This document shows positions 1 through 64,000 of a DNA stretch of 64,000 nt, piece by piece. Source of the DNA: Alteraurantiacibacter aquimixticola (GTDB lineage: Bacteria > Pseudomonadota > Alphaproteobacteria > Sphingomonadales > Sphingomonadaceae); assembly GCF_004965515.1 (NCBI RefSeq), contig NZ_SSHH01000001.1, positions 809,280-873,279 on the forward strand, in the 5' to 3' direction. A model generated the notes under the pieces. It did not search any database and was not told the origin of the DNA. It saw only the letters and a program-made list of their open reading frames with translations. Within the stretch, counting starts at the first letter, position 1, and each line of letters opens with the position of its first letter. The translations under genes and the position numbers were made by a program.

Positions 1-180
1 CACCGGGTTGCTGGCGGCGCTATGCGGCTCCAGGTTCCAGTTGGCATTGTTCATCACCTGCCACACACCGTTCAGATTCGGCTTGCCGTCAATCTGATCC
101 TGCGCGGTAGCGGGCACAGTGCCCAGCGCCATGAGCGCCGCAGCTGCAACCGCCGTCGAAAACTTCTTAATCCCCTGCAT
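1..180 (-). CDS. Exported protein of unknown function, C-terminus beyond the left edge
   Basis: The frame starts at ATG 178-180 and is still open at base 1, so only 60 residues are visible. A GGAGAGG ribosome site lies just upstream. Residues 1 to about 23 form a Sec signal peptide (KK, an Ala-rich core, cleavage near TAQ). The mature protein opens with GKPNLNGVWQ, similar in style to the AWGDPDLRG opening of the three tandem exported proteins at 7768-11182, which suggests but does not prove relationship. It lies 24 bp downstream of the PQQ dehydrogenase gene in the same direction, probably in one operon. No function can be assigned from this fragment. Confidence 0.75.
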   Translation of the reverse strand, partial: MQGIKKFSTAVAAAALMALGTVPATAQDQIDGKPNLNGVWQVMNNANWNLEPHSAASNPV

Positions 181-204
181 AACCTCTCCTGTATGCACCA
201 ATCA

Positions 205-2091
205 CTAATCGAGCGTGTACACCATGATAACGCCGCTGGCGTTGATGGCGACATATTGTTTGCCGTCGCTGCCCCGATAGGTCATCGGATTGGCGTTGGC
301 GTTCCCGTTGAGCGTGGTCTCCCATAGCTGCTCTCCGGTGTCTGCGTCAAAGGCGCGGAAACGGCGATCGTTCGTTGCGCCCACGAATACCAGCCCGCCC
401 GCGGTAACGGTGGGCCCAGCGCTGCCGGCATTGCCCAGCAGCTGCTTGCCCTCGGGCTGTTCCTCGTAAATGCCCAGCGGCACGGCCCAGGCGATCTCGC
501 CGGTATTGGCATCGATCGCGGTCAGGCGCGCCCATGGCGGCTTGTAGCACGGTGCGGCCACGCCCACGGGGCGGCCATTGTCGTCATACTCGCCGCTCAA
601 CGGCGCCTGGAAACTGAAGAAGGGCCCCTTGCCGTCCACGCTCGCCCGGTCATAGGGTGGCGGTTCGGAGGCATCGAAGCTGTAGGGCTCATCACCCGCA
701 ACACGTTCCACCCAGCCGACCAGCGAGGTGTCAATCGCATTGACATAGACCATGCCGGTTTCAGGATTCGCGGTGGGCCCGCCCCAGTTCACGCCGCCGA
801 TGCCGCCCGGAAGCTGGATGGTGGACTGCACCGGCGATCCTTCCGCGCGGTACATGAACGGGGTGAAGATACCTTCGTTGATATAGCCGCCGGCCCTGTC
901 CCACATGGCGATGCAGGCTGCGGCATGCGCCTCGTTCGTGTCTTCCGCCGTCACGATGTCGTCCCAGGTCATGCTCACGCGGCTGAGCGGCGGCGTGACC
1001 TGCGGAATCGGCTGGGTTGGGTGGTAATACTCACCCGGCGCGTTTCCGCGCGGGACGGGCATTTCCTCCACCGCATGCACCGGCTCCCCATCTTCGGCAT
1101 CGAGGACGTAGAACAGCGAGGACTTGCCGACATTGGTGATCGCCTTGCCGCCATTGGCGAGCGGGATCAGCGGGCCGGCATGGCTCATGTCGATGTCCCA
1201 GATGTCGTGATGGACGGTCTGGAAGTGCCATTTGTATTCGCCGGTGTGCAGGTCCACCGCGACAACGGAGTTGCCGAACAGGTTGGAGCCCGGACGGTCG
1301 CCGCCATAATAATTGTGCGAGGGGCTGGCGATGGGCAGGTATACGGTGTCCGTATCGGTATCCACCGTGGCCATGAAGCCCCACATATTGGTGCCGCCGC
1401 GCCCTTCTGCACCGCTATTGCCCCAGGTGTCGCCACCCAGTTCGCCATGGTCGGGCGTGGTATCGAATTCCCACAGCTTTTCGCCGGTCACCACGTCATA
1501 GGCACGCGGATTGCCGGAATTGCCGCGCGGATTTTCCAGCGAGGCCGCGCCGATCACCGCCACATTGCCGTGGATGGTAGGCGTGCCGCCGAACCCAATG
1601 ACGATATCGACCACGCCGCCATCGCCGAAGCCTTCGACCGGCTCACCCGTCGCCGCATCGAGCGCGACGAGATTGGTGCCCTGCGTCACCAGCACGCGCG
1701 GGCCGTAATCGCCCGAGCCGGGCCAGTAGCCGACACCGCGGCCGGAATAGCCCGCACCGGGCCCCTGGCCGCCTTCGGTCTGGTGAACCCACACTTCCTC
1801 GCCCGTGGCGGCGTTGAGCGCCACGACCCGGTTCTGCGCGGTGATATACATATTGCCGTTCACCACCAGCGGGACGGCGGTGTTGAAGGCGCGCAGCGGA
1901 TAGGTCCAGGCCTGCTGCAGCTCGCCCACATTGGACCGGTTGATTTCAGCGAGCGGAGAGTAGCGGGTGGCTGCCAGGTCGCGATTGATGGTCTGCCAGT
2001 CGCCATCGGGCATGGCATCCTGCGCGATCACGCCGGTGGCGCTGGCCGATGCCAGCAATGCACCCAGAACAAGGCCTCTGGCCTGTCGCAT
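205..2091 (-). CDS. Exported PQQ-dependent dehydrogenase (quinoprotein, glucose/alcohol dehydrogenase family)
   Basis: This 628-residue protein has a Sec signal peptide (cleavage near residue 23) and then an eight-bladed quinoprotein beta-propeller, seen as repeated blade motifs such as ALNAATGEEVW (about 91-101) and ALDAATGEP (143-151). The HHDIWD motif (294-299) is typical of quinoprotein dehydrogenases. There is no vicinal Cys-Cys pair and no haem motif, so it resembles the membrane glucose dehydrogenase catalytic domain more than the alcohol dehydrogenase type, and it must pass electrons to a separate acceptor. It should act in the periplasm. A GGGAGAG ribosome site supports ATG 2091. The substrate is unknown. 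It is one of five such enzymes in the first 24 kb. Confidence 0.9.
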   Translation of the reverse strand: MRQARGLVLGALLASASATGVIAQDAMPDGDWQTINRDLAATRYSPLAEINRSNVGELQQAWTYPLRAFNTAVPLVVNGNMYITAQNRVVALNAATGEEVWVHQTEGGQGPGAGYSGRGVGYWPGSGDYGPRVLVTQGTNLVALDAATGEPVEGFGDGGVVDIVIGFGGTPTIHGNVAVIGAASLENPRGNSGNPRAYDVVTGEKLWEFDTTPDHGELGGDTWGNSGAEGRGGTNMWGFMATVDTDTDTVYLPIASPSHNYYGGDRPGSNLFGNSVVAVDLHTGEYKWHFQTVHHDIWDIDMSHAGPLIPLANGGKAITNVGKSSLFYVLDAEDGEPVHAVEEMPVPRGNAPGEYYHPTQPIPQVTPPLSRVSMTWDDIVTAEDTNEAHAAACIAMWDRAGGYINEGIFTPFMYRAEGSPVQSTIQLPGGIGGVNWGGPTANPETGMVYVNAIDTSLVGWVERVAGDEPYSFDASEPPPYDRASVDGKGPFFSFQAPLSGEYDDNGRPVGVAAPCYKPPWARLTAIDANTGEIAWAVPLGIYEEQPEGKQLLGNAGSAGPTVTAGGLVFVGATNDRRFRAFDADTGEQLWETTLNGNANANPMTYRGSDGKQYVAINASGVIMVYTLD

Positions 2092-2652
2092 AGAACTCTC
2101 TCCCGAACATCCGGACGAGGCCTAGCCACGATCGACTGCAAGCCCCACTTGTTGATTCTGTCCTAAAGACGCATCCCGCTTTTGACAATGCCAACCCGCC
2201 TATTTAGCTCCCCTCGACGTGCTGTAACGTCACAGGTGTTTCGACCGGCTTGCACTTGTCCGCTTTCCGTCGCCATTGACGGTGTGAATGTCGAGTTCGA
2301 CTTTGTGACAAATTGTCGCGATTCGTCACACTGGCCGGAGAAAGCTTGGCGGAACGCGCGTGAACGGCTAGCGGGCTGACGGCAAGGCTCCGGCCGGCGA
2401 ATACCAGCTGTAACGCCGCGCTTTATGCGATGTTACCGTAAAGTTACTCGGTATCCTCCGGAGAGTGCGATAGGAGTTGCAGGGGAGTGCTATTGAAAGG
2501 GCCGTTCATTGACGCTGTCTCAAGCGCATGCGGCCAGGGCAGGGTGTAAATTCGCAGGGAAGGGAATTTGCGCCCGATCAAGGATTGAAGACAGGCAAGC
2601 GCACAAACCGCCTGTTCGAGATAAGAGAGCTTAGACGAGGGGAATAAGGTAG
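2092..2652. other. 561-bp intergenic region between divergent units
   Basis: No convincing gene is visible here. It must contain the promoters for the minus-strand PQQ dehydrogenase (ATG 2091) and the plus-strand membrane-protein pair (ATG 2653). An inverted repeat TGTGAC-N15-GTCACA at 2304-2330 could be an operator. I could not place a sigma-70 promoter with good -35 and -10 boxes and correct spacing. Confidence 0.6.
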
Positions 2653-3189
2653 ATGCTCGATCTATTGTTTAACATCACAGACTGGCTGAGGACGACATTC
2701 CTCCTCGATTTTGCCTTCTGGATTACCGAAACGCCGCTCAGCCTGTTCATGGTTGAGAATTTCTGGAACGTGCCGCTGGCACAGGTGGTGCACATCGTCT
2801 CCATCGCGGCGGCCTTCGCCTCGCTGCTGATGCTGACGCTGCGCGTGCATGGCAAGGCGGGCATGAGCCTGCCGGTGAGCGATGTGGCCTCGCGCTACAT
2901 GCCGTGGATCTGGTGGGGCCTGCTGGGCATCGTCATCAGCGGCCTGCTGATGATCACGGCCGAGCCGATCCGCAACATGGTCAACTCGGTATTCTGGATC
3001 AAGATGGGCATCCTGGTGGTGACCGTGCTGATCACGCTGGGCTTCCAGCGTTCGGTGCGCGGCAAGGCGCTTGCCGGCGGGGCAGCTTATGTTCCCAGCG
3101 GCAGCACCAAGGCCACCGGCCTGCTGCTCGTCGTCCTGTGGCTTCTGATCATGCTGGCCGGTCGCTGGATCGCCTACGTTCCGGTTTGA
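2653..3189 (+). CDS. Four-helix integral membrane protein, DUF6644-like
   Basis: This 178-residue inner-membrane protein has about four hydrophobic helices (roughly residues 38-60, 85-103, 112-132 and 152-172) and no signal peptide. A conserved His in helix 1 (VVHIV) and the segment SVFWIKMGILVV resemble the next protein, encoded 17 bp downstream, so the two look like paralogues forming a pair. The general architecture matches what I know as DUF6644; this is a recollection of the family pattern, not a search. AAGG precedes ATG 2653. Its position between PQQ dehydrogenase genes suggests, as inference only, a membrane partner of periplasmic oxidation. Confidence 0.7.
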   Translation: MLDLLFNITDWLRTTFLLDFAFWITETPLSLFMVENFWNVPLAQVVHIVSIAAAFASLLMLTLRVHGKAGMSLPVSDVASRYMPWIWWGLLGIVISGLLMITAEPIRNMVNSVFWIKMGILVVTVLITLGFQRSVRGKALAGGAAYVPSGSTKATGLLLVVLWLLIMLAGRWIAYVPV

Positions 3190-3206
3190 GGGGGAAATAG
3201 ACCAAA

Positions 3207-3719
3207 ATGATGTATCCTGAACCGACAAACATCTGGGAATCGATCGAGTATTCCTCGCTCGGTATCGGCATTGCCGAAAGCCTGTGGGCCTTCCCGATGA
3301 TCGAATCGCTGCATGTGATGGCGCTGGTGACCGTGTTCGGCACCGTGTTGATCATGGACCTTCGCCTGATTGGCCTTGCGTCCACCAATGTGCCGGTCTC
3401 CACCATGTCCAGCGACACGCTGAAATGGACCTGGATCGGCTTCGTGATCGCCGCGATCACCGGTACGCTGCTGTTCATCAGCAAGGCCAGCACCTACATG
3501 GTCAATCCCTACTTCCTCACGAAGATGGGACTGATGGCGGCCGCCGGCCTCAACATGCTGATCTTCCACTTCCTCACCTACAAGTCGGTGGCGGACTGGG
3601 ACAGCAGCGCGGCGCTGCCGAAGGGCGCCAAGATGGCCGGCATCCTGTCGATTGTCTTCTGGCTGATCATCGTCTTCTGCGGTCGAGCAATCGGCTTTAC
3701 GTTGGGCATCTACTACTGA
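3207..3719 (+). CDS. Four-helix integral membrane protein, DUF6644-like
   Basis: The 170-residue product has four predicted membrane helices and the signature ESLWAFPMIESLHVMAL (about 25-41) followed by DLRLIGLA, which I recognise from the DUF6644 family of small membrane proteins. The His in helix 1 and the FLTKMGLM segment parallel the upstream protein. GAGGGGG lies upstream of ATG 3207 and a strong terminator follows at 3748, so 2653-3719 looks like a complete two-gene operon. Function is unknown; a haem- or quinone-linked role beside periplasmic dehydrogenases is speculation. Confidence 0.75.
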   Translation: MMYPEPTNIWESIEYSSLGIGIAESLWAFPMIESLHVMALVTVFGTVLIMDLRLIGLASTNVPVSTMSSDTLKWTWIGFVIAAITGTLLFISKASTYMVNPYFLTKMGLMAAAGLNMLIFHFLTYKSVADWDSSAALPKGAKMAGILSIVFWLIIVFCGRAIGFTLGIYY

Positions 3720-3747
3720 TCTCCACCGGCAAGACGCTGCACACATG

Positions 3748-3778
3748 AAAAAGGCCGCCCCACCGGGCGGCCTTTTTT
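3748..3778. terminator. Intrinsic terminator, probably bidirectional
   Basis: GGCCGCCC and GGGCGGCC pair around a CACC loop. The hairpin is flanked by AAAA on the left and TTTTTT on the right, so it can stop both the plus-strand membrane-protein operon and minus-strand reading from the PQQ gene that ends at 3800. Confidence 0.9.
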
Positions 3779-3799
3779 GTTGCGCGATGTCTGTGCGGT

Positions 3800-5920
3800 T
3801 CAGTTCTCTGGCAGGGCGTAGACGGTCACCGCCGCGCTGTTGATTTCCGGCTCCGGCAGCTCCGGCGTGAAGTTGGGCAGGCCGAAGGAGAGCGGATTGC
3901 CCGCACCCGTGACGACCGCGACATATTGCCGCCCGTCGACCGAGTAGGTGACCGGGGAAGCATTGGGCACTCCGGTCAGCGCGCTGCGCCACAGCTGCTC
4001 GCCGCTATCCTGGTCGAAGGCGAGGAACTCCCGGTCCATGCCGCCCGCGAACAGCAGCCCGCCTGCGGTGGCGAGGATGCCGGTGTCGTAAGGCGCGCGG
4101 CGGCGGTTCTCCCACCGCACTTCGCCGGTCTTCATGTCGATTCCCTGGAGGATGCCGAACATGCCGTCGCTGTCTGCCGGGGCGGAATAGAACACGTCGA
4201 CGCCGCTGGTCAGGAAGCCGCCTTCGGCGCGAGGGCGCAGCTCCATGCAGGTATCGCGGTAATTGCCGAACATCATGCCTGTCGACTCGACGAAGGCGTT
4301 GGGGCTCCAGTTGCGGCCGCCGCCCGCATGCGGGCACATGAACACGGCCGGGCGGTCGCGTCCGGGTAGCAGCGCCGGATCGGGCGTCTTGCGCCCGGTC
4401 TCGGGATCGATGGCGACGATATAGTCCTGGAAACCCATGTCGTAGGTCGAGAGATACTCGCCTGTCTCGGCATCGAGCGTGTCGATCAGCCCGTCCTTGC
4501 CGCCGGTGATGATCACGCGGCGCTCTTCGCCATCAACCTCCAGCTTGCCGACAACGCGCTCGAACACCCAGTCGAGATCGTATTGGTCGTTCGCCTGGTG
4601 CTGGAAATACCAGACGAGCTTGCCGGTGCGCGGCGCGAAGGCGAGGGTGGAATTGGTGTAGAGCCCGTCATTGTTCATGCCCGGCAGCACGTCGCGCACC
4701 GGACCAGTGTCGTAGGTCTGGGCGACGCCCCACAGGGCCAGGCCGGTTTCTGGATCATAGGTGCCGGAGGTCCAGACCGAGCCGCCATGGCGATCTTCGT
4801 TAGCGAGTCCATTCCACGTATCGCCGCCGGGCGTGCCATCCTGCGCAATGGTGTTGAAGGTCCACAGGTGCTCGCCCGTCGTGGCGTCGAAAGCCTGGAT
4901 CACGCTGCCGCCATCGCGCTGCGAGGCGAATCCGATCATTGCCACGCCGTCCGCGACCAGCGGTCCGCCATTGGATCGCAGGCCCTCCGCATCGGGCACA
5001 GCTACATCCCAGACGGGGCGTCCGGTGCGGGCATCAAGGGCCATCATGTGCAGGTCGGACGTGGCGATAACCAGCTTGTCGTCCCACAGCGCCATGGTCT
5101 TCTTGGACAGCGGCGCCGTTCCTTCGGGCAGGCGCCGGCGATAGCGCCACAGCTGACGGCCATTGACGGCATCGAAGGCGAAGACCTCGTCACCGAAACC
5201 GAAGACGTAGAGGACGCCGTCGCGCACGATCGGCTCGTCCATGGTGGGTCCGGGGGGAAGGGCTTGCGACCACGCGACTTGCAAGTCGTCGACATTGCTG
5301 CGGTCGATCTGCGTTAGCGGGGAGAATCCGTGCCCCTCATGGCCGCGCCGCCATGTGAGCCAGTTTTCCGGCTCGGGATTGGCCAGCTGCTCGGACGTCA
5401 CCGGCGTGTAGTTGGCGAAGCGATCGACCGGGTCCGGCGCAGCAGGGAACGGATAGCGGTTCGTGATACCCGGCAGCCCGATGCCGTTGCCTTCCTCGCC
5501 GGGCCCGGTGTCGGGCAGCGGGATGGTCACCTGAGCAAAGGCGGCCATGTCGGCTGCGGACAAGGCCTCCTGCGAAGTTCCGCCATTCTCGGCCAGGATC
5601 AGTGCCGTCAGCGCCTCATATTCGGCTTCGCCCAGCGAGGCGCTCCCGCCGGGCGGCATGGAGGTGGAGATATAGTCGAACAGATCGCTCGCCGGGACGC
5701 CGCTCCAGCTGGCCATGAAGGCCGGACCTTTCAGTCCTGCGGCGAATTGCCCGCCATCGAGGCCAGCGCCGTGGCAGGCGGCGCAATTGGCGGCATAGAG
5801 CGTACGCCCCTGCTGCACCTGCAGCTCGAATGGCGAGGGGATGCCCTGCGCCAGACCAGCAGCTCCCAGCGACATCGTCGCGGCGACGGAGCCCAGCAGG
5901 GCCCACTTCAATCCAGCCAT
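3800..5920 (-). CDS. PQQ-dependent dehydrogenase with N-terminal cytochrome c domain
   Basis: The 706-residue exported protein begins with a Sec signal peptide, then a class I cytochrome c domain with haem motif CAACH (about residues 46-50) and a likely axial Met in STSMPPGG (about 88). The rest is a PQQ beta-propeller with repeated blade motifs such as FDAVNGRQLW and LDARTGRPVW. Haem-before-propeller order is the reverse of the usual type II quinohaemoprotein alcohol dehydrogenase. No Cys-Cys ring motif is visible. I chose ATG 5920 rather than the upstream TTG because GGGAGGGG lies directly before it. The esterase gene ends 20 bp upstream, so they are probably co-transcribed. Substrate unknown. 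Confidence 0.9.
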   Translation of the reverse strand: MAGLKWALLGSVAATMSLGAAGLAQGIPSPFELQVQQGRTLYAANCAACHGAGLDGGQFAAGLKGPAFMASWSGVPASDLFDYISTSMPPGGSASLGEAEYEALTALILAENGGTSQEALSAADMAAFAQVTIPLPDTGPGEEGNGIGLPGITNRYPFPAAPDPVDRFANYTPVTSEQLANPEPENWLTWRRGHEGHGFSPLTQIDRSNVDDLQVAWSQALPPGPTMDEPIVRDGVLYVFGFGDEVFAFDAVNGRQLWRYRRRLPEGTAPLSKKTMALWDDKLVIATSDLHMMALDARTGRPVWDVAVPDAEGLRSNGGPLVADGVAMIGFASQRDGGSVIQAFDATTGEHLWTFNTIAQDGTPGGDTWNGLANEDRHGGSVWTSGTYDPETGLALWGVAQTYDTGPVRDVLPGMNNDGLYTNSTLAFAPRTGKLVWYFQHQANDQYDLDWVFERVVGKLEVDGEERRVIITGGKDGLIDTLDAETGEYLSTYDMGFQDYIVAIDPETGRKTPDPALLPGRDRPAVFMCPHAGGGRNWSPNAFVESTGMMFGNYRDTCMELRPRAEGGFLTSGVDVFYSAPADSDGMFGILQGIDMKTGEVRWENRRRAPYDTGILATAGGLLFAGGMDREFLAFDQDSGEQLWRSALTGVPNASPVTYSVDGRQYVAVVTGAGNPLSFGLPNFTPELPEPEINSAAVTVYALPEN

Positions 5921-5940
5921 TTCCCCTCCCAAACCGGGCG

Positions 5941-7635
5941 TCAGTCGTCGGCGATCCCCAACGGTTCGGCAACGCGCGCCTCGAACATTGCATCATACAG
6001 GCTGATCTTGGCCTCGCCCAGCCACGGACCGACGCCGGAGCCGTCTGCGTCGAGAATCATCGCTTCGTTCCGGCCCAGCTCGCCAATCGCGGGCCAGTGC
6101 GGCAGGCCATCGCCATTCGGATTGCCGGTCGCGGCGAAGTTCACCCAATATTGCGAGACCTGGTCGGCAAACGCCTCTTCGCGGGCATTACCGCACATCT
6201 GATCCACCGACGATCCGCCGGGGAAGGTGCGCGGGGCGCAGAGATTGTCGAAAACATAGGGAATCTCGCCCGTATGCGCTGCGCCAAGGTTGGCGCGATC
6301 GGCATCATAGGGCGGATCGTGGCGGAACCAGTAGTGATAGGCGCTCTTGCCGATTTCCGCCTGGTATTCGGCGAACTGGCGGTGCAGCCAGCTCATATTG
6401 TCGCCGAAGGGCATGGTGGAGGTCGCAACAGCTTCCTCGTCGGTGCTGACCGGGTAGGCGGCGCGGCCTTGTTCGACGAGGTTGCCCCAGCGGAAGGCTT
6501 CGCCCTGCTGCCAGCTGGCCAGCGTCGGCGGCGGGCCGAAGGCGGCGGTGAAGCTGCCTTCATCCTCATTCGAGCCATTGAGCACGTCCACCCGCAGCTG
6601 GCGGCCATTGGCGAAGGCGACCGAGAGGTCCTCGGGAATGATGTGCCCGTCGATGATCATGCCCTGTCCGGGCAGCTTGGCGTGGATCTCCGTTGCGGGG
6701 ATCGCGCGCAGCTCGGCCAGGCTGGTGGTGCCGAAGTTCTCCTGCGCGGCATCGAGCGTCCGCTGTTGCGCGGTTTCGCGCGGGGTCATCGGCGCGATGT
6801 TGAGGCCCATCCAGTTGCCCGACTGGCTGATCACGCGGTGGACGAGGCCATCGGCAGGCGGCGCGCCCGCAAGGCCGCCATTCATCGCGGCACCCGCGCT
6901 CTCACCGAAGATGGTGACGCGGCTGGGATCGCCGCCAAAGGCCGCGATATTGTCCTGGATCCACTGCAAAGCGGCGATGGAATCGCCCAGCGCCTGGTTG
7001 CCGGAAGCGCCATGTGGCGAAGCGGCGGTCAGCTCAGGGTGCGCCATGAAGCCGAGTGAGCCGACGCGATAGTTGAAGGTGACCATCACCACGCCCTTCT
7101 GGGCAAGGTGGTCGCCTTGGCTGAAGGGAGCCGAACCGCCGCCCTCATTATAGGCGCCGCCATAGAGCCAGACCATCACCGGCAGCTTCTCGTCGCTGCT
7201 TTGGGCCGGGGTCCAGACGTTGAGATAGAGGCAGTCCTCCGAGATGCCAGGGCTGTCGGGCATGTCGGTTGCGGAATTGACCGGGAAGCGTTGCGGGGCG
7301 GGGTTCTGCACGCAGGAATCGCCCCATGTGTCCGCAACTTTCAGGCCGTCCCAGCCAGGGGCGGGCTGCGGCTGTTCCCAGCGCAGGTCGCCCACGGGCG
7401 GAGCAGCGAAGGGAATACCCTTGAAGACCGTGATGCCTTCCAGCGCGCCGGGCACCCCCAACAGCTCGCCACCCTGTGTCTGCGCCCGCCTGAGGCTGAG
7501 GGCTGATTGCGGTTGTCCGGCCGACACGGAGGCAGGAGGCGAGACGGTCTGGACCGGCTCGTAGGTGCCAGCGCAGGCGGAAAGGCCTGCCAGCAGGGTC
7601 GCACCGACGGCGATCCTCTTGGTGAAGGTGTTCAT
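5941..7635 (-). CDS. Type-B carboxylesterase, exported lipoprotein
   Basis: This 564-residue alpha/beta-hydrolase belongs to the carboxylesterase type B (para-nitrobenzyl esterase) family. The nucleophile elbow GESAGA (Ser about 246), the family signature SEDCLYLNVW (133-142), an acidic residue in GSNEDEGSF and the His in GAAHTGEIPYVF (about 454) form the expected triad. The N-terminus is a lipoprotein signal with lipobox LSAC (Cys about 21), so it is probably periplasmic and membrane anchored. ATG 7635 is preferred over an upstream start because GGGGAGAG precedes it and the lipobox then sits at the right distance. It may release the alcohol substrate for the adjacent PQQ dehydrogenase (inference). 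Confidence 0.9.
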   Translation of the reverse strand: MNTFTKRIAVGATLLAGLSACAGTYEPVQTVSPPASVSAGQPQSALSLRRAQTQGGELLGVPGALEGITVFKGIPFAAPPVGDLRWEQPQPAPGWDGLKVADTWGDSCVQNPAPQRFPVNSATDMPDSPGISEDCLYLNVWTPAQSSDEKLPVMVWLYGGAYNEGGGSAPFSQGDHLAQKGVVMVTFNYRVGSLGFMAHPELTAASPHGASGNQALGDSIAALQWIQDNIAAFGGDPSRVTIFGESAGAAMNGGLAGAPPADGLVHRVISQSGNWMGLNIAPMTPRETAQQRTLDAAQENFGTTSLAELRAIPATEIHAKLPGQGMIIDGHIIPEDLSVAFANGRQLRVDVLNGSNEDEGSFTAAFGPPPTLASWQQGEAFRWGNLVEQGRAAYPVSTDEEAVATSTMPFGDNMSWLHRQFAEYQAEIGKSAYHYWFRHDPPYDADRANLGAAHTGEIPYVFDNLCAPRTFPGGSSVDQMCGNAREEAFADQVSQYWVNFAATGNPNGDGLPHWPAIGELGRNEAMILDADGSGVGPWLGEAKISLYDAMFEARVAEPLGIADD

Positions 7636-7767
7636 ATGCGTTCTCTCCCCTGCATGTGCGGCTGCCCTACCGGGCATGGCCGCAAAAAAGGGGCGCTATC
7701 CGCTGTCTCGGCAACCTTCGTATGAAGGATGGCCGGACTGCAGACGCGCCCCTCTTGCGTTCACTCG

Positions 7768-8889
7768 TTACTGGTTCGCAGCTGCTTCGGCCGCGGCCGC
7801 ATCGGCGGCTTCGGCGGCAAGGCCGGCGGAAGCAGCAGTGATGTAGTTGCGGACCTGCACATTGCCTTCGTGGCAGGCATATTCGAAGAACTCGTATTCC
7901 TCGTTGCGCGTCCAGTCGAGGCGCGCGGTCCACGGCGCGGTGTAAACCTTCGGATCGGTATAGGTCAGCTCGTAGACGATCGAGTCCGGACCGGTCATGG
8001 TCAGGCGTTCGACGACCACGGCTTCCTCGCTGGTGGGGATGGTGTTGAACGGCGGCACGCCCATGGTGGCCATGTTGAGCGGGCTCGGGCCACGCTCGGA
8101 AACCACGGTGGTGGCGCTGTCGCCGGCAACGATATTGGTGGTTTCGATTACCATCGTGTTGCCTTCCCAATAGCCGATCGACTGGCCCATCCAGGTGCGC
8201 ACTTCGGCCGGCCAGCGCATCGCGTCCATCTCTTCCTTGCTGCCGACAATCGGGATGATGCGGCTGTCATGGATCATTTCGAGATTGATCACGAAATAGC
8301 CCGGCGCCTGCATCACCTGGATGCCGTTGTTATAGCGGAAGGGGAACATGGAAGCGGGGAAGCCACGGGTGACGCAGCGGTCCCAGGTGTCGAAATCGTC
8401 CACCCACTGGTGCACCGTGCCCGGCGTCCAGCTGGAACGGCCCGACTGGTACAGGTTCTGCGCCCATTCGGTCATCGCCGGCAGCTGGCCATTGGCCGGG
8501 CTGGCGAGCAGCGAGGTGCGGCGGCCCGAGGCATCGGATTCCACCCAGTGGCCGAAACCGATCGTGCCGCCTTCGTCTTCCGCGGCATAGCGTTCGTCAG
8601 AGGCATTGGCCTGCGCCTGGCGGGCGGCATATTCCTCATCGGTCAGCCAGAAACGGTCGCCATATTGCGCCGGACGGTTCATCGGCAGGCTGGCGATATT
8701 GTCGATCGGGAACATGCCGCGCAGGTCCGGATCGCCCCATGCGGTACGCGGGGGATCAAAAGTGGTGGGGACCGGCGGCATCACCGTCAGGTCCTCGGGA
8801 ACCTGCTGTGCGCTGGCACCGGTAGCAGCGAGCACTGCCAGCGACGCGGCCGCCAGTACCTTGCCCATGGTGGAATTGAACTTTGCCAT
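7768..8889 (-). CDS. Exported protein of an uncharacterised family (paralogue 1 of 3)
   Basis: The 373-residue protein has a Sec signal peptide (cleavage near residue 28) and three blocks shared with the next two genes: AWGDPDLRG (50-58), RCVTRGFPASMFPF (171-184) and EYACHEGNVQVRN (336-348). I recognise the combination as a large, functionally uncharacterised family expanded in bacteria that are also rich in PQQ dehydrogenases. Two invariant Cys (about 172 and 339) could form a disulfide. The C-terminus is an Ala-rich tail. It is the last gene of a four-gene run starting with the PQQ dehydrogenase at 13170. No enzymatic motif is recognised. Confidence 0.8.
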   Translation of the reverse strand: MAKFNSTMGKVLAAASLAVLAATGASAQQVPEDLTVMPPVPTTFDPPRTAWGDPDLRGMFPIDNIASLPMNRPAQYGDRFWLTDEEYAARQAQANASDERYAAEDEGGTIGFGHWVESDASGRRTSLLASPANGQLPAMTEWAQNLYQSGRSSWTPGTVHQWVDDFDTWDRCVTRGFPASMFPFRYNNGIQVMQAPGYFVINLEMIHDSRIIPIVGSKEEMDAMRWPAEVRTWMGQSIGYWEGNTMVIETTNIVAGDSATTVVSERGPSPLNMATMGVPPFNTIPTSEEAVVVERLTMTGPDSIVYELTYTDPKVYTAPWTARLDWTRNEEYEFFEYACHEGNVQVRNYITAASAGLAAEAADAAAAEAAANQ

Positions 8890-8953
8890 CTCTCGTCTCT
8901 CCTAAAAATTCCCGATGCGCGGACAGGCACGCGCGTGCCCGGGCATCATAGCA

Positions 8954-10126
8954 TTACTCGTCGTTTCCTACACCCCGGCTGGCCGGATCCATGCTGGGCG
9001 GGGGCGCAGCATCAGGATCGATCGGCTCGACCATGCGGCCGCGCGCAAATTCCTGCTCGCGCGCCGCCCGGTCGGCGGTAATGTAATTGCGGACCTGCAC
9101 GTTCCCCTCGTGGCAGGCATATTCGAAGAATTCGTAGCTGTCGTCGCGCGTCCAGTTGACGCGCAAGGTCCACGGCGCTTCCCACACGACCGGGTCGGAA
9201 TAGGTCAGCTCGTAAGTGATCGTGTCGGGGCCGACCATGTGGAAACGCTCCACCGTGGTCGCTTCATAGCTGGTTGGCAGCGTGTTGTTGGGCGGCACGC
9301 CGCGCGTCGCCATGTTGAGCGGCGAGGCGCCGGGCTGGAGGTTTGTCGTCTCGACCACCAGCGTATTGCCATCCTCCCACCGGCCGCGGCTCTGGCCGAA
9401 CATGCCGGTCACGCCTGCAGGCCATTGTTCGGTCTCTCCCGACACCGGAATGATGCGCGTGCCGAGCATCTCCAGCGCGATCACCACATAGCCGGGTGAC
9501 TGGTAGATGCGGATGCCGTTATTGTAGCGGAAGGGCAGCATCGAAGCAGGGAAACCGCGCGTCCAGCAGCGGTCCCAACTGTCGAAATCACTCACCCAGT
9601 CGAAGGTCTGTCCGGCCACCCAGCTGGCGCGGCTGAACTGGGCGAGGCGGATGCCTTCCTCGGTCAGCGCGGGCAGCTGGCCGTTGGCGGGATCGACCAG
9701 CATGGAGGTGCGGCGGCTGCCGGCCTCATATTCAATCCAGTGGCCAAGGCCGATCGTGCCTTCCTCATCCTCGGATTCGTAGGCTTCTTCCAGCGCTTCC
9801 ACGCGGCCCTGTTCGGCGGCGATTTCCGCCTCGGTCTTCCAGAAGCGGTCACCATATTGCGCCGGGCGCTGCACGGGCAGTTCGGCAATGTCGTTGATCG
9901 GCCAGGTACCGCGCAGGTCCGGATCGCCCCAGGCAGTGGTTCCCGGCTGGTAGGCATCGGAGACGGCGGGCATGGTGGTCAGGTCGTCAGGCACGGCCTG
10001 CGTGGTTGCAACCTGCTGCGGTTCGGCGGCCCGCGTCGTCTGCATGCAGGCGGACAGGGCCATGGTGGCGCCGGCCAGCAGGCTAGCCTTCAAAAGGTGT
10101 TTCGCACGGATATGCGGGCGGTACAT
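8954..10126 (-). CDS. Lipoprotein of an uncharacterised family (paralogue 2 of 3)
   Basis: The 390-residue paralogue of its two neighbours has a lipoprotein signal with lipobox LSAC (Cys 27) instead of a plain Sec signal, so this copy is membrane anchored while the others appear soluble. It retains AWGDPDLRG, RCWTRGFPASMLPF, WEDGNTLVVETTN and EYACHEGNVQVRN. The C-terminus ends in an acidic, Pro-rich tail. It lies 9 bp from paralogue 3 and 64 bp from paralogue 1. Function unknown. Confidence 0.8.
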   Translation of the reverse strand: MYRPHIRAKHLLKASLLAGATMALSACMQTTRAAEPQQVATTQAVPDDLTTMPAVSDAYQPGTTAWGDPDLRGTWPINDIAELPVQRPAQYGDRFWKTEAEIAAEQGRVEALEEAYESEDEEGTIGLGHWIEYEAGSRRTSMLVDPANGQLPALTEEGIRLAQFSRASWVAGQTFDWVSDFDSWDRCWTRGFPASMLPFRYNNGIRIYQSPGYVVIALEMLGTRIIPVSGETEQWPAGVTGMFGQSRGRWEDGNTLVVETTNLQPGASPLNMATRGVPPNNTLPTSYEATTVERFHMVGPDTITYELTYSDPVVWEAPWTLRVNWTRDDSYEFFEYACHEGNVQVRNYITADRAAREQEFARGRMVEPIDPDAAPPPSMDPASRGVGNDE

Positions 10127-10135
10127 TACTTGCTC

Positions 10136-11182
10136 CTACTCGGACCCGCCGACCGCCGCCGCAGCGGCTTCCGCGCGTTCGGCGCGGCTGGCGGTAATGA
10201 AGTTGCGGATCTGCACATTGCCTTCGTGGCAGGCGTATTCGTAAATCTCGTAATCCTCGTCACGCTGCCATTCGAGACGCGCTGACCAGGGCTGGGTGAA
10301 GACGACCGGGTCTTCCCAGGTGAATTCGTAGATGATCTCGTCCGGGCCGACCATGTGGAAACGCTCGACCAGGCGGGCCTGGTTGCTCACCGGCGTATCG
10401 TTTTCACGCGGGGAGCCGGTGGTGCCGATATTGGTGGCGGACGGGCCAGGCTTGAAATTGGTGGTGACCACTTTCAGCGTGTTGTGATCTTCCCACTCGC
10501 CCCGGCTTTCGCCCAGCCAGTGGTCGATCTGCGAGGGGATCGGTGCGCTGCCATCGGTCGGGATCAGGCGCGTTTCGTGCACCATTTCCATCTGGATCGC
10601 GACGAGTCCCGGCGACTGAAAGATGCGCATCCCGTTATTATACATGAACGGGAACATGGAGGCGGGCAGGCCACGCGAAATGCAGCGGTCCCAGCTGTCG
10701 AAATCATGCCAGGTGTCGAAGGGCTGGCCCTGCACCCAGGTGGAGCGCATGGCATCGGACAGGCGCTGGCCTTCCGCCGTGAAAGCGGGCAGCTGGCCAT
10801 TGGAAGGCGAGGTGATCCAGCTGGTGCGGCGATTGGCTGCCGCGACTTCGGCCCAGTGGCCGATGCCCATCGTGTCCGTGCTGTCTTCGTTCTGGTAGCG
10901 CTGCTCGAGCGCTTCGACCATTCCGGTGCGTTCGGCGAATTCCTCCTGCGTCAGCAGCTGCCGGTCGCCGTGCTCCGCCGCGCGTTGCAGCGGGGTGCGG
11001 CCGTTCAAATGGTCGATAGGCCAGCCGCCGCGGAAATCGGGCTCCCCCCATGCGGTCAGCTCGGGCTGGTAGTCATCGGACGGGGCGGGGAGGACGGTGA
11101 GGTCCTCCTGCGCCCACGCACCGCTACTGGCCAGCGCCGCGCCGCCCAGCAGGGCGAGCGTCGTCTTCCGCAGCGCCGACAT
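10136..11182 (-). CDS. Exported protein of an uncharacterised family (paralogue 3 of 3)
   Basis: The 348-residue protein has a Sec signal peptide (AWAQ cleavage) and is the most divergent of the tandem trio: AWGEPDFRG, RCISRGLPASMFPF and EYACHEGNVQIRN. Its ATG at 11182 overlaps the TGA of the upstream PQQ dehydrogenase gene by one base (TGATG), so translation is probably coupled and the two proteins are likely to work together in the periplasm. Both Cys residues of the family are kept. No catalytic motif is recognised. Confidence 0.8.
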   Translation of the reverse strand: MSALRKTTLALLGGAALASSGAWAQEDLTVLPAPSDDYQPELTAWGEPDFRGGWPIDHLNGRTPLQRAAEHGDRQLLTQEEFAERTGMVEALEQRYQNEDSTDTMGIGHWAEVAAANRRTSWITSPSNGQLPAFTAEGQRLSDAMRSTWVQGQPFDTWHDFDSWDRCISRGLPASMFPFMYNNGMRIFQSPGLVAIQMEMVHETRLIPTDGSAPIPSQIDHWLGESRGEWEDHNTLKVVTTNFKPGPSATNIGTTGSPRENDTPVSNQARLVERFHMVGPDEIIYEFTWEDPVVFTQPWSARLEWQRDEDYEIYEYACHEGNVQIRNFITASRAERAEAAAAAVGGSE

Positions 11183-13170
11183 CAGTTGCCCGCCGGAAGC
11201 GCGAAGGTGACGTAGCGGCTCTCACCCGGTTCGGGCAGGCCGAGACCGCCGAGGAAGTGGCCGACGCCGCCCACCGGCACGGTGATGTACTGGCGGCCAT
11301 TCACTTCATAGACGGCCGGAACGCCTTCGGTCGCCGCGTCGAAGCGGTGTTCCCACAGAACTTCGCCGGTCGCCGCATCGCGGGCGCGGAAGGCGCGGTC
11401 GGAGGCGGTGTTGACGAAGAGCAGGCCGCCCGCCGTGGCGATCGGGCCGGAACGCGGCGCCTGAGCGCCCACGCCGGTAATGCCCTGTTCCTCCAGCGTC
11501 AGGATCTCGCCATTCGGAATGTGGAAGATCCGCTCGCCCGTATTCATGTCATAGGCGGTGAGGTTGGAGAAAGGCGGCTTGATCGCGACCATGCCGTTCG
11601 ACTGCAGCATGAAGTTGACCGGCCAACGCCAGGGAACATTGTCTTCCTGCGCGTTCGGCATGGCGGCCAGCGCGCTTTCGCGATTGTCCTTGTTGATCTT
11701 CAGCAGCAGCGGCAGTTCGCGGCTGACGACATAGAGGCGCTGGTTCACCGGATCGACCGCGACATTGCCCCAGTTCGCACCGCCATTGTGACCCGGATGC
11801 GAGATCGAGCCACGCTCGGACGGCGGGGTGAAGATGCCGTCATTGCGCCATTCGTTGCGCAAACTGTTGCGCAGCGCTTCCTGGTCAGCCTCGGGCAGGT
11901 AGGGGTTGATGTCGTCCTCGGTGAAGCTGAGGCGCATGAAGGGTTCGGGCCAGGTCGGTACCGGCTGGGTGGGGGAGGCATGCTCGCCCTCCACATCTGA
12001 TGCCGGGACAGCCACTTCCTCGATCGGCCAGATCGGCTCACCCGTCAGGCGGTTGAAGGCGAAGACATAGCCGTGCTTGGTCGCCTGGATGACGATCGGG
12101 ATATCCTGGCCGTCCTTGGTGATCGTCATCAGCTTGGGGGCGACCGGAAGGTCGAAGTCCCACAGGTCATGATGGACGATCTGGAAGTGCCAGATGCGCT
12201 CGCCAGTCTCGGCATTGATGGCCACCAGCGAGTTGGCGAACAGGTTATCGCCCTCGCGGTTGCCGCCGTAGAAGTCATAGCGGGCGGTACCGAAGGGCAC
12301 GAACATGATGCCGTTCTCGACGTCGATCGTGCTTTCCGACCAGTTGTGAACGCCGCCGAACTTCTCATGATCCTCGGCCGGCCAGGTGTCGTAGCCGAAT
12401 TCGCCTTCACGCGGGACAGAGTGGAACACCCACTTCAGCTCGCCCGTGATCACGTCATAAGCCTGCACGTCGGCGGGCGAGGATGCATAGTCGTAGGCGC
12501 CCGCGGGCAGCGACATGATGACGGTGTTCTTGTAGATGCGGCCCGGATTGTTGGTCATCAGCGGGTTGCCCGGCATGGCGACATCATCCGCCAGCGCATC
12601 GCGCAGGTCCACGCCGCCATTATTGCCGAAGCTGGTGATCACCTGCCCGGTGGCCGCGTCGATGGCGCGCAGCATGCCGCCATTGAGGACGATCAGGCGG
12701 CCTTCAGAACCGTCTTCGCTTTCCCAATAGTTGACGCCGCGCGAGCCCGCGCCACGGCCTTCGAGGCTGGAGACCCACAGCTCCGAACCCGTTGCCGGGT
12801 CGAGCGCGACGATCTGGCCCTGGCCATTCTGCACATACATGCGGCCGCCGCCCACGGTGGGGCTGAAGATCGGGGGCTGGCCTTCGCCGGTGGCATAGGT
12901 CCAGGCGACTTCAAGCTGCGAGACGTTGGAGCGGTTGATCTGGTCGAGCGCCGAATATTGCGAGCTGTCGCCACCGCCCAGATAGCCGTCCCAGCCGACG
13001 TAATCGATGGCGGAGGACGGCGCGGCGGCCGTGGTGGTCATGCCGGAATCGTAAGCGGTGCTGCAGGCGGCGCTGGCCATGGCGAGCGCCGAAATGGCGG
13101 CCAGCTTCATCCCGCGGCGGCCCATGGCACGCGTGCCAGCACTGATGTTCGACAGATTGATCACTACCAT
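11182..13170 (-). CDS. PQQ-dependent dehydrogenase, probable lipoprotein
   Basis: The 662-residue protein is a quinoprotein beta-propeller with blade motifs ALDPATGSELW and AIDAATGQV and the HHDLWDFD motif. It has no haem motif and no Cys-Cys pair. The N-terminal MKLAAISALAMASAAC segment is a lipoprotein signal (Cys about 36 in the longest frame). The start is uncertain: ATG 13170 sits directly against AGGGAG, GTG 13164 has better spacing, and Met 21 gives a shorter, more typical lipoprotein signal. It heads an operon with the three exported paralogues down to 7768; the first of them is translationally coupled. Confidence 0.88.
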   Translation of the reverse strand: MVVINLSNISAGTRAMGRRGMKLAAISALAMASAACSTAYDSGMTTTAAAPSSAIDYVGWDGYLGGGDSSQYSALDQINRSNVSQLEVAWTYATGEGQPPIFSPTVGGGRMYVQNGQGQIVALDPATGSELWVSSLEGRGAGSRGVNYWESEDGSEGRLIVLNGGMLRAIDAATGQVITSFGNNGGVDLRDALADDVAMPGNPLMTNNPGRIYKNTVIMSLPAGAYDYASSPADVQAYDVITGELKWVFHSVPREGEFGYDTWPAEDHEKFGGVHNWSESTIDVENGIMFVPFGTARYDFYGGNREGDNLFANSLVAINAETGERIWHFQIVHHDLWDFDLPVAPKLMTITKDGQDIPIVIQATKHGYVFAFNRLTGEPIWPIEEVAVPASDVEGEHASPTQPVPTWPEPFMRLSFTEDDINPYLPEADQEALRNSLRNEWRNDGIFTPPSERGSISHPGHNGGANWGNVAVDPVNQRLYVVSRELPLLLKINKDNRESALAAMPNAQEDNVPWRWPVNFMLQSNGMVAIKPPFSNLTAYDMNTGERIFHIPNGEILTLEEQGITGVGAQAPRSGPIATAGGLLFVNTASDRAFRARDAATGEVLWEHRFDAATEGVPAVYEVNGRQYITVPVGGVGHFLGGLGLPEPGESRYVTFALPAGN

Positions 13171-13286
13171 CTCCCTATGGTGTCATGCGGACGGCGACCC
13201 GTCCGAAATTTGCCACAACCTAGCCGCAAGCTGCGCGCAACAACAAGGCCCTATAAGGCCTCGAATTTGACTTAATCCGGAATTTT

Positions 13287-13312
13287 TGTCGCCAATTGTA
13301 ACATCGGCGACA
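13287..13312. promoter_or_regulatory. Palindrome upstream of a PQQ dehydrogenase gene
   Basis: TGTCGCC and GGCGACA form perfect seven-base arms separated by 12 bases, between the stop of the anchor-protein gene (13326) and the PQQ dehydrogenase start (13170). It lacks a T-tract on the minus strand, so an operator or an RNA 3' hairpin is more likely than a standard terminator. Confidence 0.45.
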
Positions 13313-13325
13313 GGGGCGCTTGTCC

Positions 13326-13964
13326 CTATTCGGCATCCTGCATCGCATGGCCCGCTGCAGCGCCTTCAACGGTGTTCTCCACGCCTTCCAGCGGGCGCTC
13401 GAATTCGCCTGCCTGGCTGAAGATCTCCGAATTGGTCATCCCGCCCGTGGTTTCGAGGGTGAGCGTGACCGGCTCCAGCGTACGGTTCTGCCAGTACCAG
13501 CCATGAATGCCGGTGAAGGGCGCGATGTAGACGCCTTGCATCGCCTGCGCCGCATCCACGCCAAAGCTTTCGGTCATCTCCACGCCGCCCTCGAACGGGT
13601 GGGCATGCATATCGTAATTGAGTGTGTCCGACCCTTCCCAGCGGAAGGCGACGCGCGCGCCTTCTGGGATGGTGTATTTGAACTCGACCGATTCATAGGG
13701 TTGCAACTCGTATGTCCAACTGTCGGCAACGCCTTCCTCGGCCGCAGGCGGCGTGTCGGAGAGCAGCAGCACCTCCTGCGTCTCCATCCGCGCCATGCCG
13801 CGCTCCAGCTCCGGATTGTCGGGATCGGCGATCTTGGTGAGGCCCGTTGCCGTGCCGATGCCGGTGGGATCGTACCCGGTCTCCGCCGGGATCACGAAGG
13901 CGACGGCGATGAAGGCGACAACTGCTACGCCGGCAATGATGAGAGGCTTTTTCGAAGTGCTCAT
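13326..13964 (-). CDS. Membrane-anchored periplasmic protein
   Basis: The 212-residue protein has one N-terminal membrane helix (about residues 8-26) without a clear cleavage site and a globular domain of about 180 residues facing the periplasm. The segments GARVAFRWEG, YDMHAHPFEGG and FTGIHGWYWQN, rich in His and Trp, recall proteins usually named transmembrane anchor proteins. Its ATG overlaps the stop of the HupE/UreJ gene (ATGA), which strongly links the two. The His residues might bind metal, but that is inference. Confidence 0.75.
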   Translation of the reverse strand: MSTSKKPLIIAGVAVVAFIAVAFVIPAETGYDPTGIGTATGLTKIADPDNPELERGMARMETQEVLLLSDTPPAAEEGVADSWTYELQPYESVEFKYTIPEGARVAFRWEGSDTLNYDMHAHPFEGGVEMTESFGVDAAQAMQGVYIAPFTGIHGWYWQNRTLEPVTLTLETTGGMTNSEIFSQAGEFERPLEGVENTVEGAAAGHAMQDAE

Positions 13965-14680
13965 GATGACAAATATCCTTGGATTTGCACGGCGGTGAGC
14001 GCCACGCCCACCGCGATCAGCGCGATATTGGCGGCCTTCGCATATTTCGCAAAGCTCGGCCTATTGCGCCAGGAGTTGAACAGGGTGACGACGAAGGCGA
14101 GGACGATGACCTGCCCCAGCTCGACGCCGACATTGAATGAAATGAGATTGGTGAGCAGGCCGTTGGGCGAAACCTCCAGGTCCATCACCTTGGTGGCAAG
14201 GCCCATGCCGTGGAACAGGCCGAAGACCAGCACGGCAAGCCGCGTATCGATATTGAGGCCGATCTTCGCAAAGCCGCCGATATTCTCCACGCCCTTGTAG
14301 ATCACCGACAGGCCGATGATCGCATCGATGATATAGGCATTGGCGCCAATCCCCATCAGCACGCCGCCCATCAGCGTGATCGAATGGCCGATCGTGAACA
14401 TGGAGACATAGAGCACCACGTCCTTCAGCCGGCGCAGGAAGAAGACCACGCCGACAAGGAAGGCGATATGGTCATATCCCGTCACCATGTGCTTGGCGCC
14501 GAGATAGAGGAAGGGGAAGATCGCCGGGCCCTCTATCGACTGGACGAAAGCCTTGTCCCCCTCCGCCACGTCATGCGCGAACGCGGCGAAGGGGGCCAGC
14601 GCCACGGTGACCAGCACCGCAGCGAGGGTAAGCAGCGCCCAGCCAATGGGCGAGAGGCGGAAGGCGCGAAGTGCCGTCAC
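13961..14680 (-). CDS. HupE/UreJ family membrane protein
   Basis: This 239-residue protein has about six to seven membrane helices and the family pattern of His residues within helices: KHMVTGYDHIAFL, IGHSITL and FGLFHGMGLA, plus HDVAEGD at the periplasmic N-terminus. HupE/UreJ proteins are implicated in nickel or cobalt passage, but the metal here is unknown. The start is GTG 14680, which shares GTGA with the stop of the DUF3147 gene; a longer upstream frame is only an extension through that gene. It forms a three-gene operon with the DUF3147 and anchor proteins. Confidence 0.85.
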   Translation of the reverse strand: MTALRAFRLSPIGWALLTLAAVLVTVALAPFAAFAHDVAEGDKAFVQSIEGPAIFPFLYLGAKHMVTGYDHIAFLVGVVFFLRRLKDVVLYVSMFTIGHSITLMGGVLMGIGANAYIIDAIIGLSVIYKGVENIGGFAKIGLNIDTRLAVLVFGLFHGMGLATKVMDLEVSPNGLLTNLISFNVGVELGQVIVLAFVVTLFNSWRNRPSFAKYAKAANIALIAVGVALTAVQIQGYLSS

Positions 14681-15027
14681 AGCCTGATCCCCACCTTGGG
14701 CGCGATAAGGACCATCAGCGTGTAGAGGACGATGGTCAGCACGCATCCGGCTGCCAGCGCGGCCCAGAAGCCCACCCCGTTGCGCATCATCAGCGGGATC
14801 GCGAGGAACATCGGCAGCGAGGGCAGCACGAACCAGAAGGTCGCGGCGGAATGATCGGCGAGGCGCTCCGCATCGCCCGTATCATGCCACAGCCAGATCA
14901 TGGCGAGCACGGAAACCAGCGGCAGCGAGACGATCAGTGCGCCCACACCGGGCCATCGCCGCGCCACTTCGGATGCCACTGCGATGATTACGCCCGACAA
15001 AAGCGCCTTGATGATCAGGTAGTACAT
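14677..15027 (-). CDS. DUF3147 inner-membrane protein
   Basis: The 116-residue protein has four membrane helices and begins MYYLIIKALLSG, with SEVARRWPGVGALIVSLPL, as in the DUF3147 family of small inner-membrane proteins of unknown function. ATG 15027 is chosen over upstream Met codons because the residues before it are Arg-rich and look like an out-of-frame reading of the neighbouring gene. It is the first gene of the DUF3147 - HupE/UreJ - anchor operon. Confidence 0.85.
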   Translation of the reverse strand: MYYLIIKALLSGVIIAVASEVARRWPGVGALIVSLPLVSVLAMIWLWHDTGDAERLADHSAATFWFVLPSLPMFLAIPLMMRNGVGFWAALAAGCVLTIVLYTLMVLIAPKVGIRL

Positions 15028-15053
15028 GGTGCCACCGCTCTGTCCGCTCGACC

Positions 15054-15611
15054 CTATTCGCCGGAGCCTTCCATATATTCCTCCAGCGTCTCGTCGGTAT
15101 TGGGGCGATTTGCGTCGGTCTGGACGGTGTCGACCGTTTCGCCCTCGGGCAGCTCGGCGGGCGGATACATCTGGTGGCAAGCGGTGCACACGGCATAGAC
15201 GGTGCCGCCCACTTCGAACACGGCCTCGGGATCCTTCGCCAGCGCGGCCTCTTCCGCCTGCGTTGCGACATCCTGCAATCCTTGCGCGAATTGCAGCCAG
15301 TCATCGCCGCGGCCATCGGCATAGGCGGGGCTGGCGAGCACTTCGCCAAATTCGCGAAGCTTGACCGCTGCGGCGCTCACCTTGGCCCATTCCTCGTCGG
15401 TTTCGGGTTCGAATTCGGTGAAAACGGCTTCGCCATCCACCAGCTCGCTGACCGCGCCGACCGCGCCCCAATAGATCTCTGCCGTGGGCTGCACTTCATT
15501 CGCCATGAACTGCTGCGCGGTGCCATATGGCATCTCCACGGGTTCTTCCCCGCAGCCGGCGAGTGCGATGATCGGCAGCATGAGTGCCGTCTGGCTGAGA
15601 ATTCTACGCAT
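15054..15611 (-). CDS. Cytochrome c lipoprotein
   Basis: The 185-residue protein has a lipoprotein signal ending LAGC and a single haem-binding CTACH motif close to the C-terminus, within a mainly helical protein. A C-terminal haem motif after a helical domain is the layout of the cytochrome c-prime/c556 class. It is probably anchored in the periplasm and could accept electrons from the PQQ enzymes. ATG 15611 has GGAAGGG nine bases upstream. The next gene in this direction is the DUF3147 gene, 26 bp away, so it may head that operon. Confidence 0.82.
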   Translation of the reverse strand: MRRILSQTALMLPIIALAGCGEEPVEMPYGTAQQFMANEVQPTAEIYWGAVGAVSELVDGEAVFTEFEPETDEEWAKVSAAAVKLREFGEVLASPAYADGRGDDWLQFAQGLQDVATQAEEAALAKDPEAVFEVGGTVYAVCTACHQMYPPAELPEGETVDTVQTDANRPNTDETLEEYMEGSGE

Positions 15612-15710
15612 GTGTTTTTGCCCTTCCATTCCTCTACCCTGCATCATGGCTCTAGCAGCAGCGCCATACTAGCCACAACTGACATATGGTTGACAGCTGT
15701 TAGTTGACAA

Positions 15711-15729
15711 TGTCCGAAAATTTCGGACA
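15711..15729. promoter_or_regulatory. Perfect 19-bp palindrome in a divergent promoter region
   Basis: TGTCCGAAA and TTTCGGACA are perfect nine-base arms around a single A, lying between the two divergent cytochrome genes (ATG 15611 minus, ATG 15841 plus). Size and symmetry fit an operator for a dimeric regulator. GTCCGAAA recurs at 13201-13208, near the PQQ dehydrogenase start at 13170. Confidence 0.6.
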
Positions 15730-15840
15730 AGCGAACCACGCATAAATCTCCGGTAAATCTTGACTCGGGTAGGAGGTTTGTTGACTAGGGCCGCGAATTT
15801 GCGACCCTCATGAACAGATTTGGAAAGGTGGAAACGGGAT

Positions 15841-16242
15841 ATGGCTGGAAACAAGGGTATTGCTGGCAAGTGGTTCAAGACGGGCGTGGCTACGCTGGGC
15901 GCTGCGGCGCTGGCTTTCCCGCTGGTGAGTGCGGTTGCCACCCCTGTGGATCCGACCCAGGCTCCGGTTGAGGAAGTTGCCGAGGCGGCCCTGACTGCAG
16001 AGCAGGCGGACGAAGCGCGCGGCCTGTTCAGTTCCTGGTCCTGCGGCGTCTGCCACGCGATGGCCGATGCTAACGGCACCGGCCACATTGGCCCGTCCTT
16101 CGATGGCAATGATGCGATGGACAAGGACTTCATCGTCGCCCGCATCACCAACGGCCAGGGCGCCATGCCTGCCTTTGGCGGCCAGATCACCGATGAAGAG
16201 ATCGACCTGCTGGCGGCCTATATCATGGAAGCCAAGAAGTAA
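15841..16242 (+). CDS. Class I cytochrome c
   Basis: The 133-residue exported protein has a Sec signal or uncleaved N-terminal anchor (about residues 12-35), a haem site CGVCH and an axial Met in GAMPAFGG, typical of a small soluble or anchored class I cytochrome c. ATG 15841 is chosen over an upstream TTG at 15820 because it follows GGTGG and gives a normal signal. It is monocistronic, ending at the terminator at 16271. It is a plausible electron acceptor for the nearby PQQ dehydrogenases that lack haem. Confidence 0.9.
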   Translation: MAGNKGIAGKWFKTGVATLGAAALAFPLVSAVATPVDPTQAPVEEVAEAALTAEQADEARGLFSSWSCGVCHAMADANGTGHIGPSFDGNDAMDKDFIVARITNGQGAMPAFGGQITDEEIDLLAAYIMEAKK

Positions 16243-16270
16243 GCTTCGGCTACTTCGGACTGATTGAAAG

Positions 16271-16298
16271 AGGGGATCCCGCAAGGGGTCCCCTTTTT
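16271..16298 (+). terminator. Intrinsic terminator after cytochrome c gene
   Basis: GGGGATCCC pairs with GGGGTCCCC (one G-T pair) across a GCAA tetraloop and is followed by TTTTT, 29 bases after the cytochrome stop codon. Confidence 0.9.
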
Positions 16299-16308
16299 CG
16301 TTGCGGCC

Positions 16309-17295
16309 TCAGTTCTGTCCTTGCGCAGTGCGGCTGTTGGGGCCGACCTGCGCGAAGTAGTTGGTCACCCCGTCCGGGTCGCTCAGCCATACGGTGATGA
16401 GGTCGAACCCGCGCAGCTTGTTGAGCGGGGTTTGTACGCCGATATCGCGGTGATCGCCGCGGGCAGCAGCCAGCGGGGCGTCGGTGACGACATACTGGAT
16501 GCCCGCGCTGCCATTGTCGGCCCCGCCGCCAGCGGGCGTCTGGTGCAGGAAGATCGTCGTCTCGTTGAAGTTGTAGGGGTACTTGGTCACGCCCAGCTGC
16601 GCGTCCTCGACAGGCGGCAATTCGGTGAGGCCGACGAATTCGCGGTAGAAGGCACGACTTTCGGCGAGGTCGGACACGCCGATGCCTACGCCCACACCGT
16701 CATCCGAATGGTCCTTTGCCGCCGGATCGATCACGATCTGGATCGGGAAACCGCCCGGATCATCGGTCAGTGCAACCCAGGTCCCGTCCGCTGCCTCGGT
16801 GAATTCCGGAGTGTCGAACCCGGTCTCGGCGAAGCGAGTCTGCACAGCTTCTGCATCGGGGAAGGTCAGGCGGAAATAGCGGATGCCCGTGCCGCCCGTG
16901 ACGCCGCCCGAAAGGTCGTAGAGCCGGTCGCCCACCTGTCCGGCCGACAGCTTGATCTGCATGCTGCCGACCCCCGTCAGGATCATCTGCTGCGTGCTGG
17001 TCAGCTGGATCGGATTGAGCGAGCGCAGCGCCAGCGCGTTGACATAGAAGTTCACCATGTCGTCCGTGATCTCACGCGGGAAACGGCGGAACACGTTCAT
17101 GCCGCCGCCGGTGACGATATCGGCATTGGATGCCTCAAGCTGCGCCTGCGTCAGCTCGCCCGGTGCATAGGCAATGTCCTCGGCGCTATCCATCAAGGCG
17201 CCTTCGGGCGTGGTGATGGCATTGTCCTGTGCATTGGCGGCACAAGCGGCCAGCGCGATGGCGGCGACGCCGGCGAGGGCTGTCTTGATGGTCAT
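16309..17295 (-). CDS. Exported protein with two VOC (glyoxalase-fold) modules
   Basis: The 328-residue protein begins with a signal peptide (lipobox-like LAAC, or cleavage at NAQ). Two vicinal-oxygen-chelate modules follow, about residues 60-170 and 190-315; the second opens VGIGVSDLAESRAFYREFVGL-like with a typical VOC strand-helix pattern, and both carry the family arrangement of strand then helix then hairpin. VOC proteins are normally cytoplasmic, so export is unusual. ATG 17295 follows AAGGGAGAG; an upstream Met (17316) is less likely. The gene lies 29 bp downstream of a PQQ dehydrogenase in the same direction. Metal ligands and reaction cannot be assigned. Confidence 0.8.
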   Translation of the reverse strand: MTIKTALAGVAAIALAACAANAQDNAITTPEGALMDSAEDIAYAPGELTQAQLEASNADIVTGGGMNVFRRFPREITDDMVNFYVNALALRSLNPIQLTSTQQMILTGVGSMQIKLSAGQVGDRLYDLSGGVTGGTGIRYFRLTFPDAEAVQTRFAETGFDTPEFTEAADGTWVALTDDPGGFPIQIVIDPAAKDHSDDGVGVGIGVSDLAESRAFYREFVGLTELPPVEDAQLGVTKYPYNFNETTIFLHQTPAGGGADNGSAGIQYVVTDAPLAAARGDHRDIGVQTPLNKLRGFDLITVWLSDPDGVTNYFAQVGPNSRTAQGQN

Positions 17296-17324
17296 GGTTC
17301 TCTCTCCCTTGGTCATGGACAGGC

Positions 17325-19271
17325 CTACTCAGGCAGCGCCCATGTAATCAGCATCTCGTTATTGGCAGGCCGCCTGTCCGGCCCCAGCACTGGCGGCCCG
17401 AAGGCGGAGCCGGTGGCGAGCACGGCGATATATTGCCGCCCGTCAGCGCCGCGATAGCTCATCGGTATGGTCATGGCGGCATAATCCAGCTGCTCACTCC
17501 ACACGAGCTCCCCCGTCTCGCTGTCGAAGGCGCGCAATATGCCATCGGAGGTCGCGCCGATGAAGACCAGCCCGCCGGCTGTTACCATCGGCCCGCCGAA
17601 AGTGTTGTTGGAGCCGGTATCCTGCTTGTCCTCGCCCAGCTCGGGCGTGGTGCCGAGCTTGCTCGCCCAGGCCACCTCGCCAGTATTCCCATCGACCGCC
17701 ACCAGCCGGCCCCAGGGCGGGCGGATGCAGGGCAGGTTGACGTTCCTGCCATTCTCGTCGGTGAAGCTTGCGGAGAAGCTGGAATAGGCGCCGGGACCGG
17801 AGAGGCTGCCCCGGTCGTAGGGCTGTGCGGAGCCGGAGGTTCCGCGGCCATAGTTGCCCTCTGGATCGCGCGCTTCGATCCAGCCGATCGAGCCGCTCTC
17901 GGACGTGTTGACGTAAATATAACCTGTCGTCGGATCGACCGCGCTGCCGCCCCAGTTGGACCCGCCATTGTGCGGCAGGTTGATGGAGGCGCGCGGGGGA
18001 TCGCCTTCCTCATGGAAGAAGAAGGGCGTGAACGGTCCCGAATTGAAGAAGGTGCCGCCATAGGATGCGAGCAAGTCGCGGCAGGCGGCCGCGTGTTCGG
18101 CATTGGTGTCCTCTGCCGTGACCACATCGGTCGGGTCCCACCACATGCGGCTGAGCGGCTCGGGCTTCACCGGGATGGGTTGCGTCGGGTGGTAGTATTC
18201 ACCTGGCACATCGGCTGCGGCGACCAGCATTTCGTTCACGCCATGCACCGGCTCACCCGTGCGGCGGTCGAGGATGTACATCAGGCCTGGCTTACCCGTT
18301 TCGGCGAGGGCGGGGATGGTCTCGCCATTCACCTCGACGTCGACCAGCACCGGCGGGGCGGGGAGGTCCCAATCCCACAGATCGTGATGGATGGTCTGGA
18401 AGTGCCAGCGATATTCGCCCGTCTCCGCGTCCACGGCGACAACCGAGTTGCCGAACAGGTTCGCGCCCGGCCTGTCACCGCCCCAGTAGTTGGGGCCGGG
18501 ACTGCCGAGCGTCATGAAGATCAGCCCGGTCTCGACATCTGCGGTGGTGTACCACACCCACATGTTCGCGCCGGGACGGTTGCGCCAGCCATCGTCATGC
18601 CATGTCTCGTGCCCGACCTGGCCGGGCTGGGGGATCACGTCGAACTCCCACAGCTTCTCGCCGGTGCGCGCATCGAAAGCGCGGCTATTGCCGCTGGGGC
18701 CTTCGGATATCTCCGGCGTCAGCGCACCGATCACGAGGACATTGCGAAAGATGCTGGGCGGATAGGAATAGGCGGTGCCTTCGAATTCCATCACCCCGCC
18801 ATCGCCGAACTCGCTGGCGAGCGAGCCGTTGGCGGCGTTGATCGCGACCAGCGCATTGCCCTTGGAATAGAACAGCCGCGGCGCGCGCTCGCCATCGCCG
18901 GGCCAATAGGTGACCGAGCGGCGGATCGTCGCGCCTTCCACCGCATGGCGCCACAGCTCGCGGCCCGTGTGGGCCTCAAGCGCCACCACCGCATCGCCCA
19001 GCGGCATATACATCACGCCATCGACAACGACCGGCACCGTACCCGCCAGGATGCCGCCCCCGCCATCGGGCCGCAGGCGGAAAGTCCAGGCATGTTGCAG
19101 CTGGTCGACATTTTCCGGGGTGATATCGGCGAGAGGGGCGAAACGCTGCCCGGCATGATCTCGCGCATAAAGCGGCCAGTCACCGTCATCGGGCACCATT
19201 GCACTTTGTTGTGCCATCAACGGCGTTGCCATCATGCTCGCCGCCAGCATTGCGGCCAAACTCTTGCGCAT
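17325..19271 (-). CDS. Exported PQQ-dependent dehydrogenase
   Basis: The 648-residue protein has a Sec signal peptide (cleavage near LMAQ) followed by a quinoprotein beta-propeller with blade motifs ALEAHTGRELW, AFDARTGEKLW and HHDLWDWD. It carries no haem and no Cys-Cys pair, and resembles the 628-residue enzyme encoded at 205-2091. The true start is ATG 19271 with GGGGAGAGG upstream; a longer frame to 19370 has no signal peptide in the right place and no ribosome site. It probably forms an operon with the exported VOC protein. The substrate is unknown. Confidence 0.9.
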   Translation of the reverse strand: MRKSLAAMLAASMMATPLMAQQSAMVPDDGDWPLYARDHAGQRFAPLADITPENVDQLQHAWTFRLRPDGGGGILAGTVPVVVDGVMYMPLGDAVVALEAHTGRELWRHAVEGATIRRSVTYWPGDGERAPRLFYSKGNALVAINAANGSLASEFGDGGVMEFEGTAYSYPPSIFRNVLVIGALTPEISEGPSGNSRAFDARTGEKLWEFDVIPQPGQVGHETWHDDGWRNRPGANMWVWYTTADVETGLIFMTLGSPGPNYWGGDRPGANLFGNSVVAVDAETGEYRWHFQTIHHDLWDWDLPAPPVLVDVEVNGETIPALAETGKPGLMYILDRRTGEPVHGVNEMLVAAADVPGEYYHPTQPIPVKPEPLSRMWWDPTDVVTAEDTNAEHAAACRDLLASYGGTFFNSGPFTPFFFHEEGDPPRASINLPHNGGSNWGGSAVDPTTGYIYVNTSESGSIGWIEARDPEGNYGRGTSGSAQPYDRGSLSGPGAYSSFSASFTDENGRNVNLPCIRPPWGRLVAVDGNTGEVAWASKLGTTPELGEDKQDTGSNNTFGGPMVTAGGLVFIGATSDGILRAFDSETGELVWSEQLDYAAMTIPMSYRGADGRQYIAVLATGSAFGPPVLGPDRRPANNEMLITWALPE

Positions 19272-19345
19272 GGACGATCCTCTCCCCTGTCCCGTGTCTC
19301 GATTCCGCAAAGGCCTATACCGAAAATAGTTAGCTGGGCAAATTA

Positions 19346-20428
19346 TTATAAGGAAAGCTTCTCCAGCCATCCGGCAATAGCTCCGGCGATCTCGTCGCTG
19401 TTGCGTTCAAGCTGCATGGCATGGCCGTTGCCGTGAATTCCGAGGTTTTCGAGCCGCAAATGCTCGACCGAGCAGCCCGCCTGGCGCAGGAAATGGACGA
19501 TGGCGTGGTTGTCCGCCGCCATCCAGCTGGCCTCTGCCGTCAGCACGACGATGGGAATGCGGGCGAGGTTCGGCAGTTGCCGCGCTGGCTCGGCCTGTAT
19601 CTTGTAGGGAACGAGGCCCTCGCCGGGAGAGGGCTGGTCCATGCTCGCCAGCGTCTCGCCGTTGGCAAGCGGCGGATCGAAGGCGAGCGGGGCGTGGGTG
19701 ATGCCGAAGGGCAGGGGACCGCTGATCGCCTCGAAAGGCGGGCCCAGCGGTTCGACGGCCACGATTGCCCTAACCAGTTCCGGTTTTGCATCGGCGATCA
19801 GCCAGCCCGGAGGTCCGCCAGCGGAATGGGTGAGCAGGATGGCGGGGCCGATACGTTCGAGCAGCTCCGCGCCCGCGCGCTGCGCATCGCGCTGGCTCTC
19901 CGCATGGTCGGCGAGCGTTGGCCCGGTTCCGGCGAGGAAGGAGAGGAAGGCGGGGTCTTCCATCGTCCCGTCGCCCGGCCATTGCGTGTGCAGCTTCGCC
20001 TGCGGGTAATTGTCCTCGAAATCGCTTGGGCGGGTGAACAGTCGTTCGAGGAAGTGGGTAGGGCCGGGCCTCGCCATCTCCCCCTGGAATTCCGGATTGA
20101 AAGGACTGCGGCCGTGTTGCGGGCGGTCCACCACATAGACTGCCCGGCCGTGGCGGACGAACCAGTGCACCCAGCCTTCGCGCCTGTCCGCCGTTCCGAG
20201 GAAATCGGTCCCCTGTCCCCCGCCGCCATGGATCATCACCACGGGTGTCTCGTGCTTCAGTTCGGCGGGTATCCAGTATTCGACATATTGCTGCCCGCGC
20301 ATGGCCTTGCCGGCCGCCGGGTGGTCCACCAGCTCGCCGCCGGTCCAGAAGAAGCCCTGCGCGGCGAGTTCGAGCGGATTGCCGCGCCCGGCCTGATGCA
20401 GGTCCTGCGGGCGGTAACTGCGGGTCAA
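19346..20428 (-). CDS. Alpha/beta hydrolase (esterase/lipase-like)
   Basis: The 360-residue protein shows oxyanion motif HGGGGQG (67-73), nucleophile elbow THSAGG (Ser 202), a probable acidic residue in VAVEPLGPP (Glu 226) and a C-terminal His in GIHGNGHAM. No signal peptide is visible, so it is probably cytoplasmic. The start is assigned to TTG 20428, which shares TTGA with the stop of the monooxygenase gene; the longer frame upstream is only a shadow of that gene. Translational coupling suggests it hydrolyses a product of the monooxygenase, as in ester-forming ring or Baeyer-Villiger-like catabolism (inference). Confidence 0.85.
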   Translation of the reverse strand: MTRSYRPQDLHQAGRGNPLELAAQGFFWTGGELVDHPAAGKAMRGQQYVEYWIPAELKHETPVVMIHGGGGQGTDFLGTADRREGWVHWFVRHGRAVYVVDRPQHGRSPFNPEFQGEMARPGPTHFLERLFTRPSDFEDNYPQAKLHTQWPGDGTMEDPAFLSFLAGTGPTLADHAESQRDAQRAGAELLERIGPAILLTHSAGGPPGWLIADAKPELVRAIVAVEPLGPPFEAISGPLPFGITHAPLAFDPPLANGETLASMDQPSPGEGLVPYKIQAEPARQLPNLARIPIVVLTAEASWMAADNHAIVHFLRQAGCSVEHLRLENLGIHGNGHAMQLERNSDEIAGAIAGWLEKLSL

Positions 20429-21678
20429 TGGATCTGGCCCTGCCGGTCGCGGATATTGATCGCCACGCGGTCGGACGGATCGGCATCGGCCCAGCGTGAA
20501 TTGGGGTGCAGCACGTCGCCGATCACCTTGTAGGCGAACAGCATCAGCAGAGCGCCGCTTTCCGGGTTTGTGTCCAGCGCCTTGATATGGGCGAGGTCCT
20601 GCTGCCGCTTTTCCGGGTCCTGCTCCTGCAGCATGCGCTTGTTCTCGGTCGCGGCCGGGGTGACGACGTCCCAGAACACCCGCCGCCTTTCGTCGCTGAA
20701 GCGGTCGAGGATGCTCTCGTCCTCCTCGCCGCGCAGCACCGCGCCCAGCACGTCCGCAAGTACGATGCCGGTCCACAGGCCGGAAGTGAGGCCAAGCCCG
20801 CCGCAAGGGTTCGTCGCATGTGCCGCATCGCCAGCAAGCAGCACGCGGCCCTTGCGCAGCGTCTCGCCCGCGCGCTGGTGGAGCATGTAGGGGCTGGAGG
20901 AGACGATCTCGTAATCCTTCCTCCCTTGCATGAACCATTCGTAGCGCTGGTGGATGCGGTCTTCGTAAGTCTCCAGCGGCAGGCTGGAGTCCTCCATATA
21001 GGTGCATCGCCAAAGCCCCTCGGTATCGAGTTGCGCGATCACCGCCATGTTGACCGGGTCGCAGACGAAATTGGCCTGTTCGTAGCCGAGCTCGCCAAAG
21101 GGGAATTTCACATTGGTGGCGACGAAGCGTTCGGGCCAGGTGTGGCCCTCGAACTCGATATCCGCCAGCTTGCGCACCGTGCTGCGCGCGCCATCGGCAC
21201 CGATGAGCCATTTGGCCTCGTATTCAACTTCGCCATCGGGGCCGGTGGTCATAGCGAGGATATGGTCCGCATATTCCTCGAAGCCGTGCAGCTCGGTACC
21301 GAAATGGACTTTCACGCCCAGCTTCTGCGCATGCTCCATCGCCACGCGGGCGACATCGTGCTGGCCGACATGCAGCTGGTAGTCGTACTCTATCCCCTCG
21401 ATCGGCTCGGTGACGACGACCGAGTGGTAGTCGAACTCGGGCACATGAGTGCCGAAGGCGCGGTTGCGGAAGCCTATCGCGTCCAATTCGTCGAGGATGC
21501 CCAACTCCTCCAGCACCAGCAGGGTGGAGGGGAAATAGACCGCCGCGCGCGGCGAATTGATGATGTGCTCCTCGCGCTCGATCACCCTCACGCTCGCACC
21601 CGCTTGCGCGAGGGTGAGCGCGGTCAGCATGCCGACCGGGCCGGCACCGACGATCAGGACATCGGTGGCCTCGCTCAT
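20425..21678 (-). CDS. FAD-dependent monooxygenase (aromatic hydroxylase type)
   Basis: This 417-residue flavoprotein has the class A monooxygenase motifs: GAGPVG (11-16) for ADP binding, GADGARSTVRK (160-170, DG motif) and GRVLLAGDAAH (277-287, GD motif). It is cytoplasmic and should use NAD(P)H and oxygen to hydroxylate an aromatic or polyketide-like substrate. Its ATG overlaps the stop of the upstream PQQ-haem dehydrogenase gene (ATGA) and its stop overlaps the downstream hydrolase start, making a tight three-gene unit. Which ring or carbonyl is attacked cannot be inferred. Confidence 0.9.
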   Translation of the reverse strand: MSEATDVLIVGAGPVGMLTALTLAQAGASVRVIEREEHIINSPRAAVYFPSTLLVLEELGILDELDAIGFRNRAFGTHVPEFDYHSVVVTEPIEGIEYDYQLHVGQHDVARVAMEHAQKLGVKVHFGTELHGFEEYADHILAMTTGPDGEVEYEAKWLIGADGARSTVRKLADIEFEGHTWPERFVATNVKFPFGELGYEQANFVCDPVNMAVIAQLDTEGLWRCTYMEDSSLPLETYEDRIHQRYEWFMQGRKDYEIVSSSPYMLHQRAGETLRKGRVLLAGDAAHATNPCGGLGLTSGLWTGIVLADVLGAVLRGEEDESILDRFSDERRRVFWDVVTPAATENKRMLQEQDPEKRQQDLAHIKALDTNPESGALLMLFAYKVIGDVLHPNSRWADADPSDRVAINIRDRQGQIH

Positions 21679-23789
21679 TGTCCTGGCGCCTTCGCGCGGC
21701 GCGCTGCTTCGGTCAGGACATAGGCGCGCACCGCCTCCACCTGGTCGGCATCGATCCAGGGGGAGAAGCTGATCATCCCGCGGTCGGCAAGGATGCCTTC
21801 GGTCACCACCGCCTGCCATGCCTGCGCGTCCCTGGCGGCAGGGCTCTTCATCAGGTCCGGATTGACCGGACCGTTATGGCAGATGGTGCAGAAGGCGAAG
21901 TACTGTGCCTGACCTTCCGCCAGCTGCTCGGCAGTGAATGTCTCGTCGTTGGTCACATAGGGACGCGGTTCGATCGGGGGCAGGGGATCGATCGTGCCCG
22001 TTCCGCCAATCTTGAACACCAGCAGCATGCCATTGGGCGGCGGGCGGCGCATCCAGTCAGTCTGCGTCGCCATGCCCATGGAGCCGCCATAGCCGGCCAT
22101 CACCGCGATATATTGCTCGCCATTGACGCGATAGCTGATGGGGCCGGCCATGATCCCGCGTTCGCCCTGCCAGCTCCATACTTCCTCGCCCTTGTCCGCC
22201 GAATAGGCGACGAAGCGTCCGTCAGGCAGGCCCTGGAAAACGAGGTTGCCGCCAGTTGCCAGCGTGCCGCCGTTCCACGGCCAGTCTCGGCGCAATTCCC
22301 ATGCGACCTCTTGCTTGACCGGATCCCAGGCCTGCAGCTTGCCGTAGGTGATGGAGGAAAGGTAAGCGCGGCGTGCCTCCGGCGTTGCCCCCGGCACCGA
22401 ACCTTCTGGTGGGGCGAGGAAGGAGACGCCGGTATTCCAGCGCCCGATATGCCGCTCGAAATCGGAATCGTCGGCATAGGCGTTGGGCACCTCCATCACG
22501 GGGATGTAGACGAGGCCGGTATCGGGCGAATAGCTCATCGGATGCCAGGCATGGGCGCCAATACCCATGGGCGTGATGAAATAGGGCGCATCGGCAAAGC
22601 GGGCCTCGGGAATCTCCACCGGCCGACCGGTTTCAAGGTCGATCCGCTCCGCCCAGTTCTGCTCGGCATAGGGCTCTGCGCTGATCAGTTTCCCGGTGGC
22701 GCGGTCGATCACGTAGAAGAACCCGTTCTTCGGCGCCTGCATCGCCACCTTGCGTGGCTCTCCGTCGATCTCGAGCGTTGCCAGCGTGATCTGCTGGGTG
22801 GCGGTGAAGTCCCAGGTCTCGCCGGGATTGATCTGGTAATGCCACTTGTATTCGCCCGTATCGGGATCAAGCGCGAGGATCGAGGACAGGAAGAGGTTGT
22901 CGCCCTTGCCGTCGCTCCGCACGCGGTGGTTCCACGGGGAGCCATTGCCCACGCCGACAAGCAACTGGTCGAATTCGGGATCGTAGACGATTGAATCCCA
23001 AACCGTGCCGCCGCCGCCAAGCTCCCAATAATCGCCGAACCACGTCTCGCCCGCGAACTGCTCGAAAGCTGCATCCGATGCTGCGCCGTCGGGGCCATCC
23101 GCCGGATTGCCGGGCACGGTGTAGAAGCGCCAGACGAGGTCGCCGCTATCGGCATCATAGGCTGAGACATAACCGCGCACGCCCATCTCTGCGCCTGAAT
23201 TGCCGATCAGCACCTTGCCGCGCACGACGCGCGGGGCGCCTGTGATCGTATAGGGCTGTTCCTGATCGACGGTGACGACGTCCCACTCGACCTCGCCCGT
23301 TTCGGCATCGAGCGCGATCAGCCGCCCGTCGATCGTGCCGGAAAAGACCTTGCCGCCCCACACGGCGACACCACGATTGACCACGTCGCAGCAGGCATGC
23401 GCGCCCTTCGCGCCGTCCACTTGCGGGTCGTGGAACCACAGTTGCTCGCCCGTCGCGGCATCGACCGCCATGACCTTGGACCATGCGGTGGTGAGGTACA
23501 TCACCCCGTCGACCACGATGGGGGTCGCTTCCTGCCCGCGATTGGTATCGAACTCGACCGCGAAGGCGAGGCTGAGGTCGCCGATATTCTGCGTGTTGAT
23601 ATCGGCCAGCGGTGAAAAGCGCTGCTCGGCATAGGTGCGGCCGTGCGAAAGCCAGTTATCCGGATCGTCTTCCGCCGCGAGCAGGCGTTGCTCGTCGATC
23701 TGTCCGAAGTTCGATGCGCTGTCCGAACAGGCGGCCAGCGTCAGCGTGGTGGTGGCAATGGCAATCGTGGCAAGCCGTGCAAGGCCCAT
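21675..23789 (-). CDS. Quinohaemoprotein dehydrogenase: PQQ propeller with C-terminal cytochrome c
   Basis: The 704-residue lipoprotein (lipobox LAAC, Cys about 21) has a PQQ beta-propeller carrying the vicinal pair in HACCDVVNRG (Cys 133-134), the disulfide ring that sits over PQQ in alcohol dehydrogenases. A C-terminal cytochrome c domain follows, with CTICH (634-638) and a likely axial Met near 672. This is the type II alcohol dehydrogenase layout, so an alcohol substrate is likely. ATG 23789 gives a standard lipoprotein signal and lies near GGAGGGG; an upstream Met at 23816 is possible. It is the first gene of the unit with the monooxygenase and hydrolase. Confidence 0.93.
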   Translation of the reverse strand: MGLARLATIAIATTTLTLAACSDSASNFGQIDEQRLLAAEDDPDNWLSHGRTYAEQRFSPLADINTQNIGDLSLAFAVEFDTNRGQEATPIVVDGVMYLTTAWSKVMAVDAATGEQLWFHDPQVDGAKGAHACCDVVNRGVAVWGGKVFSGTIDGRLIALDAETGEVEWDVVTVDQEQPYTITGAPRVVRGKVLIGNSGAEMGVRGYVSAYDADSGDLVWRFYTVPGNPADGPDGAASDAAFEQFAGETWFGDYWELGGGGTVWDSIVYDPEFDQLLVGVGNGSPWNHRVRSDGKGDNLFLSSILALDPDTGEYKWHYQINPGETWDFTATQQITLATLEIDGEPRKVAMQAPKNGFFYVIDRATGKLISAEPYAEQNWAERIDLETGRPVEIPEARFADAPYFITPMGIGAHAWHPMSYSPDTGLVYIPVMEVPNAYADDSDFERHIGRWNTGVSFLAPPEGSVPGATPEARRAYLSSITYGKLQAWDPVKQEVAWELRRDWPWNGGTLATGGNLVFQGLPDGRFVAYSADKGEEVWSWQGERGIMAGPISYRVNGEQYIAVMAGYGGSMGMATQTDWMRRPPPNGMLLVFKIGGTGTIDPLPPIEPRPYVTNDETFTAEQLAEGQAQYFAFCTICHNGPVNPDLMKSPAARDAQAWQAVVTEGILADRGMISFSPWIDADQVEAVRAYVLTEAARRAKAPGQ

Positions 23790-23883
23790 ATTCCGCTTCC
23801 CCTCCCAAGGAATCATCCGCGCCCTTTGCGGGCGTCATCGTCACGGGTGTTACAATGGGCGGGCCGCCTTTGCGAGTCCCCGG

Positions 23884-24750
23884 CTAGAGGCCTTTTGCCG
23901 GACCTTTGGGCGTCTGGTTGGGGCCGATCTCGAACACCATGTCGGCGCGGTGCGGCAGGTCTTCCAGCATGTGCAGCGTCAGCCGCTCGTAATGCTGGCA
24001 GAACCGGGCAAGCGCTGCATCGTCCATCACGCCCGGCGCATCGGGACGGGAAGCGCGCAGCTTTTCCTCCTGCTTGCGGCGATTGGCGATGACGGCATCG
24101 AAGCCATCGACCTTCAGCATCACCAGCATGTCGATCTGGTCGAACAGCTTCTTGTAGTCGCCGCGCAGCCAGAGATTGGCGACCGCGCGCCACACGCCTT
24201 CCGGGTCCTCGTTCCGCTCAAGGTCGTTGACCGGTTCGAGCAGTTCCTCATCGGCCTGCGGGGTGCAGCCGACGCACCAGCCTTCGAACAGCAGCACGTC
24301 CACCGGGCCGCTGACGGGCTGGGCTTCATCCATCCGGTCATCGGTCGCCTTGTCGAAGCGGGGGAGAGCGAAGGTGCGGCCGGCGCAAATGCTCTCGATG
24401 ATGGAAATGCCAAGGCCCGGCGCATGCGTGCCGGGAACGCCGCGCGTGGCGAAGAGCGGGTGAATCTCGTTCGCCAGCGCCTGCCGTTCCTCGCGCTTGA
24501 GGTAGAGGTCGTCGATCGACAGCGTCACCGTACGCAAGCCACGCTTCTTGAGCAGCACTTCGAGGAAGGCGCAGAGCGTGGACTTGCCCGACCCTTGCGC
24601 GCCATTGATCCCGACCACGAGTGGCGAGGTGTGGGTCGCCCGCCGCGCAATCGCCGTGGCGAGCGGTTGCCAGTACTTCTCCACCGTGTCGCGATAGTCC
24701 GCTGGCAGGCCGAGCCCGGTAATCAATGCGTCGATAGGGTCCCCGTTCAT
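23884..24750 (-). CDS. D-glycerate 3-kinase (GLYK-type)
   Basis: The 288-residue P-loop kinase has Walker A GAQGSGKST (50-58), SIDDLYL shortly after, and LFEGWCVG, the pattern of the plant-type glycerate 3-kinase and the E. coli YggC-like group within the phosphoribulokinase/uridine kinase family. It would phosphorylate D-glycerate with ATP. It overlaps the hydroxypyruvate reductase gene by ATGA, so the pair converts hydroxypyruvate to glycerate and then 3-phosphoglycerate. This supports the assignment over pantothenate kinase or uridine kinase. Confidence 0.88.
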   Translation of the reverse strand: MNGDPIDALITGLGLPADYRDTVEKYWQPLATAIARRATHTSPLVVGINGAQGSGKSTLCAFLEVLLKKRGLRTVTLSIDDLYLKREERQALANEIHPLFATRGVPGTHAPGLGISIIESICAGRTFALPRFDKATDDRMDEAQPVSGPVDVLLFEGWCVGCTPQADEELLEPVNDLERNEDPEGVWRAVANLWLRGDYKKLFDQIDMLVMLKVDGFDAVIANRRKQEEKLRASRPDAPGVMDDAALARFCQHYERLTLHMLEDLPHRADMVFEIGPNQTPKGPAKGL

Positions 24751-25724
24751 CCCACGGGGTTAGGCAGTTCCTTATCGCTTGCATAGGCCCGGACATTGGC
24801 CAGTGCACACATTCCCATGGCCTCGCGCGTCTCGGAATTGGCGCTGCCCAGATGCGGCAGGAGCACGACATTTTCGAGACCGAGCAATGCTGCGGGCACT
24901 TGCGGCTCGGCTGGATAGACGTCGAGGCCAGCCCCGGCGAGGTGGCCGGAGCGCAGCGCATCGGCCAGTGCCTCGTGATCGACCACGCCCCCGCGCGCGG
25001 TGTTGATCAAGTAGCTGCCCGGTTTCATCACCGCGATGGCATCGGCATCGATCAGGTTTGCGGTCTCGCCGCCACCGGGAACATGCAGCGAAACGAAGTC
25101 AGCTTCGCGCAGCAGGCCGTTGAGATCAGGATGGAATGTCGCGCCAAGCTCCTGCGCCACGGCGGGATCGCATTCGCGCCTGCCATAGTACGCGACGCGC
25201 ATGCCGAAGCCGTGATGGGCGCGCCGTGCGGTGGCGATCGCGATGCGGCCCATGCCGACGAGGCCCAGCACCTTGCCCTTCAGCGCGCTGCCGATCAGGT
25301 GCGTCGGTCGCCACCCGCTCCACTCGCCCGCACGCAGCTCCCGCTCGCCTTCGCCAGCGCGTCGCGCCGTCATCAGCAGCAGCGTCATGGCGATATCGGC
25401 GGTGGCATCGGTGAGGACGCCGGGCGTGTTGGTGACTGCGATATTCTTCGCCTTGGCAGCGGCGAGGTCGATATGATCGAAGCCCACGCCGTAATTGGCG
25501 ATCAGCTTCACGCGGTCGCCGCCCGCGATCACATCGGCATCGATTCGGTCGGAGACGGTCGGGCAGAGCACGTCATACTCCGCCATCGCCGCGGCCAGAG
25601 CCTGCTGGCTCATCGGCACGTCGCTTTCATTCAGCGTGACGTCGAACTCTTCGGCCAGCGCGCGCTCGACCGCTTCGGGCCACCGGCGGGTGACGAGGAC
25701 TTTCAGCTTCGACAAGGCGCTCAA
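24747..25724 (-). CDS. D-2-hydroxyacid dehydrogenase (glyoxylate/hydroxypyruvate reductase)
   Basis: The 325-residue protein has the NAD(P)-binding glycine motif GLVGMGRIA (154-162) and catalytic Arg, Glu and His in NTARGG (Arg 244), YPAEP (Glu 273) and LPHLGSA (His 291). It is a member of the D-isomer 2-hydroxyacid dehydrogenases, and the adjoining glycerate kinase suggests hydroxypyruvate or glyoxylate as substrate. The first codon is a TTG at 25724 that shares TTGA with the GST stop. The TTG assignment rests on this coupling and on the family length. Confidence 0.88.
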   Translation of the reverse strand: MSALSKLKVLVTRRWPEAVERALAEEFDVTLNESDVPMSQQALAAAMAEYDVLCPTVSDRIDADVIAGGDRVKLIANYGVGFDHIDLAAAKAKNIAVTNTPGVLTDATADIAMTLLLMTARRAGEGERELRAGEWSGWRPTHLIGSALKGKVLGLVGMGRIAIATARRAHHGFGMRVAYYGRRECDPAVAQELGATFHPDLNGLLREADFVSLHVPGGGETANLIDADAIAVMKPGSYLINTARGGVVDHEALADALRSGHLAGAGLDVYPAEPQVPAALLGLENVVLLPHLGSANSETREAMGMCALANVRAYASDKELPNPVG

Positions 25725-26554
25725 TCCTGCTTGAGGATGCGCTTGGTTTCGGCGCTGGTGGAAGCAGGGCCGGTATTGCGCTTGAATATGCCGCCCTGGC
25801 CCGCCTGCCGGTTGAAGGGATCGGGATCGCCCTCGCGTTGCTCCAGCCCGAAGATCTCGAACAGGCCGGGATGGTTGCCCAGTCCGCCGAACATGGCGCG
25901 CACCCGCTCCACCCAGTCACGCAGCGGATCGTCGGCGGCCAGCGCCGGCGTCGATGCGACCGATGCGAGCCAGAGGAAGCCGCCCATGATGCGGTAATCG
26001 GCATAGTTCGGCTCTGCGCCGCCGAGGAACGCATGCTCGCGCAAGGCCATGCGCAGGGGTTCGAGGCTGGCGGAAATCGGCGCCAGGCGATCCTCGCGTC
26101 CGGCCTGCACATCCTCCAGCTTGCCGCCCAGCATCACTTCGCGCGTGCTAGTGACATATTCCTTGTCATGCTCGTAACAGACGTTGCGATAATCGGCGCA
26201 GAAGCTGCGCATCCACGGCCCCACGGCGGTGCCCCAGAACCATGCATCCAGCGCCTTGGTCAGCGCGGCGGTGCTTTCATGCGGGATCAGCATGGGACGG
26301 TCGGGATAGGTCTGGTCGAGATATTCGACGATGCCCCAGCTATCGAGCACCCATTTGCCGTCATCGACGATGGCTGGCAGCCGCTCCGTCTTGCCGCCGG
26401 TTCGCTCCAGGATTCCGGTAAAGCCGCCTTCCACGATATCGAGATCGAATCCCTTATGCGTCACGGCGAACTTGGTCGCCCAGACGAAGGGGCTGATCGT
26501 CGCGCCAGTGGACACTTGCAGGTCGTAAAGCGTGATTGTGTTGTCGGCGGCCAT
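25721..26554 (-). CDS. Glutathione S-transferase family protein
   Basis: The 277-residue protein has an N-terminal thioredoxin-like GST domain (LYDLQVSTGATISPFVW, then RLPAIVDDGKWVLDSWGIVEYLD, whose VLDSW segment holds the glutathione-contacting acidic residue and Ser) and a helical C-terminal domain. The layout is like the beta-etherase-related GSTs of sphingomonads, but activity is not provable. ATG 26554 follows AGAGAGGGA; an upstream Met at 26623 would add a stretch with no GST similarity. It is the first gene of the operon with hydroxypyruvate reductase and glycerate kinase. Confidence 0.87.
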   Translation of the reverse strand: MAADNTITLYDLQVSTGATISPFVWATKFAVTHKGFDLDIVEGGFTGILERTGGKTERLPAIVDDGKWVLDSWGIVEYLDQTYPDRPMLIPHESTAALTKALDAWFWGTAVGPWMRSFCADYRNVCYEHDKEYVTSTREVMLGGKLEDVQAGREDRLAPISASLEPLRMALREHAFLGGAEPNYADYRIMGGFLWLASVASTPALAADDPLRDWVERVRAMFGGLGNHPGLFEIFGLEQREGDPDPFNRQAGQGGIFKRNTGPASTSAETKRILKQD

Positions 26555-26629
26555 GAAGTCCCTCTCTTTCCTATCCGTGGGGCTGACTATTGCTTGATGC
26601 GGCAAAAGGAAAGTGGGACACATTGCGCC

Positions 26630-27535
26630 ATGTCAGAAATCGCATCCGTTTCACTGCAGGCCCCGCTCGACACCTTCTCCGGGGAGCTTGGCCGATCATT
26701 CGAGGAATATGGCTTTGCCGTGGTGCGTGACCACGGCATCGACCAGCAATTGATCAACCGTGCCGAAGAGCTTGCGCAAGAATTCTTCGCCCTGCCGGAG
26801 GAGGTGAAGCGGCAATATCACCGCCCCGGCCAGGGCGGCGCGCGCGGCCTGACGCCTTTCGGGGTGGAGACCGCAAAGGGCGCGAGCATTCGCGACCTCA
26901 AGGAATTCTACCATGTCGGGCGCGACCTGCCGGAGGGGCATCGGTACACCAAGTTCATGCCGCCCAATATCTGGCCGGACGAGCTGCCCGACTTCCGCCC
27001 GGTGATGCAGGACCTGTTCCTCGCCTTCGAATGGACCGGCAAGCGGATCCTGTCGGCCATCGCTCTGTATCTGGGAGAAGCGGAGGACTTCTTCGAGGAC
27101 AGCGTGCGCGACGGCAATTCGGTCATGCGCTTGCTGCATTACCCGCCCGCGACCGAGGTGGCGGAAGAAGGCGCGATCCGCGCCGCCGCGCATGAGGATA
27201 TCAACACGATCACCCTGCTGCTGGGGGCGGAGGAAGCAGGGCTGCAGCTACTGTCCAGACAGGGCGAATGGCTGCCCGTTGCCCCGCCGCCCGGCGCGCT
27301 GGCGGTGAATATCGGCGACATGCTGCAGCGCCTGACGGCGGGCAAGTTGCGCTCCACGACGCACCGCGTGGTCAATCCGGTGGGCGAGGCGGCAGCGCGA
27401 TCGCGCTACTCGATGCCCTTCTTCCTGCATTTCCGGCCCGATTTCCTGATCGAGCCGATATATGAGGGCGGCGAGGAACCGATCACCGCGCAGGATTACC
27501 TGATGGAGCGGCTGCGCGAGATCAAGCTGGCCTAG
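26630..27535 (+). CDS. Isopenicillin N synthase-like Fe(II)/2-oxoglutarate oxygenase
   Basis: The 301-residue protein shows the N-terminal DIOX_N region and the jelly-roll oxygenase core. The iron ligands are His 188 and Asp 190 (HED) and His 245 (TTHRVVNP); RYS (259-261) is the usual Arg-x-Ser that binds 2-oxoglutarate or substrate. The substrate is unknown; such proteins are common in sphingomonads. It is divergent from the GST gene, with 75 bp between. Its TAG stop shares CTAG with the stop of the convergent panE gene. Confidence 0.88.
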   Translation: MSEIASVSLQAPLDTFSGELGRSFEEYGFAVVRDHGIDQQLINRAEELAQEFFALPEEVKRQYHRPGQGGARGLTPFGVETAKGASIRDLKEFYHVGRDLPEGHRYTKFMPPNIWPDELPDFRPVMQDLFLAFEWTGKRILSAIALYLGEAEDFFEDSVRDGNSVMRLLHYPPATEVAEEGAIRAAAHEDINTITLLLGAEEAGLQLLSRQGEWLPVAPPPGALAVNIGDMLQRLTAGKLRSTTHRVVNPVGEAAARSRYSMPFFLHFRPDFLIEPIYEGGEEPITAQDYLMERLREIKLA

Positions 27536-28449
27536 GCGAGCTTCGCCTCTTCCAGCTTGACGAGGTGCCACAGCGTTTGTGTCACCGGGGCGGAAAGGCC
27601 TTTCTCTGCTGCTGCCTTCACGATCGCGCCGTTGATCGCGTCGACCTCGGTCCGGCGCCCCGCCTTCACGTCCTGCAGCATGCTCGCCTCATGGTCGGCA
27701 TGGTCGGTCATGGAGACTTGCGTGAGGTCGTGGATCGGCTGCGCGTCGATCATCACGCCATGGGCATGGGCGGCGGCGACGCCTTCTTCCACGACCGCGC
27801 GGATCGTGGCGCGCGCTTCCTCGCTTGCGCCGAGGAAGCCGGGGGTGCGGCGGGTGAGGGCGCACATCGGGTTCATCGCCGCGTTGAAGATCGCCTTGGA
27901 CCAGATGGCGGCGTGGATATCGGGATCGAGCTGCGCGGGCAGGCCTCCTGCGGTCAGCGCGTCCGCCACCGCCTGCGCCATGGCCGGATCGCCGCCGAAT
28001 GCGGGATAGAGCTTCGAATAACCCTCGCCATGGCTGCGTACCTTGCCGGGGCCTTCGAGGTCGGAGGGGAGCATGCTCGCCCCCACCATCACCCGGTCAT
28101 CGCTGACCACGCCCGCCAGCTTGCGGTCATTACCGAGGCCGTTCTGCAGGCTGAGGAGGTGGGTGTTCTCGCCGATCGCATGGGCGATCCCGGCCAGCGC
28201 GCCCTCGGTATGGAAGGTCTTGGTGAAGACGAGGACGAGGTCGAACGGCCCCGTCGCATCGGCGGGCAGGCGAGCGGGGATGGGGAGGTGCTCAACCCCG
28301 GCGCGCGTGTCGAGCTCCAGCCCGTGCGCATTGATCGCATCCAGATGCGGCTGGTTCACGTCGATCAGCGTGACATCGTGCCCCGCACGGTGGAAGGCCG
28401 CACCGAACAGGCAGCCCATCGCGCCCGAACCCAGAATGCCGATTTTCAC
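27532..28449 (-). CDS. panE: 2-dehydropantoate 2-reductase family protein
   Basis: The 305-residue protein begins VKIGILGSGAMGCLFG, the NADP-binding glycine motif of the PanE/ApbA family, and has the C-terminal ketopantoate reductase helical domain with SLQNGLGN and KAIFNAAMNP segments (the Lys and Asn typical of the active site). It would reduce ketopantoate to pantoate for coenzyme A. The start is GTG 28449, which shares GTGA with the stop of the NUDIX gene; frame upstream of it is spurious. Because the family has many paralogues, the exact substrate is less certain than the fold. Confidence 0.83.
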   Translation of the reverse strand: MKIGILGSGAMGCLFGAAFHRAGHDVTLIDVNQPHLDAINAHGLELDTRAGVEHLPIPARLPADATGPFDLVLVFTKTFHTEGALAGIAHAIGENTHLLSLQNGLGNDRKLAGVVSDDRVMVGASMLPSDLEGPGKVRSHGEGYSKLYPAFGGDPAMAQAVADALTAGGLPAQLDPDIHAAIWSKAIFNAAMNPMCALTRRTPGFLGASEEARATIRAVVEEGVAAAHAHGVMIDAQPIHDLTQVSMTDHADHEASMLQDVKAGRRTEVDAINGAIVKAAAEKGLSAPVTQTLWHLVKLEEAKLA

Positions 28450-29000
28450 AAAGATGCTCCCAAAAGCGTGAGGATACGCACGTCCACGGCAACGCCGCCC
28501 TTGCGGAATTGCTCCACGGCGTCGGGCAGGTCGGGAAGGGCGATGCGATGGACGATGATGTCCTCGCTCTCGGTCCCGCCGCCTTCGCCCACCTTGGTGA
28601 GACCGGTCGCTTTCAGCAGGGTGAAGCTCTCGCCTGTCAGCCCGGGGGAGGAGAGGAACTCGCCGCAATCCTGCCAGCTGGCGGCGGAATAGCCGGTTTC
28701 CTCGATCAGCTCGCGCTTGGCGGCGGCCAGCGGGTCCTCGCCTTCGGAATCCGGATCGTCGCCGATCAGCCCGGCGGGCAGTTCCAGCACGCGGGAGCTG
28801 ACGGGCACGCGATATTGTTCGACAAGGATGACGTGCCTGTCCTGAGCGGAGCCGAAGGGGTCACCGTCGATGGGCAGGATCACCGCCGCCCTGATGCCGC
28901 GCGCACGACTGACATATTCCCACCGGCCGCGGCGCTTGGCGGTGATCCACTTGCCGGACCACATCACTTCTTCGGGCAGGTCTGCATCTTCGACGGACAT
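28446..29000 (-). CDS. NUDIX hydrolase, ADP-ribose pyrophosphatase-like
   Basis: The 184-residue protein has a NUDIX box ending AAAKRELIEETGY, with a few extra residues in the GLIGDDPDSEGED loop before it, as in ADP-ribose pyrophosphatases. ELPAGLIG precedes the box, also as in that subgroup. Residues about 46-54 (GDPFGSAQDRH) are read through a short palindromic-repeat-like sequence at 28834-28860, which appears to have extended a surface loop without breaking the frame. It is coupled to panE by GTGA. The nucleotide substrate is inferred from family resemblance only. Confidence 0.87.
   Translation of the reverse strand: MSVEDADLPEEVMWSGKWITAKRRGRWEYVSRARGIRAAVILPIDGDPFGSAQDRHVILVEQYRVPVSSRVLELPAGLIGDDPDSEGEDPLAAAKRELIEETGYSAASWQDCGEFLSSPGLTGESFTLLKATGLTKVGEGGGTESEDIIVHRIALPDLPDAVEQFRKGGVAVDVRILTLLGASL
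28834..28860. repeat. Short repeat read in-frame inside the NUDIX gene
   Basis: The segment contains CCTGTCCTGAGCGGAGCCGA, followed by AGGGG. It is close to a dispersed repeat that I remember as very common between genes in sphingomonads (CCTGTCCTGAGCGAAGTCGA). Read on the minus strand it encodes FGSAQDR, a peptide typical of such insertions. Confidence 0.6.
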
Positions 29001-29021
29001 GAAGACGCGCCTATCGCGCCG

Positions 29022-29696
29022 CTAGAGTACGATCAAGCGGTCCGGCAGTTCGTTATTGTCGTCCGCGCCGCGCGGAAAGTGCTCGGACAGCACCTTGCCG
29101 ACATCGCGCACGCCGGCGGCGATGCCTTCTGCGGTGCAGCCCTTGCTGATTTCTTCGAGCATGTCCGCCATCGCCTCGCCCCACACTTCGGCGGGGACTA
29201 TCTCGGCAATCGGCTCATCCGCGACGATTTCCGCGCGGTGTTCCTTCATCGACAGATAGATCAGCACGCCGGTGCGGCCATGGGTGCGCTTTTCCGCGCC
29301 GACCTTGAAATGGCGCACCGCCTGGGCGTGCACGCGCTGGCCTTTCACCGGGCCGGGGATGAGGAAGAAGCGCAAGGGATCCCATTGCTGCGCCAGCCAG
29401 GCGACAATGAAGGCGATGAGGCCGAGGGAGATGGTCATGCTGGCCAGCTGGCCGGTGGTCCATTCATGCAGCCACCCGCCCGACAGCATGTCCCAGAAGG
29501 ACATAAAGGGCTGGGGGAGGAAGGCGAACAGGCTCATCGCGGTGAAGGCGAGGGCGGCTGCCCAGACCAAAGCGACGTCGGAATATCCGTCCGACCGGTC
29601 GGTGAGAACGGTCACGATCTCTCCGCTGGTGGTGGCTTCCGCCTCACCCACCGCATCGGAGACGATCCGGTGCTGATCTTCGCTCAATATCGGCAT
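29022..29696 (-). CDS. Membrane protein with TPM domain
   Basis: The 224-residue protein starts at ATG 29696, which overlaps the TAA of the preceding TPM gene by one base. An N-terminal SEDQHRIVSDAVGEAEATTSGEI-type opening is followed by two membrane helices (about 40-58 and 83-103) and a C-terminal domain with GRTGVLIYLSMKEHRAEIVAD, the core of the TPM phosphatase-like domain. TPM proteins are linked to photosystem II repair in plants, but their bacterial role is unclear. It closes a lemA-TPM-TPM operon. Confidence 0.85.
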   Translation of the reverse strand: MPILSEDQHRIVSDAVGEAEATTSGEIVTVLTDRSDGYSDVALVWAAALAFTAMSLFAFLPQPFMSFWDMLSGGWLHEWTTGQLASMTISLGLIAFIVAWLAQQWDPLRFFLIPGPVKGQRVHAQAVRHFKVGAEKRTHGRTGVLIYLSMKEHRAEIVADEPIAEIVPAEVWGEAMADMLEEISKGCTAEGIAAGVRDVGKVLSEHFPRGADDNNELPDRLIVL

Positions 29697-30532
29697 TACC
29701 AGCTCCCCGAAGCGCCGCCGCCGCCGAAGGAGCCGCCGCCACCGGAAAAGCCCCCTCCGCCGCCGAAGCCGCCGCCAAATCCGCCACCGCTGCTTCCGCC
29801 CCAGCCGCCGTGACCGCCCGAGGCGCCGCGCGCTATGGCCTTGCCGGCTTCCCACAGGATGATGTCGCCCACCACGCCGCCAACGCCGCTGCGATAGCGC
29901 CGCCGCCTTCCGCGGCCGCTCAGCATCGGCAGGACAAAGAAGAAGAACAGGAAACCCAGCCAGATCAGCCCGCCAATGGGAAAGCCGCCTTCGCGCTCCC
30001 GGCTCTGGCTTGCCTGCTGGGCCACTGCCACCGCCTCTTCCGGAGGCAATTCGAGCTGGGTGATGATCCGCTGCGCGCCCACCGCGATGCCGCCCGCATA
30101 GTCGTTGTTGCGGAAATAGGGCTTCATTTCCTCGATATATTCGAAGGCAAGGCCATCGGGCAGCACGGCCTCGACGCCATAGCCGGTCTCGATCCGCATC
30201 GCGCGCTCATTCGGGGCGACGATCAGCAGCACGCCGTCATTGCGCTCCACATCGCCTATCCCCCAATGGCGACCCAGCTGGTAGCCGTAATCGGCAATGT
30301 CATAGCCCTGCAGGCTGGCGAGCGTGACGACCACGAACTGCCGCTGGTTGCGCGCCTCGAAATCGAGCAGCACCTGCTCCAGCGCCTGTTCCTGCTGCGG
30401 GTCGAGCAGGTCCGCCTGGTCGACCACGGGTGAATTCGCGAGCTCGGGAAAGCTCGGCTGGGCGTGGGCCAGCCCTGAAAAGAGCATGGCCCATGCCGCG
30501 GCCAGCAGCAGCAGGAACTTCCGCATGGTCAT
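29696..30532 (-). CDS. Exported TPM-domain protein with Gly-rich tail
   Basis: The 278-residue protein has a Sec signal peptide, a periplasmic TPM domain (about 25-150, VVDQADLLDPQQE and NDGVLLIVAPNERAMRIETGYG motifs), one membrane helix (GLIWLGFLFFFFVLPML) and a C-terminal Gly/Ser-rich tail. This is the YgcG-like architecture that regularly follows LemA. ATG 30532 has GGAGGG eight bases upstream; ATG 30526 is an alternative. The Gly-rich tail is low complexity and makes long false reading frames on other strands. Confidence 0.88.
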   Translation of the reverse strand: MTMRKFLLLLAAAWAMLFSGLAHAQPSFPELANSPVVDQADLLDPQQEQALEQVLLDFEARNQRQFVVVTLASLQGYDIADYGYQLGRHWGIGDVERNDGVLLIVAPNERAMRIETGYGVEAVLPDGLAFEYIEEMKPYFRNNDYAGGIAVGAQRIITQLELPPEEAVAVAQQASQSREREGGFPIGGLIWLGFLFFFFVLPMLSGRGRRRRYRSGVGGVVGDIILWEAGKAIARGASGGHGGWGGSSGGGFGGGFGGGGGFSGGGGSFGGGGASGSW

Positions 30533-30558
30533 TCTGTCACCCTCCGGGCGCGTGATCC

Positions 30559-31164
30559 TCACTCGCTGCGCATGTCGAGTTCGGGGGCGACCTCGGCTCC
30601 TTCGGTGACGGCCTGATAGGGTTCCATCTCTTCCGCGCCGTGGATGATGGTGGCGCCGATGATATCCGGGAAAGTGCGGATGGTGGTGTTATACTGGCGC
30701 ACCGCCTCGTTATAGTCGCGGATGGAGACGCGGATGCGGTTCTCGCTGCCTTCCAGCTGCGTCATGAAGCGGCCGAAATTCTCCTGGCTGCGCAGTTCGG
30801 GATACTGTTCCACCGTCACCATCAGGCGCGAGAGGGCAGAGGACAGCTCGCCTTGTGCCTGCTGGAAGGCCTGCATCTTGCTCGCATCCCCAAGGTCATC
30901 TGCCGAGAGCTGGATTTCCGGGCGCGTTGCGCTGGCGCGCGCCTGGATCACGCCTTCCAGCGTCTCGCGCTCCTGCTCGGCCGAGGACATCACGATTTCC
31001 TGCAGGTTGGGAATCAGGTTGGCGCGTTCCTGGAAGGCAGCCTGCACATCGGCCCATTTGGCCTTGGCGTTTTCTTCCGCCGTGGGAACCGAGTTGATGC
31101 CGCAGGACGCCAGCGCAAGGCTCCCCACAAGGATGGTGAACAGGCGGGTCAGCTGCTTCAACAT
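30559..31164 (-). CDS. LemA family lipoprotein
   Basis: The 201-residue protein has a lipoprotein signal ending LASC and a long helical LemA domain, with RANLIPNLQEIV, QAQGELSSALSRL and ENRIRVSIRDYNEAVRQYN motifs. LemA proteins are helical, membrane-tethered and usually paired with TPM-domain membrane proteins, as here. ATG 31164 follows GGAGGAT. Function is unknown beyond a probable envelope role. Confidence 0.9.
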   Translation of the reverse strand: MLKQLTRLFTILVGSLALASCGINSVPTAEENAKAKWADVQAAFQERANLIPNLQEIVMSSAEQERETLEGVIQARASATRPEIQLSADDLGDASKMQAFQQAQGELSSALSRLMVTVEQYPELRSQENFGRFMTQLEGSENRIRVSIRDYNEAVRQYNTTIRTFPDIIGATIIHGAEEMEPYQAVTEGAEVAPELDMRSE

Positions 31165-31305
31165 GTCGGTAATCCTCCAAAACCCCAATCAGGTGTGTTG
31201 TTCATATAGCACGGTGGCGCGGCGTTTCAAGGAAATGCCCTGCGCTTGCCGAATGTCCGCAATGCTGGCAGACCAAGGCCCCGGTTCGCAATAGGGAGTG
31301 GATCA

Positions 31306-31746
31306 ATGCTTAACGATTTCAAGGAATTTATTGCCAAGGGCAATGTAATGGAACTGGCGGTCGCGGTGATTATCGCGGGCGCTTTTGCCACCATCGTAGC
31401 ATCGATGACCGATGACCTGATCATGCCGATTATCGGTGCGATCTTCGGCGAGGTGGATTTCTCCGACAAGTTCATCGTCCTGTCGGGCGATGTGGAAGCC
31501 GGCATGTCGCTGGAAGCCGCGCGTGAAGCGGGTGCCAATGTCATCGCCTGGGGCAGCTTCGTGTCGACCGTGATCAACTTCCTGATCCTGGCCTTCATCA
31601 TCTTCCTGCTGGTTCGCTATGCCAAGAAGGTGCAGGAGCGCTTCGAGAAGAAGGAAGAGGAAGCACCGGCAGGTCCGAGCGAGATCGACCTGCTGACGGA
31701 AATCCGCGATGCGCTGAAAGGCGCGCCGAAGGGCCCGATGGGCTAA
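31306..31746 (+). CDS. mscL: Large-conductance mechanosensitive channel MscL
   Basis: The 146-residue protein shows the amphipathic N-terminal helix ([21 protein letters not shown]), TM1 with the G-A-F gate region, a periplasmic loop, TM2 ([17 protein letters not shown]) and a C-terminal coiled-coil helix ending in [12 protein letters not shown]. This matches MscL in order and length. It opens during hypo-osmotic shock. AGGGAG precedes ATG 31306. It is monocistronic, followed by a terminator. Confidence 0.95.
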
Positions 31747-31770
31747 TTTTTCCAGTCACTTCACATTAAG

Positions 31771-31803
31771 CGGGCAGGTCCTATATAGGGCCTGCCCGTT
31801 TTT
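31771..31803 (+). terminator. Intrinsic terminator after mscL
   Basis: CGGGCAGG (31771-31778) pairs with CCTGCCCG (31791-31798) with further pairing inside the loop, followed by TTTTT. Confidence 0.9.
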
Positions 31804-31805
31804 GC

Positions 31806-32135
31806 GGGCTATGGCGATAAATTGCGGTGTGCAATAGGCACAGCGGACCCGGGGGCAGTACCCGGCGGCTCCACCACAAATCGCTGGGAAACCAGCGTTT
31901 TATGACGGGGCCGAACCAGGATCGACGTGTGTTGAAAGGCACTGTTTTCGCTCGGGCTGAGTATCCCGTAAAACTGTTCAAAACACACAAGTGCCAACGA
32001 TAACGAAGCACTCGCAATCGCTGCGTAACCTGACGTCCTAACGGACTGATCTTACAAAGCTAAAGCGCGGTTGGACCGACCGGGCAACAGAACGGATTCC
32101 GGGGCTCCGGGGGTAGCTAGCAACAGAAACCCCCA
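31806..32135 (+). ncRNA. ssrA: tmRNA, circularly permuted two-piece form
   Basis: The acceptor part comes first: CCCGGGGGCAGTACCCGG forms the T-arm-like hairpin and CGGCTCCACCA ends the mature 3' piece at 31876. After a short spacer the coding piece begins at 31907 with GGGGCCGA, which pairs with CGGCTCC as a seven-base acceptor stem. The tag frame at 31993-32028 reads ANDNEALAIAA then TAA. Acceptor-before-coding order is the permuted gene known from alphaproteobacteria, where the spacer is removed to give two RNAs. tmRNA with SmpB rescues stalled ribosomes. The outer ends given are approximate. Confidence 0.95.
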
Positions 32136-32147
32136 CCTCAATTCACT

Positions 32148-32280
32148 GTCATCTGCGGCGCATACCGGCCTGCGAACGGCAATTCGCTGCGCTTCCGGTG
32201 CTCACGACCTTACAAGGTCGCTGCGCGCCGGTTCTCGCGCCTCGCCATTCTCGGCTCGGTCTGCACCACAGCTGACAGCA
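32148..32280. repeat. Noncoding element bounded by an imperfect inverted repeat
   Basis: TGTCATCTGCGG near the left end and CCACAGCTGACAG near the right end are imperfect inverted repeats. Inside lies the smaller palindrome CGACCTTACAAGGTCG. The segment follows tmRNA and does not look protein coding. It may be a repeat element or part of the RNA 3' processing/termination region. Confidence 0.45.
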
Positions 32281-32324
32281 AATTGGTTGTGATAGATCGG
32301 AGGGACGGAACCTCGACCGGAGGC

Positions 32325-32567
32325 TTAGCCGTCGGTCTCGGCTTCTTCTCTCTCTTTCCGCTCGAATTCCAGACAATCGAGGATCTTCGCGCCCGCGAGG
32401 AACACCGCCACGGTGCAGGCGAAGAACAGCGTCCAGCCGCCCCAGCCGGGGAACTGGTCGAGATAGGAGGCGCCGCGCGTAGTCGCGCCGAGAGCAAGCG
32501 CGTAGATGATCACCAGGGCTTCCACCCGGGTCTTGATCACGAACAGCCTTGAAATCCGGCGCAGCAT
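32325..32567 (-). CDS. Small two-helix membrane protein
   Basis: The 80-residue protein has two membrane helices (about 15-31 and 45-62), a positively charged N-terminus (MLRRISRLFVIKTR) and a highly charged C-terminal tail (ERKEREEAE). AAGGGAG precedes ATG 32567. The arrangement is that of conserved small inner-membrane proteins in sphingomonads, but I do not recognise a named family. Longer minus-strand frames across it are spurious. Confidence 0.75.
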   Translation of the reverse strand: MLRRISRLFVIKTRVEALVIIYALALGATTRGASYLDQFPGWGGWTLFFACTVAVFLAGAKILDCLEFERKEREEAETDG

Positions 32568-32689
32568 GGCTCCCTTTCTGTTTACCTTTTCCGGTGCAAA
32601 CCCCATGCCAATGGCGGAATTCTGCGGATTCGGATGGTAAACGGGAGGGGGAGTGTAAGCGTTCCCGACAGGATTGGCGAATCCGGGCT

Positions 32690-33937
32690 TCAGCCCAGTT
32701 CGCCAAGCTGCAGCAATTCGAGCAATTTGCCGCGCGCTGTCCGGATGGTTTCGGCGAGCGCCTCGCTGCCGATGTCGCCGGGCGCGATGTCTTCCGGCCA
32801 GTACTGCGCGATCACCTTTTCCATCGCATCGGCCTTCGCCGCATCCAGCATGAAGCGCGGGTCCACCGTGGCGGGATCGGCCACCACGCGCAGGCGCAGG
32901 CAGGCGGGGCCGCCGCCATTGGCCATGGACTGGCGCACATCCACCACCTTCACATGCCGGATCGGGCCATTGCCCGCGAGCATCTGCTGAAGCCAGGCCC
33001 ACACAGGCGTGCTGTCGCGGCATTCGGAGGGGACGACCAGCGTCATCTCGCCATTGGGCGGGGTGAGCAACTGGGCATTGAAGAGGTATGAGGAGATCGC
33101 CTCATCCAGCGAGACCGCGCCGGCGGGCACTTCCACCACCTGAGCGCCGGGGCAGCGCGCGCGGATCGCGTCATAGGTGGCGGCAGGATCGGCGAAGGCC
33201 TGCTCATGCGTGAACAGCACGCCCTCATTCGCCACGGCCACCACATCGTTGTGGAAGGCGCCGGCGGCGATGGCATCTGGGTTTTGCTCCACGAACAGCA
33301 CGCGCTCGGGATCGAGGCCATGCTTCCTTGCCACGATGCGGCTCGCCTGTTCGTGCTGGCGCGCAGGGAAGCGGCCGCCGGTCCTGCCATAGACGAAGAC
33401 TTCCAGTCCGGGCTCGCCATGTGATCCGGTAAGGCGCATGTGATTGGCCGCGCCCTCATCCCCGAAGCAAGGCGGCACCGGGCCATGCACGGCGAAATGC
33501 GCGCTATCGGCAAAGGCAAGCTGCAATTGCGCCAGCGTATCGGGCCATTCATGCGCGCGATGCGGCATGGTGACGAGATTGGCGACCGATAGGTGGCACT
33601 TGCCGTCCGCTGTATCCGGCGCGGGAGAGACTGTCGCCGCATTGGCCGTCCACATGCTGGAGGCCGACCATGCGCTCGCCACCAGGGCGGGATCGGTGTT
33701 CTCATCCGCCGCCAGCTCCTCCAGCCAGTGCATGTCCGGGCGGGGCAGCGGCAGCAGGAAACCCTGGGCAAGGCCCGTCTCCATGTTCCCGCGCATCTTG
33801 GCGAGGCCCTGCAGCGCGGCGGCGCGCGGGTGAGAGGTCTTGCCTGCATTGCGCGTGGCGGCAAGGTTGCCGAGGCTGAGCCCGGCATAATTGTGACTGG
33901 GGCCGATCACCCCGTCGAAATTGATTTCTCTCAGCAT
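32690..33937 (-). CDS. astB: N-succinylarginine dihydrolase
   Basis: The 415-residue protein opens with REINFDGVIGPSHNYAGLS and contains the family motifs GAFHNDVVAVAN (catalytic His region) and VPSECRDSTPV (nucleophilic Cys region), matching AstB of the guanidine-modifying superfamily. It converts N2-succinylarginine to N2-succinylornithine, CO2 and ammonia in the arginine succinyltransferase (AST) pathway. Length is standard. ATG 33937 follows GAGGGAAA. It is separated from astA by a palindromic repeat. astC, astD and astE are not in the window. Confidence 0.95.
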   Translation of the reverse strand: MLREINFDGVIGPSHNYAGLSLGNLAATRNAGKTSHPRAAALQGLAKMRGNMETGLAQGFLLPLPRPDMHWLEELAADENTDPALVASAWSASSMWTANAATVSPAPDTADGKCHLSVANLVTMPHRAHEWPDTLAQLQLAFADSAHFAVHGPVPPCFGDEGAANHMRLTGSHGEPGLEVFVYGRTGGRFPARQHEQASRIVARKHGLDPERVLFVEQNPDAIAAGAFHNDVVAVANEGVLFTHEQAFADPAATYDAIRARCPGAQVVEVPAGAVSLDEAISSYLFNAQLLTPPNGEMTLVVPSECRDSTPVWAWLQQMLAGNGPIRHVKVVDVRQSMANGGGPACLRLRVVADPATVDPRFMLDAAKADAMEKVIAQYWPEDIAPGDIGSEALAETIRTARGKLLELLQLGELG

Positions 33938-33948
33938 GCCATTTCCCT

Positions 33949-34054
33949 CGTCATTGCGAGCGCAGCGGAAGCGCAGCTGGCCTTGGCCAACCAATCCAGA
34001 GCGGTATGTGGAGGCCCTGGATCGCCGCGGGCCTCCGCCCCTCGCGATGACGAT
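33949..34054. repeat. Palindromic interspersed repeat (REP/REPIN-like) between astA and astB
   Basis: The segment begins CGTCATTGCGAGCGCAGCGG and ends CCCCTCGCGATGACGA, an imperfect inverted repeat about 105 bp across with CCAATCCAGAG and CCTGGATCGC inside. This pattern (GTCATTGCGAGCG ... CGCAATGAC) is one I recognise as a dispersed repeat in sphingomonad genomes. It could form a long hairpin in the astA-astB transcript. Confidence 0.8.
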
Positions 34055-34063
34055 TGATGGAGT

Positions 34064-35083
34064 TCACCTGGCGATGCTCCACACCATGTCGCCCTTGGCC
34101 ACACGCAGCAGGTCCGCCGCGCGGCTGTCGATTGCAATGCCATCATCGCGCAGTTCGCGCGCGCCATAGCAGCAGCGGAAATTCGCCAGCCTGCCCGCGG
34201 CGATCAGCGCCTTCTCGCCCGCTTCCAGCTCGATATCGACTACCGGGACGTGGGCGGCATTCTTGATGCTGGTGACGTTGTCAGTGCGCGCGAGCATGGT
34301 CGGGCCGCCGTCGAAAATGTCGACATAGCCTTCATAGGAGAAATTCTCGTTCTCCAGCATGCGCATGGCGGCGCGGCCATTGGGGTGCGGCAGGCCGATT
34401 ACCTTGCGCGCTTCCTCGCTCAGCAGCGCGGTATAGACCGGGTGCTTGGGCATGAGGTCGGCGATGAACTGGTTGCCGTTGACCGCATTGAACTCGTCCG
34501 CTTCCTGGAAGCTCATGCCGAAGAACTTGCCGCCGATGGCATCCCAGAAGGGCGATCCGCCGCGATCATCTATAATGCCGCGCAGCTCCGCGAGGATGCG
34601 GTCGCCGAAACGCTCGCGATGGGCGGCGATATAGAGATAGCGGCTGCGCGCCAGTAGCAGGCCGAGGCCGCCCGCACGCTCATTCGGGTGGAGGAACAGC
34701 CCGCCCACCTCGCTGCATCCGCCAAGGTCGTTGGTGAGCACCAGCATCTCGGCGGTGACCGTGCGCTCCAGCTCGATCGAATGCTGGGTCAGCGTGGTCA
34801 GGCGATAGGAATAGAAGGGCAGGCTCTGGCCAACTTGCGTGAACAGCTGGCTGGTGCCGCGCACTTCGCCGGTTTCGGTATTCTCCAGCACCATGACGAA
34901 AAGCTCATCGGCAAGGTCCAGGTCCTCGCCATCGCGGGCAAAGCTCTGGCCCGCGCGTTCGAGCTTCGCGGTCAGCGAATTGCGGTCGGGCGGCAGGTTG
35001 GTGAAGCCGCCGCCGGTCAGCTTGGCCATCTCGTATAGCGGCTGCAAATCCGCCGGCGTGGCGGCGCGTATGATGAAGCTCAT
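34064..35083 (-). CDS. astA: Arginine N-succinyltransferase
   Basis: The 339-residue protein begins with IIRAATPADLQPLYEMAK and holds the GNAT-type acetyl-CoA-like region (LFLHPNERAGGLGLLLARSRY) and the family segment FWDAIGGKFFGMSFQEAD. It uses succinyl-CoA to succinylate arginine, the first AST step. Its ATG shares ATGA with the stop of the M20 hydrolase gene, so translation is coupled. The single-subunit length is usual. Confidence 0.95.
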   Translation of the reverse strand: MSFIIRAATPADLQPLYEMAKLTGGGFTNLPPDRNSLTAKLERAGQSFARDGEDLDLADELFVMVLENTETGEVRGTSQLFTQVGQSLPFYSYRLTTLTQHSIELERTVTAEMLVLTNDLGGCSEVGGLFLHPNERAGGLGLLLARSRYLYIAAHRERFGDRILAELRGIIDDRGGSPFWDAIGGKFFGMSFQEADEFNAVNGNQFIADLMPKHPVYTALLSEEARKVIGLPHPNGRAAMRMLENENFSYEGYVDIFDGGPTMLARTDNVTSIKNAAHVPVVDIELEAGEKALIAAGRLANFRCCYGARELRDDGIAIDSRAADLLRVAKGDMVWSIAR

Positions 35084-36291
35084 AAATCTGCCCCATTGGC
35101 CAATCGCGAGAGGACCAGCGTGCTGAGCGCGGCCCGTTCGGTGAGCGAGGGGACTATCATGAATTCGTCGGGAGAGTGAATCGCCCCTCCGCGCACGCCC
35201 ATCGTGTCCACCACCGGCACGTGGCGCGCGGCGATGTTGTTGCCGTCGCAGACGCCGCCGGTGGGCTGCCAGCCGATGGTCTGACCGAGGTCTGCGCCTG
35301 TATCGCGGACGAGGTCGAACAGCTTCTGCGCGTGTTCGTCCACCGGCTTGGGCGGGCGGGTGATGCCGCCGTGGCAGTGGATCACGACTTCATGCTGCTT
35401 TTCCAGAAGCTGCAGCAAATCCTTGAGGTCGGAGGCAAAGTCCTCCGCCGCGACAGTCGTCTTCGGGCGGATGTTGAAGCACAGGACGGCATGGTCGGGC
35501 ACGACGTTATTGGCCGCGCCGCCATCGATCTTCGCCGGGTTTATTGGCAGGTCGCGATGCTGCATCTGCTTCAGCCGTACCGCGCAATCGGCGGCGGCGA
35601 CAATGGCATTGCGCCCGTCCTGCGGATTGCGCCCCGCATGGGCGGAGCGGCCGATGAAGGTGATGGAATAGTTGCCGCTGCCGCCGCGCGCATGGGCAAG
35701 CGTGCCGTCGGGCAGGGCGGAGGGTTCATAGGTCAGCGCCGCGTACTTGCCCTGCGCCAGCCGGTCGATCAGCGCGGCGGAGGAGAGCGAGCCGGTCTCC
35801 TCATCCGAATTGATCATCACGTCATAGCCGCATCGGGCCGCCGCCGGATCGCGCTCGAAAGCGAGCAGGACTTCGAGGATCACCGACAGGCCGCCCTTCA
35901 TGTCTGCCGTGCCCGGGCCGTTGATGGTGTTGTCATCGAGCCAGGTCACTTCCTGGAACGGGTGGTCGGCGGGGAAGACCGTATCCATGTGACCGGTCAG
36001 CAGGAAGCGCCGTTCGGCATCTGGGCGCACGCACAGCACCATGTGCTGGCCGTGCGGCTTCTCCACTTCCTTGCCGTTCGCATCAACCGCGGTGACGCGC
36101 GCCGGGTCTTCCAGCGTGAGGTCGCCGGGCAGGGCGGCGAAGGCATCGGCCAGCTCGCCCGCGACCTGCTTCAGCCCGGCAAGGTTCCCCGTACCCGAAT
36201 TGATCGCCGCCCAGTTGAGGGTGCGATCGAGCATGGCCTGCTGGTCGAGGCCGTCGAGAAGTGCGCGTTCCGAATGTTCTAATTGTTTCAT
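35080..36291 (-). CDS. M20-family amidohydrolase/peptidase linked to the ast genes
   Basis: The 403-residue protein has the M20 zinc motifs LTGHMDTVFP (His and catalytic Asp), GPGTADMKGG (bridging Asp), DEETGS (catalytic Glu pair) and a terminal AIHSPDEF region with the last His. M20 enzymes cleave amide bonds such as in N-acyl amino acids. It is translationally coupled to astA. The canonical succinylglutamate desuccinylase AstE is an M14 enzyme; this M20 protein might replace it or supply a related deacylation, which is inference. ATG 36291 is chosen because residues upstream do not fit the family and AGGTAG precedes it. Confidence 0.85.
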   Translation of the reverse strand: MKQLEHSERALLDGLDQQAMLDRTLNWAAINSGTGNLAGLKQVAGELADAFAALPGDLTLEDPARVTAVDANGKEVEKPHGQHMVLCVRPDAERRFLLTGHMDTVFPADHPFQEVTWLDDNTINGPGTADMKGGLSVILEVLLAFERDPAAARCGYDVMINSDEETGSLSSAALIDRLAQGKYAALTYEPSALPDGTLAHARGGSGNYSITFIGRSAHAGRNPQDGRNAIVAAADCAVRLKQMQHRDLPINPAKIDGGAANNVVPDHAVLCFNIRPKTTVAAEDFASDLKDLLQLLEKQHEVVIHCHGGITRPPKPVDEHAQKLFDLVRDTGADLGQTIGWQPTGGVCDGNNIAARHVPVVDTMGVRGGAIHSPDEFMIVPSLTERAALSTLVLSRLANGADL

Positions 36292-36416
36292 ATGCAACCG
36301 GTCTACCTGAGATGGGCGCACTGTCAATCGAGCGGTCGGGAAACCCGCCCGGAACAAGGTTAACGGCCCGACAAGGCTCTTCGGATATACCCCTGCGAAC
36401 TTCAGGGGAATGAACG

Positions 36417-36650
36417 ATGGGTTCTGCCGAGAGGAAAAGGGAAGAATATGCGCGTGCGCGGGCGGATGCACGGGCGCGCAACGGACCTGGTATGCGTGAT
36501 GCACTGGAGGAAAATCCCGGTGCGATGGGGCGTTTCATCCAGTTCGCCATGTTCATCGCGACCGCGGTCAGCGCGGGCTACATCATGCTCGACCTGGTGG
36601 GCGACGGGCTGGCGCCGATGGAGCAGATCGCGAACGCTCTCAAGCGCTAG
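36417..36650 (+). CDS. Small single-helix membrane protein
   Basis: The 77-residue protein has a charged N-terminal half ([17 protein letters not shown]) and one membrane helix (about 41-61). AGGGGAA precedes ATG 36417. No named family is recognised. Its TAG stop shares CTAG with the convergent ksgA stop. Real coding is supported by the ribosome site, compact fit and helix, but not by any known homologue. Confidence 0.65.
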
Positions 36651-37468
36651 GCAGGGTCCAGCGCGCGGGCGATCGCCGTGAATTCATCTACCGAGAGCGT
36701 TTCGGCGCGGCGAGTGCGATCGATGCCCAGCTGTTCCAGTGCCGAGAGTGCGCCGGGCACGCCTTTCAGGCTCTGCCGCAGCATCTTGCGCCGCTGGCCG
36801 AAAGCGGCCTCGGTTACCTTTGCCAGGCGGCGGGCGGAGACACTTTCGGGAGCCTCAGCCGGCGTGACATGGACGATGGCGCTCATCACCTTGGGTGGCG
36901 GGGTGAAGGCGCTGCGATGCACCTTCATCGCCAGCTTGGCCTTGCTGCGCCACTGCGCCAGCACGGCAAGGCGGCCAAAGGCGGAGGTGCCGGGCTTCGC
37001 CACGATGCGTTGGGCGACCTCCAGCTGGAACATCAGCGTCAGCGAGGTCCATTGCGGCGGCCAGTCCTCCCCGTCGAGCCAGCGAGTGAACAGCGCGGTG
37101 CCGACATTGTAGGGCAGGTTGGCGACCACGGCGAAAGGCTCGCCCATCAGTTCGCCATGATCCATCGCCAGCGCATCACCTTCGATTACGCGCAGCTGTC
37201 CGGGGAAAGCTTCGGAAAGCTCGGCCAGCGCGGGAAGGCAGCGCCGGTCCATTTCGATCGCGGTGACGCGGGCGCCGGCGCGCAGCAGCGCGCGGGTGAG
37301 GCCACCGGGGCCGGGACCGATCTCCAGCACCGCCTTGCCCTGCAAGTCGCCCGGAATGGCGGCGATCCGGTCGAGCAATTGCTCGTCGAACAGGAAGTTC
37401 TGCCCCAGCGCCTTGGATGCGCTGAGCCCGTGCCTGGCGATGACTTCGCGTAAGGGGGGCAGGCTCAC
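36647..37468 (-). CDS. ksgA: 16S rRNA dimethyladenosine transferase
   Basis: The 273-residue methyltransferase has [16 protein letters not shown] near the N-terminus, the SAM motif [14 protein letters not shown] and the catalytic NLPYNVGT motif, diagnostic of KsgA/RsmA, which dimethylates two adenines near the 3' end of 16S rRNA. The start is GTG 37468, coupled to pdxA by GTGA. It ends the lptD-surA-pdxA-ksgA block, the same order as in E. coli. Confidence 0.96.
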
Positions 37469-38475
37469 GCCGAAGCGGCCCGATGCGCCGCCGCCTCGCT
37501 CGCCATGCGGATCGCGGCGATCAGCGAGTCGGGTTTGGCGAGGCCCTTGCCGGCAATGTCGAAAGCCGTGCCATGGTCGGGCGAGGTGCGGACGATCGGC
37601 AGGCCCAAAGTCATGTTCACGCCCTGGTCGAAATCGAGCGCCTTCAGCGGCACCAGCGCCTGGTCGTGATACATGGCCACGGCCACGTCATAGGTGTCGC
37701 GCTTGTGGGGTGCGAACATGGTATCCGCCGGATGCGGGCCGGTGGCGTCGATCCCCTCGTCGCGCAATTGGGCGATGGCGGGGGCGATGATCTCTTCCTC
37801 TTCATGCCCCATGCGGCCCTTTTCACCGGCATGCGGATTGAGTCCGGCAAGCGCCAGACGCGGGCGCTCAAGCCCGAAATCGCGCTGCATCGCACGGTGG
37901 ATCACGCGGCAGCGGCGCAGGATCAGCTCTTGCGTGAGAAGGCTCGAGACGTCGGACAGGGCGCAATGGATGGTCAGCGGCACGGCGCGCAGGCTCGGCC
38001 CCGCCAGCATCATCACCGCATCCTCTTCCTCGATCCCGCTGCTATGCGCGATGAATTCGGTCTGGCCGGGAAAGGCGAAGCCGATATCGGCGAGGTGCGA
38101 TTTGGAGACGGGCGCTGTGACCATCCCCGATGCCGAGCCTGTCAGCGCCAGCGAAACCGCCAGTTCGAGCGACCCTAGGGCGAGTTCGGCCCCCTGTGTG
38201 GTCGGCTTGCCAGGCCACCAGGTCCCGTCGCCTCCCATGTCGAGCACGGGCAGGGCATGGGGGAAAGCGCTCTCCGCGTCCTGCGGTGCGGAAATAGTGG
38301 CGACGGGCAGGTCGATATCGCGGCTGGCGGCGGCGGAGGTCAGCACATGCTGGCCGCCCACGACCATGAAGGGCGGCAGGTCCAGCTGCTTGCGATAGGC
38401 CCATGCCTCGGCAATGATTTCGGGCCCGATGCCGGCCGGATCGCCCAGTGATATGGCCAGCACGCCCCCGTTCAT
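37465..38475 (-). CDS. pdxA: 4-hydroxythreonine-4-phosphate dehydrogenase
   Basis: The 336-residue protein begins [15 protein letters not shown] and contains the metal/substrate motifs [18 protein letters not shown] and [10 protein letters not shown] of PdxA. It oxidises 4-phosphohydroxy-L-threonine in pyridoxal phosphate synthesis (the DXP-dependent route). It sits 21 bp downstream of surA and overlaps ksgA by GTGA. Confidence 0.96.
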
Positions 38476-38496
38476 TGTCCGCGCGCCATCAGTGGA

Positions 38497-39834
38497 TCAG
38501 TTGTACTCGATCACCGCGTCGCGACGCAGGTCACGCAGGTAACGCTGGGCGCGGCGGTTGATCCGCTCGTTCTCCAGATTGCTCATCAGGTCGTCGAAAT
38601 CGGGACCGGAAACCTGCTGCGGATCGTCGCGGCCGCACAGCATCAGCACGCGTACACCTTCCTGCAAATCGCCGAAGGGCGGGGTGGCCTGGCCGACATT
38701 TAGTTCAAGCAGCGCCGCTTGCAGCGCATCGGGCAACGCGCGCGCGCGGATCTGGTCGTTTGCGACCACTTGCGCGCCGATCGCCGCCGCCTTGGCATCG
38801 ACATCGCCGCAGCCGTTCATCTGAGTCACGGTGGTGGCGAACAGGTCGGCACGCTGCTGCGCCTCGGCTTCGGGCATGCCCGGGGCGAAATCGAGCGAGA
38901 TCTGCTTCAGGCTGAGGACCGCGTCGCGCGGGTCGGCCATGCCGATCTGGCGCCGGTCGATCAGCAGCAGCAGCGAAAAGCCGCCGGGAATCTCGATCGG
39001 GCCGGCCAGCTGGCCGGGCACCATGTCACGTGCGGCGGTTTCCAGCTGAGGGTTCTGCAGCTGCGCCAGCTGGATCCAGCCGAGGTCGCCGCCGACGGCA
39101 CGGGTAGAAGCGTCCGAATATTGCCGCGCATAGGCAACGAAGGAGCCGCCCTGGCGCAATTGCTGGACGATCTGGTCGGCATTTGACAGCACGGCGTCGC
39201 GCGTGGCCGGGGTGGCGGAAAGGAAGATTTCGCCGATCCGGTATTCATATTGCCCGCGCGAGGCTTCCAGCCGGTCGAACAGTTCGTTCACCTCTTCGGT
39301 GGACACGTTCACGAAAGGCGCCACATTGCGCCGCAGCAGGCGGTCCCAGGCCAATTCGCCCTGGATCTGCCGCTTCAGCGTGCGCGGGGAAGAGCCGACG
39401 GAGCGCAGATACTCGTCCATCTGCTCGACGCCGCGATCGAAACGCTCGGCAGCGAAACGCTCATAGGCCTGGTCGACCTCTTCCGCACTCACTTCCATTT
39501 CCAGTGCAGCGGCTTCCTGCACCTGCAGCGTCTCGTCGATGAGATTGCGCAGCACCTGCAGGCGCAGGCGATCCATTTCCTCGGGCGGGATGGGCGATTC
39601 ATTGGCCGCCACGATCAGGGCGACGCGATGATCCACATCGGTGCCGGTAATGATATTGCCGTTCACGCGCGCGGTGGCGCGGCGCACATTGGGATTCTCG
39701 GTAGAGAGGAAGTTGAAGTCCTCCGGAATGTCGAAGCCATCGTTCTGGGCCACGGCAGGGGCGGTGATGGCGGCCAGCGCAGCGGTCGCAGCCGCAATGC
39801 GCAAGGTCTTTGCGAACAGATTCACAGTCGTCAT
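38497..39834 (-). CDS. surA: SurA-like periplasmic chaperone/peptidyl-prolyl isomerase
   Basis: The 445-residue exported protein has a Sec signal peptide, an N-terminal SurA chaperone domain (ARVNGNIITGTDVDHRV and RLRLQVLRNLIDETLQ) and a parvulin-type isomerase domain (about 185-285, ending AVGGDLGWI). Only one clear parvulin domain is seen, against two in E. coli SurA. It escorts outer-membrane proteins, including LptD encoded upstream. ATG 39834 gives a clean signal peptide; a longer frame upstream is not convincing. Confidence 0.9.
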   Translation of the reverse strand: MTTVNLFAKTLRIAAATAALAAITAPAVAQNDGFDIPEDFNFLSTENPNVRRATARVNGNIITGTDVDHRVALIVAANESPIPPEEMDRLRLQVLRNLIDETLQVQEAAALEMEVSAEEVDQAYERFAAERFDRGVEQMDEYLRSVGSSPRTLKRQIQGELAWDRLLRRNVAPFVNVSTEEVNELFDRLEASRGQYEYRIGEIFLSATPATRDAVLSNADQIVQQLRQGGSFVAYARQYSDASTRAVGGDLGWIQLAQLQNPQLETAARDMVPGQLAGPIEIPGGFSLLLLIDRRQIGMADPRDAVLSLKQISLDFAPGMPEAEAQQRADLFATTVTQMNGCGDVDAKAAAIGAQVVANDQIRARALPDALQAALLELNVGQATPPFGDLQEGVRVLMLCGRDDPQQVSGPDFDDLMSNLENERINRRAQRYLRDLRRDAVIEYN

Positions 39835-39976
39835 ATTCCCACGTTTCGGCGCGGAAGCGCGCCCGATATTGCATCCCGACATGGCTTTTGCCGGCTTAAC
39901 CAAAGCTGAGTGCGCGCCTGATAGCCAGTTTGTCCGCCCCTGCCAAATCCCCCGCCTTGCGGGCAGGGGAAAGCCA

Positions 39977-42259
39977 TTAGCGGAAGCCCAGATTGCGCAG
40001 TGCGAAATAGAGGCGGAAGGAGTCGCCGCGCCTGGCATCGGCCAGTTCGATATAGTCGCGCCGCCAGGTGAAGCCGAGCTCGAGGCAATCGTCGGCATAG
40101 GCAATGCCGAGGCGCGTGCGCAGCGGTTCGAACCCGTCGGCGGCAAAGGTCGGATCCTCCTCGCGATTGGTGAGGTTGACCACGGCGGAACCGAAGACCG
40201 ACCAGTAGCGGGCGAAGGCGATGCGCCCCGCGGCGCGCAATTCCTCGCGATCCTGCAGATCCTCGAATGTCAGGTCGATATCGCGATTGAGCCGCAGATA
40301 GCCGAGCTCGACATAGGTGCGGTCATTGCCCAAAGTCGCGTCGATCTCGTTGCGGCGGACGGCGAAATTGTCCTTGTCGAGCCGGAAGCGGTGGGTGAAC
40401 TTCAGGAAATCGCGATAGCGAACCGTGGTACGGCCGACGAAATCGGACCATTGTTCGTTGAGGCCCGTGCCATCCGGGAACAATGTGGGCTGGTCGGTCA
40501 GGCGATAGGACTGGCCGATCGTCGTCTCCAGCCGCCAGTTGGGAAAGCTGGCCTGCCAGTCGACGCCATAGGTGACTCGCGCGCCTTCCTCCACCCGGTC
40601 ATATCCGGGAAAGCGGTTGAGCGCGAAGAGGTTGGAATCCTCCAGGTCGATGGCGCGGGCATCCTCGTTCGGGACGTCGAGATTGCGGATATCGGGTGTG
40701 GCGACAAACTGCACGCGCGGGGTGAGGATCTGCGATCCGCCCAGGAACTCCCCGATAAAGGGCCATTTGATGTCGAGCGCGGCCAGCGCGACGCCGCGCG
40801 CCTGCCAGCCCGATTGCCCGCGATAGCTGATCGTCTGCGTCAGCTCGTTCTGGTCCGAGTGATAGACATCGCCGCGCACCAGGCCCGTCAGCGTCACTTC
40901 CTGGCCCATCGGCGTGATCCGCCGCAGGTCCCATTGCGCGCGGGCGAAGGCGCGCTGGGTGTCCTGGCCCTCGGCGCGCGTGATCGCCAGCGTGTTGAGC
41001 TGGAGGTTCACCGATCCGCCGGCGATGGGGTCCTGCAAACGCTTGCGATAATCGACCAGCGGCAGCGCCAGCGGCACCTGGCCCTGGTCCACCGGCACGA
41101 GCAGCGCCTGCGTCGCCCAGCCCGACAGCGAAAGGTAACTGTCCTCGTCGATCCGCTCGATATTGACGGTCGAACGCAGGCGGTCCTCGCGGCTGATATC
41201 ATAGCGGCGCAGGAAAGTGCGATCGCTCGCCACGCGGACCGAGCCGGTAACGCTCCAGTTCGGGTCGAGCTGGTAGCGGCCATTGGCGAAGATGTAACCG
41301 CGCAGCGCATCCTCGCTGGTGGGCGTCGTGGAATTGAGCGGGATGCGCGTGGAATAGGTGCCGTAGCCGGTAACCTGGAACGCGCCATGCTCGCCCAACT
41401 GGCGATATTGCGCGGAGACCATCGGCGCCGCCCCGGTATAGACATAGCCGGTCAGCAGCAGGTCGCGATTGTCGGCGATGCGCCAGTAATAGCTGTCGGT
41501 CAGCTCGAAGCCGTTGGAGGCGGTGAGGCCGATATCGGGGATCATCACGCCCGTAGTGGCGCTGCCATCGGCGCGGATGACGAGGCCCGGCAGCGGCAGG
41601 ATGCGCGCGCCGAACAGTTCGAGATAAGCCCCCTGGAAGCGGATGCGTTCGGTTTCGGCATCGTAAGTGACGCGCTCTGCCGTCACCCGCCAGCTGGGGC
41701 TTCGGGGACAGCCTTCGGCATCCACCACCGCGCAGGAGGAATAGACCGCCTTGTCGAGGATGATGTCGCCATTGTCGTCACGCTCGGCCATGTCGGCGGC
41801 GAGGCGGCCGCCCTGGCGGAAGGCGAGCAGCAGGTTGGCCATCGCGCCCGCCTTCAACTCGTCGGTCAGCGTCACACGCTCGGTGAACAGCTGGTTGCCG
41901 TCCTCGTCCACCACCCGCACGTCGCCTTCGGCCACGATGTCGCCGGTCAGGCGGTTCCAGCTGACGCTGTCCGCGCGCACCGACTGGTCGCCGGAACGGG
42001 CGATGACATTGCCGCGCGCGGTGACGATGTCGTTCTCTGCATCATAGCCCAGCTCGTCGGCTTCAAAGCCGATGCGCCGTTCGCCATCGACCGATTCGGC
42101 CGGGATGGAAGGAGGCTCGGAATCGGGCTGCGGCACATCCTGCGCCTGCGCCATATGCGGTACGGCCAGCAGTGCGGCCGCCGCCAGCAGGCGAGCCGTA
42201 GGCGTGGCGGGCAAGCGGCGGATCGAGGCTTGCAGCAGGGTCTGCGCGGCAGGGAGCAT
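39977..42259 (-). CDS. lptD: LPS-assembly protein LptD
   Basis: The 760-residue protein has a Sec signal peptide (MAQAQ cleavage), an N-terminal OstA beta-jellyroll (GFEADELGYDAENDIVTARGNV and following about 45-150) and a C-terminal outer-membrane beta-barrel of alternating strands ending in an aromatic-rich segment. It inserts lipopolysaccharide into the outer leaflet with LptE. ATG 42259 is chosen over 42346 because it starts the signal peptide. The first gene of the lptD-surA-pdxA-ksgA operon, divergent from pepA with 98 bp between. Confidence 0.94.
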   Translation of the reverse strand: MLPAAQTLLQASIRRLPATPTARLLAAAALLAVPHMAQAQDVPQPDSEPPSIPAESVDGERRIGFEADELGYDAENDIVTARGNVIARSGDQSVRADSVSWNRLTGDIVAEGDVRVVDEDGNQLFTERVTLTDELKAGAMANLLLAFRQGGRLAADMAERDDNGDIILDKAVYSSCAVVDAEGCPRSPSWRVTAERVTYDAETERIRFQGAYLELFGARILPLPGLVIRADGSATTGVMIPDIGLTASNGFELTDSYYWRIADNRDLLLTGYVYTGAAPMVSAQYRQLGEHGAFQVTGYGTYSTRIPLNSTTPTSEDALRGYIFANGRYQLDPNWSVTGSVRVASDRTFLRRYDISREDRLRSTVNIERIDEDSYLSLSGWATQALLVPVDQGQVPLALPLVDYRKRLQDPIAGGSVNLQLNTLAITRAEGQDTQRAFARAQWDLRRITPMGQEVTLTGLVRGDVYHSDQNELTQTISYRGQSGWQARGVALAALDIKWPFIGEFLGGSQILTPRVQFVATPDIRNLDVPNEDARAIDLEDSNLFALNRFPGYDRVEEGARVTYGVDWQASFPNWRLETTIGQSYRLTDQPTLFPDGTGLNEQWSDFVGRTTVRYRDFLKFTHRFRLDKDNFAVRRNEIDATLGNDRTYVELGYLRLNRDIDLTFEDLQDREELRAAGRIAFARYWSVFGSAVVNLTNREEDPTFAADGFEPLRTRLGIAYADDCLELGFTWRRDYIELADARRGDSFRLYFALRNLGFR

Positions 42260-42357
42260 GGCTTGCCTATCGCACCAGCGCGCCTTAACTGCAACGCCAG
42301 CATTTGCGGGATCGTCACAAGCCCGCCTACCCCCATTCGAGTCCATTCGGAGAACCC

Positions 42358-43818
42358 ATGAAGATCACCTTCGCCGCCACCGCCCCCCAGTCCCCCAAGG
42401 TGCTGGCCCGCATCGTGGAGCAGGACAAGCTGCCCGCGGACCTGCCCGCCGCCGTCGCTCGCGGCGCAGAAGCCTCTCGCTTCACCGGCAAGCCGGGCCA
42501 GCTGTTCGAAGGTTTCGTGGAAGAAGGCGAAGGCGTGACCCGGCTGGCGCTGGCCGGATCGGGCACGGCCAATGGCGACACGAAGCTGGCGAACCTGGAA
42601 AAGGCCGGCGCGGCGCTGGCGGCCAAGTACCTGACTTCGGGCGAGACGAGCATTGTGCTCGATCTCGGCCATGGCGGCCTGTCCGCGCAGCAGGCCTCGG
42701 CCGTGCTGATGGGCCTGCGTCTGCGCAGCTGGCGCTGGGATGCCTATCGCACCAAGCTGAAGGACGAGCAGAAGAAGTCGCTGGCGGAAGCCGTGGTCAT
42801 CGGCGCCCCGGAAGGGACCGAGGCCGAATGGACGGTCGGCGCCGCGATTGCCGAGGGCGTCGAATTCACCCGCGAGCTGGTCGCGGAGCCTGCGAACGTC
42901 ATCTACCCCGAAAGCTTCGTTGAGCGCTGCAAGCAGCGCTTCGACGGTACCGGGGCGGAGCTGGTCGTGCTCGACGAGAAGGAAATGGCCGAGCTGGGCA
43001 TGGGCGCGCTGCTTGGCGTGGCGCAGGGCTCGGTCCGCAAGCCGCGCCTGCTGGCGATCAAGTGGATGGGCGGCAAGACGGGCGAAAAGCCGCTCGCCTT
43101 CGTTGGCAAGGGCGTCACCTTCGATACGGGCGGCATCTCGCTGAAGCCGCCTGCAGGCATGGAAGACATGAAGTGGGACATGGGCGGCGCGGGTGCCGTC
43201 GCAGGTGCGATGCTGGCGCTGGCGAAGCGCAAGGCAGCCGCCAATGTCATCGGCGTGGTCGGCCTGGTGGAAAACATGCCCGACGGCAATGCGCAGCGTC
43301 CCGGCGACGTGGTGACCTCCATGTCCGGCCAGACGATCGAGGTCATCAATACCGATGCCGAAGGGCGGCTGGTGCTGTGCGACGCGCTGACCTGGACGCA
43401 GCGCAATTTCGATCCGAAGATCGTGGTCGACCTCGCCACGCTCACCGGAGCGATCATCATCTCGCTCGGCAATGAACATGCGGGCATGTTCAGCAATAAT
43501 GACGGTCTCGCCGACCGGCTCGATGCTGCTGGCAAGGCCGTGGGTGACAAGCTGTGGCGCATGCCGATCGGCCCGGCTTACGACAAGCTGATCGACAGCC
43601 CGATCGCCGATATCAAGAATGTCGGCCCGCGCTGGGGCGGATCGATCACCGCCGCGCAGTTCCTCCACCGCTTCATCGACGAGGATCGTCCCTGGGCGCA
43701 TCTCGACATCGCGGGCATGGTTTGGGCGGACAAACCCGGCGCGACCTGGGACAAGGGCGCAACCGGCTTCGCCGTACGCCTGCTCGACCGTTACGTTCGC
43801 GATCACGCGGAAGGCTGA
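42358..43818 (+). CDS. pepA: Leucyl aminopeptidase (M17)
   Basis: The 486-residue protein shows the M17 signatures GKGVTFDTGGISLKP (metal-binding Lys and Asp region) and NTDAEGRLVL, with an N-terminal macro-like domain. It releases N-terminal residues from peptides in the cytoplasm as a hexamer. ATG 42358 has CGGAGAA upstream. It is followed 20 bp later by holC in an order conserved in alphaproteobacteria. Confidence 0.95.
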   Translation: MKITFAATAPQSPKVLARIVEQDKLPADLPAAVARGAEASRFTGKPGQLFEGFVEEGEGVTRLALAGSGTANGDTKLANLEKAGAALAAKYLTSGETSIVLDLGHGGLSAQQASAVLMGLRLRSWRWDAYRTKLKDEQKKSLAEAVVIGAPEGTEAEWTVGAAIAEGVEFTRELVAEPANVIYPESFVERCKQRFDGTGAELVVLDEKEMAELGMGALLGVAQGSVRKPRLLAIKWMGGKTGEKPLAFVGKGVTFDTGGISLKPPAGMEDMKWDMGGAGAVAGAMLALAKRKAAANVIGVVGLVENMPDGNAQRPGDVVTSMSGQTIEVINTDAEGRLVLCDALTWTQRNFDPKIVVDLATLTGAIIISLGNEHAGMFSNNDGLADRLDAAGKAVGDKLWRMPIGPAYDKLIDSPIADIKNVGPRWGGSITAAQFLHRFIDEDRPWAHLDIAGMVWADKPGATWDKGATGFAVRLLDRYVRDHAEG

Positions 43819-43838
43819 GAGGCGGTAGGCCGAAAATA

Positions 43839-44279
43839 ATGCGGGTCGACTTCTACCGCCTTTCCCGCGACCCGGCACCCGCTGCCGTGGCGCTGCTGGC
43901 GCGCAAGAGCGTGGAAGCAGGCAAGAAGGTGCTGGTGGTGGGCGAGGGGGAAGGACTCCTCCCCACGCTATCCAAGGCGATCTGGGAAGGCGATCCGCCA
44001 GCCTTCATCGCCAATGGCATCGCGGGCGGGGAGCACGATGCGCGCCAGCCGGTTCTGCTGGCGGAAAAGGTCGAACCCGCCAATGGCGCAAGCCTCCTGA
44101 TCCTCGCCGATGGCCAGTGGCGCGATCCGAGCGAGAAGTTCGAGCGCGCAATGCTCGTTTTCGACGAGGCGACCATCCAGCATGCCCGTGATACCTGGCG
44201 CATGCTGGGCGAGGGCGAGGAGGTCGAACGGCATTTCTGGAAGCAGGACGATGCGGGCCGTTGGGTCGAAGGGCCTTGA
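43839..44279 (+). CDS. holC: DNA polymerase III chi subunit
   Basis: The 146-residue protein starts MRVDFYRLSRDP and contains ARKSVEAGKKVLVV and MLVFDEA-type segments of HolC, which binds single-stranded DNA-binding protein in the clamp-loader assembly. Its position directly after pepA supports the call. It ends GRWVEGP. ATG 43839 lies 20 bases after the pepA stop. Confidence 0.88.
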   Translation: MRVDFYRLSRDPAPAAVALLARKSVEAGKKVLVVGEGEGLLPTLSKAIWEGDPPAFIANGIAGGEHDARQPVLLAEKVEPANGASLLILADGQWRDPSEKFERAMLVFDEATIQHARDTWRMLGEGEEVERHFWKQDDAGRWVEGP

Positions 44280-44331
44280 CCTTGTACCTGCCAACGGGAC
44301 AACTGCCGGTTAGAGACAGGGAGGTGAGGTA

Positions 44332-44835
44332 ATGCGAAAATTTCTGGGAGCGGCGGCGTCCGCGATGCTGCTGGCAGCCTGCGGTTCGTCTGACGAGGGG
44401 ACCATCACCACCGAAGACGGCGAGATGAGCTACAGCGCCGATCGCGATAGCGATGAAGTGACGCTCCGGATGAGGGGCGAGGACGGTGACGAAGCCACCA
44501 TGCGCATGGGCGGTGCGGATTCGGGCGACGTCGAGCTGCCCGACGGCTTTACGATCTATCCGGGCGCCACGGTGGACAGCCACATCACCATCGGAGGCGA
44601 TAATCGCCAAGGCGCGATCGTCAACATGACCAGCCCGGATTCGCCCGATAAGATCATCGCCTTCTACCGCCAACAGGCCGATCGGGCGGGTGTTACCATT
44701 AATTCCGAAATCAGCGCGAATGGCATGGAGTTGATCGGCGGCGAGAAGGAGGACGGCACCGTCCTTTCTGTCAGCGCCATGCCCGATGACGATGGCCCGA
44801 CCATCATCCAGCTGACGGTGGGCAGGGACGGCTGA
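44332..44835 (+). CDS. Lipoprotein of unknown function
   Basis: The 167-residue protein has a lipoprotein signal (lipobox LAAC, Cys about 17) and an acidic stretch rich in Asp, Glu and Gly, then a C-terminal domain with DGFTIYPGATVDS and IIAFYRQQADRAGVT that resembles a small alpha-beta fold seen in other short lipoproteins. GGGAGG precedes ATG 44332. No named family is recognised. It lies between holC and ndk in the same direction. Confidence 0.8.
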   Translation: MRKFLGAAASAMLLAACGSSDEGTITTEDGEMSYSADRDSDEVTLRMRGEDGDEATMRMGGADSGDVELPDGFTIYPGATVDSHITIGGDNRQGAIVNMTSPDSPDKIIAFYRQQADRAGVTINSEISANGMELIGGEKEDGTVLSVSAMPDDDGPTIIQLTVGRDG

Positions 44836-44979
44836 GCCGCCCCATACCCAGCGTTCCTCCTGCCTGCTCCGGTGCCTCGCGCTCTTGCCCAATGCCGGCA
44901 AGGGCGCTAGGGGCGCGCGCGACCGGCCCGTTCAGAGGCCGCTAGACTTCAAAATCACAATCTCGCGAAGGAACACCCC

Positions 44980-45402
44980 ATGGCGGTCACCCGCACTTTC
45001 TCGATCATCAAGCCCGATGCCACCAAGCGCAACCTGACGGGCGCCGTCACCAAGATGCTGGAAGAGGCCGGCTTGCGCGTCGTTGCTTCCAAGCGCATCC
45101 ACATGAGCCGCGAACAGGCCGAAGGCTTCTATGCGGTTCACAAGGAACGCCCCTTCTTCGGTGAGCTGGTCGATTTCATGATCAGCGGCCCGGTCGTGGT
45201 GCAGGTGCTGGAAGGTGAAGACGCCGTGAAGCGCAACCGCGACATCATGGGCGCGACGAACCCGGCCGATGCTGCCGAGGGCACGATCCGCAAGACCTAT
45301 GCCGAATCGATCGAAGCCAATTCGGTCCACGGTTCGGACAGCGAAGAGAATGCCGCGATCGAGATCGCCTTCTTCTTCAAGCCGGAGGAAATCGTCGGCT
45401 AA
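44980..45402 (+). CDS. ndk: Nucleoside diphosphate kinase
   Basis: The 140-residue protein begins [15 protein letters not shown] and has the catalytic-histidine motif NSVHGSDS. It balances nucleoside triphosphate pools by ping-pong phosphotransfer through that His. Standard length. AAGGAAC is upstream of ATG 44980. A strong terminator follows at 45461. Confidence 0.97.
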
Positions 45403-45460
45403 TCTCTCTGTCCAAGAGAGATTTCTACCGCCCTCAAGTAGCGAAGCGGTAGGGCAGACA

Positions 45461-45496
45461 AAAAACCCCGCCGGAGAAATCCGGCGGGGTTTTTTG
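45461..45496. terminator. Intrinsic terminator after ndk
   Basis: AACCCCGCCGG pairs with CCGGCGGGGTT around AGAAAT, with A5 on the left and T6 on the right. The structure can work in both directions, but only the ndk side has an obvious need. Confidence 0.93.
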
Positions 45497-45564
45497 ATGT
45501 GCCGCAAGGTGAGGGCGGTGCGGGCCCGCTAATCCTTCTCGGGACAGACCAAGGAGGATCACAA

Positions 45565-45816
45565 ATGTCGCATACACCGCATGAACTCGCCGACGAATTC
45601 CCGCAGGATCACGCCGTGCTTCATCGCCTCAAGATGGAGGATGCGCATTTCGCCCGGCTGGCGGAAGAATATCATGAGGTGAACCGCGAGATTCATCGCA
45701 TCGAGAGCGAAGTGGAAGCCGCATCGGACGATCGTGCCGAGGAGCTCAAGAAGCAGCGGCTGGCGCTGGCCGACGAAATTGGTGCCATCGTCGCTAAAGC
45801 TCGCACTGCGGCCTGA
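45565..45816 (+). CDS. YdcH/DUF465 small coiled-coil protein
   Basis: The 83-residue, almost wholly helical protein contains HRLKMEDAHFARLAEEYHEV and a second charged helix, as in the YdcH (DUF465) family. It probably forms a coiled coil; the function of the family is not known. AAGGAGG lies at ideal distance from ATG 45565. Confidence 0.9.
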   Translation: MSHTPHELADEFPQDHAVLHRLKMEDAHFARLAEEYHEVNREIHRIESEVEAASDDRAEELKKQRLALADEIGAIVAKARTAA

Positions 45817-45851
45817 CCATCTGCGGGCAGCCCGCCTGCCACAAGTGAAGA

Positions 45852-45894
45852 GCAGCCGAGGCCGGGCGGGGGAAACCTCGTCCGGCCTCGCTGC
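45852..45894 (+). terminator. Hairpin downstream of ydcH-like gene
   Basis: GCAG-C-CGAGGCCGG pairs with CCGGCCTCG-CTGC to give a stem of about 13 pairs with one bulge, 36 bp after the stop. It is followed by GCTTGTTT, so it could be a weak terminator. The rest of the gap to 46114 is AT-richer with no gene seen. Confidence 0.6.
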
Positions 45895-46114
45895 GCTTGT
45901 TTCATGTCCCCACGGGATAGGAAATTTACTTAGTATGGCAATAAACGAATTCCTATTACGAATTCGCCGTGCTTATATTGGTTAACGCAGTGTCATTCGG
46001 AGAATTTTTCCGATATAGAGCTACATAATAACATGCTTCTAAAGCGAATAGCGGGCCGAATCATATGAGTGTTGTAGGAATATTCCTGCGAGTTACTTGC
46101 GGGGGCAAGGATTC

Positions 46115-46513
46115 ATGTTCTGGCACAAAAGGCCGCCGACCGAGATCGCGCAAGAATTCGTAGATGCGTGCAATGCGCGCGATACTGTCGCGATGGCTCG
46201 GATTCTTGCTGACGACGTCGTGTTCGAGGACAGCCGCGGCGGACGCATCGAGGGACGCGACGAAATGTTGAGGGCGCTGGCAGCCGTCAACCAGGTGGCG
46301 CCGGACCTGCGCGTGGAAATCAACCGCGCGAGCAATCTCGGGGACACGGCACTGCTTGCCGGGCGCTCGCTCACCAGCAATCACACCCTGGTCTGTGATA
46401 CGCAATGGCGCGCCGTGGTGCGCGACGGAAAGCTGGTGGAATGGCAAGCCTTCGGCCACCCCGCCGAAAGCTCGCTGGTCGGCCTGATCACGTCGCTGGG
46501 CCGTGCGGAATGA
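46115..46513 (+). CDS. SnoaL/NTF2-like protein
   Basis: The 132-residue protein has the NTF2-like cone-fold pattern: an N-terminal helix (IAQEFVDACNARDTVAMARIL), then DDVVFEDSRGGRIEGRDEM, then strands ending in a helical tail. Members are diverse (isomerases, sensors), so no function is set. ATG 46115 follows GGGGCAAGG; an upstream TTG is less likely. It is convergent with the sulfotransferase gene with three bases between. Confidence 0.82.
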   Translation: MFWHKRPPTEIAQEFVDACNARDTVAMARILADDVVFEDSRGGRIEGRDEMLRALAAVNQVAPDLRVEINRASNLGDTALLAGRSLTSNHTLVCDTQWRAVVRDGKLVEWQAFGHPAESSLVGLITSLGRAE

Positions 46514-46516
46514 GCG

Positions 46517-47716
46517 CTATTTCGCGGTGAGTTCGCTGTAGTCAGCCTGATGCGCTGTGTGGCGGCCTTTCGCCGCCCGGCGCTGCTCGGCACACATGGC
46601 GGCGTGCGCTGCAGCGGTGAAGTCGAGTTCGAGCAGGGCATAGACGCGCGCGATCTCGCTTTCCCAGTCCGCACTCAGCGCATCGAAATCGACTTCTGCG
46701 ACCGGTCCCGCAACTGGGGCGAGGGCGGCGGTCATCCGCTCTTCACGCAAGGCTAGCTTCCGCGTCCACTCCGCCTCGATCACTGAGAGGTCGGCGCTCT
46801 CCGTCTGGTAGGCCATCTGGCAGGAGACGACCGAGACCGTGCTCGCCAGCACCTCCACGCTGTTGCGGCGAGTGACGACCACGCGCGCATCGGGGAAGCG
46901 CGCCAGAAGCGGGGCGAGGTCCTCGGCATATTGCGGGCATTTGAGCACGCGCGGCAGAGCGGTATTGCGCATCATCGCAGCATCGGTGCGCAGCATCCGC
47001 TCGAATTCGCGATAGATGGGCGTCGCATCGCGCGCCTCGCTGAATGCGACATAGGAGGGGATGCGGTACTGTGCCTCCAGCGCCACGGGCGAAAGCGCAT
47101 GGGAAAGCCATGGCAATTCCTCATCCACCCGCAGGGCGCCGAAGGGATGCAGCGTGTCGATCCACGGATTGATCTGCCGCGCGATCGCGAGGCCGAGCCG
47201 CGTCTTGATCGGGCGGATATCGGGAAAGGGCCGCACCGGGTTCATGCCGTGATAGAGGCAGGTGCCCGCATGGGCCGGATCGGCGGCGAGCAGGCGATGC
47301 ATGCGCGTGGTGCCCGCGCGCATCTGGCCGACGACGATGATCGGAGGCGCTATCGGCGTGCGCTCGATCCCCGGCTTGCGCTGCCACAAGCGGCCGAGAT
47401 CGTGGCGCACCCTGATGGCCGAGGTAATCTGGCCATAGGCCATCGTGTGGCCCAGCGAATTGAGCTCCGCCTCCTCGCGTAGTGCCTCGCACAGCTTCTC
47501 AAGCCGCAGGCGGAAATCGGCAACGTCCTCCTCGCTGCGGCCGAAACGCTCATCCTCTTCGGAAAAGCCCTTCGCGCCGATCTCCCACAGCGCATCGGGT
47601 TCGAGCGGCGGCTGTGGGTGCAGCCCCTTGTCCCAGATCCCCTCGATCACCCGGTCCGCCCATTCTGCCGTGCGTGAGCGGGCCAGCAGGTGCGGGCGGG
47701 GCGGGACGGTGGCCAC
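46517..47716 (-). CDS. Sulfotransferase family protein
   Basis: The 399-residue protein has an N-terminal helical extension and a sulfotransferase domain with VVGQMRAGTTRMHRLL (5'-phosphosulfate-binding P-loop-like motif) and RVVVTRRNSVEVLAS (3'-phosphate-binding Arg and Ser). It probably transfers sulfate from PAPS to an unidentified acceptor. The start is GTG 47716, two bases after the purN-MmcQ stop; the longer frame upstream reads through that gene out of frame. The two genes are probably co-transcribed. Confidence 0.83.
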   Translation of the reverse strand: MATVPPRPHLLARSRTAEWADRVIEGIWDKGLHPQPPLEPDALWEIGAKGFSEEDERFGRSEEDVADFRLRLEKLCEALREEAELNSLGHTMAYGQITSAIRVRHDLGRLWQRKPGIERTPIAPPIIVVGQMRAGTTRMHRLLAADPAHAGTCLYHGMNPVRPFPDIRPIKTRLGLAIARQINPWIDTLHPFGALRVDEELPWLSHALSPVALEAQYRIPSYVAFSEARDATPIYREFERMLRTDAAMMRNTALPRVLKCPQYAEDLAPLLARFPDARVVVTRRNSVEVLASTVSVVSCQMAYQTESADLSVIEAEWTRKLALREERMTAALAPVAGPVAEVDFDALSADWESEIARVYALLELDFTAAAHAAMCAEQRRAAKGRHTAHQADYSELTAK

Positions 47717-47718
47717 GC

Positions 47719-48681
47719 CTAGAACTCGTCCGCCGCGTCGCGCAGTTTGGTGAGGCGCTTGGGCGCGACCGAAGCCCAGCTGCGCTCGAGCCATTCGGCC
47801 ACATGGTCCCAATCGACATCGGGGCGGTTGAGGATCAGACCGACCCAGCCGCTCGCGCCGTAATAGGCGGGGCGGTAATAGAGTTCGGGGGTGGTCTCGA
47901 TCAGGCTCGCCATCTCGTCCGGGCCGCTGGTCTTCACCAGCAGCGCGATATGCTCCTCGCCATGATGGCGGTCGGAGAGATAGGCGAAGAACTTCCCGCT
48001 CTTGCCACCAGTGCGCCAGCCGGGCGCACCGTGGCTTTCGCGTGGCTCCACTTCGGGCAGCGCCATCGCCAGCTTGCTCACCTGTTCGAGCAGCCAATCG
48101 ACGCGGTTATGCCGCCCGACATAGTCGGCGAACATGCGCGGATAGAGCTGGTATTCGGCCAGGATCACGCGGCGGCCAAGGGTCTCGCCCGTATCTCCCG
48201 GAAGGATCGCCACCGGCATTTGGCCCAGCAGCGGCCCGCCATCGAGCTCCGCCGTTACCACATGCACCGAGCAGCCACCGAACTTGTCACCCGCATCGAT
48301 CGCGCGCTGGTGCGTGTCGAGGCCCTTGTACTTGGGCAGCAGCGAGGGGTGGGTGTTGACCATGCGGCCTTCCCAGCCATTCACGAAATCCGCGGTCAGG
48401 ATGCGCATATAGCCACACAGGGCGAGATATTGCGCGCCCGCATCGCGCAGCGCCTTGTCCATCACCGCCTCGTGATCCTCGCGGCTCATGCCCTTGTGGT
48501 CATGCGCGAAGGTGGCGATGCCTTCCGCCGCCGCGATCTTCAGGCCCGGCGCGTCGGGCACATTGCTGGCGACCAGCACGATCTCATAGGGGCAGCCGGG
48601 TAGCTTGGAGGCGAAGAGCAGGGCCGACATCGTCGTGCCATTGCCCGAGAGGAGGCACGCGACCTTTGCCTTCTCAGGCAT
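47719..48681 (-). CDS. purN: PurN glycinamide ribonucleotide formyltransferase fused to an MmcQ/YjbR domain
   Basis: Residues 1 to about 195 are Pur[17 protein letters not shown], catalytic Asn/His in [12 protein letters not shown] (His 111) and Asp 147 in ELDGGP. Residues about 198-316 are an MmcQ/YjbR-like (DUF419) domain with [24 protein letters not shown] and [12 protein letters not shown]. Standalone PurN is about 190-220 residues, so this is a true fusion in one frame. PurN transfers formyl from 10-formyl-THF; YjbR-type domains are DNA-binding-like with unclear role. It overlaps purM by eight bases (ATGCCTGA). Confidence 0.93.
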
Positions 48682-49771
48682 TATGCGTGGCTTCCCAATC
48701 GGTCTTGGCGGACCAGGTTCCGGCGGAACCCTTCACTGTGCAGCCCTTCGCGCCCTCGACGATGTCGCCGATTCGGAACACGGTCTCGCCTGCGGCCTCA
48801 AGGTCTGCGGTCACGCCATCGACATTGTCGGGCGTCACGGCCAGCAGCATGCCGATGCCGGTGTTGAAGGTGCGCGCCATCTCTCCCGGCTCGATATTGC
48901 CCTGCGCCTGCAGGAAAGCCATCAGCCGCGGCAGTTCCCATGCATCGGCGTCGATCACCGCATGCGCGCCATCGGGCAGCACGCGCGGGACGTTTTCGAG
49001 CAACCCGCCGCCGGTAATATGGGCGAGGGCATCGATCTTGCCCGCGCGGATGACGGGAAGCAGGCTCTTCACATAGATGCGCGTCGGCTCGATCAGCGCG
49101 TCCACCAGCAGGCGCTCCTGGTCGAACAGGGCGGGGCTTTCCATCTTCCAGCCCTTGTCCGCCGCCAGCCGCCGGACCAGCGAATAGCCGTTAGAATGGA
49201 CGCCGGAGCTGGCAAGGCCGAGCAGCACATGGCCGGGCGCAACCTTCTCGCCCGTCAGCTGCTCGCCGCGCTCCACCGCGCCGACGCAGAAGCCGGCGAG
49301 GTCGTAATCGCCATCGGCATACATGCCCGGCATTTCCGCCGTCTCGCCGCCGATCAGCGCGCAGCCGGCCATCTTGCAACCCTCTGCAATGCCTGCGATC
49401 ACGCGTTCGGCCACGCCGCCATCCAGCTTGCCGGTGGCGAAATAGTCGAGGAAGAACAGCGGTTCCGCGCCTTGCACGATCAGATCGTTCACGCACATGG
49501 CGACGAGATCGATGCCGATGCGGTCATGCCGGTCATGATCGATGGCGAGCTTCACCTTGGTGCCGACGCCGTCATTGCCGGCGACCAGCAGCGGGTCCTT
49601 GTAGCCTGCCGCCTTGGGATCGAAGAAACCGCCGAATCCGCCGATCTCGCCATCAGCGCCGGGGCGCATCGTGGCCTTGACCAGCGGGCCGATCGCCTTG
49701 ACCAGCCGGTTGCCGGCATCGATGGAAACGCCGGCCTGTTCGTAGGTATAGGAGGGTGTGTTCGAAGACAT
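48674..49771 (-). CDS. purM: Phosphoribosylaminoimidazole synthetase (AIR synthase)
   Basis: The 365-residue protein has [42 protein letters not shown] and [14 protein letters not shown], the ATP-binding and catalytic motifs of PurM. It converts FGAM to AIR in purine synthesis. ATG 49771 begins [12 protein letters not shown]; frame upstream is not PurM-like. It is coupled to the downstream purN-MmcQ gene. Confidence 0.96.
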
Positions 49772-49841
49772 GCCACCAGCCTTTAGACTTTCCAGCTTGG
49801 ATTTCCACTCGCCTTTGGGCAAAAGGGCCGCGATTTCCCCG

Positions 49842-51107
49842 ATGTCTATCTCCGCAACCCTCTCCCGATCGCAATCGCACCGCCTGACCCTGCTGTCCGT
49901 GGGGGCTGTGCTGCTGCTCGTTTTCGGGGCGGCATTGTTCGCGCAAGTGGGCGGGGAGCGCGGTATCGCGCCCGTCGCCAGCTCCACCGATATCGACGTG
50001 CGCGGGATCGAGGTGGATGTGCGCGGCGACAATGCGCAGGACGCGCGCGAGAATGGCTGGCGCGAGGCGCAGCGCATCGCGTGGGAGCGGCTGGACGGCC
50101 CCGAGATTCCCGATTCGCGGCTGGAGACCATGGTTGCGGCGATCGTGGTGGAGGAAGAGAAGATCGGTCCACGCCGCTATATCGCGCGGCTTGGCGTGAT
50201 CTTCGACCGGCAGCGCGCGGGCGCCCTGCTGGGCGGCGTAGGGGCGCAGGCTCGCTCGGCCCCGATGCTCACCTTGCCGGTGATGATCACCGGCGGCACG
50301 CAGACCATGTTCGAATATCGCAACCCGTGGCAGCGCGCCTGGGCGGAATACCAGTCAGGCACCTCGACCATAGACTATGTCCGCCCCTCGGGTTCGGGCG
50401 GGGAATCGCTGCTGCTGACCTATGGCCAGACCGGCCGCCGCAGCCGCGCCTGGTGGAACACCGTGCTCGACCAGTTCAGCGCGGCGGACATCCTCGTGCC
50501 GGTCGCGCGGCTCGAATATCTCTGGCCGGGCGGCCCGGTGGAAGGCGTGTTCACTGCCCGCCATGGTCCGGACAATCGCTACCTCGCCGAATTCACCATG
50601 CGTGCGGACAGCGTGGAAGAATTGCCCGCCATGCTGGAGCGCGCGGTGGTGCAGTTCGACCAGATCTTCCAGCGCGCGTTGAGCCAGGGCACCTTGCGGC
50701 CCGACCCGTCGCTGACGCTCGACATGGTCGAGATCAGCCCGGAAATCCGCGCTCTGATCGAATCCAGCCGCCGTGCACAGCAGGCCGAAGAGGCGGCTGC
50801 GGCGGGCGAGACGGTGGAGAGCGAGGGCCTGCCGGAGGAAATCGCCACGCAGCCTGTGCAGGCGCCTGTGGTCACCGCCATCACCGTGCAGGCAACCACG
50901 CCCGATCCGCGATCCTTCGATGCCGCGCTTACCGGCCTGCGTTCGGTTGACGGCGTGCGCGGGATGGCGGTCACCAGTACGGCGATCGGCGGCACATCGG
51001 TGGTGCGGGTCGACTTTGCCGGCAGTATGTCGGAACTCGCCGCTGCCCTGCGCGCCAATGGCTGGCAGGTGACCGAGGGCAACAACGCCATTGCCATTTC
51101 CCGCTGA
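49842..51107 (+). CDS. DUF2066-type envelope protein
   Basis: The 421-residue protein has one N-terminal membrane segment (about 15-36), then a domain in which [20 protein letters not shown] and [10 protein letters not shown] resemble DUF2066 proteins, an Ala/Glu-rich linker and a C-terminal ~70-residue module ([19 protein letters not shown]). It is probably exported or periplasmic. It lies between divergent purM and the hdaA gene 21 bp downstream, a position where such proteins occur in alphaproteobacteria. Function unknown. Confidence 0.8.
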
Positions 51108-51128
51108 GCGGGGCCAAAAGCGCCCATC

Positions 51129-51737
51129 ATGTCGCAGATTGCCCTGCCTCTGAAAGCCGGAAGCGGCGGTCCGCCGCGTATCGTGATCGGCAATGCCAAT
51201 GCCCATGTGGCAGAGGCGCTGGCGCATCCCGAAAGCTGGCCCTTCCGCACCGCCGTGCTGACCGGTCCGCCGCGTTCGGGCAAGACGCTCTTCGCAAAAT
51301 GGTTCGCGCAGGGCGGGAAGGGCGATGTGCTGGACGATGCGCAGGACCTGGCGGAGGATGAGGTCTTCCACCGCTGGAACCGCGCGCAGGAAAGCGAAAC
51401 GCCGCTGCTGATCGTTGGCGGGGAGCCGCCATGGGAGATAAACCTGCCCGATCTCAGGTCCCGGCTGGGCGCGGCCCTGCAGCTCGAAATCGGCCTGCCG
51501 GACGATGCCATGGCGGGCGAATTGCTGCTTTCCATGGGCGCCGAACGCGGCCTGCCGCTGGGCCCCGATGCGGCCGATTACCTGATTCCGCGTGCCAGCA
51601 GGGCGCCGCAGGACATTGAAAGGCTGGTGGAAATAATTGACCGCTTGAGCCTGGAAAGAAAATCCCCACCTCGGCAAGGTATCTGGCGTGCTGCGCTGGA
51701 AGCCGTGCAAGGTCCGGAAGAGCCGCGCTTGCTTTGA
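51129..51737 (+). CDS. hdaA: HdaA-like DnaA/Hda family regulator
   Basis: The 202-residue protein is a short DnaA-like AAA+ module: Walker A-like GPPRSGKT (46-53), the sensor-like LLIVGGEPPW and a C-terminal lid ending LVEIIDRLSLER. It lacks the DnaA DNA-binding domain. In alphaproteobacteria such proteins (HdaA) stimulate hydrolysis of DnaA-ATP with the sliding clamp, limiting re-initiation. N-terminal MSQIALPL is clamp-binding-like. It is followed by cysE. Confidence 0.88.
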   Translation: MSQIALPLKAGSGGPPRIVIGNANAHVAEALAHPESWPFRTAVLTGPPRSGKTLFAKWFAQGGKGDVLDDAQDLAEDEVFHRWNRAQESETPLLIVGGEPPWEINLPDLRSRLGAALQLEIGLPDDAMAGELLLSMGAERGLPLGPDAADYLIPRASRAPQDIERLVEIIDRLSLERKSPPRQGIWRAALEAVQGPEEPRLL

Positions 51738-51765
51738 TTCCGGTTTTGAGGGAAAATCGTTTGTC

Positions 51766-52479
51766 ATGTTCGAACGCCTGATCAGCTATCTGGACTCCAT
51801 CAAGGCGCGCGATCCGGCGCCGCGTTCGCGCTGGGAAGTCCTGCTCTATCCCGGTGTCTGGGCGCTGGGCATGCATCGCCTGGCGCACTGGCTGTTCGAG
51901 GCGGAGCTGTTCTTCCTCGCGCGCCTCGTCAATCACATCAGCCGCTGGATGACCGCGATCGACATCCATCCCGGTGCGATCATCGGCAAGAACTTCTTCA
52001 TCGACCACGGCTTCACCGTGATCGGGGAGACGGCGGAGATCGGCGACAACGTCACGATCTACCAATGCGTCACGCTGGGCGGCACCAACCCGACCAATGG
52101 CAAGGCCGGCAAGCGCCACCCGACGCTTTGCGACAATGTCATCATCGGCTCTGGCGCGCAGGTGATCGGCCCCATTACCGTGGGTGAGCGCGCGCGCGTG
52201 GGTGCCAATGCGGTGGTCACGGACGACGTGCCCGAAGGCGCGACGATGATCGGCCTCAAGGCCCGCTCCACGCTGGTTCCGGCGGAAACCTGGCTGCGCG
52301 AATTCATTCCCTATGGCACACCCTGCGACGAACCTTGCGAACCCGATTTGGGCCGGATCGAGGCAATGGAGCGCGAACTCGCCGAGATGAAGGCGCAGCT
52401 CGAAGGGATGAAGGGCAAGCAGACGCAATTGCCGCTCGATGCGCCCGCCGCCAGTCGCAAGAGCGGCACGGATAGCTGA
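51766..52479 (+). CDS. cysE: Serine O-acetyltransferase
   Basis: The 237-residue protein shows hexapeptide repeats of the left-handed beta-helix (HPGAIIGKNFFIDHG, VVIGETAEIGDNVTIYQ-type, GGTNPTNGKAGKRHP, IIGSGAQVIGPI). The GGTNP... loop and the catalytic His in DHGF are those of CysE. It makes O-acetylserine for cysteine synthesis. ATG 51766 is preferred; a longer frame overlaps hdaA. The C-terminus is a charged coiled coil. Confidence 0.93.
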   Translation: MFERLISYLDSIKARDPAPRSRWEVLLYPGVWALGMHRLAHWLFEAELFFLARLVNHISRWMTAIDIHPGAIIGKNFFIDHGFTVIGETAEIGDNVTIYQCVTLGGTNPTNGKAGKRHPTLCDNVIIGSGAQVIGPITVGERARVGANAVVTDDVPEGATMIGLKARSTLVPAETWLREFIPYGTPCDEPCEPDLGRIEAMERELAEMKAQLEGMKGKQTQLPLDAPAASRKSGTDS

Positions 52480-52850
52480 TGCAGCACGGTAAGGTGTCGG
52501 CGCTTCCCGGCAGCAATATCGTCTCCTTCCCAGGCCAGCGCCCGCCCAACCAGGTGGGCTTCGACCGGCAGGAGCTTGCCCGCATCCTCGACCTCTATGG
52601 CCGTATGGTCGCCGCCGGCGAATGGCGCGACTATGCGATGAATTTCACCAGGGAATGCGCGAGTTTCGCCGCCTTCCGCCGCACTGCCGACGTGCCGCAA
52701 ATGCGCCTCGAAAAGCGCCCTGCGCTGCGCAACCGGCAGGGCATGTGGGCGTTGTTCGGCGAACACGGCCAGGTGCTAAAGCGCGGACAGGAACTGGTGA
52801 ACGTCCTCGCCCCGGTGGAGCGGCGGCTGGTGAAGGCGGTGGAAGAGTAG
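52479..52850 (+). CDS. DUF2794 protein
   Basis: The 123-residue protein contains FDRQELARILDLYGRMVAAG, EWRDYAM and SFAAFRRTADVPQMRLEKRP, the pattern of DUF2794, which is found across alphaproteobacteria. Function is unknown. Its ATG overlaps the cysE stop by one base (TGATG), so it is translationally coupled. Confidence 0.92.
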   Translation: MQHGKVSALPGSNIVSFPGQRPPNQVGFDRQELARILDLYGRMVAAGEWRDYAMNFTRECASFAAFRRTADVPQMRLEKRPALRNRQGMWALFGEHGQVLKRGQELVNVLAPVERRLVKAVEE

Positions 52851-52853
52851 GCT

Positions 52854-53534
52854 TCAGTCGAAGGTCCTGGCCGTACCGACACCCGCCGACTGGTATTGCG
52901 TGATCGTTCCGATGATCCCGAACAATTTCCAGGCAGAGCAGCCCAGCAGGAAATGCCCGGCGACGTTCAATGCAGTGTCCGCGGCCGGAGGCGTCGTCAG
53001 CCAGATGCCGGGCAGGGCATTGATCAGGAGCGTCGATGTCGTGAACGCCAGGATCAGCACTGCCGTGACATGGCACGTCCACCATATGGAGACGTCATCC
53101 ACGCTCGAATCCGCGAACCAGCTTTCGCGCCCTTCGCTCCGGTTGTGGAGCTCGCGCATGGACCTGAACGGCACCACGAAGTTCACCAGCGGCACGAAGA
53201 AGCTCGCGACGGCCCATACCGGCCGATAGTTGAGCTCGTCCACTCCTGCCTCATGAAGGTTGGCATGAGCCCGGTAGATCCAGATCGAGATCGGAATGAC
53301 TGCCAGAAGGAACAGGGCATAAGCGATTAGCAGCAGTAGCGGCTGGTAGAGCGACAGATAGGCATATTCTGCCGGCAGGCCCGGTATGACGGAGCCCAGC
53401 TGCAGGTAGAAGAAGACCACGTAGAGAAGGGTCACCGGTGCAATGGCAACCATGAATGCGCCGAGCGCCAACCTTGCTACGCGGCCGAGAACCCCGATCG
53501 GTCCCGCACTGATAGAATACCCTTCCTGTGTCAT
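52854..53534 (-). CDS. DUF4328 membrane protein
   Basis: The 226-residue protein has about five to six membrane helices and the segment RPVWAVASFFVPLVNFVVPFRSMRE-like (about 115-140), typical of DUF4328. No signal peptide or catalytic motif is seen. It is convergent with the DUF2794 gene, three bases apart. Function unknown. Confidence 0.82.
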   Translation of the reverse strand: MTQEGYSISAGPIGVLGRVARLALGAFMVAIAPVTLLYVVFFYLQLGSVIPGLPAEYAYLSLYQPLLLLIAYALFLLAVIPISIWIYRAHANLHEAGVDELNYRPVWAVASFFVPLVNFVVPFRSMRELHNRSEGRESWFADSSVDDVSIWWTCHVTAVLILAFTTSTLLINALPGIWLTTPPAADTALNVAGHFLLGCSAWKLFGIIGTITQYQSAGVGTARTFD

Positions 53535-53595
53535 GAGTGCCCCCTCCCATCGCGGTTCTAGGAACCGGATGCACTCCTGACAAGATTCCCCAGGA

Positions 53596-54267
53596 TCAGA
53601 ACCTTGCGAGGGCGGGCACCAGTTCGTTGAAATGGTGGATCAGCACGTCCGCGCCCAATTCCTCGGGCGGGACGTCGTGATAGCCGAAGCTGAAGGCCAC
53701 GGCGGGCACGCTGGCGTTCTTCGCGGCCTTCACGTCGAAAGTCGAATCGCCGACCATGGCGAAATGCCCGCCGCCGCAGCGCGCGATCGTCTCATGGATC
53801 ATGTCGGGCGCGGGCTTGGCGCGTTCGCGGCCGAGCGTGTCGCCGCCCATGATGCTGGCGAAACGGCTGGTGAGGCCGAGTTCCTCGATCAGCTTGCGCG
53901 CGAGGTCCTCCGCCTTGTTGGTCACCACGGCCAGCTGGCAGCCATGTCCGGCGAGAATGTCCAGCGCGTCGAGGCACCCTTCATAGGGCCTTGTATTGGC
54001 GGCGATATTGGCGGTGTAATGCTCCAGCAGCGCGGCGTGCAAATCCTCGAAATGCGGCGCTTCCACCGGGCCGCCCGTCACTTCCAACGCGCGTTCCAGC
54101 ATGCGCCGCGCCCCGCCGCCGATCAGGCTACGTGTTGTCTCCAGCGACACGGCATCGCGCCCGGCAGCCAGCAATGCGTGATTGACGGCAGGCGCCAGGT
54201 CGAGCGCGGAATCGACCAGCGTTCCGTCGAGATCGAAGCCGACGATGCGGAAAGGAAATTCGCTCAT
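53596..54267 (-). CDS. gph: HAD-superfamily phosphoglycolate phosphatase-like
   Basis: The 223-residue protein has HAD motif I FDLDGTLVDS (catalytic Asp), motif II VVTNKAEDL, the Lys in KPAPDMI and motif IV GDSTFDVKAAK, in a Gph-like arrangement with a cap domain. It most likely dephosphorylates 2-phosphoglycolate, though HAD substrates vary. The ATG at 54267 starts MSEFPFRIVGFDLDG; a longer frame is spurious. It is divergent from glmU. Confidence 0.9.
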   Translation of the reverse strand: MSEFPFRIVGFDLDGTLVDSALDLAPAVNHALLAAGRDAVSLETTRSLIGGGARRMLERALEVTGGPVEAPHFEDLHAALLEHYTANIAANTRPYEGCLDALDILAGHGCQLAVVTNKAEDLARKLIEELGLTSRFASIMGGDTLGRERAKPAPDMIHETIARCGGGHFAMVGDSTFDVKAAKNASVPAVAFSFGYHDVPPEELGADVLIHHFNELVPALARF

Positions 54268-54316
54268 GGCCGCGCCCTGTGGCGCAGGGCTGTGGAAACC
54301 GCAATGATTTGGTGGC

Positions 54317-55699
54317 ATGGCGATGCGCATGTGGGAAGCTGAAAGACCGATCGCCGCCGTGATCCTCGCCGCGGGCAAGGGCACGAGGATGAAGAGCCAG
54401 CGGCACAAGGTGCTGCACGAAATCGGCGGCAAGCCGATGATCGAGCATTTGCTGGACCAGGTGGACCGGCTGGGTGCCGAACGCACGGTGGTGATCGTGG
54501 GTGAGGGGCGCGAGCAGGTGGAAGCCCGCCTCGGCACCCGCGTTTCCTATGCCGTGCAGGACCAGCAGCTGGGCACCGGCCATGCGGTGATGCAGGCGAA
54601 GGGTGCTCTCGACGGGTTCGAAGGCGATGTGCTGGTGATGTTCGGGGACGTCCCCTTCGTACGCGCCGAGACCATGATGGGCATGCTGAAACGCCTGCAT
54701 GGTGAGGACGCGCCCGCGGTCGTCGTGCTCGGCTTCAAGCCCTATGACCCGCTGCAATATGGCCGCGTGATCGCCCGCGACGGGCGGATCACCAAGATGG
54801 TCGAATTCAAGGATGCGACCGACGAAGAACGCTCCTGCCCGCTATGCAATTCCGGCCTGATGGCGGTGCGCAGCGACATGCTGTTCAAGCTCTTGGGCGA
54901 AATCGACAATGAGAATGCGCAGGGCGAATTCTACCTGCCCGACGTGGTGAATGTCGCCATTGCGTCCGATATTCCCACCGCCGTCACCGTTACTTCCGAC
55001 CCGGATGAGGTTGCCGGCATCAATAGCCGCGCCGAACTGGCCGATGCCGAGCGCCGCTTCCAGCAGGCCGCGCGCGCCAAGGCGATGGCGGAAGGCGCCA
55101 CGCTGGTCGCGCCCGAGACGGTCTTCTTCAGCCATGACACCGTGCTGGGGCAGGACGTGCTGGTGGAGCCGAACGTCGTCTTCGGCCCTGGCGTGACCGT
55201 GGCCGACAATGTCATCATCCATGCTTTCAGCCACCTCGAAGGTGCGTTGCTGAAGGAGCATGTCCAGATCGGCCCCTATGCCCGCCTGCGCCCCGGCGCG
55301 GTGCTGGAGGAAGGCTCCAAGATCGGCAATTTCGTCGAGATGAAGAACGCCGTTCTGGGCGAGGGGGCGAAGGCCAACCACCTAACCTATCTCGGCGATG
55401 CCACGGTGGGTGCAAATGCCAATATCGGCGCGGGGACGATCACCTGCAATTACGATGGCTATTTCAAGCACAAGACGGTGATCGGGCCGGGCGCCTTTAT
55501 CGGCTCCAATTCCGCGCTGATCGCGCCGGTGAAGATCGGCGCCGATGCGATCGTGGCGGCAGGCAGCGCGGTCAGCCGCGACGTCTCCGACGGGGAACTG
55601 CGCATGGTCCGCGCCGAGCAGCTGGTGAAGCCCGGCTGGGCGGACCGTTTCCACGATGCGATGAAGAAGAAGAAAGAACAGGAGCGCAAGGATGGCTGA
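54317..55699 (+). CDS. glmU: Bifunctional GlmU: UDP-GlcNAc pyrophosphorylase / GlcN-1-P acetyltransferase
   Basis: The 460-residue protein has the pyrophosphorylase motif VILAAGKGTRMKS (15-27) and an N-terminal Rossmann domain, then a C-terminal left-handed beta-helix with hexapeptide repeats (VVFGPGVTVADNVII, IGPYARLRPGAVL, IGAGTITCNYDG). It makes UDP-GlcNAc for peptidoglycan and LPS. The start could be ATG 54317 or the next ATG two codons on. It overlaps the next gene by eight bases. Confidence 0.96.
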   Translation: MAMRMWEAERPIAAVILAAGKGTRMKSQRHKVLHEIGGKPMIEHLLDQVDRLGAERTVVIVGEGREQVEARLGTRVSYAVQDQQLGTGHAVMQAKGALDGFEGDVLVMFGDVPFVRAETMMGMLKRLHGEDAPAVVVLGFKPYDPLQYGRVIARDGRITKMVEFKDATDEERSCPLCNSGLMAVRSDMLFKLLGEIDNENAQGEFYLPDVVNVAIASDIPTAVTVTSDPDEVAGINSRAELADAERRFQQAARAKAMAEGATLVAPETVFFSHDTVLGQDVLVEPNVVFGPGVTVADNVIIHAFSHLEGALLKEHVQIGPYARLRPGAVLEEGSKIGNFVEMKNAVLGEGAKANHLTYLGDATVGANANIGAGTITCNYDGYFKHKTVIGPGAFIGSNSALIAPVKIGADAIVAAGSAVSRDVSDGELRMVRAEQLVKPGWADRFHDAMKKKKEQERKDG

Positions 55700-56144
55700 C
55701 CGCACATTGGGTGAAAAGGAACTGGGCGCCATGCTGCAGGCCTCACGCGACTTCGCCTTCCAGCTGCTGGCGGAGAAGGGCAAGATCGTTCCTTTCGGTG
55801 CGCGCGCTGGCGAGAGCGGCGATATCGAATTCATGCGTGTTGCCGATGAGGAAAGCACCGATCCGCTGGACGAGGTCTATGATAGTACGCAGGCGGCCCT
55901 GGCCGAACAGGCGGGCGAGGGCGCGATCATCGCCGCCACCAGCGTCGCCCATGTCGCGGTGGAAGGCGGCATTGGCGAGGAAGGTTTCGATCGCGCGATC
56001 CGCATCCATGTCGAATCGGACGGCTTCAGTCGCATGATCTTTGCCCCCTATCGCGTGGTGCAGGGGGAGCAGAAAGGCACCGCCACCATTGAGCCGGGCA
56101 AGATGGTGGCGCAAGAGGCGGAAGGCGTCGTCTTCGCCGCCTGA
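55692..56144 (+). CDS. Conserved protein of unknown function between glmU and glmS
   Basis: The 150-residue protein is cytoplasmic (no signal or membrane segment). It reads as an alpha-beta domain: helix ASRDFAFQLLAEKGKIVPFG, acidic linker DEESTDPLDEV, strand-rich IIAATSVAHVAVEGG and HVESDGFSRMIFAPYRVVQ. It shares eight bases with the end of glmU, so it is coupled. I do not recognise a named family. Its constant neighbours suggest a possible role near amino-sugar metabolism, but that is only contextual. Confidence 0.78.
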   Translation: MADRTLGEKELGAMLQASRDFAFQLLAEKGKIVPFGARAGESGDIEFMRVADEESTDPLDEVYDSTQAALAEQAGEGAIIAATSVAHVAVEGGIGEEGFDRAIRIHVESDGFSRMIFAPYRVVQGEQKGTATIEPGKMVAQEAEGVVFAA

Positions 56145-56272
56145 GCGCCTTCCCTATCGTTTAAAGCAAGGGTTCACATGCCGCTTGGCATGGGGACGAT
56201 CCGGCGCTTACATCGTCGCCAGTAACCAGTTGGCCGCCGGACCGGCGGCAGATCGCAGGGGCATAAGCATCA

Positions 56273-58096
56273 ATGTGCGGAATTATCGGTATCGTCGGCA
56301 AGGAAGCGGTCGCAGCGCGCCTGGTCGATAGCCTCAAGCGCATGGAATATCGCGGTTATGACAGTGCCGGGATCTGCGTGATCGAGGATGGTGAGCTGGT
56401 CCGCCGCCGTGCCGAGGGCAAGCTCTCCAACCTCGTGGCGGAACTGGCGTCCAATCCGGCGGACGGGATGGTCGGCATCGCCCACACGCGCTGGGCCACC
56501 CATGGCGCGCCCACCACGCAGAACGCCCATCCGCATGCGACAGACAAGGTCGCGGTCGTGCATAACGGCATTATCGAGAACTTCGCTCCGCTTCGGGCCG
56601 AGCTGCAGGCGCGTGGCCGCGTGTTCCAGAGCCAGACCGATACCGAGGTCGTTGCGCATCTCGTCTCCGAACTTATCGAGGCGGGCAAGTCGCCGGAGGA
56701 AGCCGTGGGCGAGGTACTGCCGCAGCTGCGCGGGGCCTTCGCGCTCGCCATCGCCTTCCGCGATCATCCCGGCCTGCTGGTCGGCGCGCGCCTCGGCTCG
56801 CCGCTGGTGGTCGGTATCGGCGAGGGCGAGACCTATCTCGGCTCGGATGCGCTGGCGCTCGCCGCGCTCACCCAGAAGATCGCCTATCTCGACGAGGGCG
56901 ACTGGGTGGTGATCGACAAGGACGGACCGCGAATCTTCGACCGCGATAACAACCCGGTTACCCGCGAGGTCACGACATCGGGCGCGAGCGCGGCGATGGT
57001 GGAGAAGGGCAATTTCCACCACTTCATGCAGAAGGAGATCTTCGAGCAGCCGACCGTGGTGGCGCAGACATTGCGCAGCTATCTCCGCCCGCTGGAACGC
57101 AAGGTGGCCCTGCCGCAGATCGATTTCGACATTTCCGCCGTCGACCGCATCACCATCGTTGCCTGCGGCACCAGCTATTATGCCGCGATGGTCGCGAAAT
57201 ACTGGTTCGAAAGCTTTGCCCGCGTACCGGTGGACATCGATTTCGCCAGCGAGTTCCGATACCGCGAACCGATCCTGACCAAGGGCGGGCTGGCGCTGTT
57301 CATCTCGCAGAGCGGGGAGACGGCAGACACGCTGGCGGCGCTGCGCCACTGCAAGGCGGAAGGCCAGACCATCGCCGTGGTCGTCAACGTGCCCACCAGC
57401 ACCATGGCGCGCGAGGCGGACCTGCTGCTGCCCACGCATGCCGGGCCGGAGATCGGCGTCGCCTCCACCAAGGCCTTCACTTGCCAGCTCGCGGTTCTCG
57501 CCGCGTTGGCCGCTCATTTCGCGGTGAAGAAAGGGCGGATGAGCGCTGAGGAAGAGGCGCAGATCGTCGATCACCTGCTCGAAGCGCCCGCCGCTCTCAA
57601 CGCCGCGCTCGACCATGATGAGGATATCAAGGCGATGGCCCCGCTGGTCGCGCCTGCGCGTGACGTGCTCTACCTGGGGCGCGGACCGGACTTCCCGCTG
57701 GCGCTGGAAGGCGCACTGAAGCTCAAGGAAATCAGCTACATTCACGCAGAGGGCTATGCCTCGGGCGAAATGAAGCACGGCCCCATCGCGCTGATCGACG
57801 AGCACGTGCCGGTGATCGTGCTGGCGCCGAGTGGCCCGCTGTTTGAAAAGACCGTCTCCAACATGCAGGAAGTCGCCGCGCGCGGCGGGCGCATCGTGCT
57901 GATCTCCGACGCTGAAGGGCTGGCGGAAGCAGGCGAGGGCTGCATGGCCACGATCGAGATGCCCAAGGTCCACCCGCTGATTGCACCGCTGGTTTATGCC
58001 GTGCCGGTGCAACTGCTCGCCTATCACGTCGCCTGCGTCAAAGGCACCGATGTCGACCAGCCGCGCAACCTCGCGAAATCGGTGACCGTCGAATAG
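56273..58096 (+). CDS. glmS: Glucosamine--fructose-6-phosphate aminotransferase
   Basis: The 607-residue protein begins MCGIIGIVG, with Cys 2 as the glutaminase nucleophile, and has an N-terminal glutaminase domain (ARVTHRWAT-type segment: HTRWATHGAPT) and two SIS domains (ACGTSYYAA, ISQSGETADTLAAL). It makes glucosamine-6-phosphate. The 5' leader (56145-56272) carries a hairpin CATGCC-GCTT-GGCATG (56178-56193) and GCCGCCGG-A-CCGGCGGC (56233-56249), but no glmS-ribozyme core was recognised. Confidence 0.97.
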   Translation: MCGIIGIVGKEAVAARLVDSLKRMEYRGYDSAGICVIEDGELVRRRAEGKLSNLVAELASNPADGMVGIAHTRWATHGAPTTQNAHPHATDKVAVVHNGIIENFAPLRAELQARGRVFQSQTDTEVVAHLVSELIEAGKSPEEAVGEVLPQLRGAFALAIAFRDHPGLLVGARLGSPLVVGIGEGETYLGSDALALAALTQKIAYLDEGDWVVIDKDGPRIFDRDNNPVTREVTTSGASAAMVEKGNFHHFMQKEIFEQPTVVAQTLRSYLRPLERKVALPQIDFDISAVDRITIVACGTSYYAAMVAKYWFESFARVPVDIDFASEFRYREPILTKGGLALFISQSGETADTLAALRHCKAEGQTIAVVVNVPTSTMAREADLLLPTHAGPEIGVASTKAFTCQLAVLAALAAHFAVKKGRMSAEEEAQIVDHLLEAPAALNAALDHDEDIKAMAPLVAPARDVLYLGRGPDFPLALEGALKLKEISYIHAEGYASGEMKHGPIALIDEHVPVIVLAPSGPLFEKTVSNMQEVAARGGRIVLISDAEGLAEAGEGCMATIEMPKVHPLIAPLVYAVPVQLLAYHVACVKGTDVDQPRNLAKSVTVE

Positions 58097-58391
58097 GGCG
58101 CAGTCTGCGATTTACAGTGTAGGAAGACAAAAGAGTTTTTCCATTTACAAAAAAGAAGTTCCGTTTTCGCTTTGGTTACAAAAAAGAAATTCCAAAAATT
58201 TTTTGCGTGTATGCCGCGGAAATCCTAGGATTTCTTGGGGTTTTGGCGATTTTGGCCCGGCGAAAATCATGCTTACCTAAAGGTTAAATTCTTCTCATTT
58301 GAGCTCATATTGTCGGTGATCCCGATGCTGTTCAGCTGAGCCAGCAGGATCCACGGCGTGGGGGCTACCGGCTTGCCTTGGCGGAACCGGG
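58097..58391. other. AT-richer intergenic gap between glmS and the nif edge
   Basis: This 295-bp gap is richer in A and T than its surroundings. It holds two 18-bp direct repeats of TTACAAAAAAGAARTTCC (58145-58162 and 58176-58193) and a perfect 16-bp palindrome GAAATCCTAGGATTTC (58219-58234). No gene, promoter or RNA was identified. Confidence 0.7.
58145..58193. repeat. Two 18-bp direct repeats
   Basis: TTACAAAAAAGAAGTTCC (58145-58162) and TTACAAAAAAGAAATTCC (58176-58193) differ at one base and start 31 bases apart. They could be protein-binding sites or remnants of an insertion or deletion at the cluster boundary. Confidence 0.75.
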
Positions 58392-58871
58392 TCAGGTCGT
58401 CGCCGGGCTGCCGGCTCCGTTCTTGCGGGCTGAAATCCAGCGCTGGAGTTCCGCGACGTGGCCCTGTTCTTCTTCGACGAATTCCGTGGCCAGCGCGATG
58501 ATCTCGGGATCCTCGGTCTTGGCGAGGACCCCGGAGTAGTAGTCGAGACCCGCCATTTCGGCATCGAGTGCCGCAAGCAGGGCCTCCTCGGCGGAGATCA
58601 GCGGATCGGCCGTCCAGATCGCCGCGGCTTCGGGACTCTCGCTGTCGGGCCAGTTGAAGTCCTCGGGGGCCTTCTTTGGCACATCGCGAAATCCCGCACG
58701 TTCCTGGGCATCGGCAAGATGCATGCGCGAATAGTCGGCCAGCCGACGAAACAGCTTGCTGACTTCGACATTACCGCCGGTCTCCATCGCATCGGCGAGT
58801 TGTCCGAAACGGTCGGCCGCCTCGCGTTCGAGCTGGATCGCATGGGCTAGGAATTCTTCGACGTTTTCCAT
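58392..58871 (-). CDS. Ferritin-like protein (rubrerythrin-type four-helix), nif-linked
   Basis: The 159-residue protein is a four-helix ferritin-like domain with Glu in helix 1 (IQLEREAADRF), His in helix 2 (YSRMHL), Glu in helix 3 and ExxH in helix 4 (EEEQGHVAEL). The helix-2 ExxH is replaced by SxxH. It is clearly a paralogue of the C-terminal half of the upstream gene product. ATG 58871 follows AGGAAAGGA, 13 bp after that gene. It is in the NifA-dependent minus-strand unit, so it probably protects or feeds iron to nitrogenase, but this is inference. Confidence 0.82.
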   Translation of the reverse strand: MENVEEFLAHAIQLEREAADRFGQLADAMETGGNVEVSKLFRRLADYSRMHLADAQERAGFRDVPKKAPEDFNWPDSESPEAAAIWTADPLISAEEALLAALDAEMAGLDYYSGVLAKTEDPEIIALATEFVEEEQGHVAELQRWISARKNGAGSPATT

Positions 58872-58884
58872 CCGCGTCCTTTCC

Positions 58885-59796
58885 TCAGGCATCAACGGTC
58901 GGGTTGCTTTGAATCCATTCCTCGCGCGTGACCGAGGCTTCGAGGATTTTCAGGTGCTCCGCTTCCTCCTGCACGAACAGCTTGGCCATGGCCTTGACCT
59001 CCGGCTCGTGGGTGGTTTCGGCAATGGCGAGGTAGAAGTCATAGCCGCGCCTTTCGCCGATCAGCGCAGCCTTCAGCGCATCGATCTTCGACAGTGCGGC
59101 ATCGCCTGCCATCAGCGATGTCTGTTCGGGCGTCGCCTGATCGGGCCAGACGTAATCGGGCGGCACGACGACATCGGCCTTGATCTCCTTCGCCCGTTCC
59201 TGCGCTTCCTTGAGGTGCTGGCGGGAAAAGCCGGCCAGCTGGTAGAAAAGCTTGGCGACTTCGTCATTGCCGCAAGCCTTCATCTGTTCGGCAAGGTCGT
59301 AGAAATGCGTCGCCGCATCTTCCTCGATCTTGACCGCATAGCCAAGGAACTCGTCGAGCGAATTGACCTTGATGCCGCCTGTGAAATGTCGGGCCGCATG
59401 AGTGATGTGCGGGCGCTGGGCAGGCAGCGTTTCGTCGCCCTCGAAGGTCACCATGATATCCTCGTTGCGGACGAAGCACTGGCAGGCGAGGCGGTAGCGT
59501 GGCGGCATGTCGTTCACCTCGGCCTCGTAAATCTCATCCTTGGTGATCTTGCCGAGCTGCTTGAGCGTTTCCTTTTCCTCCTCGGTCAGGGCGATGCCGT
59601 ATTTGCTGTATTTGGTCGGCGCATCGAGATGCGTGACCTCGACGACGCAGGATCCGCAATTGCCGTCCTGACAATCGAACGGGATAGGGACCTTGTTCTG
59701 CTGGGCGACGGCAAGGATCGTCCCGCGATCGCCCGCAACGGCATAGACCGTGATGTCGCGCGCCATGCGGGGCGAGGAAAAGGTTACATTCGCCAT
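58885..59796 (-). CDS. 2Fe-2S ferredoxin fused to a ferritin-like domain, nif-linked
   Basis: The 303-residue protein has an N-terminal plant-type 2Fe-2S ferredoxin: Cys 42, 47 and 50 (CQDGNCGSC) and Cys 105 or 107 (RLACQCF). Residues about 145-300 form a four-helix ferritin-like domain with IEEDAATHF, FSRQHL and EEAEHLKIL, again with Ser for the usual helix-2 Glu. The fusion suggests that electron transfer is coupled to iron or oxygen handling. It is expressed from the sigma-54 promoter at 59852-59866. Similar fusions occur in nif clusters as I recall, but no biochemical role is known to me. Confidence 0.87.
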   Translation of the reverse strand: MANVTFSSPRMARDITVYAVAGDRGTILAVAQQNKVPIPFDCQDGNCGSCVVEVTHLDAPTKYSKYGIALTEEEKETLKQLGKITKDEIYEAEVNDMPPRYRLACQCFVRNEDIMVTFEGDETLPAQRPHITHAARHFTGGIKVNSLDEFLGYAVKIEEDAATHFYDLAEQMKACGNDEVAKLFYQLAGFSRQHLKEAQERAKEIKADVVVPPDYVWPDQATPEQTSLMAGDAALSKIDALKAALIGERRGYDFYLAIAETTHEPEVKAMAKLFVQEEAEHLKILEASVTREEWIQSNPTVDA

Positions 59797-59851
59797 ATGG
59801 GCCTCCGGCTTTGGGGGAGCATTCGCCCGCCTGTTTCGGCAGTCTCCTGAC

Positions 59852-59866
59852 GCAATCCCCGTGCCA
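59852..59866 (-). promoter_or_regulatory. Sigma-54 promoter for the ferredoxin-ferritin unit
   Basis: On the minus strand the element reads TGGCACG-GGGA-TTGC, a very close match to the -24/-12 consensus, with exactly ten bases between GG and GC. It lies 56-70 bases before ATG 59796. The nearest NifA sites are 113-150 bp upstream, the usual distance. Confidence 0.9.
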
Positions 59867-59978
59867 GACGGATGCGTCTCGCCGGTAAAATCGGCCCCAT
59901 CCTCCTCAAGTCACTGAAAAGGCGCGGCAGGGGAGGGGCAGGGCGCGCCCGCTCCCTCTCTTGCTGCCGGGGCGGTCT

Positions 59979-60015
59979 TGTCGCAGCGCCGACAAGGAAT
60001 GTCGGGGGCGCGACA
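59979..60015. promoter_or_regulatory. Two tandem NifA upstream activator sites
   Basis: TGT-N10-ACA occurs at 59979-59994 (TGTCGCAGCGCCGACA) and 60000-60015 (TGTCGGGGGCGCGACA). Their centres are 21 bp apart, two helical turns, so dimers would sit on the same face. They lie between the divergent sigma-54 promoters and can serve both. Confidence 0.88.
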
Positions 60016-60057
60016 TGGGGGGCTGCGAAAAACCGCGCAATTCCGCGGGTCTGCCGT

Positions 60058-60075
60058 CTGGCATGGTTCCTGCTT
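60058..60075 (+). promoter_or_regulatory. Sigma-54 promoter for the fdxN unit
   Basis: TGGCATGGTTCCTGC has GG (60060-60061) and GC (60072-60073) separated by ten bases, a fair match to the -24/-12 consensus. It is about 70 bases before ATG 60143 and 45-80 bases downstream of the NifA sites, closer than usual. Confidence 0.75.
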
Positions 60076-60142
60076 CGATTGGCCTGTCGAGCCCGCCACT
60101 AGCGCCGGGCGCTGTGGCACGCCAATCGCAGGAGTCTCGCCA

Positions 60143-60337
60143 ATGGCTTACAAGATCATCGCATCGCAATGCACGGGCTGCAGCGCCTGTGAATTCGAAT
60201 GCCCCAATGCCGCGATCTCTATGAAGGGGGAGACCTTCATCATCGATCCCAACAAGTGCACCGAATGCGAAGGGTCCTATGACCACCCGCAATGCGACAC
60301 GGTGTGCCCGGTCCCGCAAACCTGCGTGCCAGCTTGA
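60143..60337 (+). CDS. fdxN: 2[4Fe-4S] ferredoxin, FdxN type
   Basis: The 64-residue protein has Cys at 10, 13, 16, 20 and at 39, 42, 51, 55 (CxxCxxCxxxC and CxxCx8CxxxC), the bacterial-type nif ferredoxin pattern with the longer insert in the second cluster, plus Cys 61. FdxN supplies low-potential electrons for nitrogenase or its cofactor assembly (NifB). AGGAG precedes ATG 60143. First gene of the plus-strand NifA unit. Confidence 0.93.
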
Positions 60338-61245
60338 GCATCGGCAGCCTCGCCCCGCCTGCCGTGATTGCAGAGGACGATTTCGGCCCCGACGATTTTG
60401 GGCAGGCGATCGACTGGAAGGGCAGCCCGGTGAAATGCCGGGAATGCGACCACCAGGCGATCAACGCCATGGGCTTGTGCGCCAAGGGCAAGGCCTGCAT
60501 CCGTGACCGTCGTGCCCGCCGTGTGGAACGCTTCCTGCAGGAAAATCCCGGCCTGGCCGACCAGTATCTCGACCACCCCTATTTCGAAGTACGGGCAGGG
60601 GCTGCTCGCCATGCCAACCTGTTCCTGCTGCCGCCGCTGCTGAAGGATCCGGAAGCCGAAGTCAGGGCCATGGCCACGCTGCGGCTGCCAGAGGAGAAGA
60701 TCAGGAAAATGATCGAAGACGAGGATGTCGATGTTAGGATCGCCGCCGCTTCCCGCCTGCAGGGACGCGACCTGCTACCTGCCATGGGGGACAACGAATA
60801 CATGGTGCGGATCACCGCCGTTCGGCGGATGCCGCCCGAATTGCTCCCGCTGGTGCGTCACGATCCCGATGCGGAAGTGCGCGCATGGGTCGCCCGGCGG
60901 ATCGACAAGCCGGCATTGCCCGATATGGGCTTCGATCCCGATCCATCGGTCCGCCGCATTGTCGCCGAGCGCCTGCCGCTCCCCCAATTGGCCATGCTGA
61001 TCGCCGACAGCGACGCAGGCGTGCGCCTGATCGTTGCCGAACGCATCGCTGAAGAGGAACTGGAGCCGCTGCTCGACGATCCGGAGGAGCCGATCCGCGA
61101 TATCGCGCGCCAGCGGATCGGCCAGGTCGAGAGCCTGCATTACCTGCTCGAACCCGGCAGGCGCGTGGTCGCTTTCCCGGCGCCCGACGCCGATGCCGAA
61201 GCGCCCTCGCGATCCCCCAATCCCGACGAGGAGACCAACCCGTGA
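60334..61245 (+). CDS. 4Fe-4S-binding leucine-rich-variant (LRV) repeat protein
   Basis: The 303-residue protein has four Cys near the N-terminus (35, 38, 49, 55: [14 protein letters not shown]) that fit a 4Fe-4S cluster, followed by LRV repeats of about 24 residues ([58 protein letters not shown] and others). This matches the LRV protein first described in the Azotobacter vinelandii nif region. Function is unknown. The start is taken at TTG 60334 sharing TTGA with fdxN; an ATG at 60292 is an alternative with a long overlap. Confidence 0.9.
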
Positions 61246-61454
61246 AGATCATGTTGCGCAGGGCCGAAGGCGTCCTGTCCGCCTATGTCCCCAAGAAGGA
61301 CCTCGAGGAACCGGTCGCCGAACAGGAGCATGAAGGCCTGTGGGGCGGGTGGATAAGGCTGGCCAATGGCTGGGTCCTCGACCTGCCGGACATGGCTGAG
61401 GACACTTCGCTGCCGATCACGGTCAATGCGCGCAAGCGCAGCGAGGTGGAGTGA
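61242..61454 (+). CDS. nifT: NifT/FixU family protein
   Basis: The 70-residue protein begins [21 protein letters not shown] and continues with GGWIRLANGWVLDLPDM, the NifT (FixU) pattern. NifT occurs in nif clusters but deletion often has little effect and its role is unclear. The start is GTG 61242, coupled to the LRV gene by GTGA. Confidence 0.93.
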   Translation: MKIMLRRAEGVLSAYVPKKDLEEPVAEQEHEGLWGGWIRLANGWVLDLPDMAEDTSLPITVNARKRSEVE

Positions 61455-61459
61455 TCGCG

Positions 61460-62305
61460 ATGACTGCCGCCATACTCGACAATCCGGCCGAGGTCCTAGC
61501 CGATCTGGCCACGAGATTGCGCGCGGGCGAGGTCGTTCCCTACCTCGGTCCGGGCATTTCGGAACTGGCGGAGACGCCGACGCCGATGACCACCGCTGCC
61601 TTGGCCGATTTTCTCGGCAGCAAGGTGCGGCTCCCGGCGCGCGCGATCGGCAATGTCTGGGCGGCGGCGCAATATATCGAGAGTTACCGCCACCGGCAGA
61701 CGGTGACCGCGCTGATGCAGGAGGCCTTCGCAACGCCGGTTGAGCCATCGCCGCTGCATCGCTGGCTGGCCGAACTGGCGCCGCCGCTGGTGGTCGACAG
61801 CTGGTATGCCGGGGAAATGCGCCGCGCCCTTTCCGGCCGTGAGGGCTGGGTCGAGGTGCAGGGCACGCATCGCGCGGTGATCACCGATCCTGCCTGGTAC
61901 CGCTTCTACATGCCCGACGGTACGGAGTGTGAAGAGGCGGAGGCTGAAGGAACGGACACCTTGCTCTATACGCCGCATGGCAGCATCGCGCCCGCGGGCA
62001 ATTTCCTCATTTCCGATGCGGACTATGTCGAAGTCCTGACCGAGATCGATATCCAGACGCCGATCCCGGAAGAGGTCCGCCGCCGCCGCACCGGCAAAAG
62101 CTTCCTGTTCCTGGGCTGCCATTTCGACGACCAGCTGCTGCGCACTTATGCGCGCCAGGTGATGAAGCGTTCGGGCGGCGCGCACTACGCCGTGGTCGAG
62201 GTCGACGGGCTGACGCGCAACGAGTGCCGCTTCTTGGAGGAGCAGGAGATTACCGCCATCGACATGCCTCTCGACCGGGCGATCGCCATGCTGCTGGACG
62301 GCTAG
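61460..62305 (+). CDS. SIR2-like protein in the nif operon
   Basis: The 281-residue product has an N-terminal SIR2-like Rossmann opening (RLRAGEVVPYLGPGIS) and a C-terminal region with KSFLFLGCHFDDQLLRTYARQV and HYAVVEVDGLTRNE, as in the SIR2_2 family. Classic deacetylase zinc Cys pairs are not obvious. ATG 61460 has GGAG eight bases upstream; GTG 61451, sharing GTGA with nifT, is an alternative and adds three residues. Placement in a NifA operon suggests a nitrogenase-related role, not defence. Confidence 0.82.
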   Translation: MTAAILDNPAEVLADLATRLRAGEVVPYLGPGISELAETPTPMTTAALADFLGSKVRLPARAIGNVWAAAQYIESYRHRQTVTALMQEAFATPVEPSPLHRWLAELAPPLVVDSWYAGEMRRALSGREGWVEVQGTHRAVITDPAWYRFYMPDGTECEEAEAEGTDTLLYTPHGSIAPAGNFLISDADYVEVLTEIDIQTPIPEEVRRRRTGKSFLFLGCHFDDQLLRTYARQVMKRSGGAHYAVVEVDGLTRNECRFLEEQEITAIDMPLDRAIAMLLDG

Positions 62306-62338
62306 CTGCGATCAAGTTCAGCCCGGTCGAAATCCCTT

Positions 62339-62368
62339 GCGCCGCTGTAACCCAGCGGCGCTTTTTTT
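62339..62368 (+). terminator. Intrinsic terminator after the fdxN-nifT-SIR2 unit
   Basis: GCGCCGCTG (62339-62347) pairs with CAGCGGCGC (62353-62361) around TAACC, followed by T7. It separates this unit from nifB. Confidence 0.95.
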
Positions 62369-62371
62369 GGA

Positions 62372-62387
62372 TGTCGCCTTCGCGACA
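62372..62387. promoter_or_regulatory. NifA upstream activator site for nifB
   Basis: TGT-CGCCTTCGCG-ACA is a perfect TGT-N10-ACA, about 85 bp upstream of the nifB sigma-54 element, the usual distance. Confidence 0.9.
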
Positions 62388-62469
62388 TTGACGGACATCG
62401 CACATCTGGTTGCGACAATCCTGCGGCCAATTGCGTAGAACAATCACTGTATTTCATATATTTACCGCT

Positions 62470-62487
62470 TTGGCACAGTGCTTGCGA
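62470..62487 (+). promoter_or_regulatory. Sigma-54 promoter for nifB
   Basis: TTGGCACAGTGCTTGCGA has GG (62472-62473) and GC (62484-62485) ten bases apart and the TGGCAC/TTGC core, a close match to consensus. ATG 62557 is about 70 bases downstream. Confidence 0.93.
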
Positions 62488-62556
62488 AGCAGGTTCCGCA
62501 TCATCTCCCTTCCGCGCGCGATGCTGCGTGCGGAGCAATTGGATCGAGGAGCGAAC

Positions 62557-64000
62557 ATGACCGACTTGTCGCTGGAAAACGCAAGGACCTCAGCTTCGGA
62601 TGAAGCGGTGGTGGATATCTCGGACGTCATGCAGAAGATGGCCGAACACAAGGGCTGCGGCACCGAAGGCGGCGACGGCAAGGCCAGCTGTGGCTCTTCC
62701 GGCGGACCGGAGGACATGCCCGCCGAGATCTGGGAGAAGGTCAAGAACCACCCCTGCTACAGCGAGGAGGCCCACCATCATTATGCCCGCATGCATGTGG
62801 CGGTGGCGCCGGCCTGCAACATCCAATGCAATTACTGCAATCGCAAATATGACTGCGCGAATGAGAGCCGTCCGGGCGTCGTGTCCGAGCGGCTTACGCC
62901 CGAGCAGGCATCCAAGAAGGTTCTCGCGGTCGCATCCACCATCCCGCAGATGACGGTTCTCGGCATTGCAGGGCCGGGTGATCCGCTCGCCAATCCGAAG
63001 CAGACCTTCGAGACCTTCCGGTTGATTTCGGAAGTCGCGCCGGACATCAAGCTCTGCCTGTCGACCAATGGCCTCGCCTTGCCGGACTGGGTGGACGAGA
63101 TCGCCAAGTACAAGGTCGATCACGTCACCATAACGATCAACATGATCGATCCCGAAGTCGGCCAGCATATCTATCCGTGGGTGTTCTGGGAGAACAAGCG
63201 CCTGACGGGATACGAAGCTGCCAAGATCCTGACCGAGCGCCAGATGCTGGGCCTGGAGATGCTCACCGAGCGCGGCATCCTCGCCAAGATCAACTCGGTG
63301 ATGATCCCGGGGGTCAATGACAAGCACCTGGTCGAGGTGAACAAGGCGGTGAAGTCGCGCGGGGCCTTCCTGCACAATATCATGCCGCTGATCTCCGCGC
63401 CCGAGCATGGCACTGTGTTCGGCCTCAACGGCCAGCGCGGTCCCTCGGCGCAGGAGTTGAAGGCGCTGCAGGACGAGTGCGAGGGCGACATGAACATGAT
63501 GCGCCATTGCCGCCAGTGCCGCGCCGATGCCGTCGGCCTGCTGGGCGAGGATCGGTCGGAGGAATTCACCACTGACAAGATCATGGAGATGGAGGTCAAT
63601 TACGACTCCGAGGGGCGCAAGGCCTACCAGCAGGCAGTCGAGGCAGAACGCCAGGCCAAGGTCGAGGCCAAGAAGGGCGAGTTGGACGGGCTGGAAGCTG
63701 CCGGCGATATCAAGCTGCTCGTCGCCGTCGCCACCAAGGGCCATGGCATCATCAACGAGCATTTTGGCCACGCCAAGGAGTTCCAGATTTACGAACTCTC
63801 TTCCAGTGGCGCGAAGTTCGTCGGCCACCGCCGCGTCGATCTCTATTGCCAGGGCGGTTATGGCGAGGAGGACGCGCTCGATACGATCACCCGTGCGATC
63901 AATGATTGCCACGCGGTCTTCGTCGCCAAGATCGGCGGTTGCCCGAAGGCCGAGCTGGCCGAAGCGGGCATCGAGCCGGTCGACCAATATGCGCATGACT
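62557..64000 (+). CDS. nifB: NifB, nitrogenase FeMo-cofactor biosynthesis protein, partial at right edge
   Basis: The 481 visible residues begin [14 protein letters not shown]. The radical-SAM motif CNIQCNYC (Cys 87, 91, 94) and the nearby extra Cys of NifB are present ([12 protein letters not shown]), with a C-terminal NifX-like domain starting about [19 protein letters not shown]. NifB builds the 8Fe-9S-C core (NifB-co) from 4Fe-4S clusters using SAM. GAGGAGC precedes ATG 62557. The frame is open to base 64000, so the C-terminus is missing. It has its own NifA site and sigma-54 promoter. Confidence 0.97.

Follow-up and report, generated by a model that had tools for sequence, protein, structure and literature searches.

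The genome of Alteraurantiacibacter aquimixticola carries, at the edge of a compact nif region, a gene pair for a predicted FeSII-ferritin fusion protein and a ferritin-like partner, to which we give an even chance of being a nif-linked accessory that would protect nitrogenase from O2 or peroxide. The pair was analyzed within a window, the whole stretch of 64,000 nucleotides, to which the positions below refer. The fusion (303 aa; 58885-59796, minus strand) was defined from the list of open reading frames (ORFs), Pfam, phmmer and an AlphaFold2 model, and comprises an FeSII-like domain (residues ~1-124; 59425-59796, minus strand; phmmer and Foldseek) and a ferritin-like domain of the COG1633/rubrerythrin type (residues ~145-303; 58888-59364, minus strand; phmmer and model). 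Its tandem ferritin-like paralogue (159 aa; 58392-58871), recognized by phmmer, model and alignment, lies 13 nt downstream on the same minus strand; its start was placed at the ATG at 58871, inside a longer ORF (58392-58895) of 167 aa that begins with TTG. Pfam matched Fer2 (E 1.9e-10) and Rubrerythrin (E 4.9e-10) in the fusion, and Rubrerythrin (E 3.3e-8) without Fer2 in the paralogue. The latter aligned to residues 143-289 of the fusion with 39% identity (E 5.7e-30), in agreement with the tandem ferritin-like duplication proposed in a preliminary description of this DNA. The four helices that had been read from both sequences were also present in both AlphaFold2 models as four long helices (helix pLDDT mostly 78-92); neither model lacked the bundle, and neither had a separate fifth C-terminal helix.

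By sequence and model comparison, the N-terminal [2Fe-2S] domain of the fusion belongs with FeSII (Shethna protein II) in one family. In a phmmer search of PDB sequences, residues 1-121 matched residues 1-118 of the Azotobacter FeSII chain 5ffi (E 7.5e-36), and the top Foldseek match of the fusion model was the FeSII chain 9cu1_N from a filamentous nitrogenase complex ( E 4.8e-12, TMt 0.88, 51% identity). The model, built from 41 sequences (pLDDT 77, pTM 0.52), leaves the interdomain arrangement unfixed at this pTM. A plain plant-type ferredoxin was rejected, as the domain scored 127.4 bits to FeSII versus 22.6 bits to 1frd; the match to a heterocyst plant-type ferredoxin in the PDB sequences reached only E 6.5e-4. 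The fused 2Fe-2S ferredoxin of the preliminary description was retained as a Fer2 domain, while its assignment to the generic plant type was replaced by the FeSII type. In the 81 fusions compared (that of the window and those of 80 loci described below), the cluster ligands Cys42, Cys47, Cys50 and Cys105 were present without exception, and 63 columns were conserved in at least 95% of the sequences, 41 of these being identical in Azotobacter FeSII. The lid segment LT-[ED]-x-E of FeSII is kept in the fusion. The positions of K14 and K15 of Azotobacter FeSII are occupied by V/I/L/M and T in 81/81 fusions; three solo FeSII-like proteins, included for comparison, have V and T there. H55 is kept in 71/81 fusions and in 0/3 of the solo proteins.

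In the available excerpts of two reports, Azotobacter FeSII is described as a conformational protection protein that is activated by oxidation and forms an oxygen-protected, inactive complex with the MoFe and Fe proteins (PMC12585515, PMC11301756); its midpoint potential is given as -262 mV (PMC11301756). Excerpts of another paper report K14 and K15 to be crucial for the interaction with nitrogenase and mention mechanisms similar to FeSII protection for Clostridium pasteurianum and Klebsiella pneumoniae (PMC3045800), and a further paper, as far as its excerpt goes, merely cites FeSII (PMC13327599). The preliminary description had offered iron supply or oxygen/peroxide protection as alternative roles; because the ferredoxin belongs to the FeSII family, a membership missed at that stage, the choice shifts toward protection.

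For both ferritin-like domains, the best PDB match by phmmer was 2oh3, a COG1633 protein of Magnetospirillum magnetotacticum (E 7.2e-15 for the fusion domain, E 3.1e-23 for the paralogue), and ferritins were far behind 2oh3/COG1633 among both sequence and fold matches. The diiron site of the rubrerythrin/ferritin-like fold has six ligands, in the order E, ExxH, E, ExxH, and this pattern is visible in the alignment of the Glu-type relatives of the domain. Aligned with these relatives, the fusion has E158, S191, H194, E248, E278 and H281 at the ligand positions and the paralogue has E15, S48, H51, E105, E135 and H138; that is, five of the six ligands are present and the helix-2 Glu is Ser. The substitution noted earlier in both proteins was located at S191-R-Q-H194 and S48-R-M-H51. 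Helix-2 Ser occurs in 79/81 fusions and in all 49 partners (that of the window and 48 from the loci), and the five other ligands are all kept in 78/81 fusions and 49/49 partners. By these alignments, Ser at helix 2 is a family trait of fusions and partners; this ligand conservation led us to reject a decayed metal site for the family taken together. The fusions L085, L098 and L116 lack some of the site ligands, and each adjoins a partner with all five, which hints at a pair of active and inactive subunits, although the pattern is not significant alone (48/80 fusions have a partner). No rubredoxin-type FeS4 domain was found, the Pfam matches at E up to 10 being Fer2, Rubrerythrin, Ferritin_2 and DUF2383 only. 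The rubrerythrins of PMC5748707 and PMC6515984 were not taken as members of the Ser-type family, since the excerpts of these papers do not establish their membership.

A scan of named genomes yielded 195 relatives, of which the best 80 were kept and 115 were not, so that the 80 loci considered here are the best-scoring ones. All 80 carry the fusion, each covering at least residues 4-287 of 303 (two are cut by a contig end), and they come from alpha- and betaproteobacteria, including Novosphingobium, Zavarzinia, Methylocystis, Bradyrhizobium, Rhodopseudomonas, Rhodopila, Rhodoblastus, Rhodomicrobium, Azospirillum, Skermanella, Derxia and Methyloversatilis. Methylocapsa palsarum has two fusions on different contigs (L060 and L062), and the Rhodopseudomonas palustris genomes L082, L091 and L093 have both the fusion and the partner. 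A nifH match over the cut-off was present in 71/79 genomes of the best 80 of 195 relatives (41/49 and 30/30); among the genomes examined, the fusion was not common where nif genes are missing, an outcome that would have spoken against the preliminary description. Among the eight fusion genomes without nifH, nifD was over the cut-off in three (G690, G692, G698), appeared as two pieces under the cut-off in G691, and in G686 gave a weaker nifD-family match only; the nifD search returned no match in G681, G688 and G694, all metagenome bins, while the positive controls G687 and G699 were matched. Among the 385 genomes of the class sample, 4 have the full fusion and 11 have nifH, and all 4 belong to the latter group. 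In the order sample of 296 genomes, the full fusion was found in the window genome only and was absent from the six listed genomes of the same genus, which suggests that members of this group seldom have this nif region or that it was acquired. A plasmid search gave one FeSII-only match and no fusion.

In the class, order and phylum samples, nifH accompanies the Ser-type ferritin-like relatives and only rarely the Glu-type ones. Typing of the 26 relatives with loci in the class and order samples (several further class-sample matches, which had no locus, were left out) gave 24 Glu-type proteins from 24 genomes and 2 Ser-type proteins; stretches taken by place contained four more copies of the Ser type, two of them in G337 and one each in G345 and G639. 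When fusions are counted, nifH (TIGR01287 over its cut-off) is present in 8/8 Ser-type genomes of these two samples (G000, G462, G336, G639, G345, G337, G329, G406) versus 1/24 Glu-type genomes (G441). A search of the phylum sample (398 genomes) with a ferritin-like alignment, at an E limit of 1e-10, contributed five more genomes: the two of the Ser type, G913 and G970, have nifH, whereas the three of the Glu type lack it. Over the class, order and phylum samples, nifH thus accompanies 10/10 Ser-type versus 1/27 Glu-type genomes, the former count being confined to these samples, as Ser-type copies are also present in the 8 genomes of the scan that gave no match to nifH. The corresponding Fisher values (3.7e-7, 8.6e-7 and 3.2e-8) overstate the strength of the association, because related genomes are not independent. 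Most nifH genomes of the phylum sample lack the family, which was found in 5/37 of those over the cut-off; in the class sample it was found in 8/11. In G970, which lies outside the class of the window genome, the Ser-type ferritin-like gene (L165) is located between fixX and nifA; it has one TGA within the search match, yet its frame is open over 151 residues. The preliminary description of the pair as a duplicated nif-linked accessory with an atypical site is supported by the ligand pattern and by this distribution, at the level of sequence comparison.

In the window, nif-region genes lie divergently to the fusion gene on the plus strand (60143-62305), encoding a 4Fe-4S ferredoxin, an LRV_FeS protein, nifT and a SIR2-like protein, after which a nifB-like ORF follows. 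The nifH gene is located at position 878652 (G000:C1), 5.4 kb beyond the window end, and is over the profile cut-off; further ORFs, read by sight, are presumably nifB, nifZ, nifHDK, nifEN, nifU, nifS, nifV, nifW, fixABCX and nifA, and among the nif ORFs read in this way nifH is the one confirmed over the cut-off. The SIR2_2-like gene (61451-62305, plus strand; Pfam E 7.8e-17) lies directly after nifT, and in other nif regions (L040, L071-L074, L109, L111, L117 and L153) its relatives are next to nifT or at most a few kb away. On the other side of the pair, an A+T-rich stretch (58100-58290) that contains TTACAAAAAAGAA(G/A)TTCC twice separates the partner gene from a convergent ORF (56273-58096), which by sight resembles glmS. 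Maintenance of the fusion by physical linkage to nif genes was mostly rejected, as clear nif/fix genes are nearby in about 18/80 loci, a count over flanks of different length from which single nifA-, nifV-, nifS-, cysE- or fixX-like matches were excluded. In G337, both halves of the fusion are separate genes within one nif region, with the order nifE, K, D, H, solo FeSII, SIR2-like, nifT, nifZ, nifB, nifA, solo ferritin-like, fixXCBA, nifW.

The fusion is apparently under the same control as the nif genes, from a candidate NifA/sigma-54 type promoter. Sigma-54 promoters have conserved -24/-12 elements, and the consensus of the NifA upstream activator site (UAS) is TGT-N10-ACA. An exact match to the -24/-12 type sequence TGGCAC-N5-TTGC (59852-59866, minus strand) starts 70 nt upstream of the fusion ATG, and two exact TGTCG-N6-CGACA sites of the UAS type (59979-59994 and 60000-60015) are located in the interval that separates the fusion gene from the divergent gene for the ferredoxin. 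The 64-kb window contains three exact TGTCG-N6-CGACA and two exact TGGCAC-N5-TTGC sites. With at most one mismatch, there are 10 promoter-type sites versus 5.8 expected (4/100 shuffles reach 10) and 5 UAS-type sites versus 2.65 expected (13/100 shuffles reach 5); these window counts alone are weak, and the promoter claim is therefore carried by the positions of the sites and by the upstream regions of relatives. In position-limited counts, a -24/-12 type site, one mismatch being allowed, precedes 29/79 fusions versus 9/2661 random pieces, and TGT-N10-ACA precedes 31/79 versus 73/2661; both site types, with up to two mismatches in the -24/-12 site, precede 30/79 fusions versus 3/2661 random pieces. 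The random pieces were cut from the same loci and include coding as well as intergenic DNA, and one locus with less than 450 nt upstream (L041) was left out of the promoter counts. Among the 30 upstream regions with both sites, 13 are from Rhodopseudomonas, and in that of L054 the two site types are wrongly ordered; 26/79 upstream regions lack a sigma-54 type site even when two mismatches are allowed. Of the NifA control suggested earlier, the NifA-type promoter is supported by the exact sites in the window and by those of the relatives. Since most fusion loci have no nif genes in the flank, common control is evidence separate from linkage. The position-limited counts replaced looser ones (sigma-54 30/79, UAS 40/79), and nine UAS matches were dropped: one at 90 nt upstream of the start, and eight at 31-39 nt in loci of the Methylocystis type. 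The latter (L049-L053, L055, L056 and L058) have a near-perfect palindrome, e.g., TGTCTGAGTTCAGACA, at 31-39 nt before the fusion start, which is perhaps an operator for another regulator.

The relationship between the two ferritin-like domains was assessed in a tree of 65 rows, which comprised 28 of the 80 fetched fusions and that of the window, 17 of the 48 fetched partners and that of the window, 7 other Ser-type domains and 11 of the 24 Glu-type domains. The fused domains (100/99), the partners (98/92) and both together (98/85) are set apart by supported branches, and, with a midpoint root used for drawing only, the other Ser-type domains fall outside the group of fusions and partners and the Glu-type domains further out. 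A local, recent duplication was rejected, as the fused domains and the partners each lie on one side of a supported branch. According to this tree, the duplication is old and common to a wide clade, and one fusion event plus one old duplication would be enough to explain the topology. Among the 80 loci, the partner is directly downstream of the fusion in 42, divergently upstream in 5 and about 5 kb away in 1, and no partner was seen in the flank of the other 32, several of which have flanks that end early.

Rubrerythrin offers a precedent for the proposed activity: its ferritin-like iron site reduces O2 or H2O2 and is fed by an iron-sulphur domain of the same chain, and rubredoxin serves rubrerythrin with electrons. 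By analogy, the ferritin-like site of the fusion would bind iron and reduce O2 or H2O2 (or both), with electrons arriving via the fused [2Fe-2S] cluster. The FeSII-like domain would bring this activity to nitrogenase, or would let the ferritin-like domain or the fusion sense oxidation, and the fusion and its tandem partner would form a hetero-oligomer; as a net effect, O2 or peroxide would be kept from the Fe protein and the MoFe protein as oxygen rises. The absence of K14 and K15 is the strongest point against a simple equivalence with FeSII, and for this reason the protective role is held at an even chance and rival explanations are kept. A more specific version, enzyme-linked conformational protection, in which an O2/H2O2 reductase of the ferritin-like type, with an iron site one carboxylate short, would be brought to nitrogenase by the FeSII-like domain and act as a hetero-oligomer with the partner, and the Ser-type clade would be a diazotroph-specific enzyme family not yet described as such, is put forward tentatively, as rather unlikely in its full form.

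The same ferritin-like fold, nif-type promoter and [2Fe-2S] domain could also serve to handle iron for the assembly of cofactors, with the [2Fe-2S] domain reducing ferric iron of the ferritin-like pair so that Fe2+ is released for the nitrogenase clusters. Bfd provides a precedent for such release from bacterioferritin, and nif induction creates a large iron demand. However, 2oh3/COG1633 is the best match by fold and sequence, with ferritins far behind, the models have no fifth C-terminal helix beyond the four long ones, and the [2Fe-2S] domain is of the FeSII type, which we take not to be Bfd-type; we consider this role unlikely. A mainly structural role, in which the ferritin-like domains dimerize or cluster FeSII domains for avidity toward nitrogenase and the altered site is catalytically silent, would accord with the replacement of one ligand in nearly all members and with the ligand losses in 3/81 fusions, whose adjacent partners all keep the five ligands, but the retention of the five other ligands in nearly all fusions and every partner is unexpected for a silent site, and such a scaffold seems improbable. 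The ferredoxin fold and the NifA-type promoter would also suit an electron carrier to nitrogenase with the ferritin-like domain as a docking module. Against such a carrier stand the protector function of Azotobacter FeSII, whose midpoint of -262 mV is high for a nitrogenase donor, and the 4Fe-4S ferredoxin and fixABCX-like genes in the same region, and we regard it as very improbable.

Compared with known systems, the protein of the window resembles Azotobacter FeSII (5ffi, 9cu1) in the extent of identity, the four cluster cysteines and the lid, but differs in being fused to a ferritin-like domain and in having neither K14 nor K15. With rubrerythrin, the fusion shares the Pfam Rubrerythrin match and the joining of an iron-sulphur with a ferritin-like domain in a single chain, whereas it has an N-terminal FeSII-type [2Fe-2S] domain in place of the rubredoxin domain and Ser in place of the helix-2 Glu. 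The structure 2oh3 has the same four-helix domain with the same helix-2 Ser, but it is a 167-residue chain without a ferredoxin domain, is uncharacterized according to its title, and, with part of its sequence used, falls outside the fusion and partner clades of the tree. FdxD of Rhodobacter capsulatus ("Shetna ferredoxin"), likened here by description and not by sequence, is, in the excerpt of the report available, a NifA-dependent ferredoxin encoded upstream of nifHDK and credited with oxygen protection (PMC6925177). Among the papers listed from the open-licence literature, judged by title and the start of the abstract, none was seen to deal with a fusion of FeSII and ferritin-like domains or with a Ser-type ferritin-like family linked to nif. 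The widespread fusion with its putative NifA-type promoter, present among others in Rhodopseudomonas, Methylocystis, Bradyrhizobium, Azospirillum, Skermanella and Derxia, offers concrete genes for genetic study. The helix-2 Ser, in turn, is an easily read mark, in the sequence itself, of a ferritin-like family linked to nif, of which one structure, 2oh3, has already been deposited.
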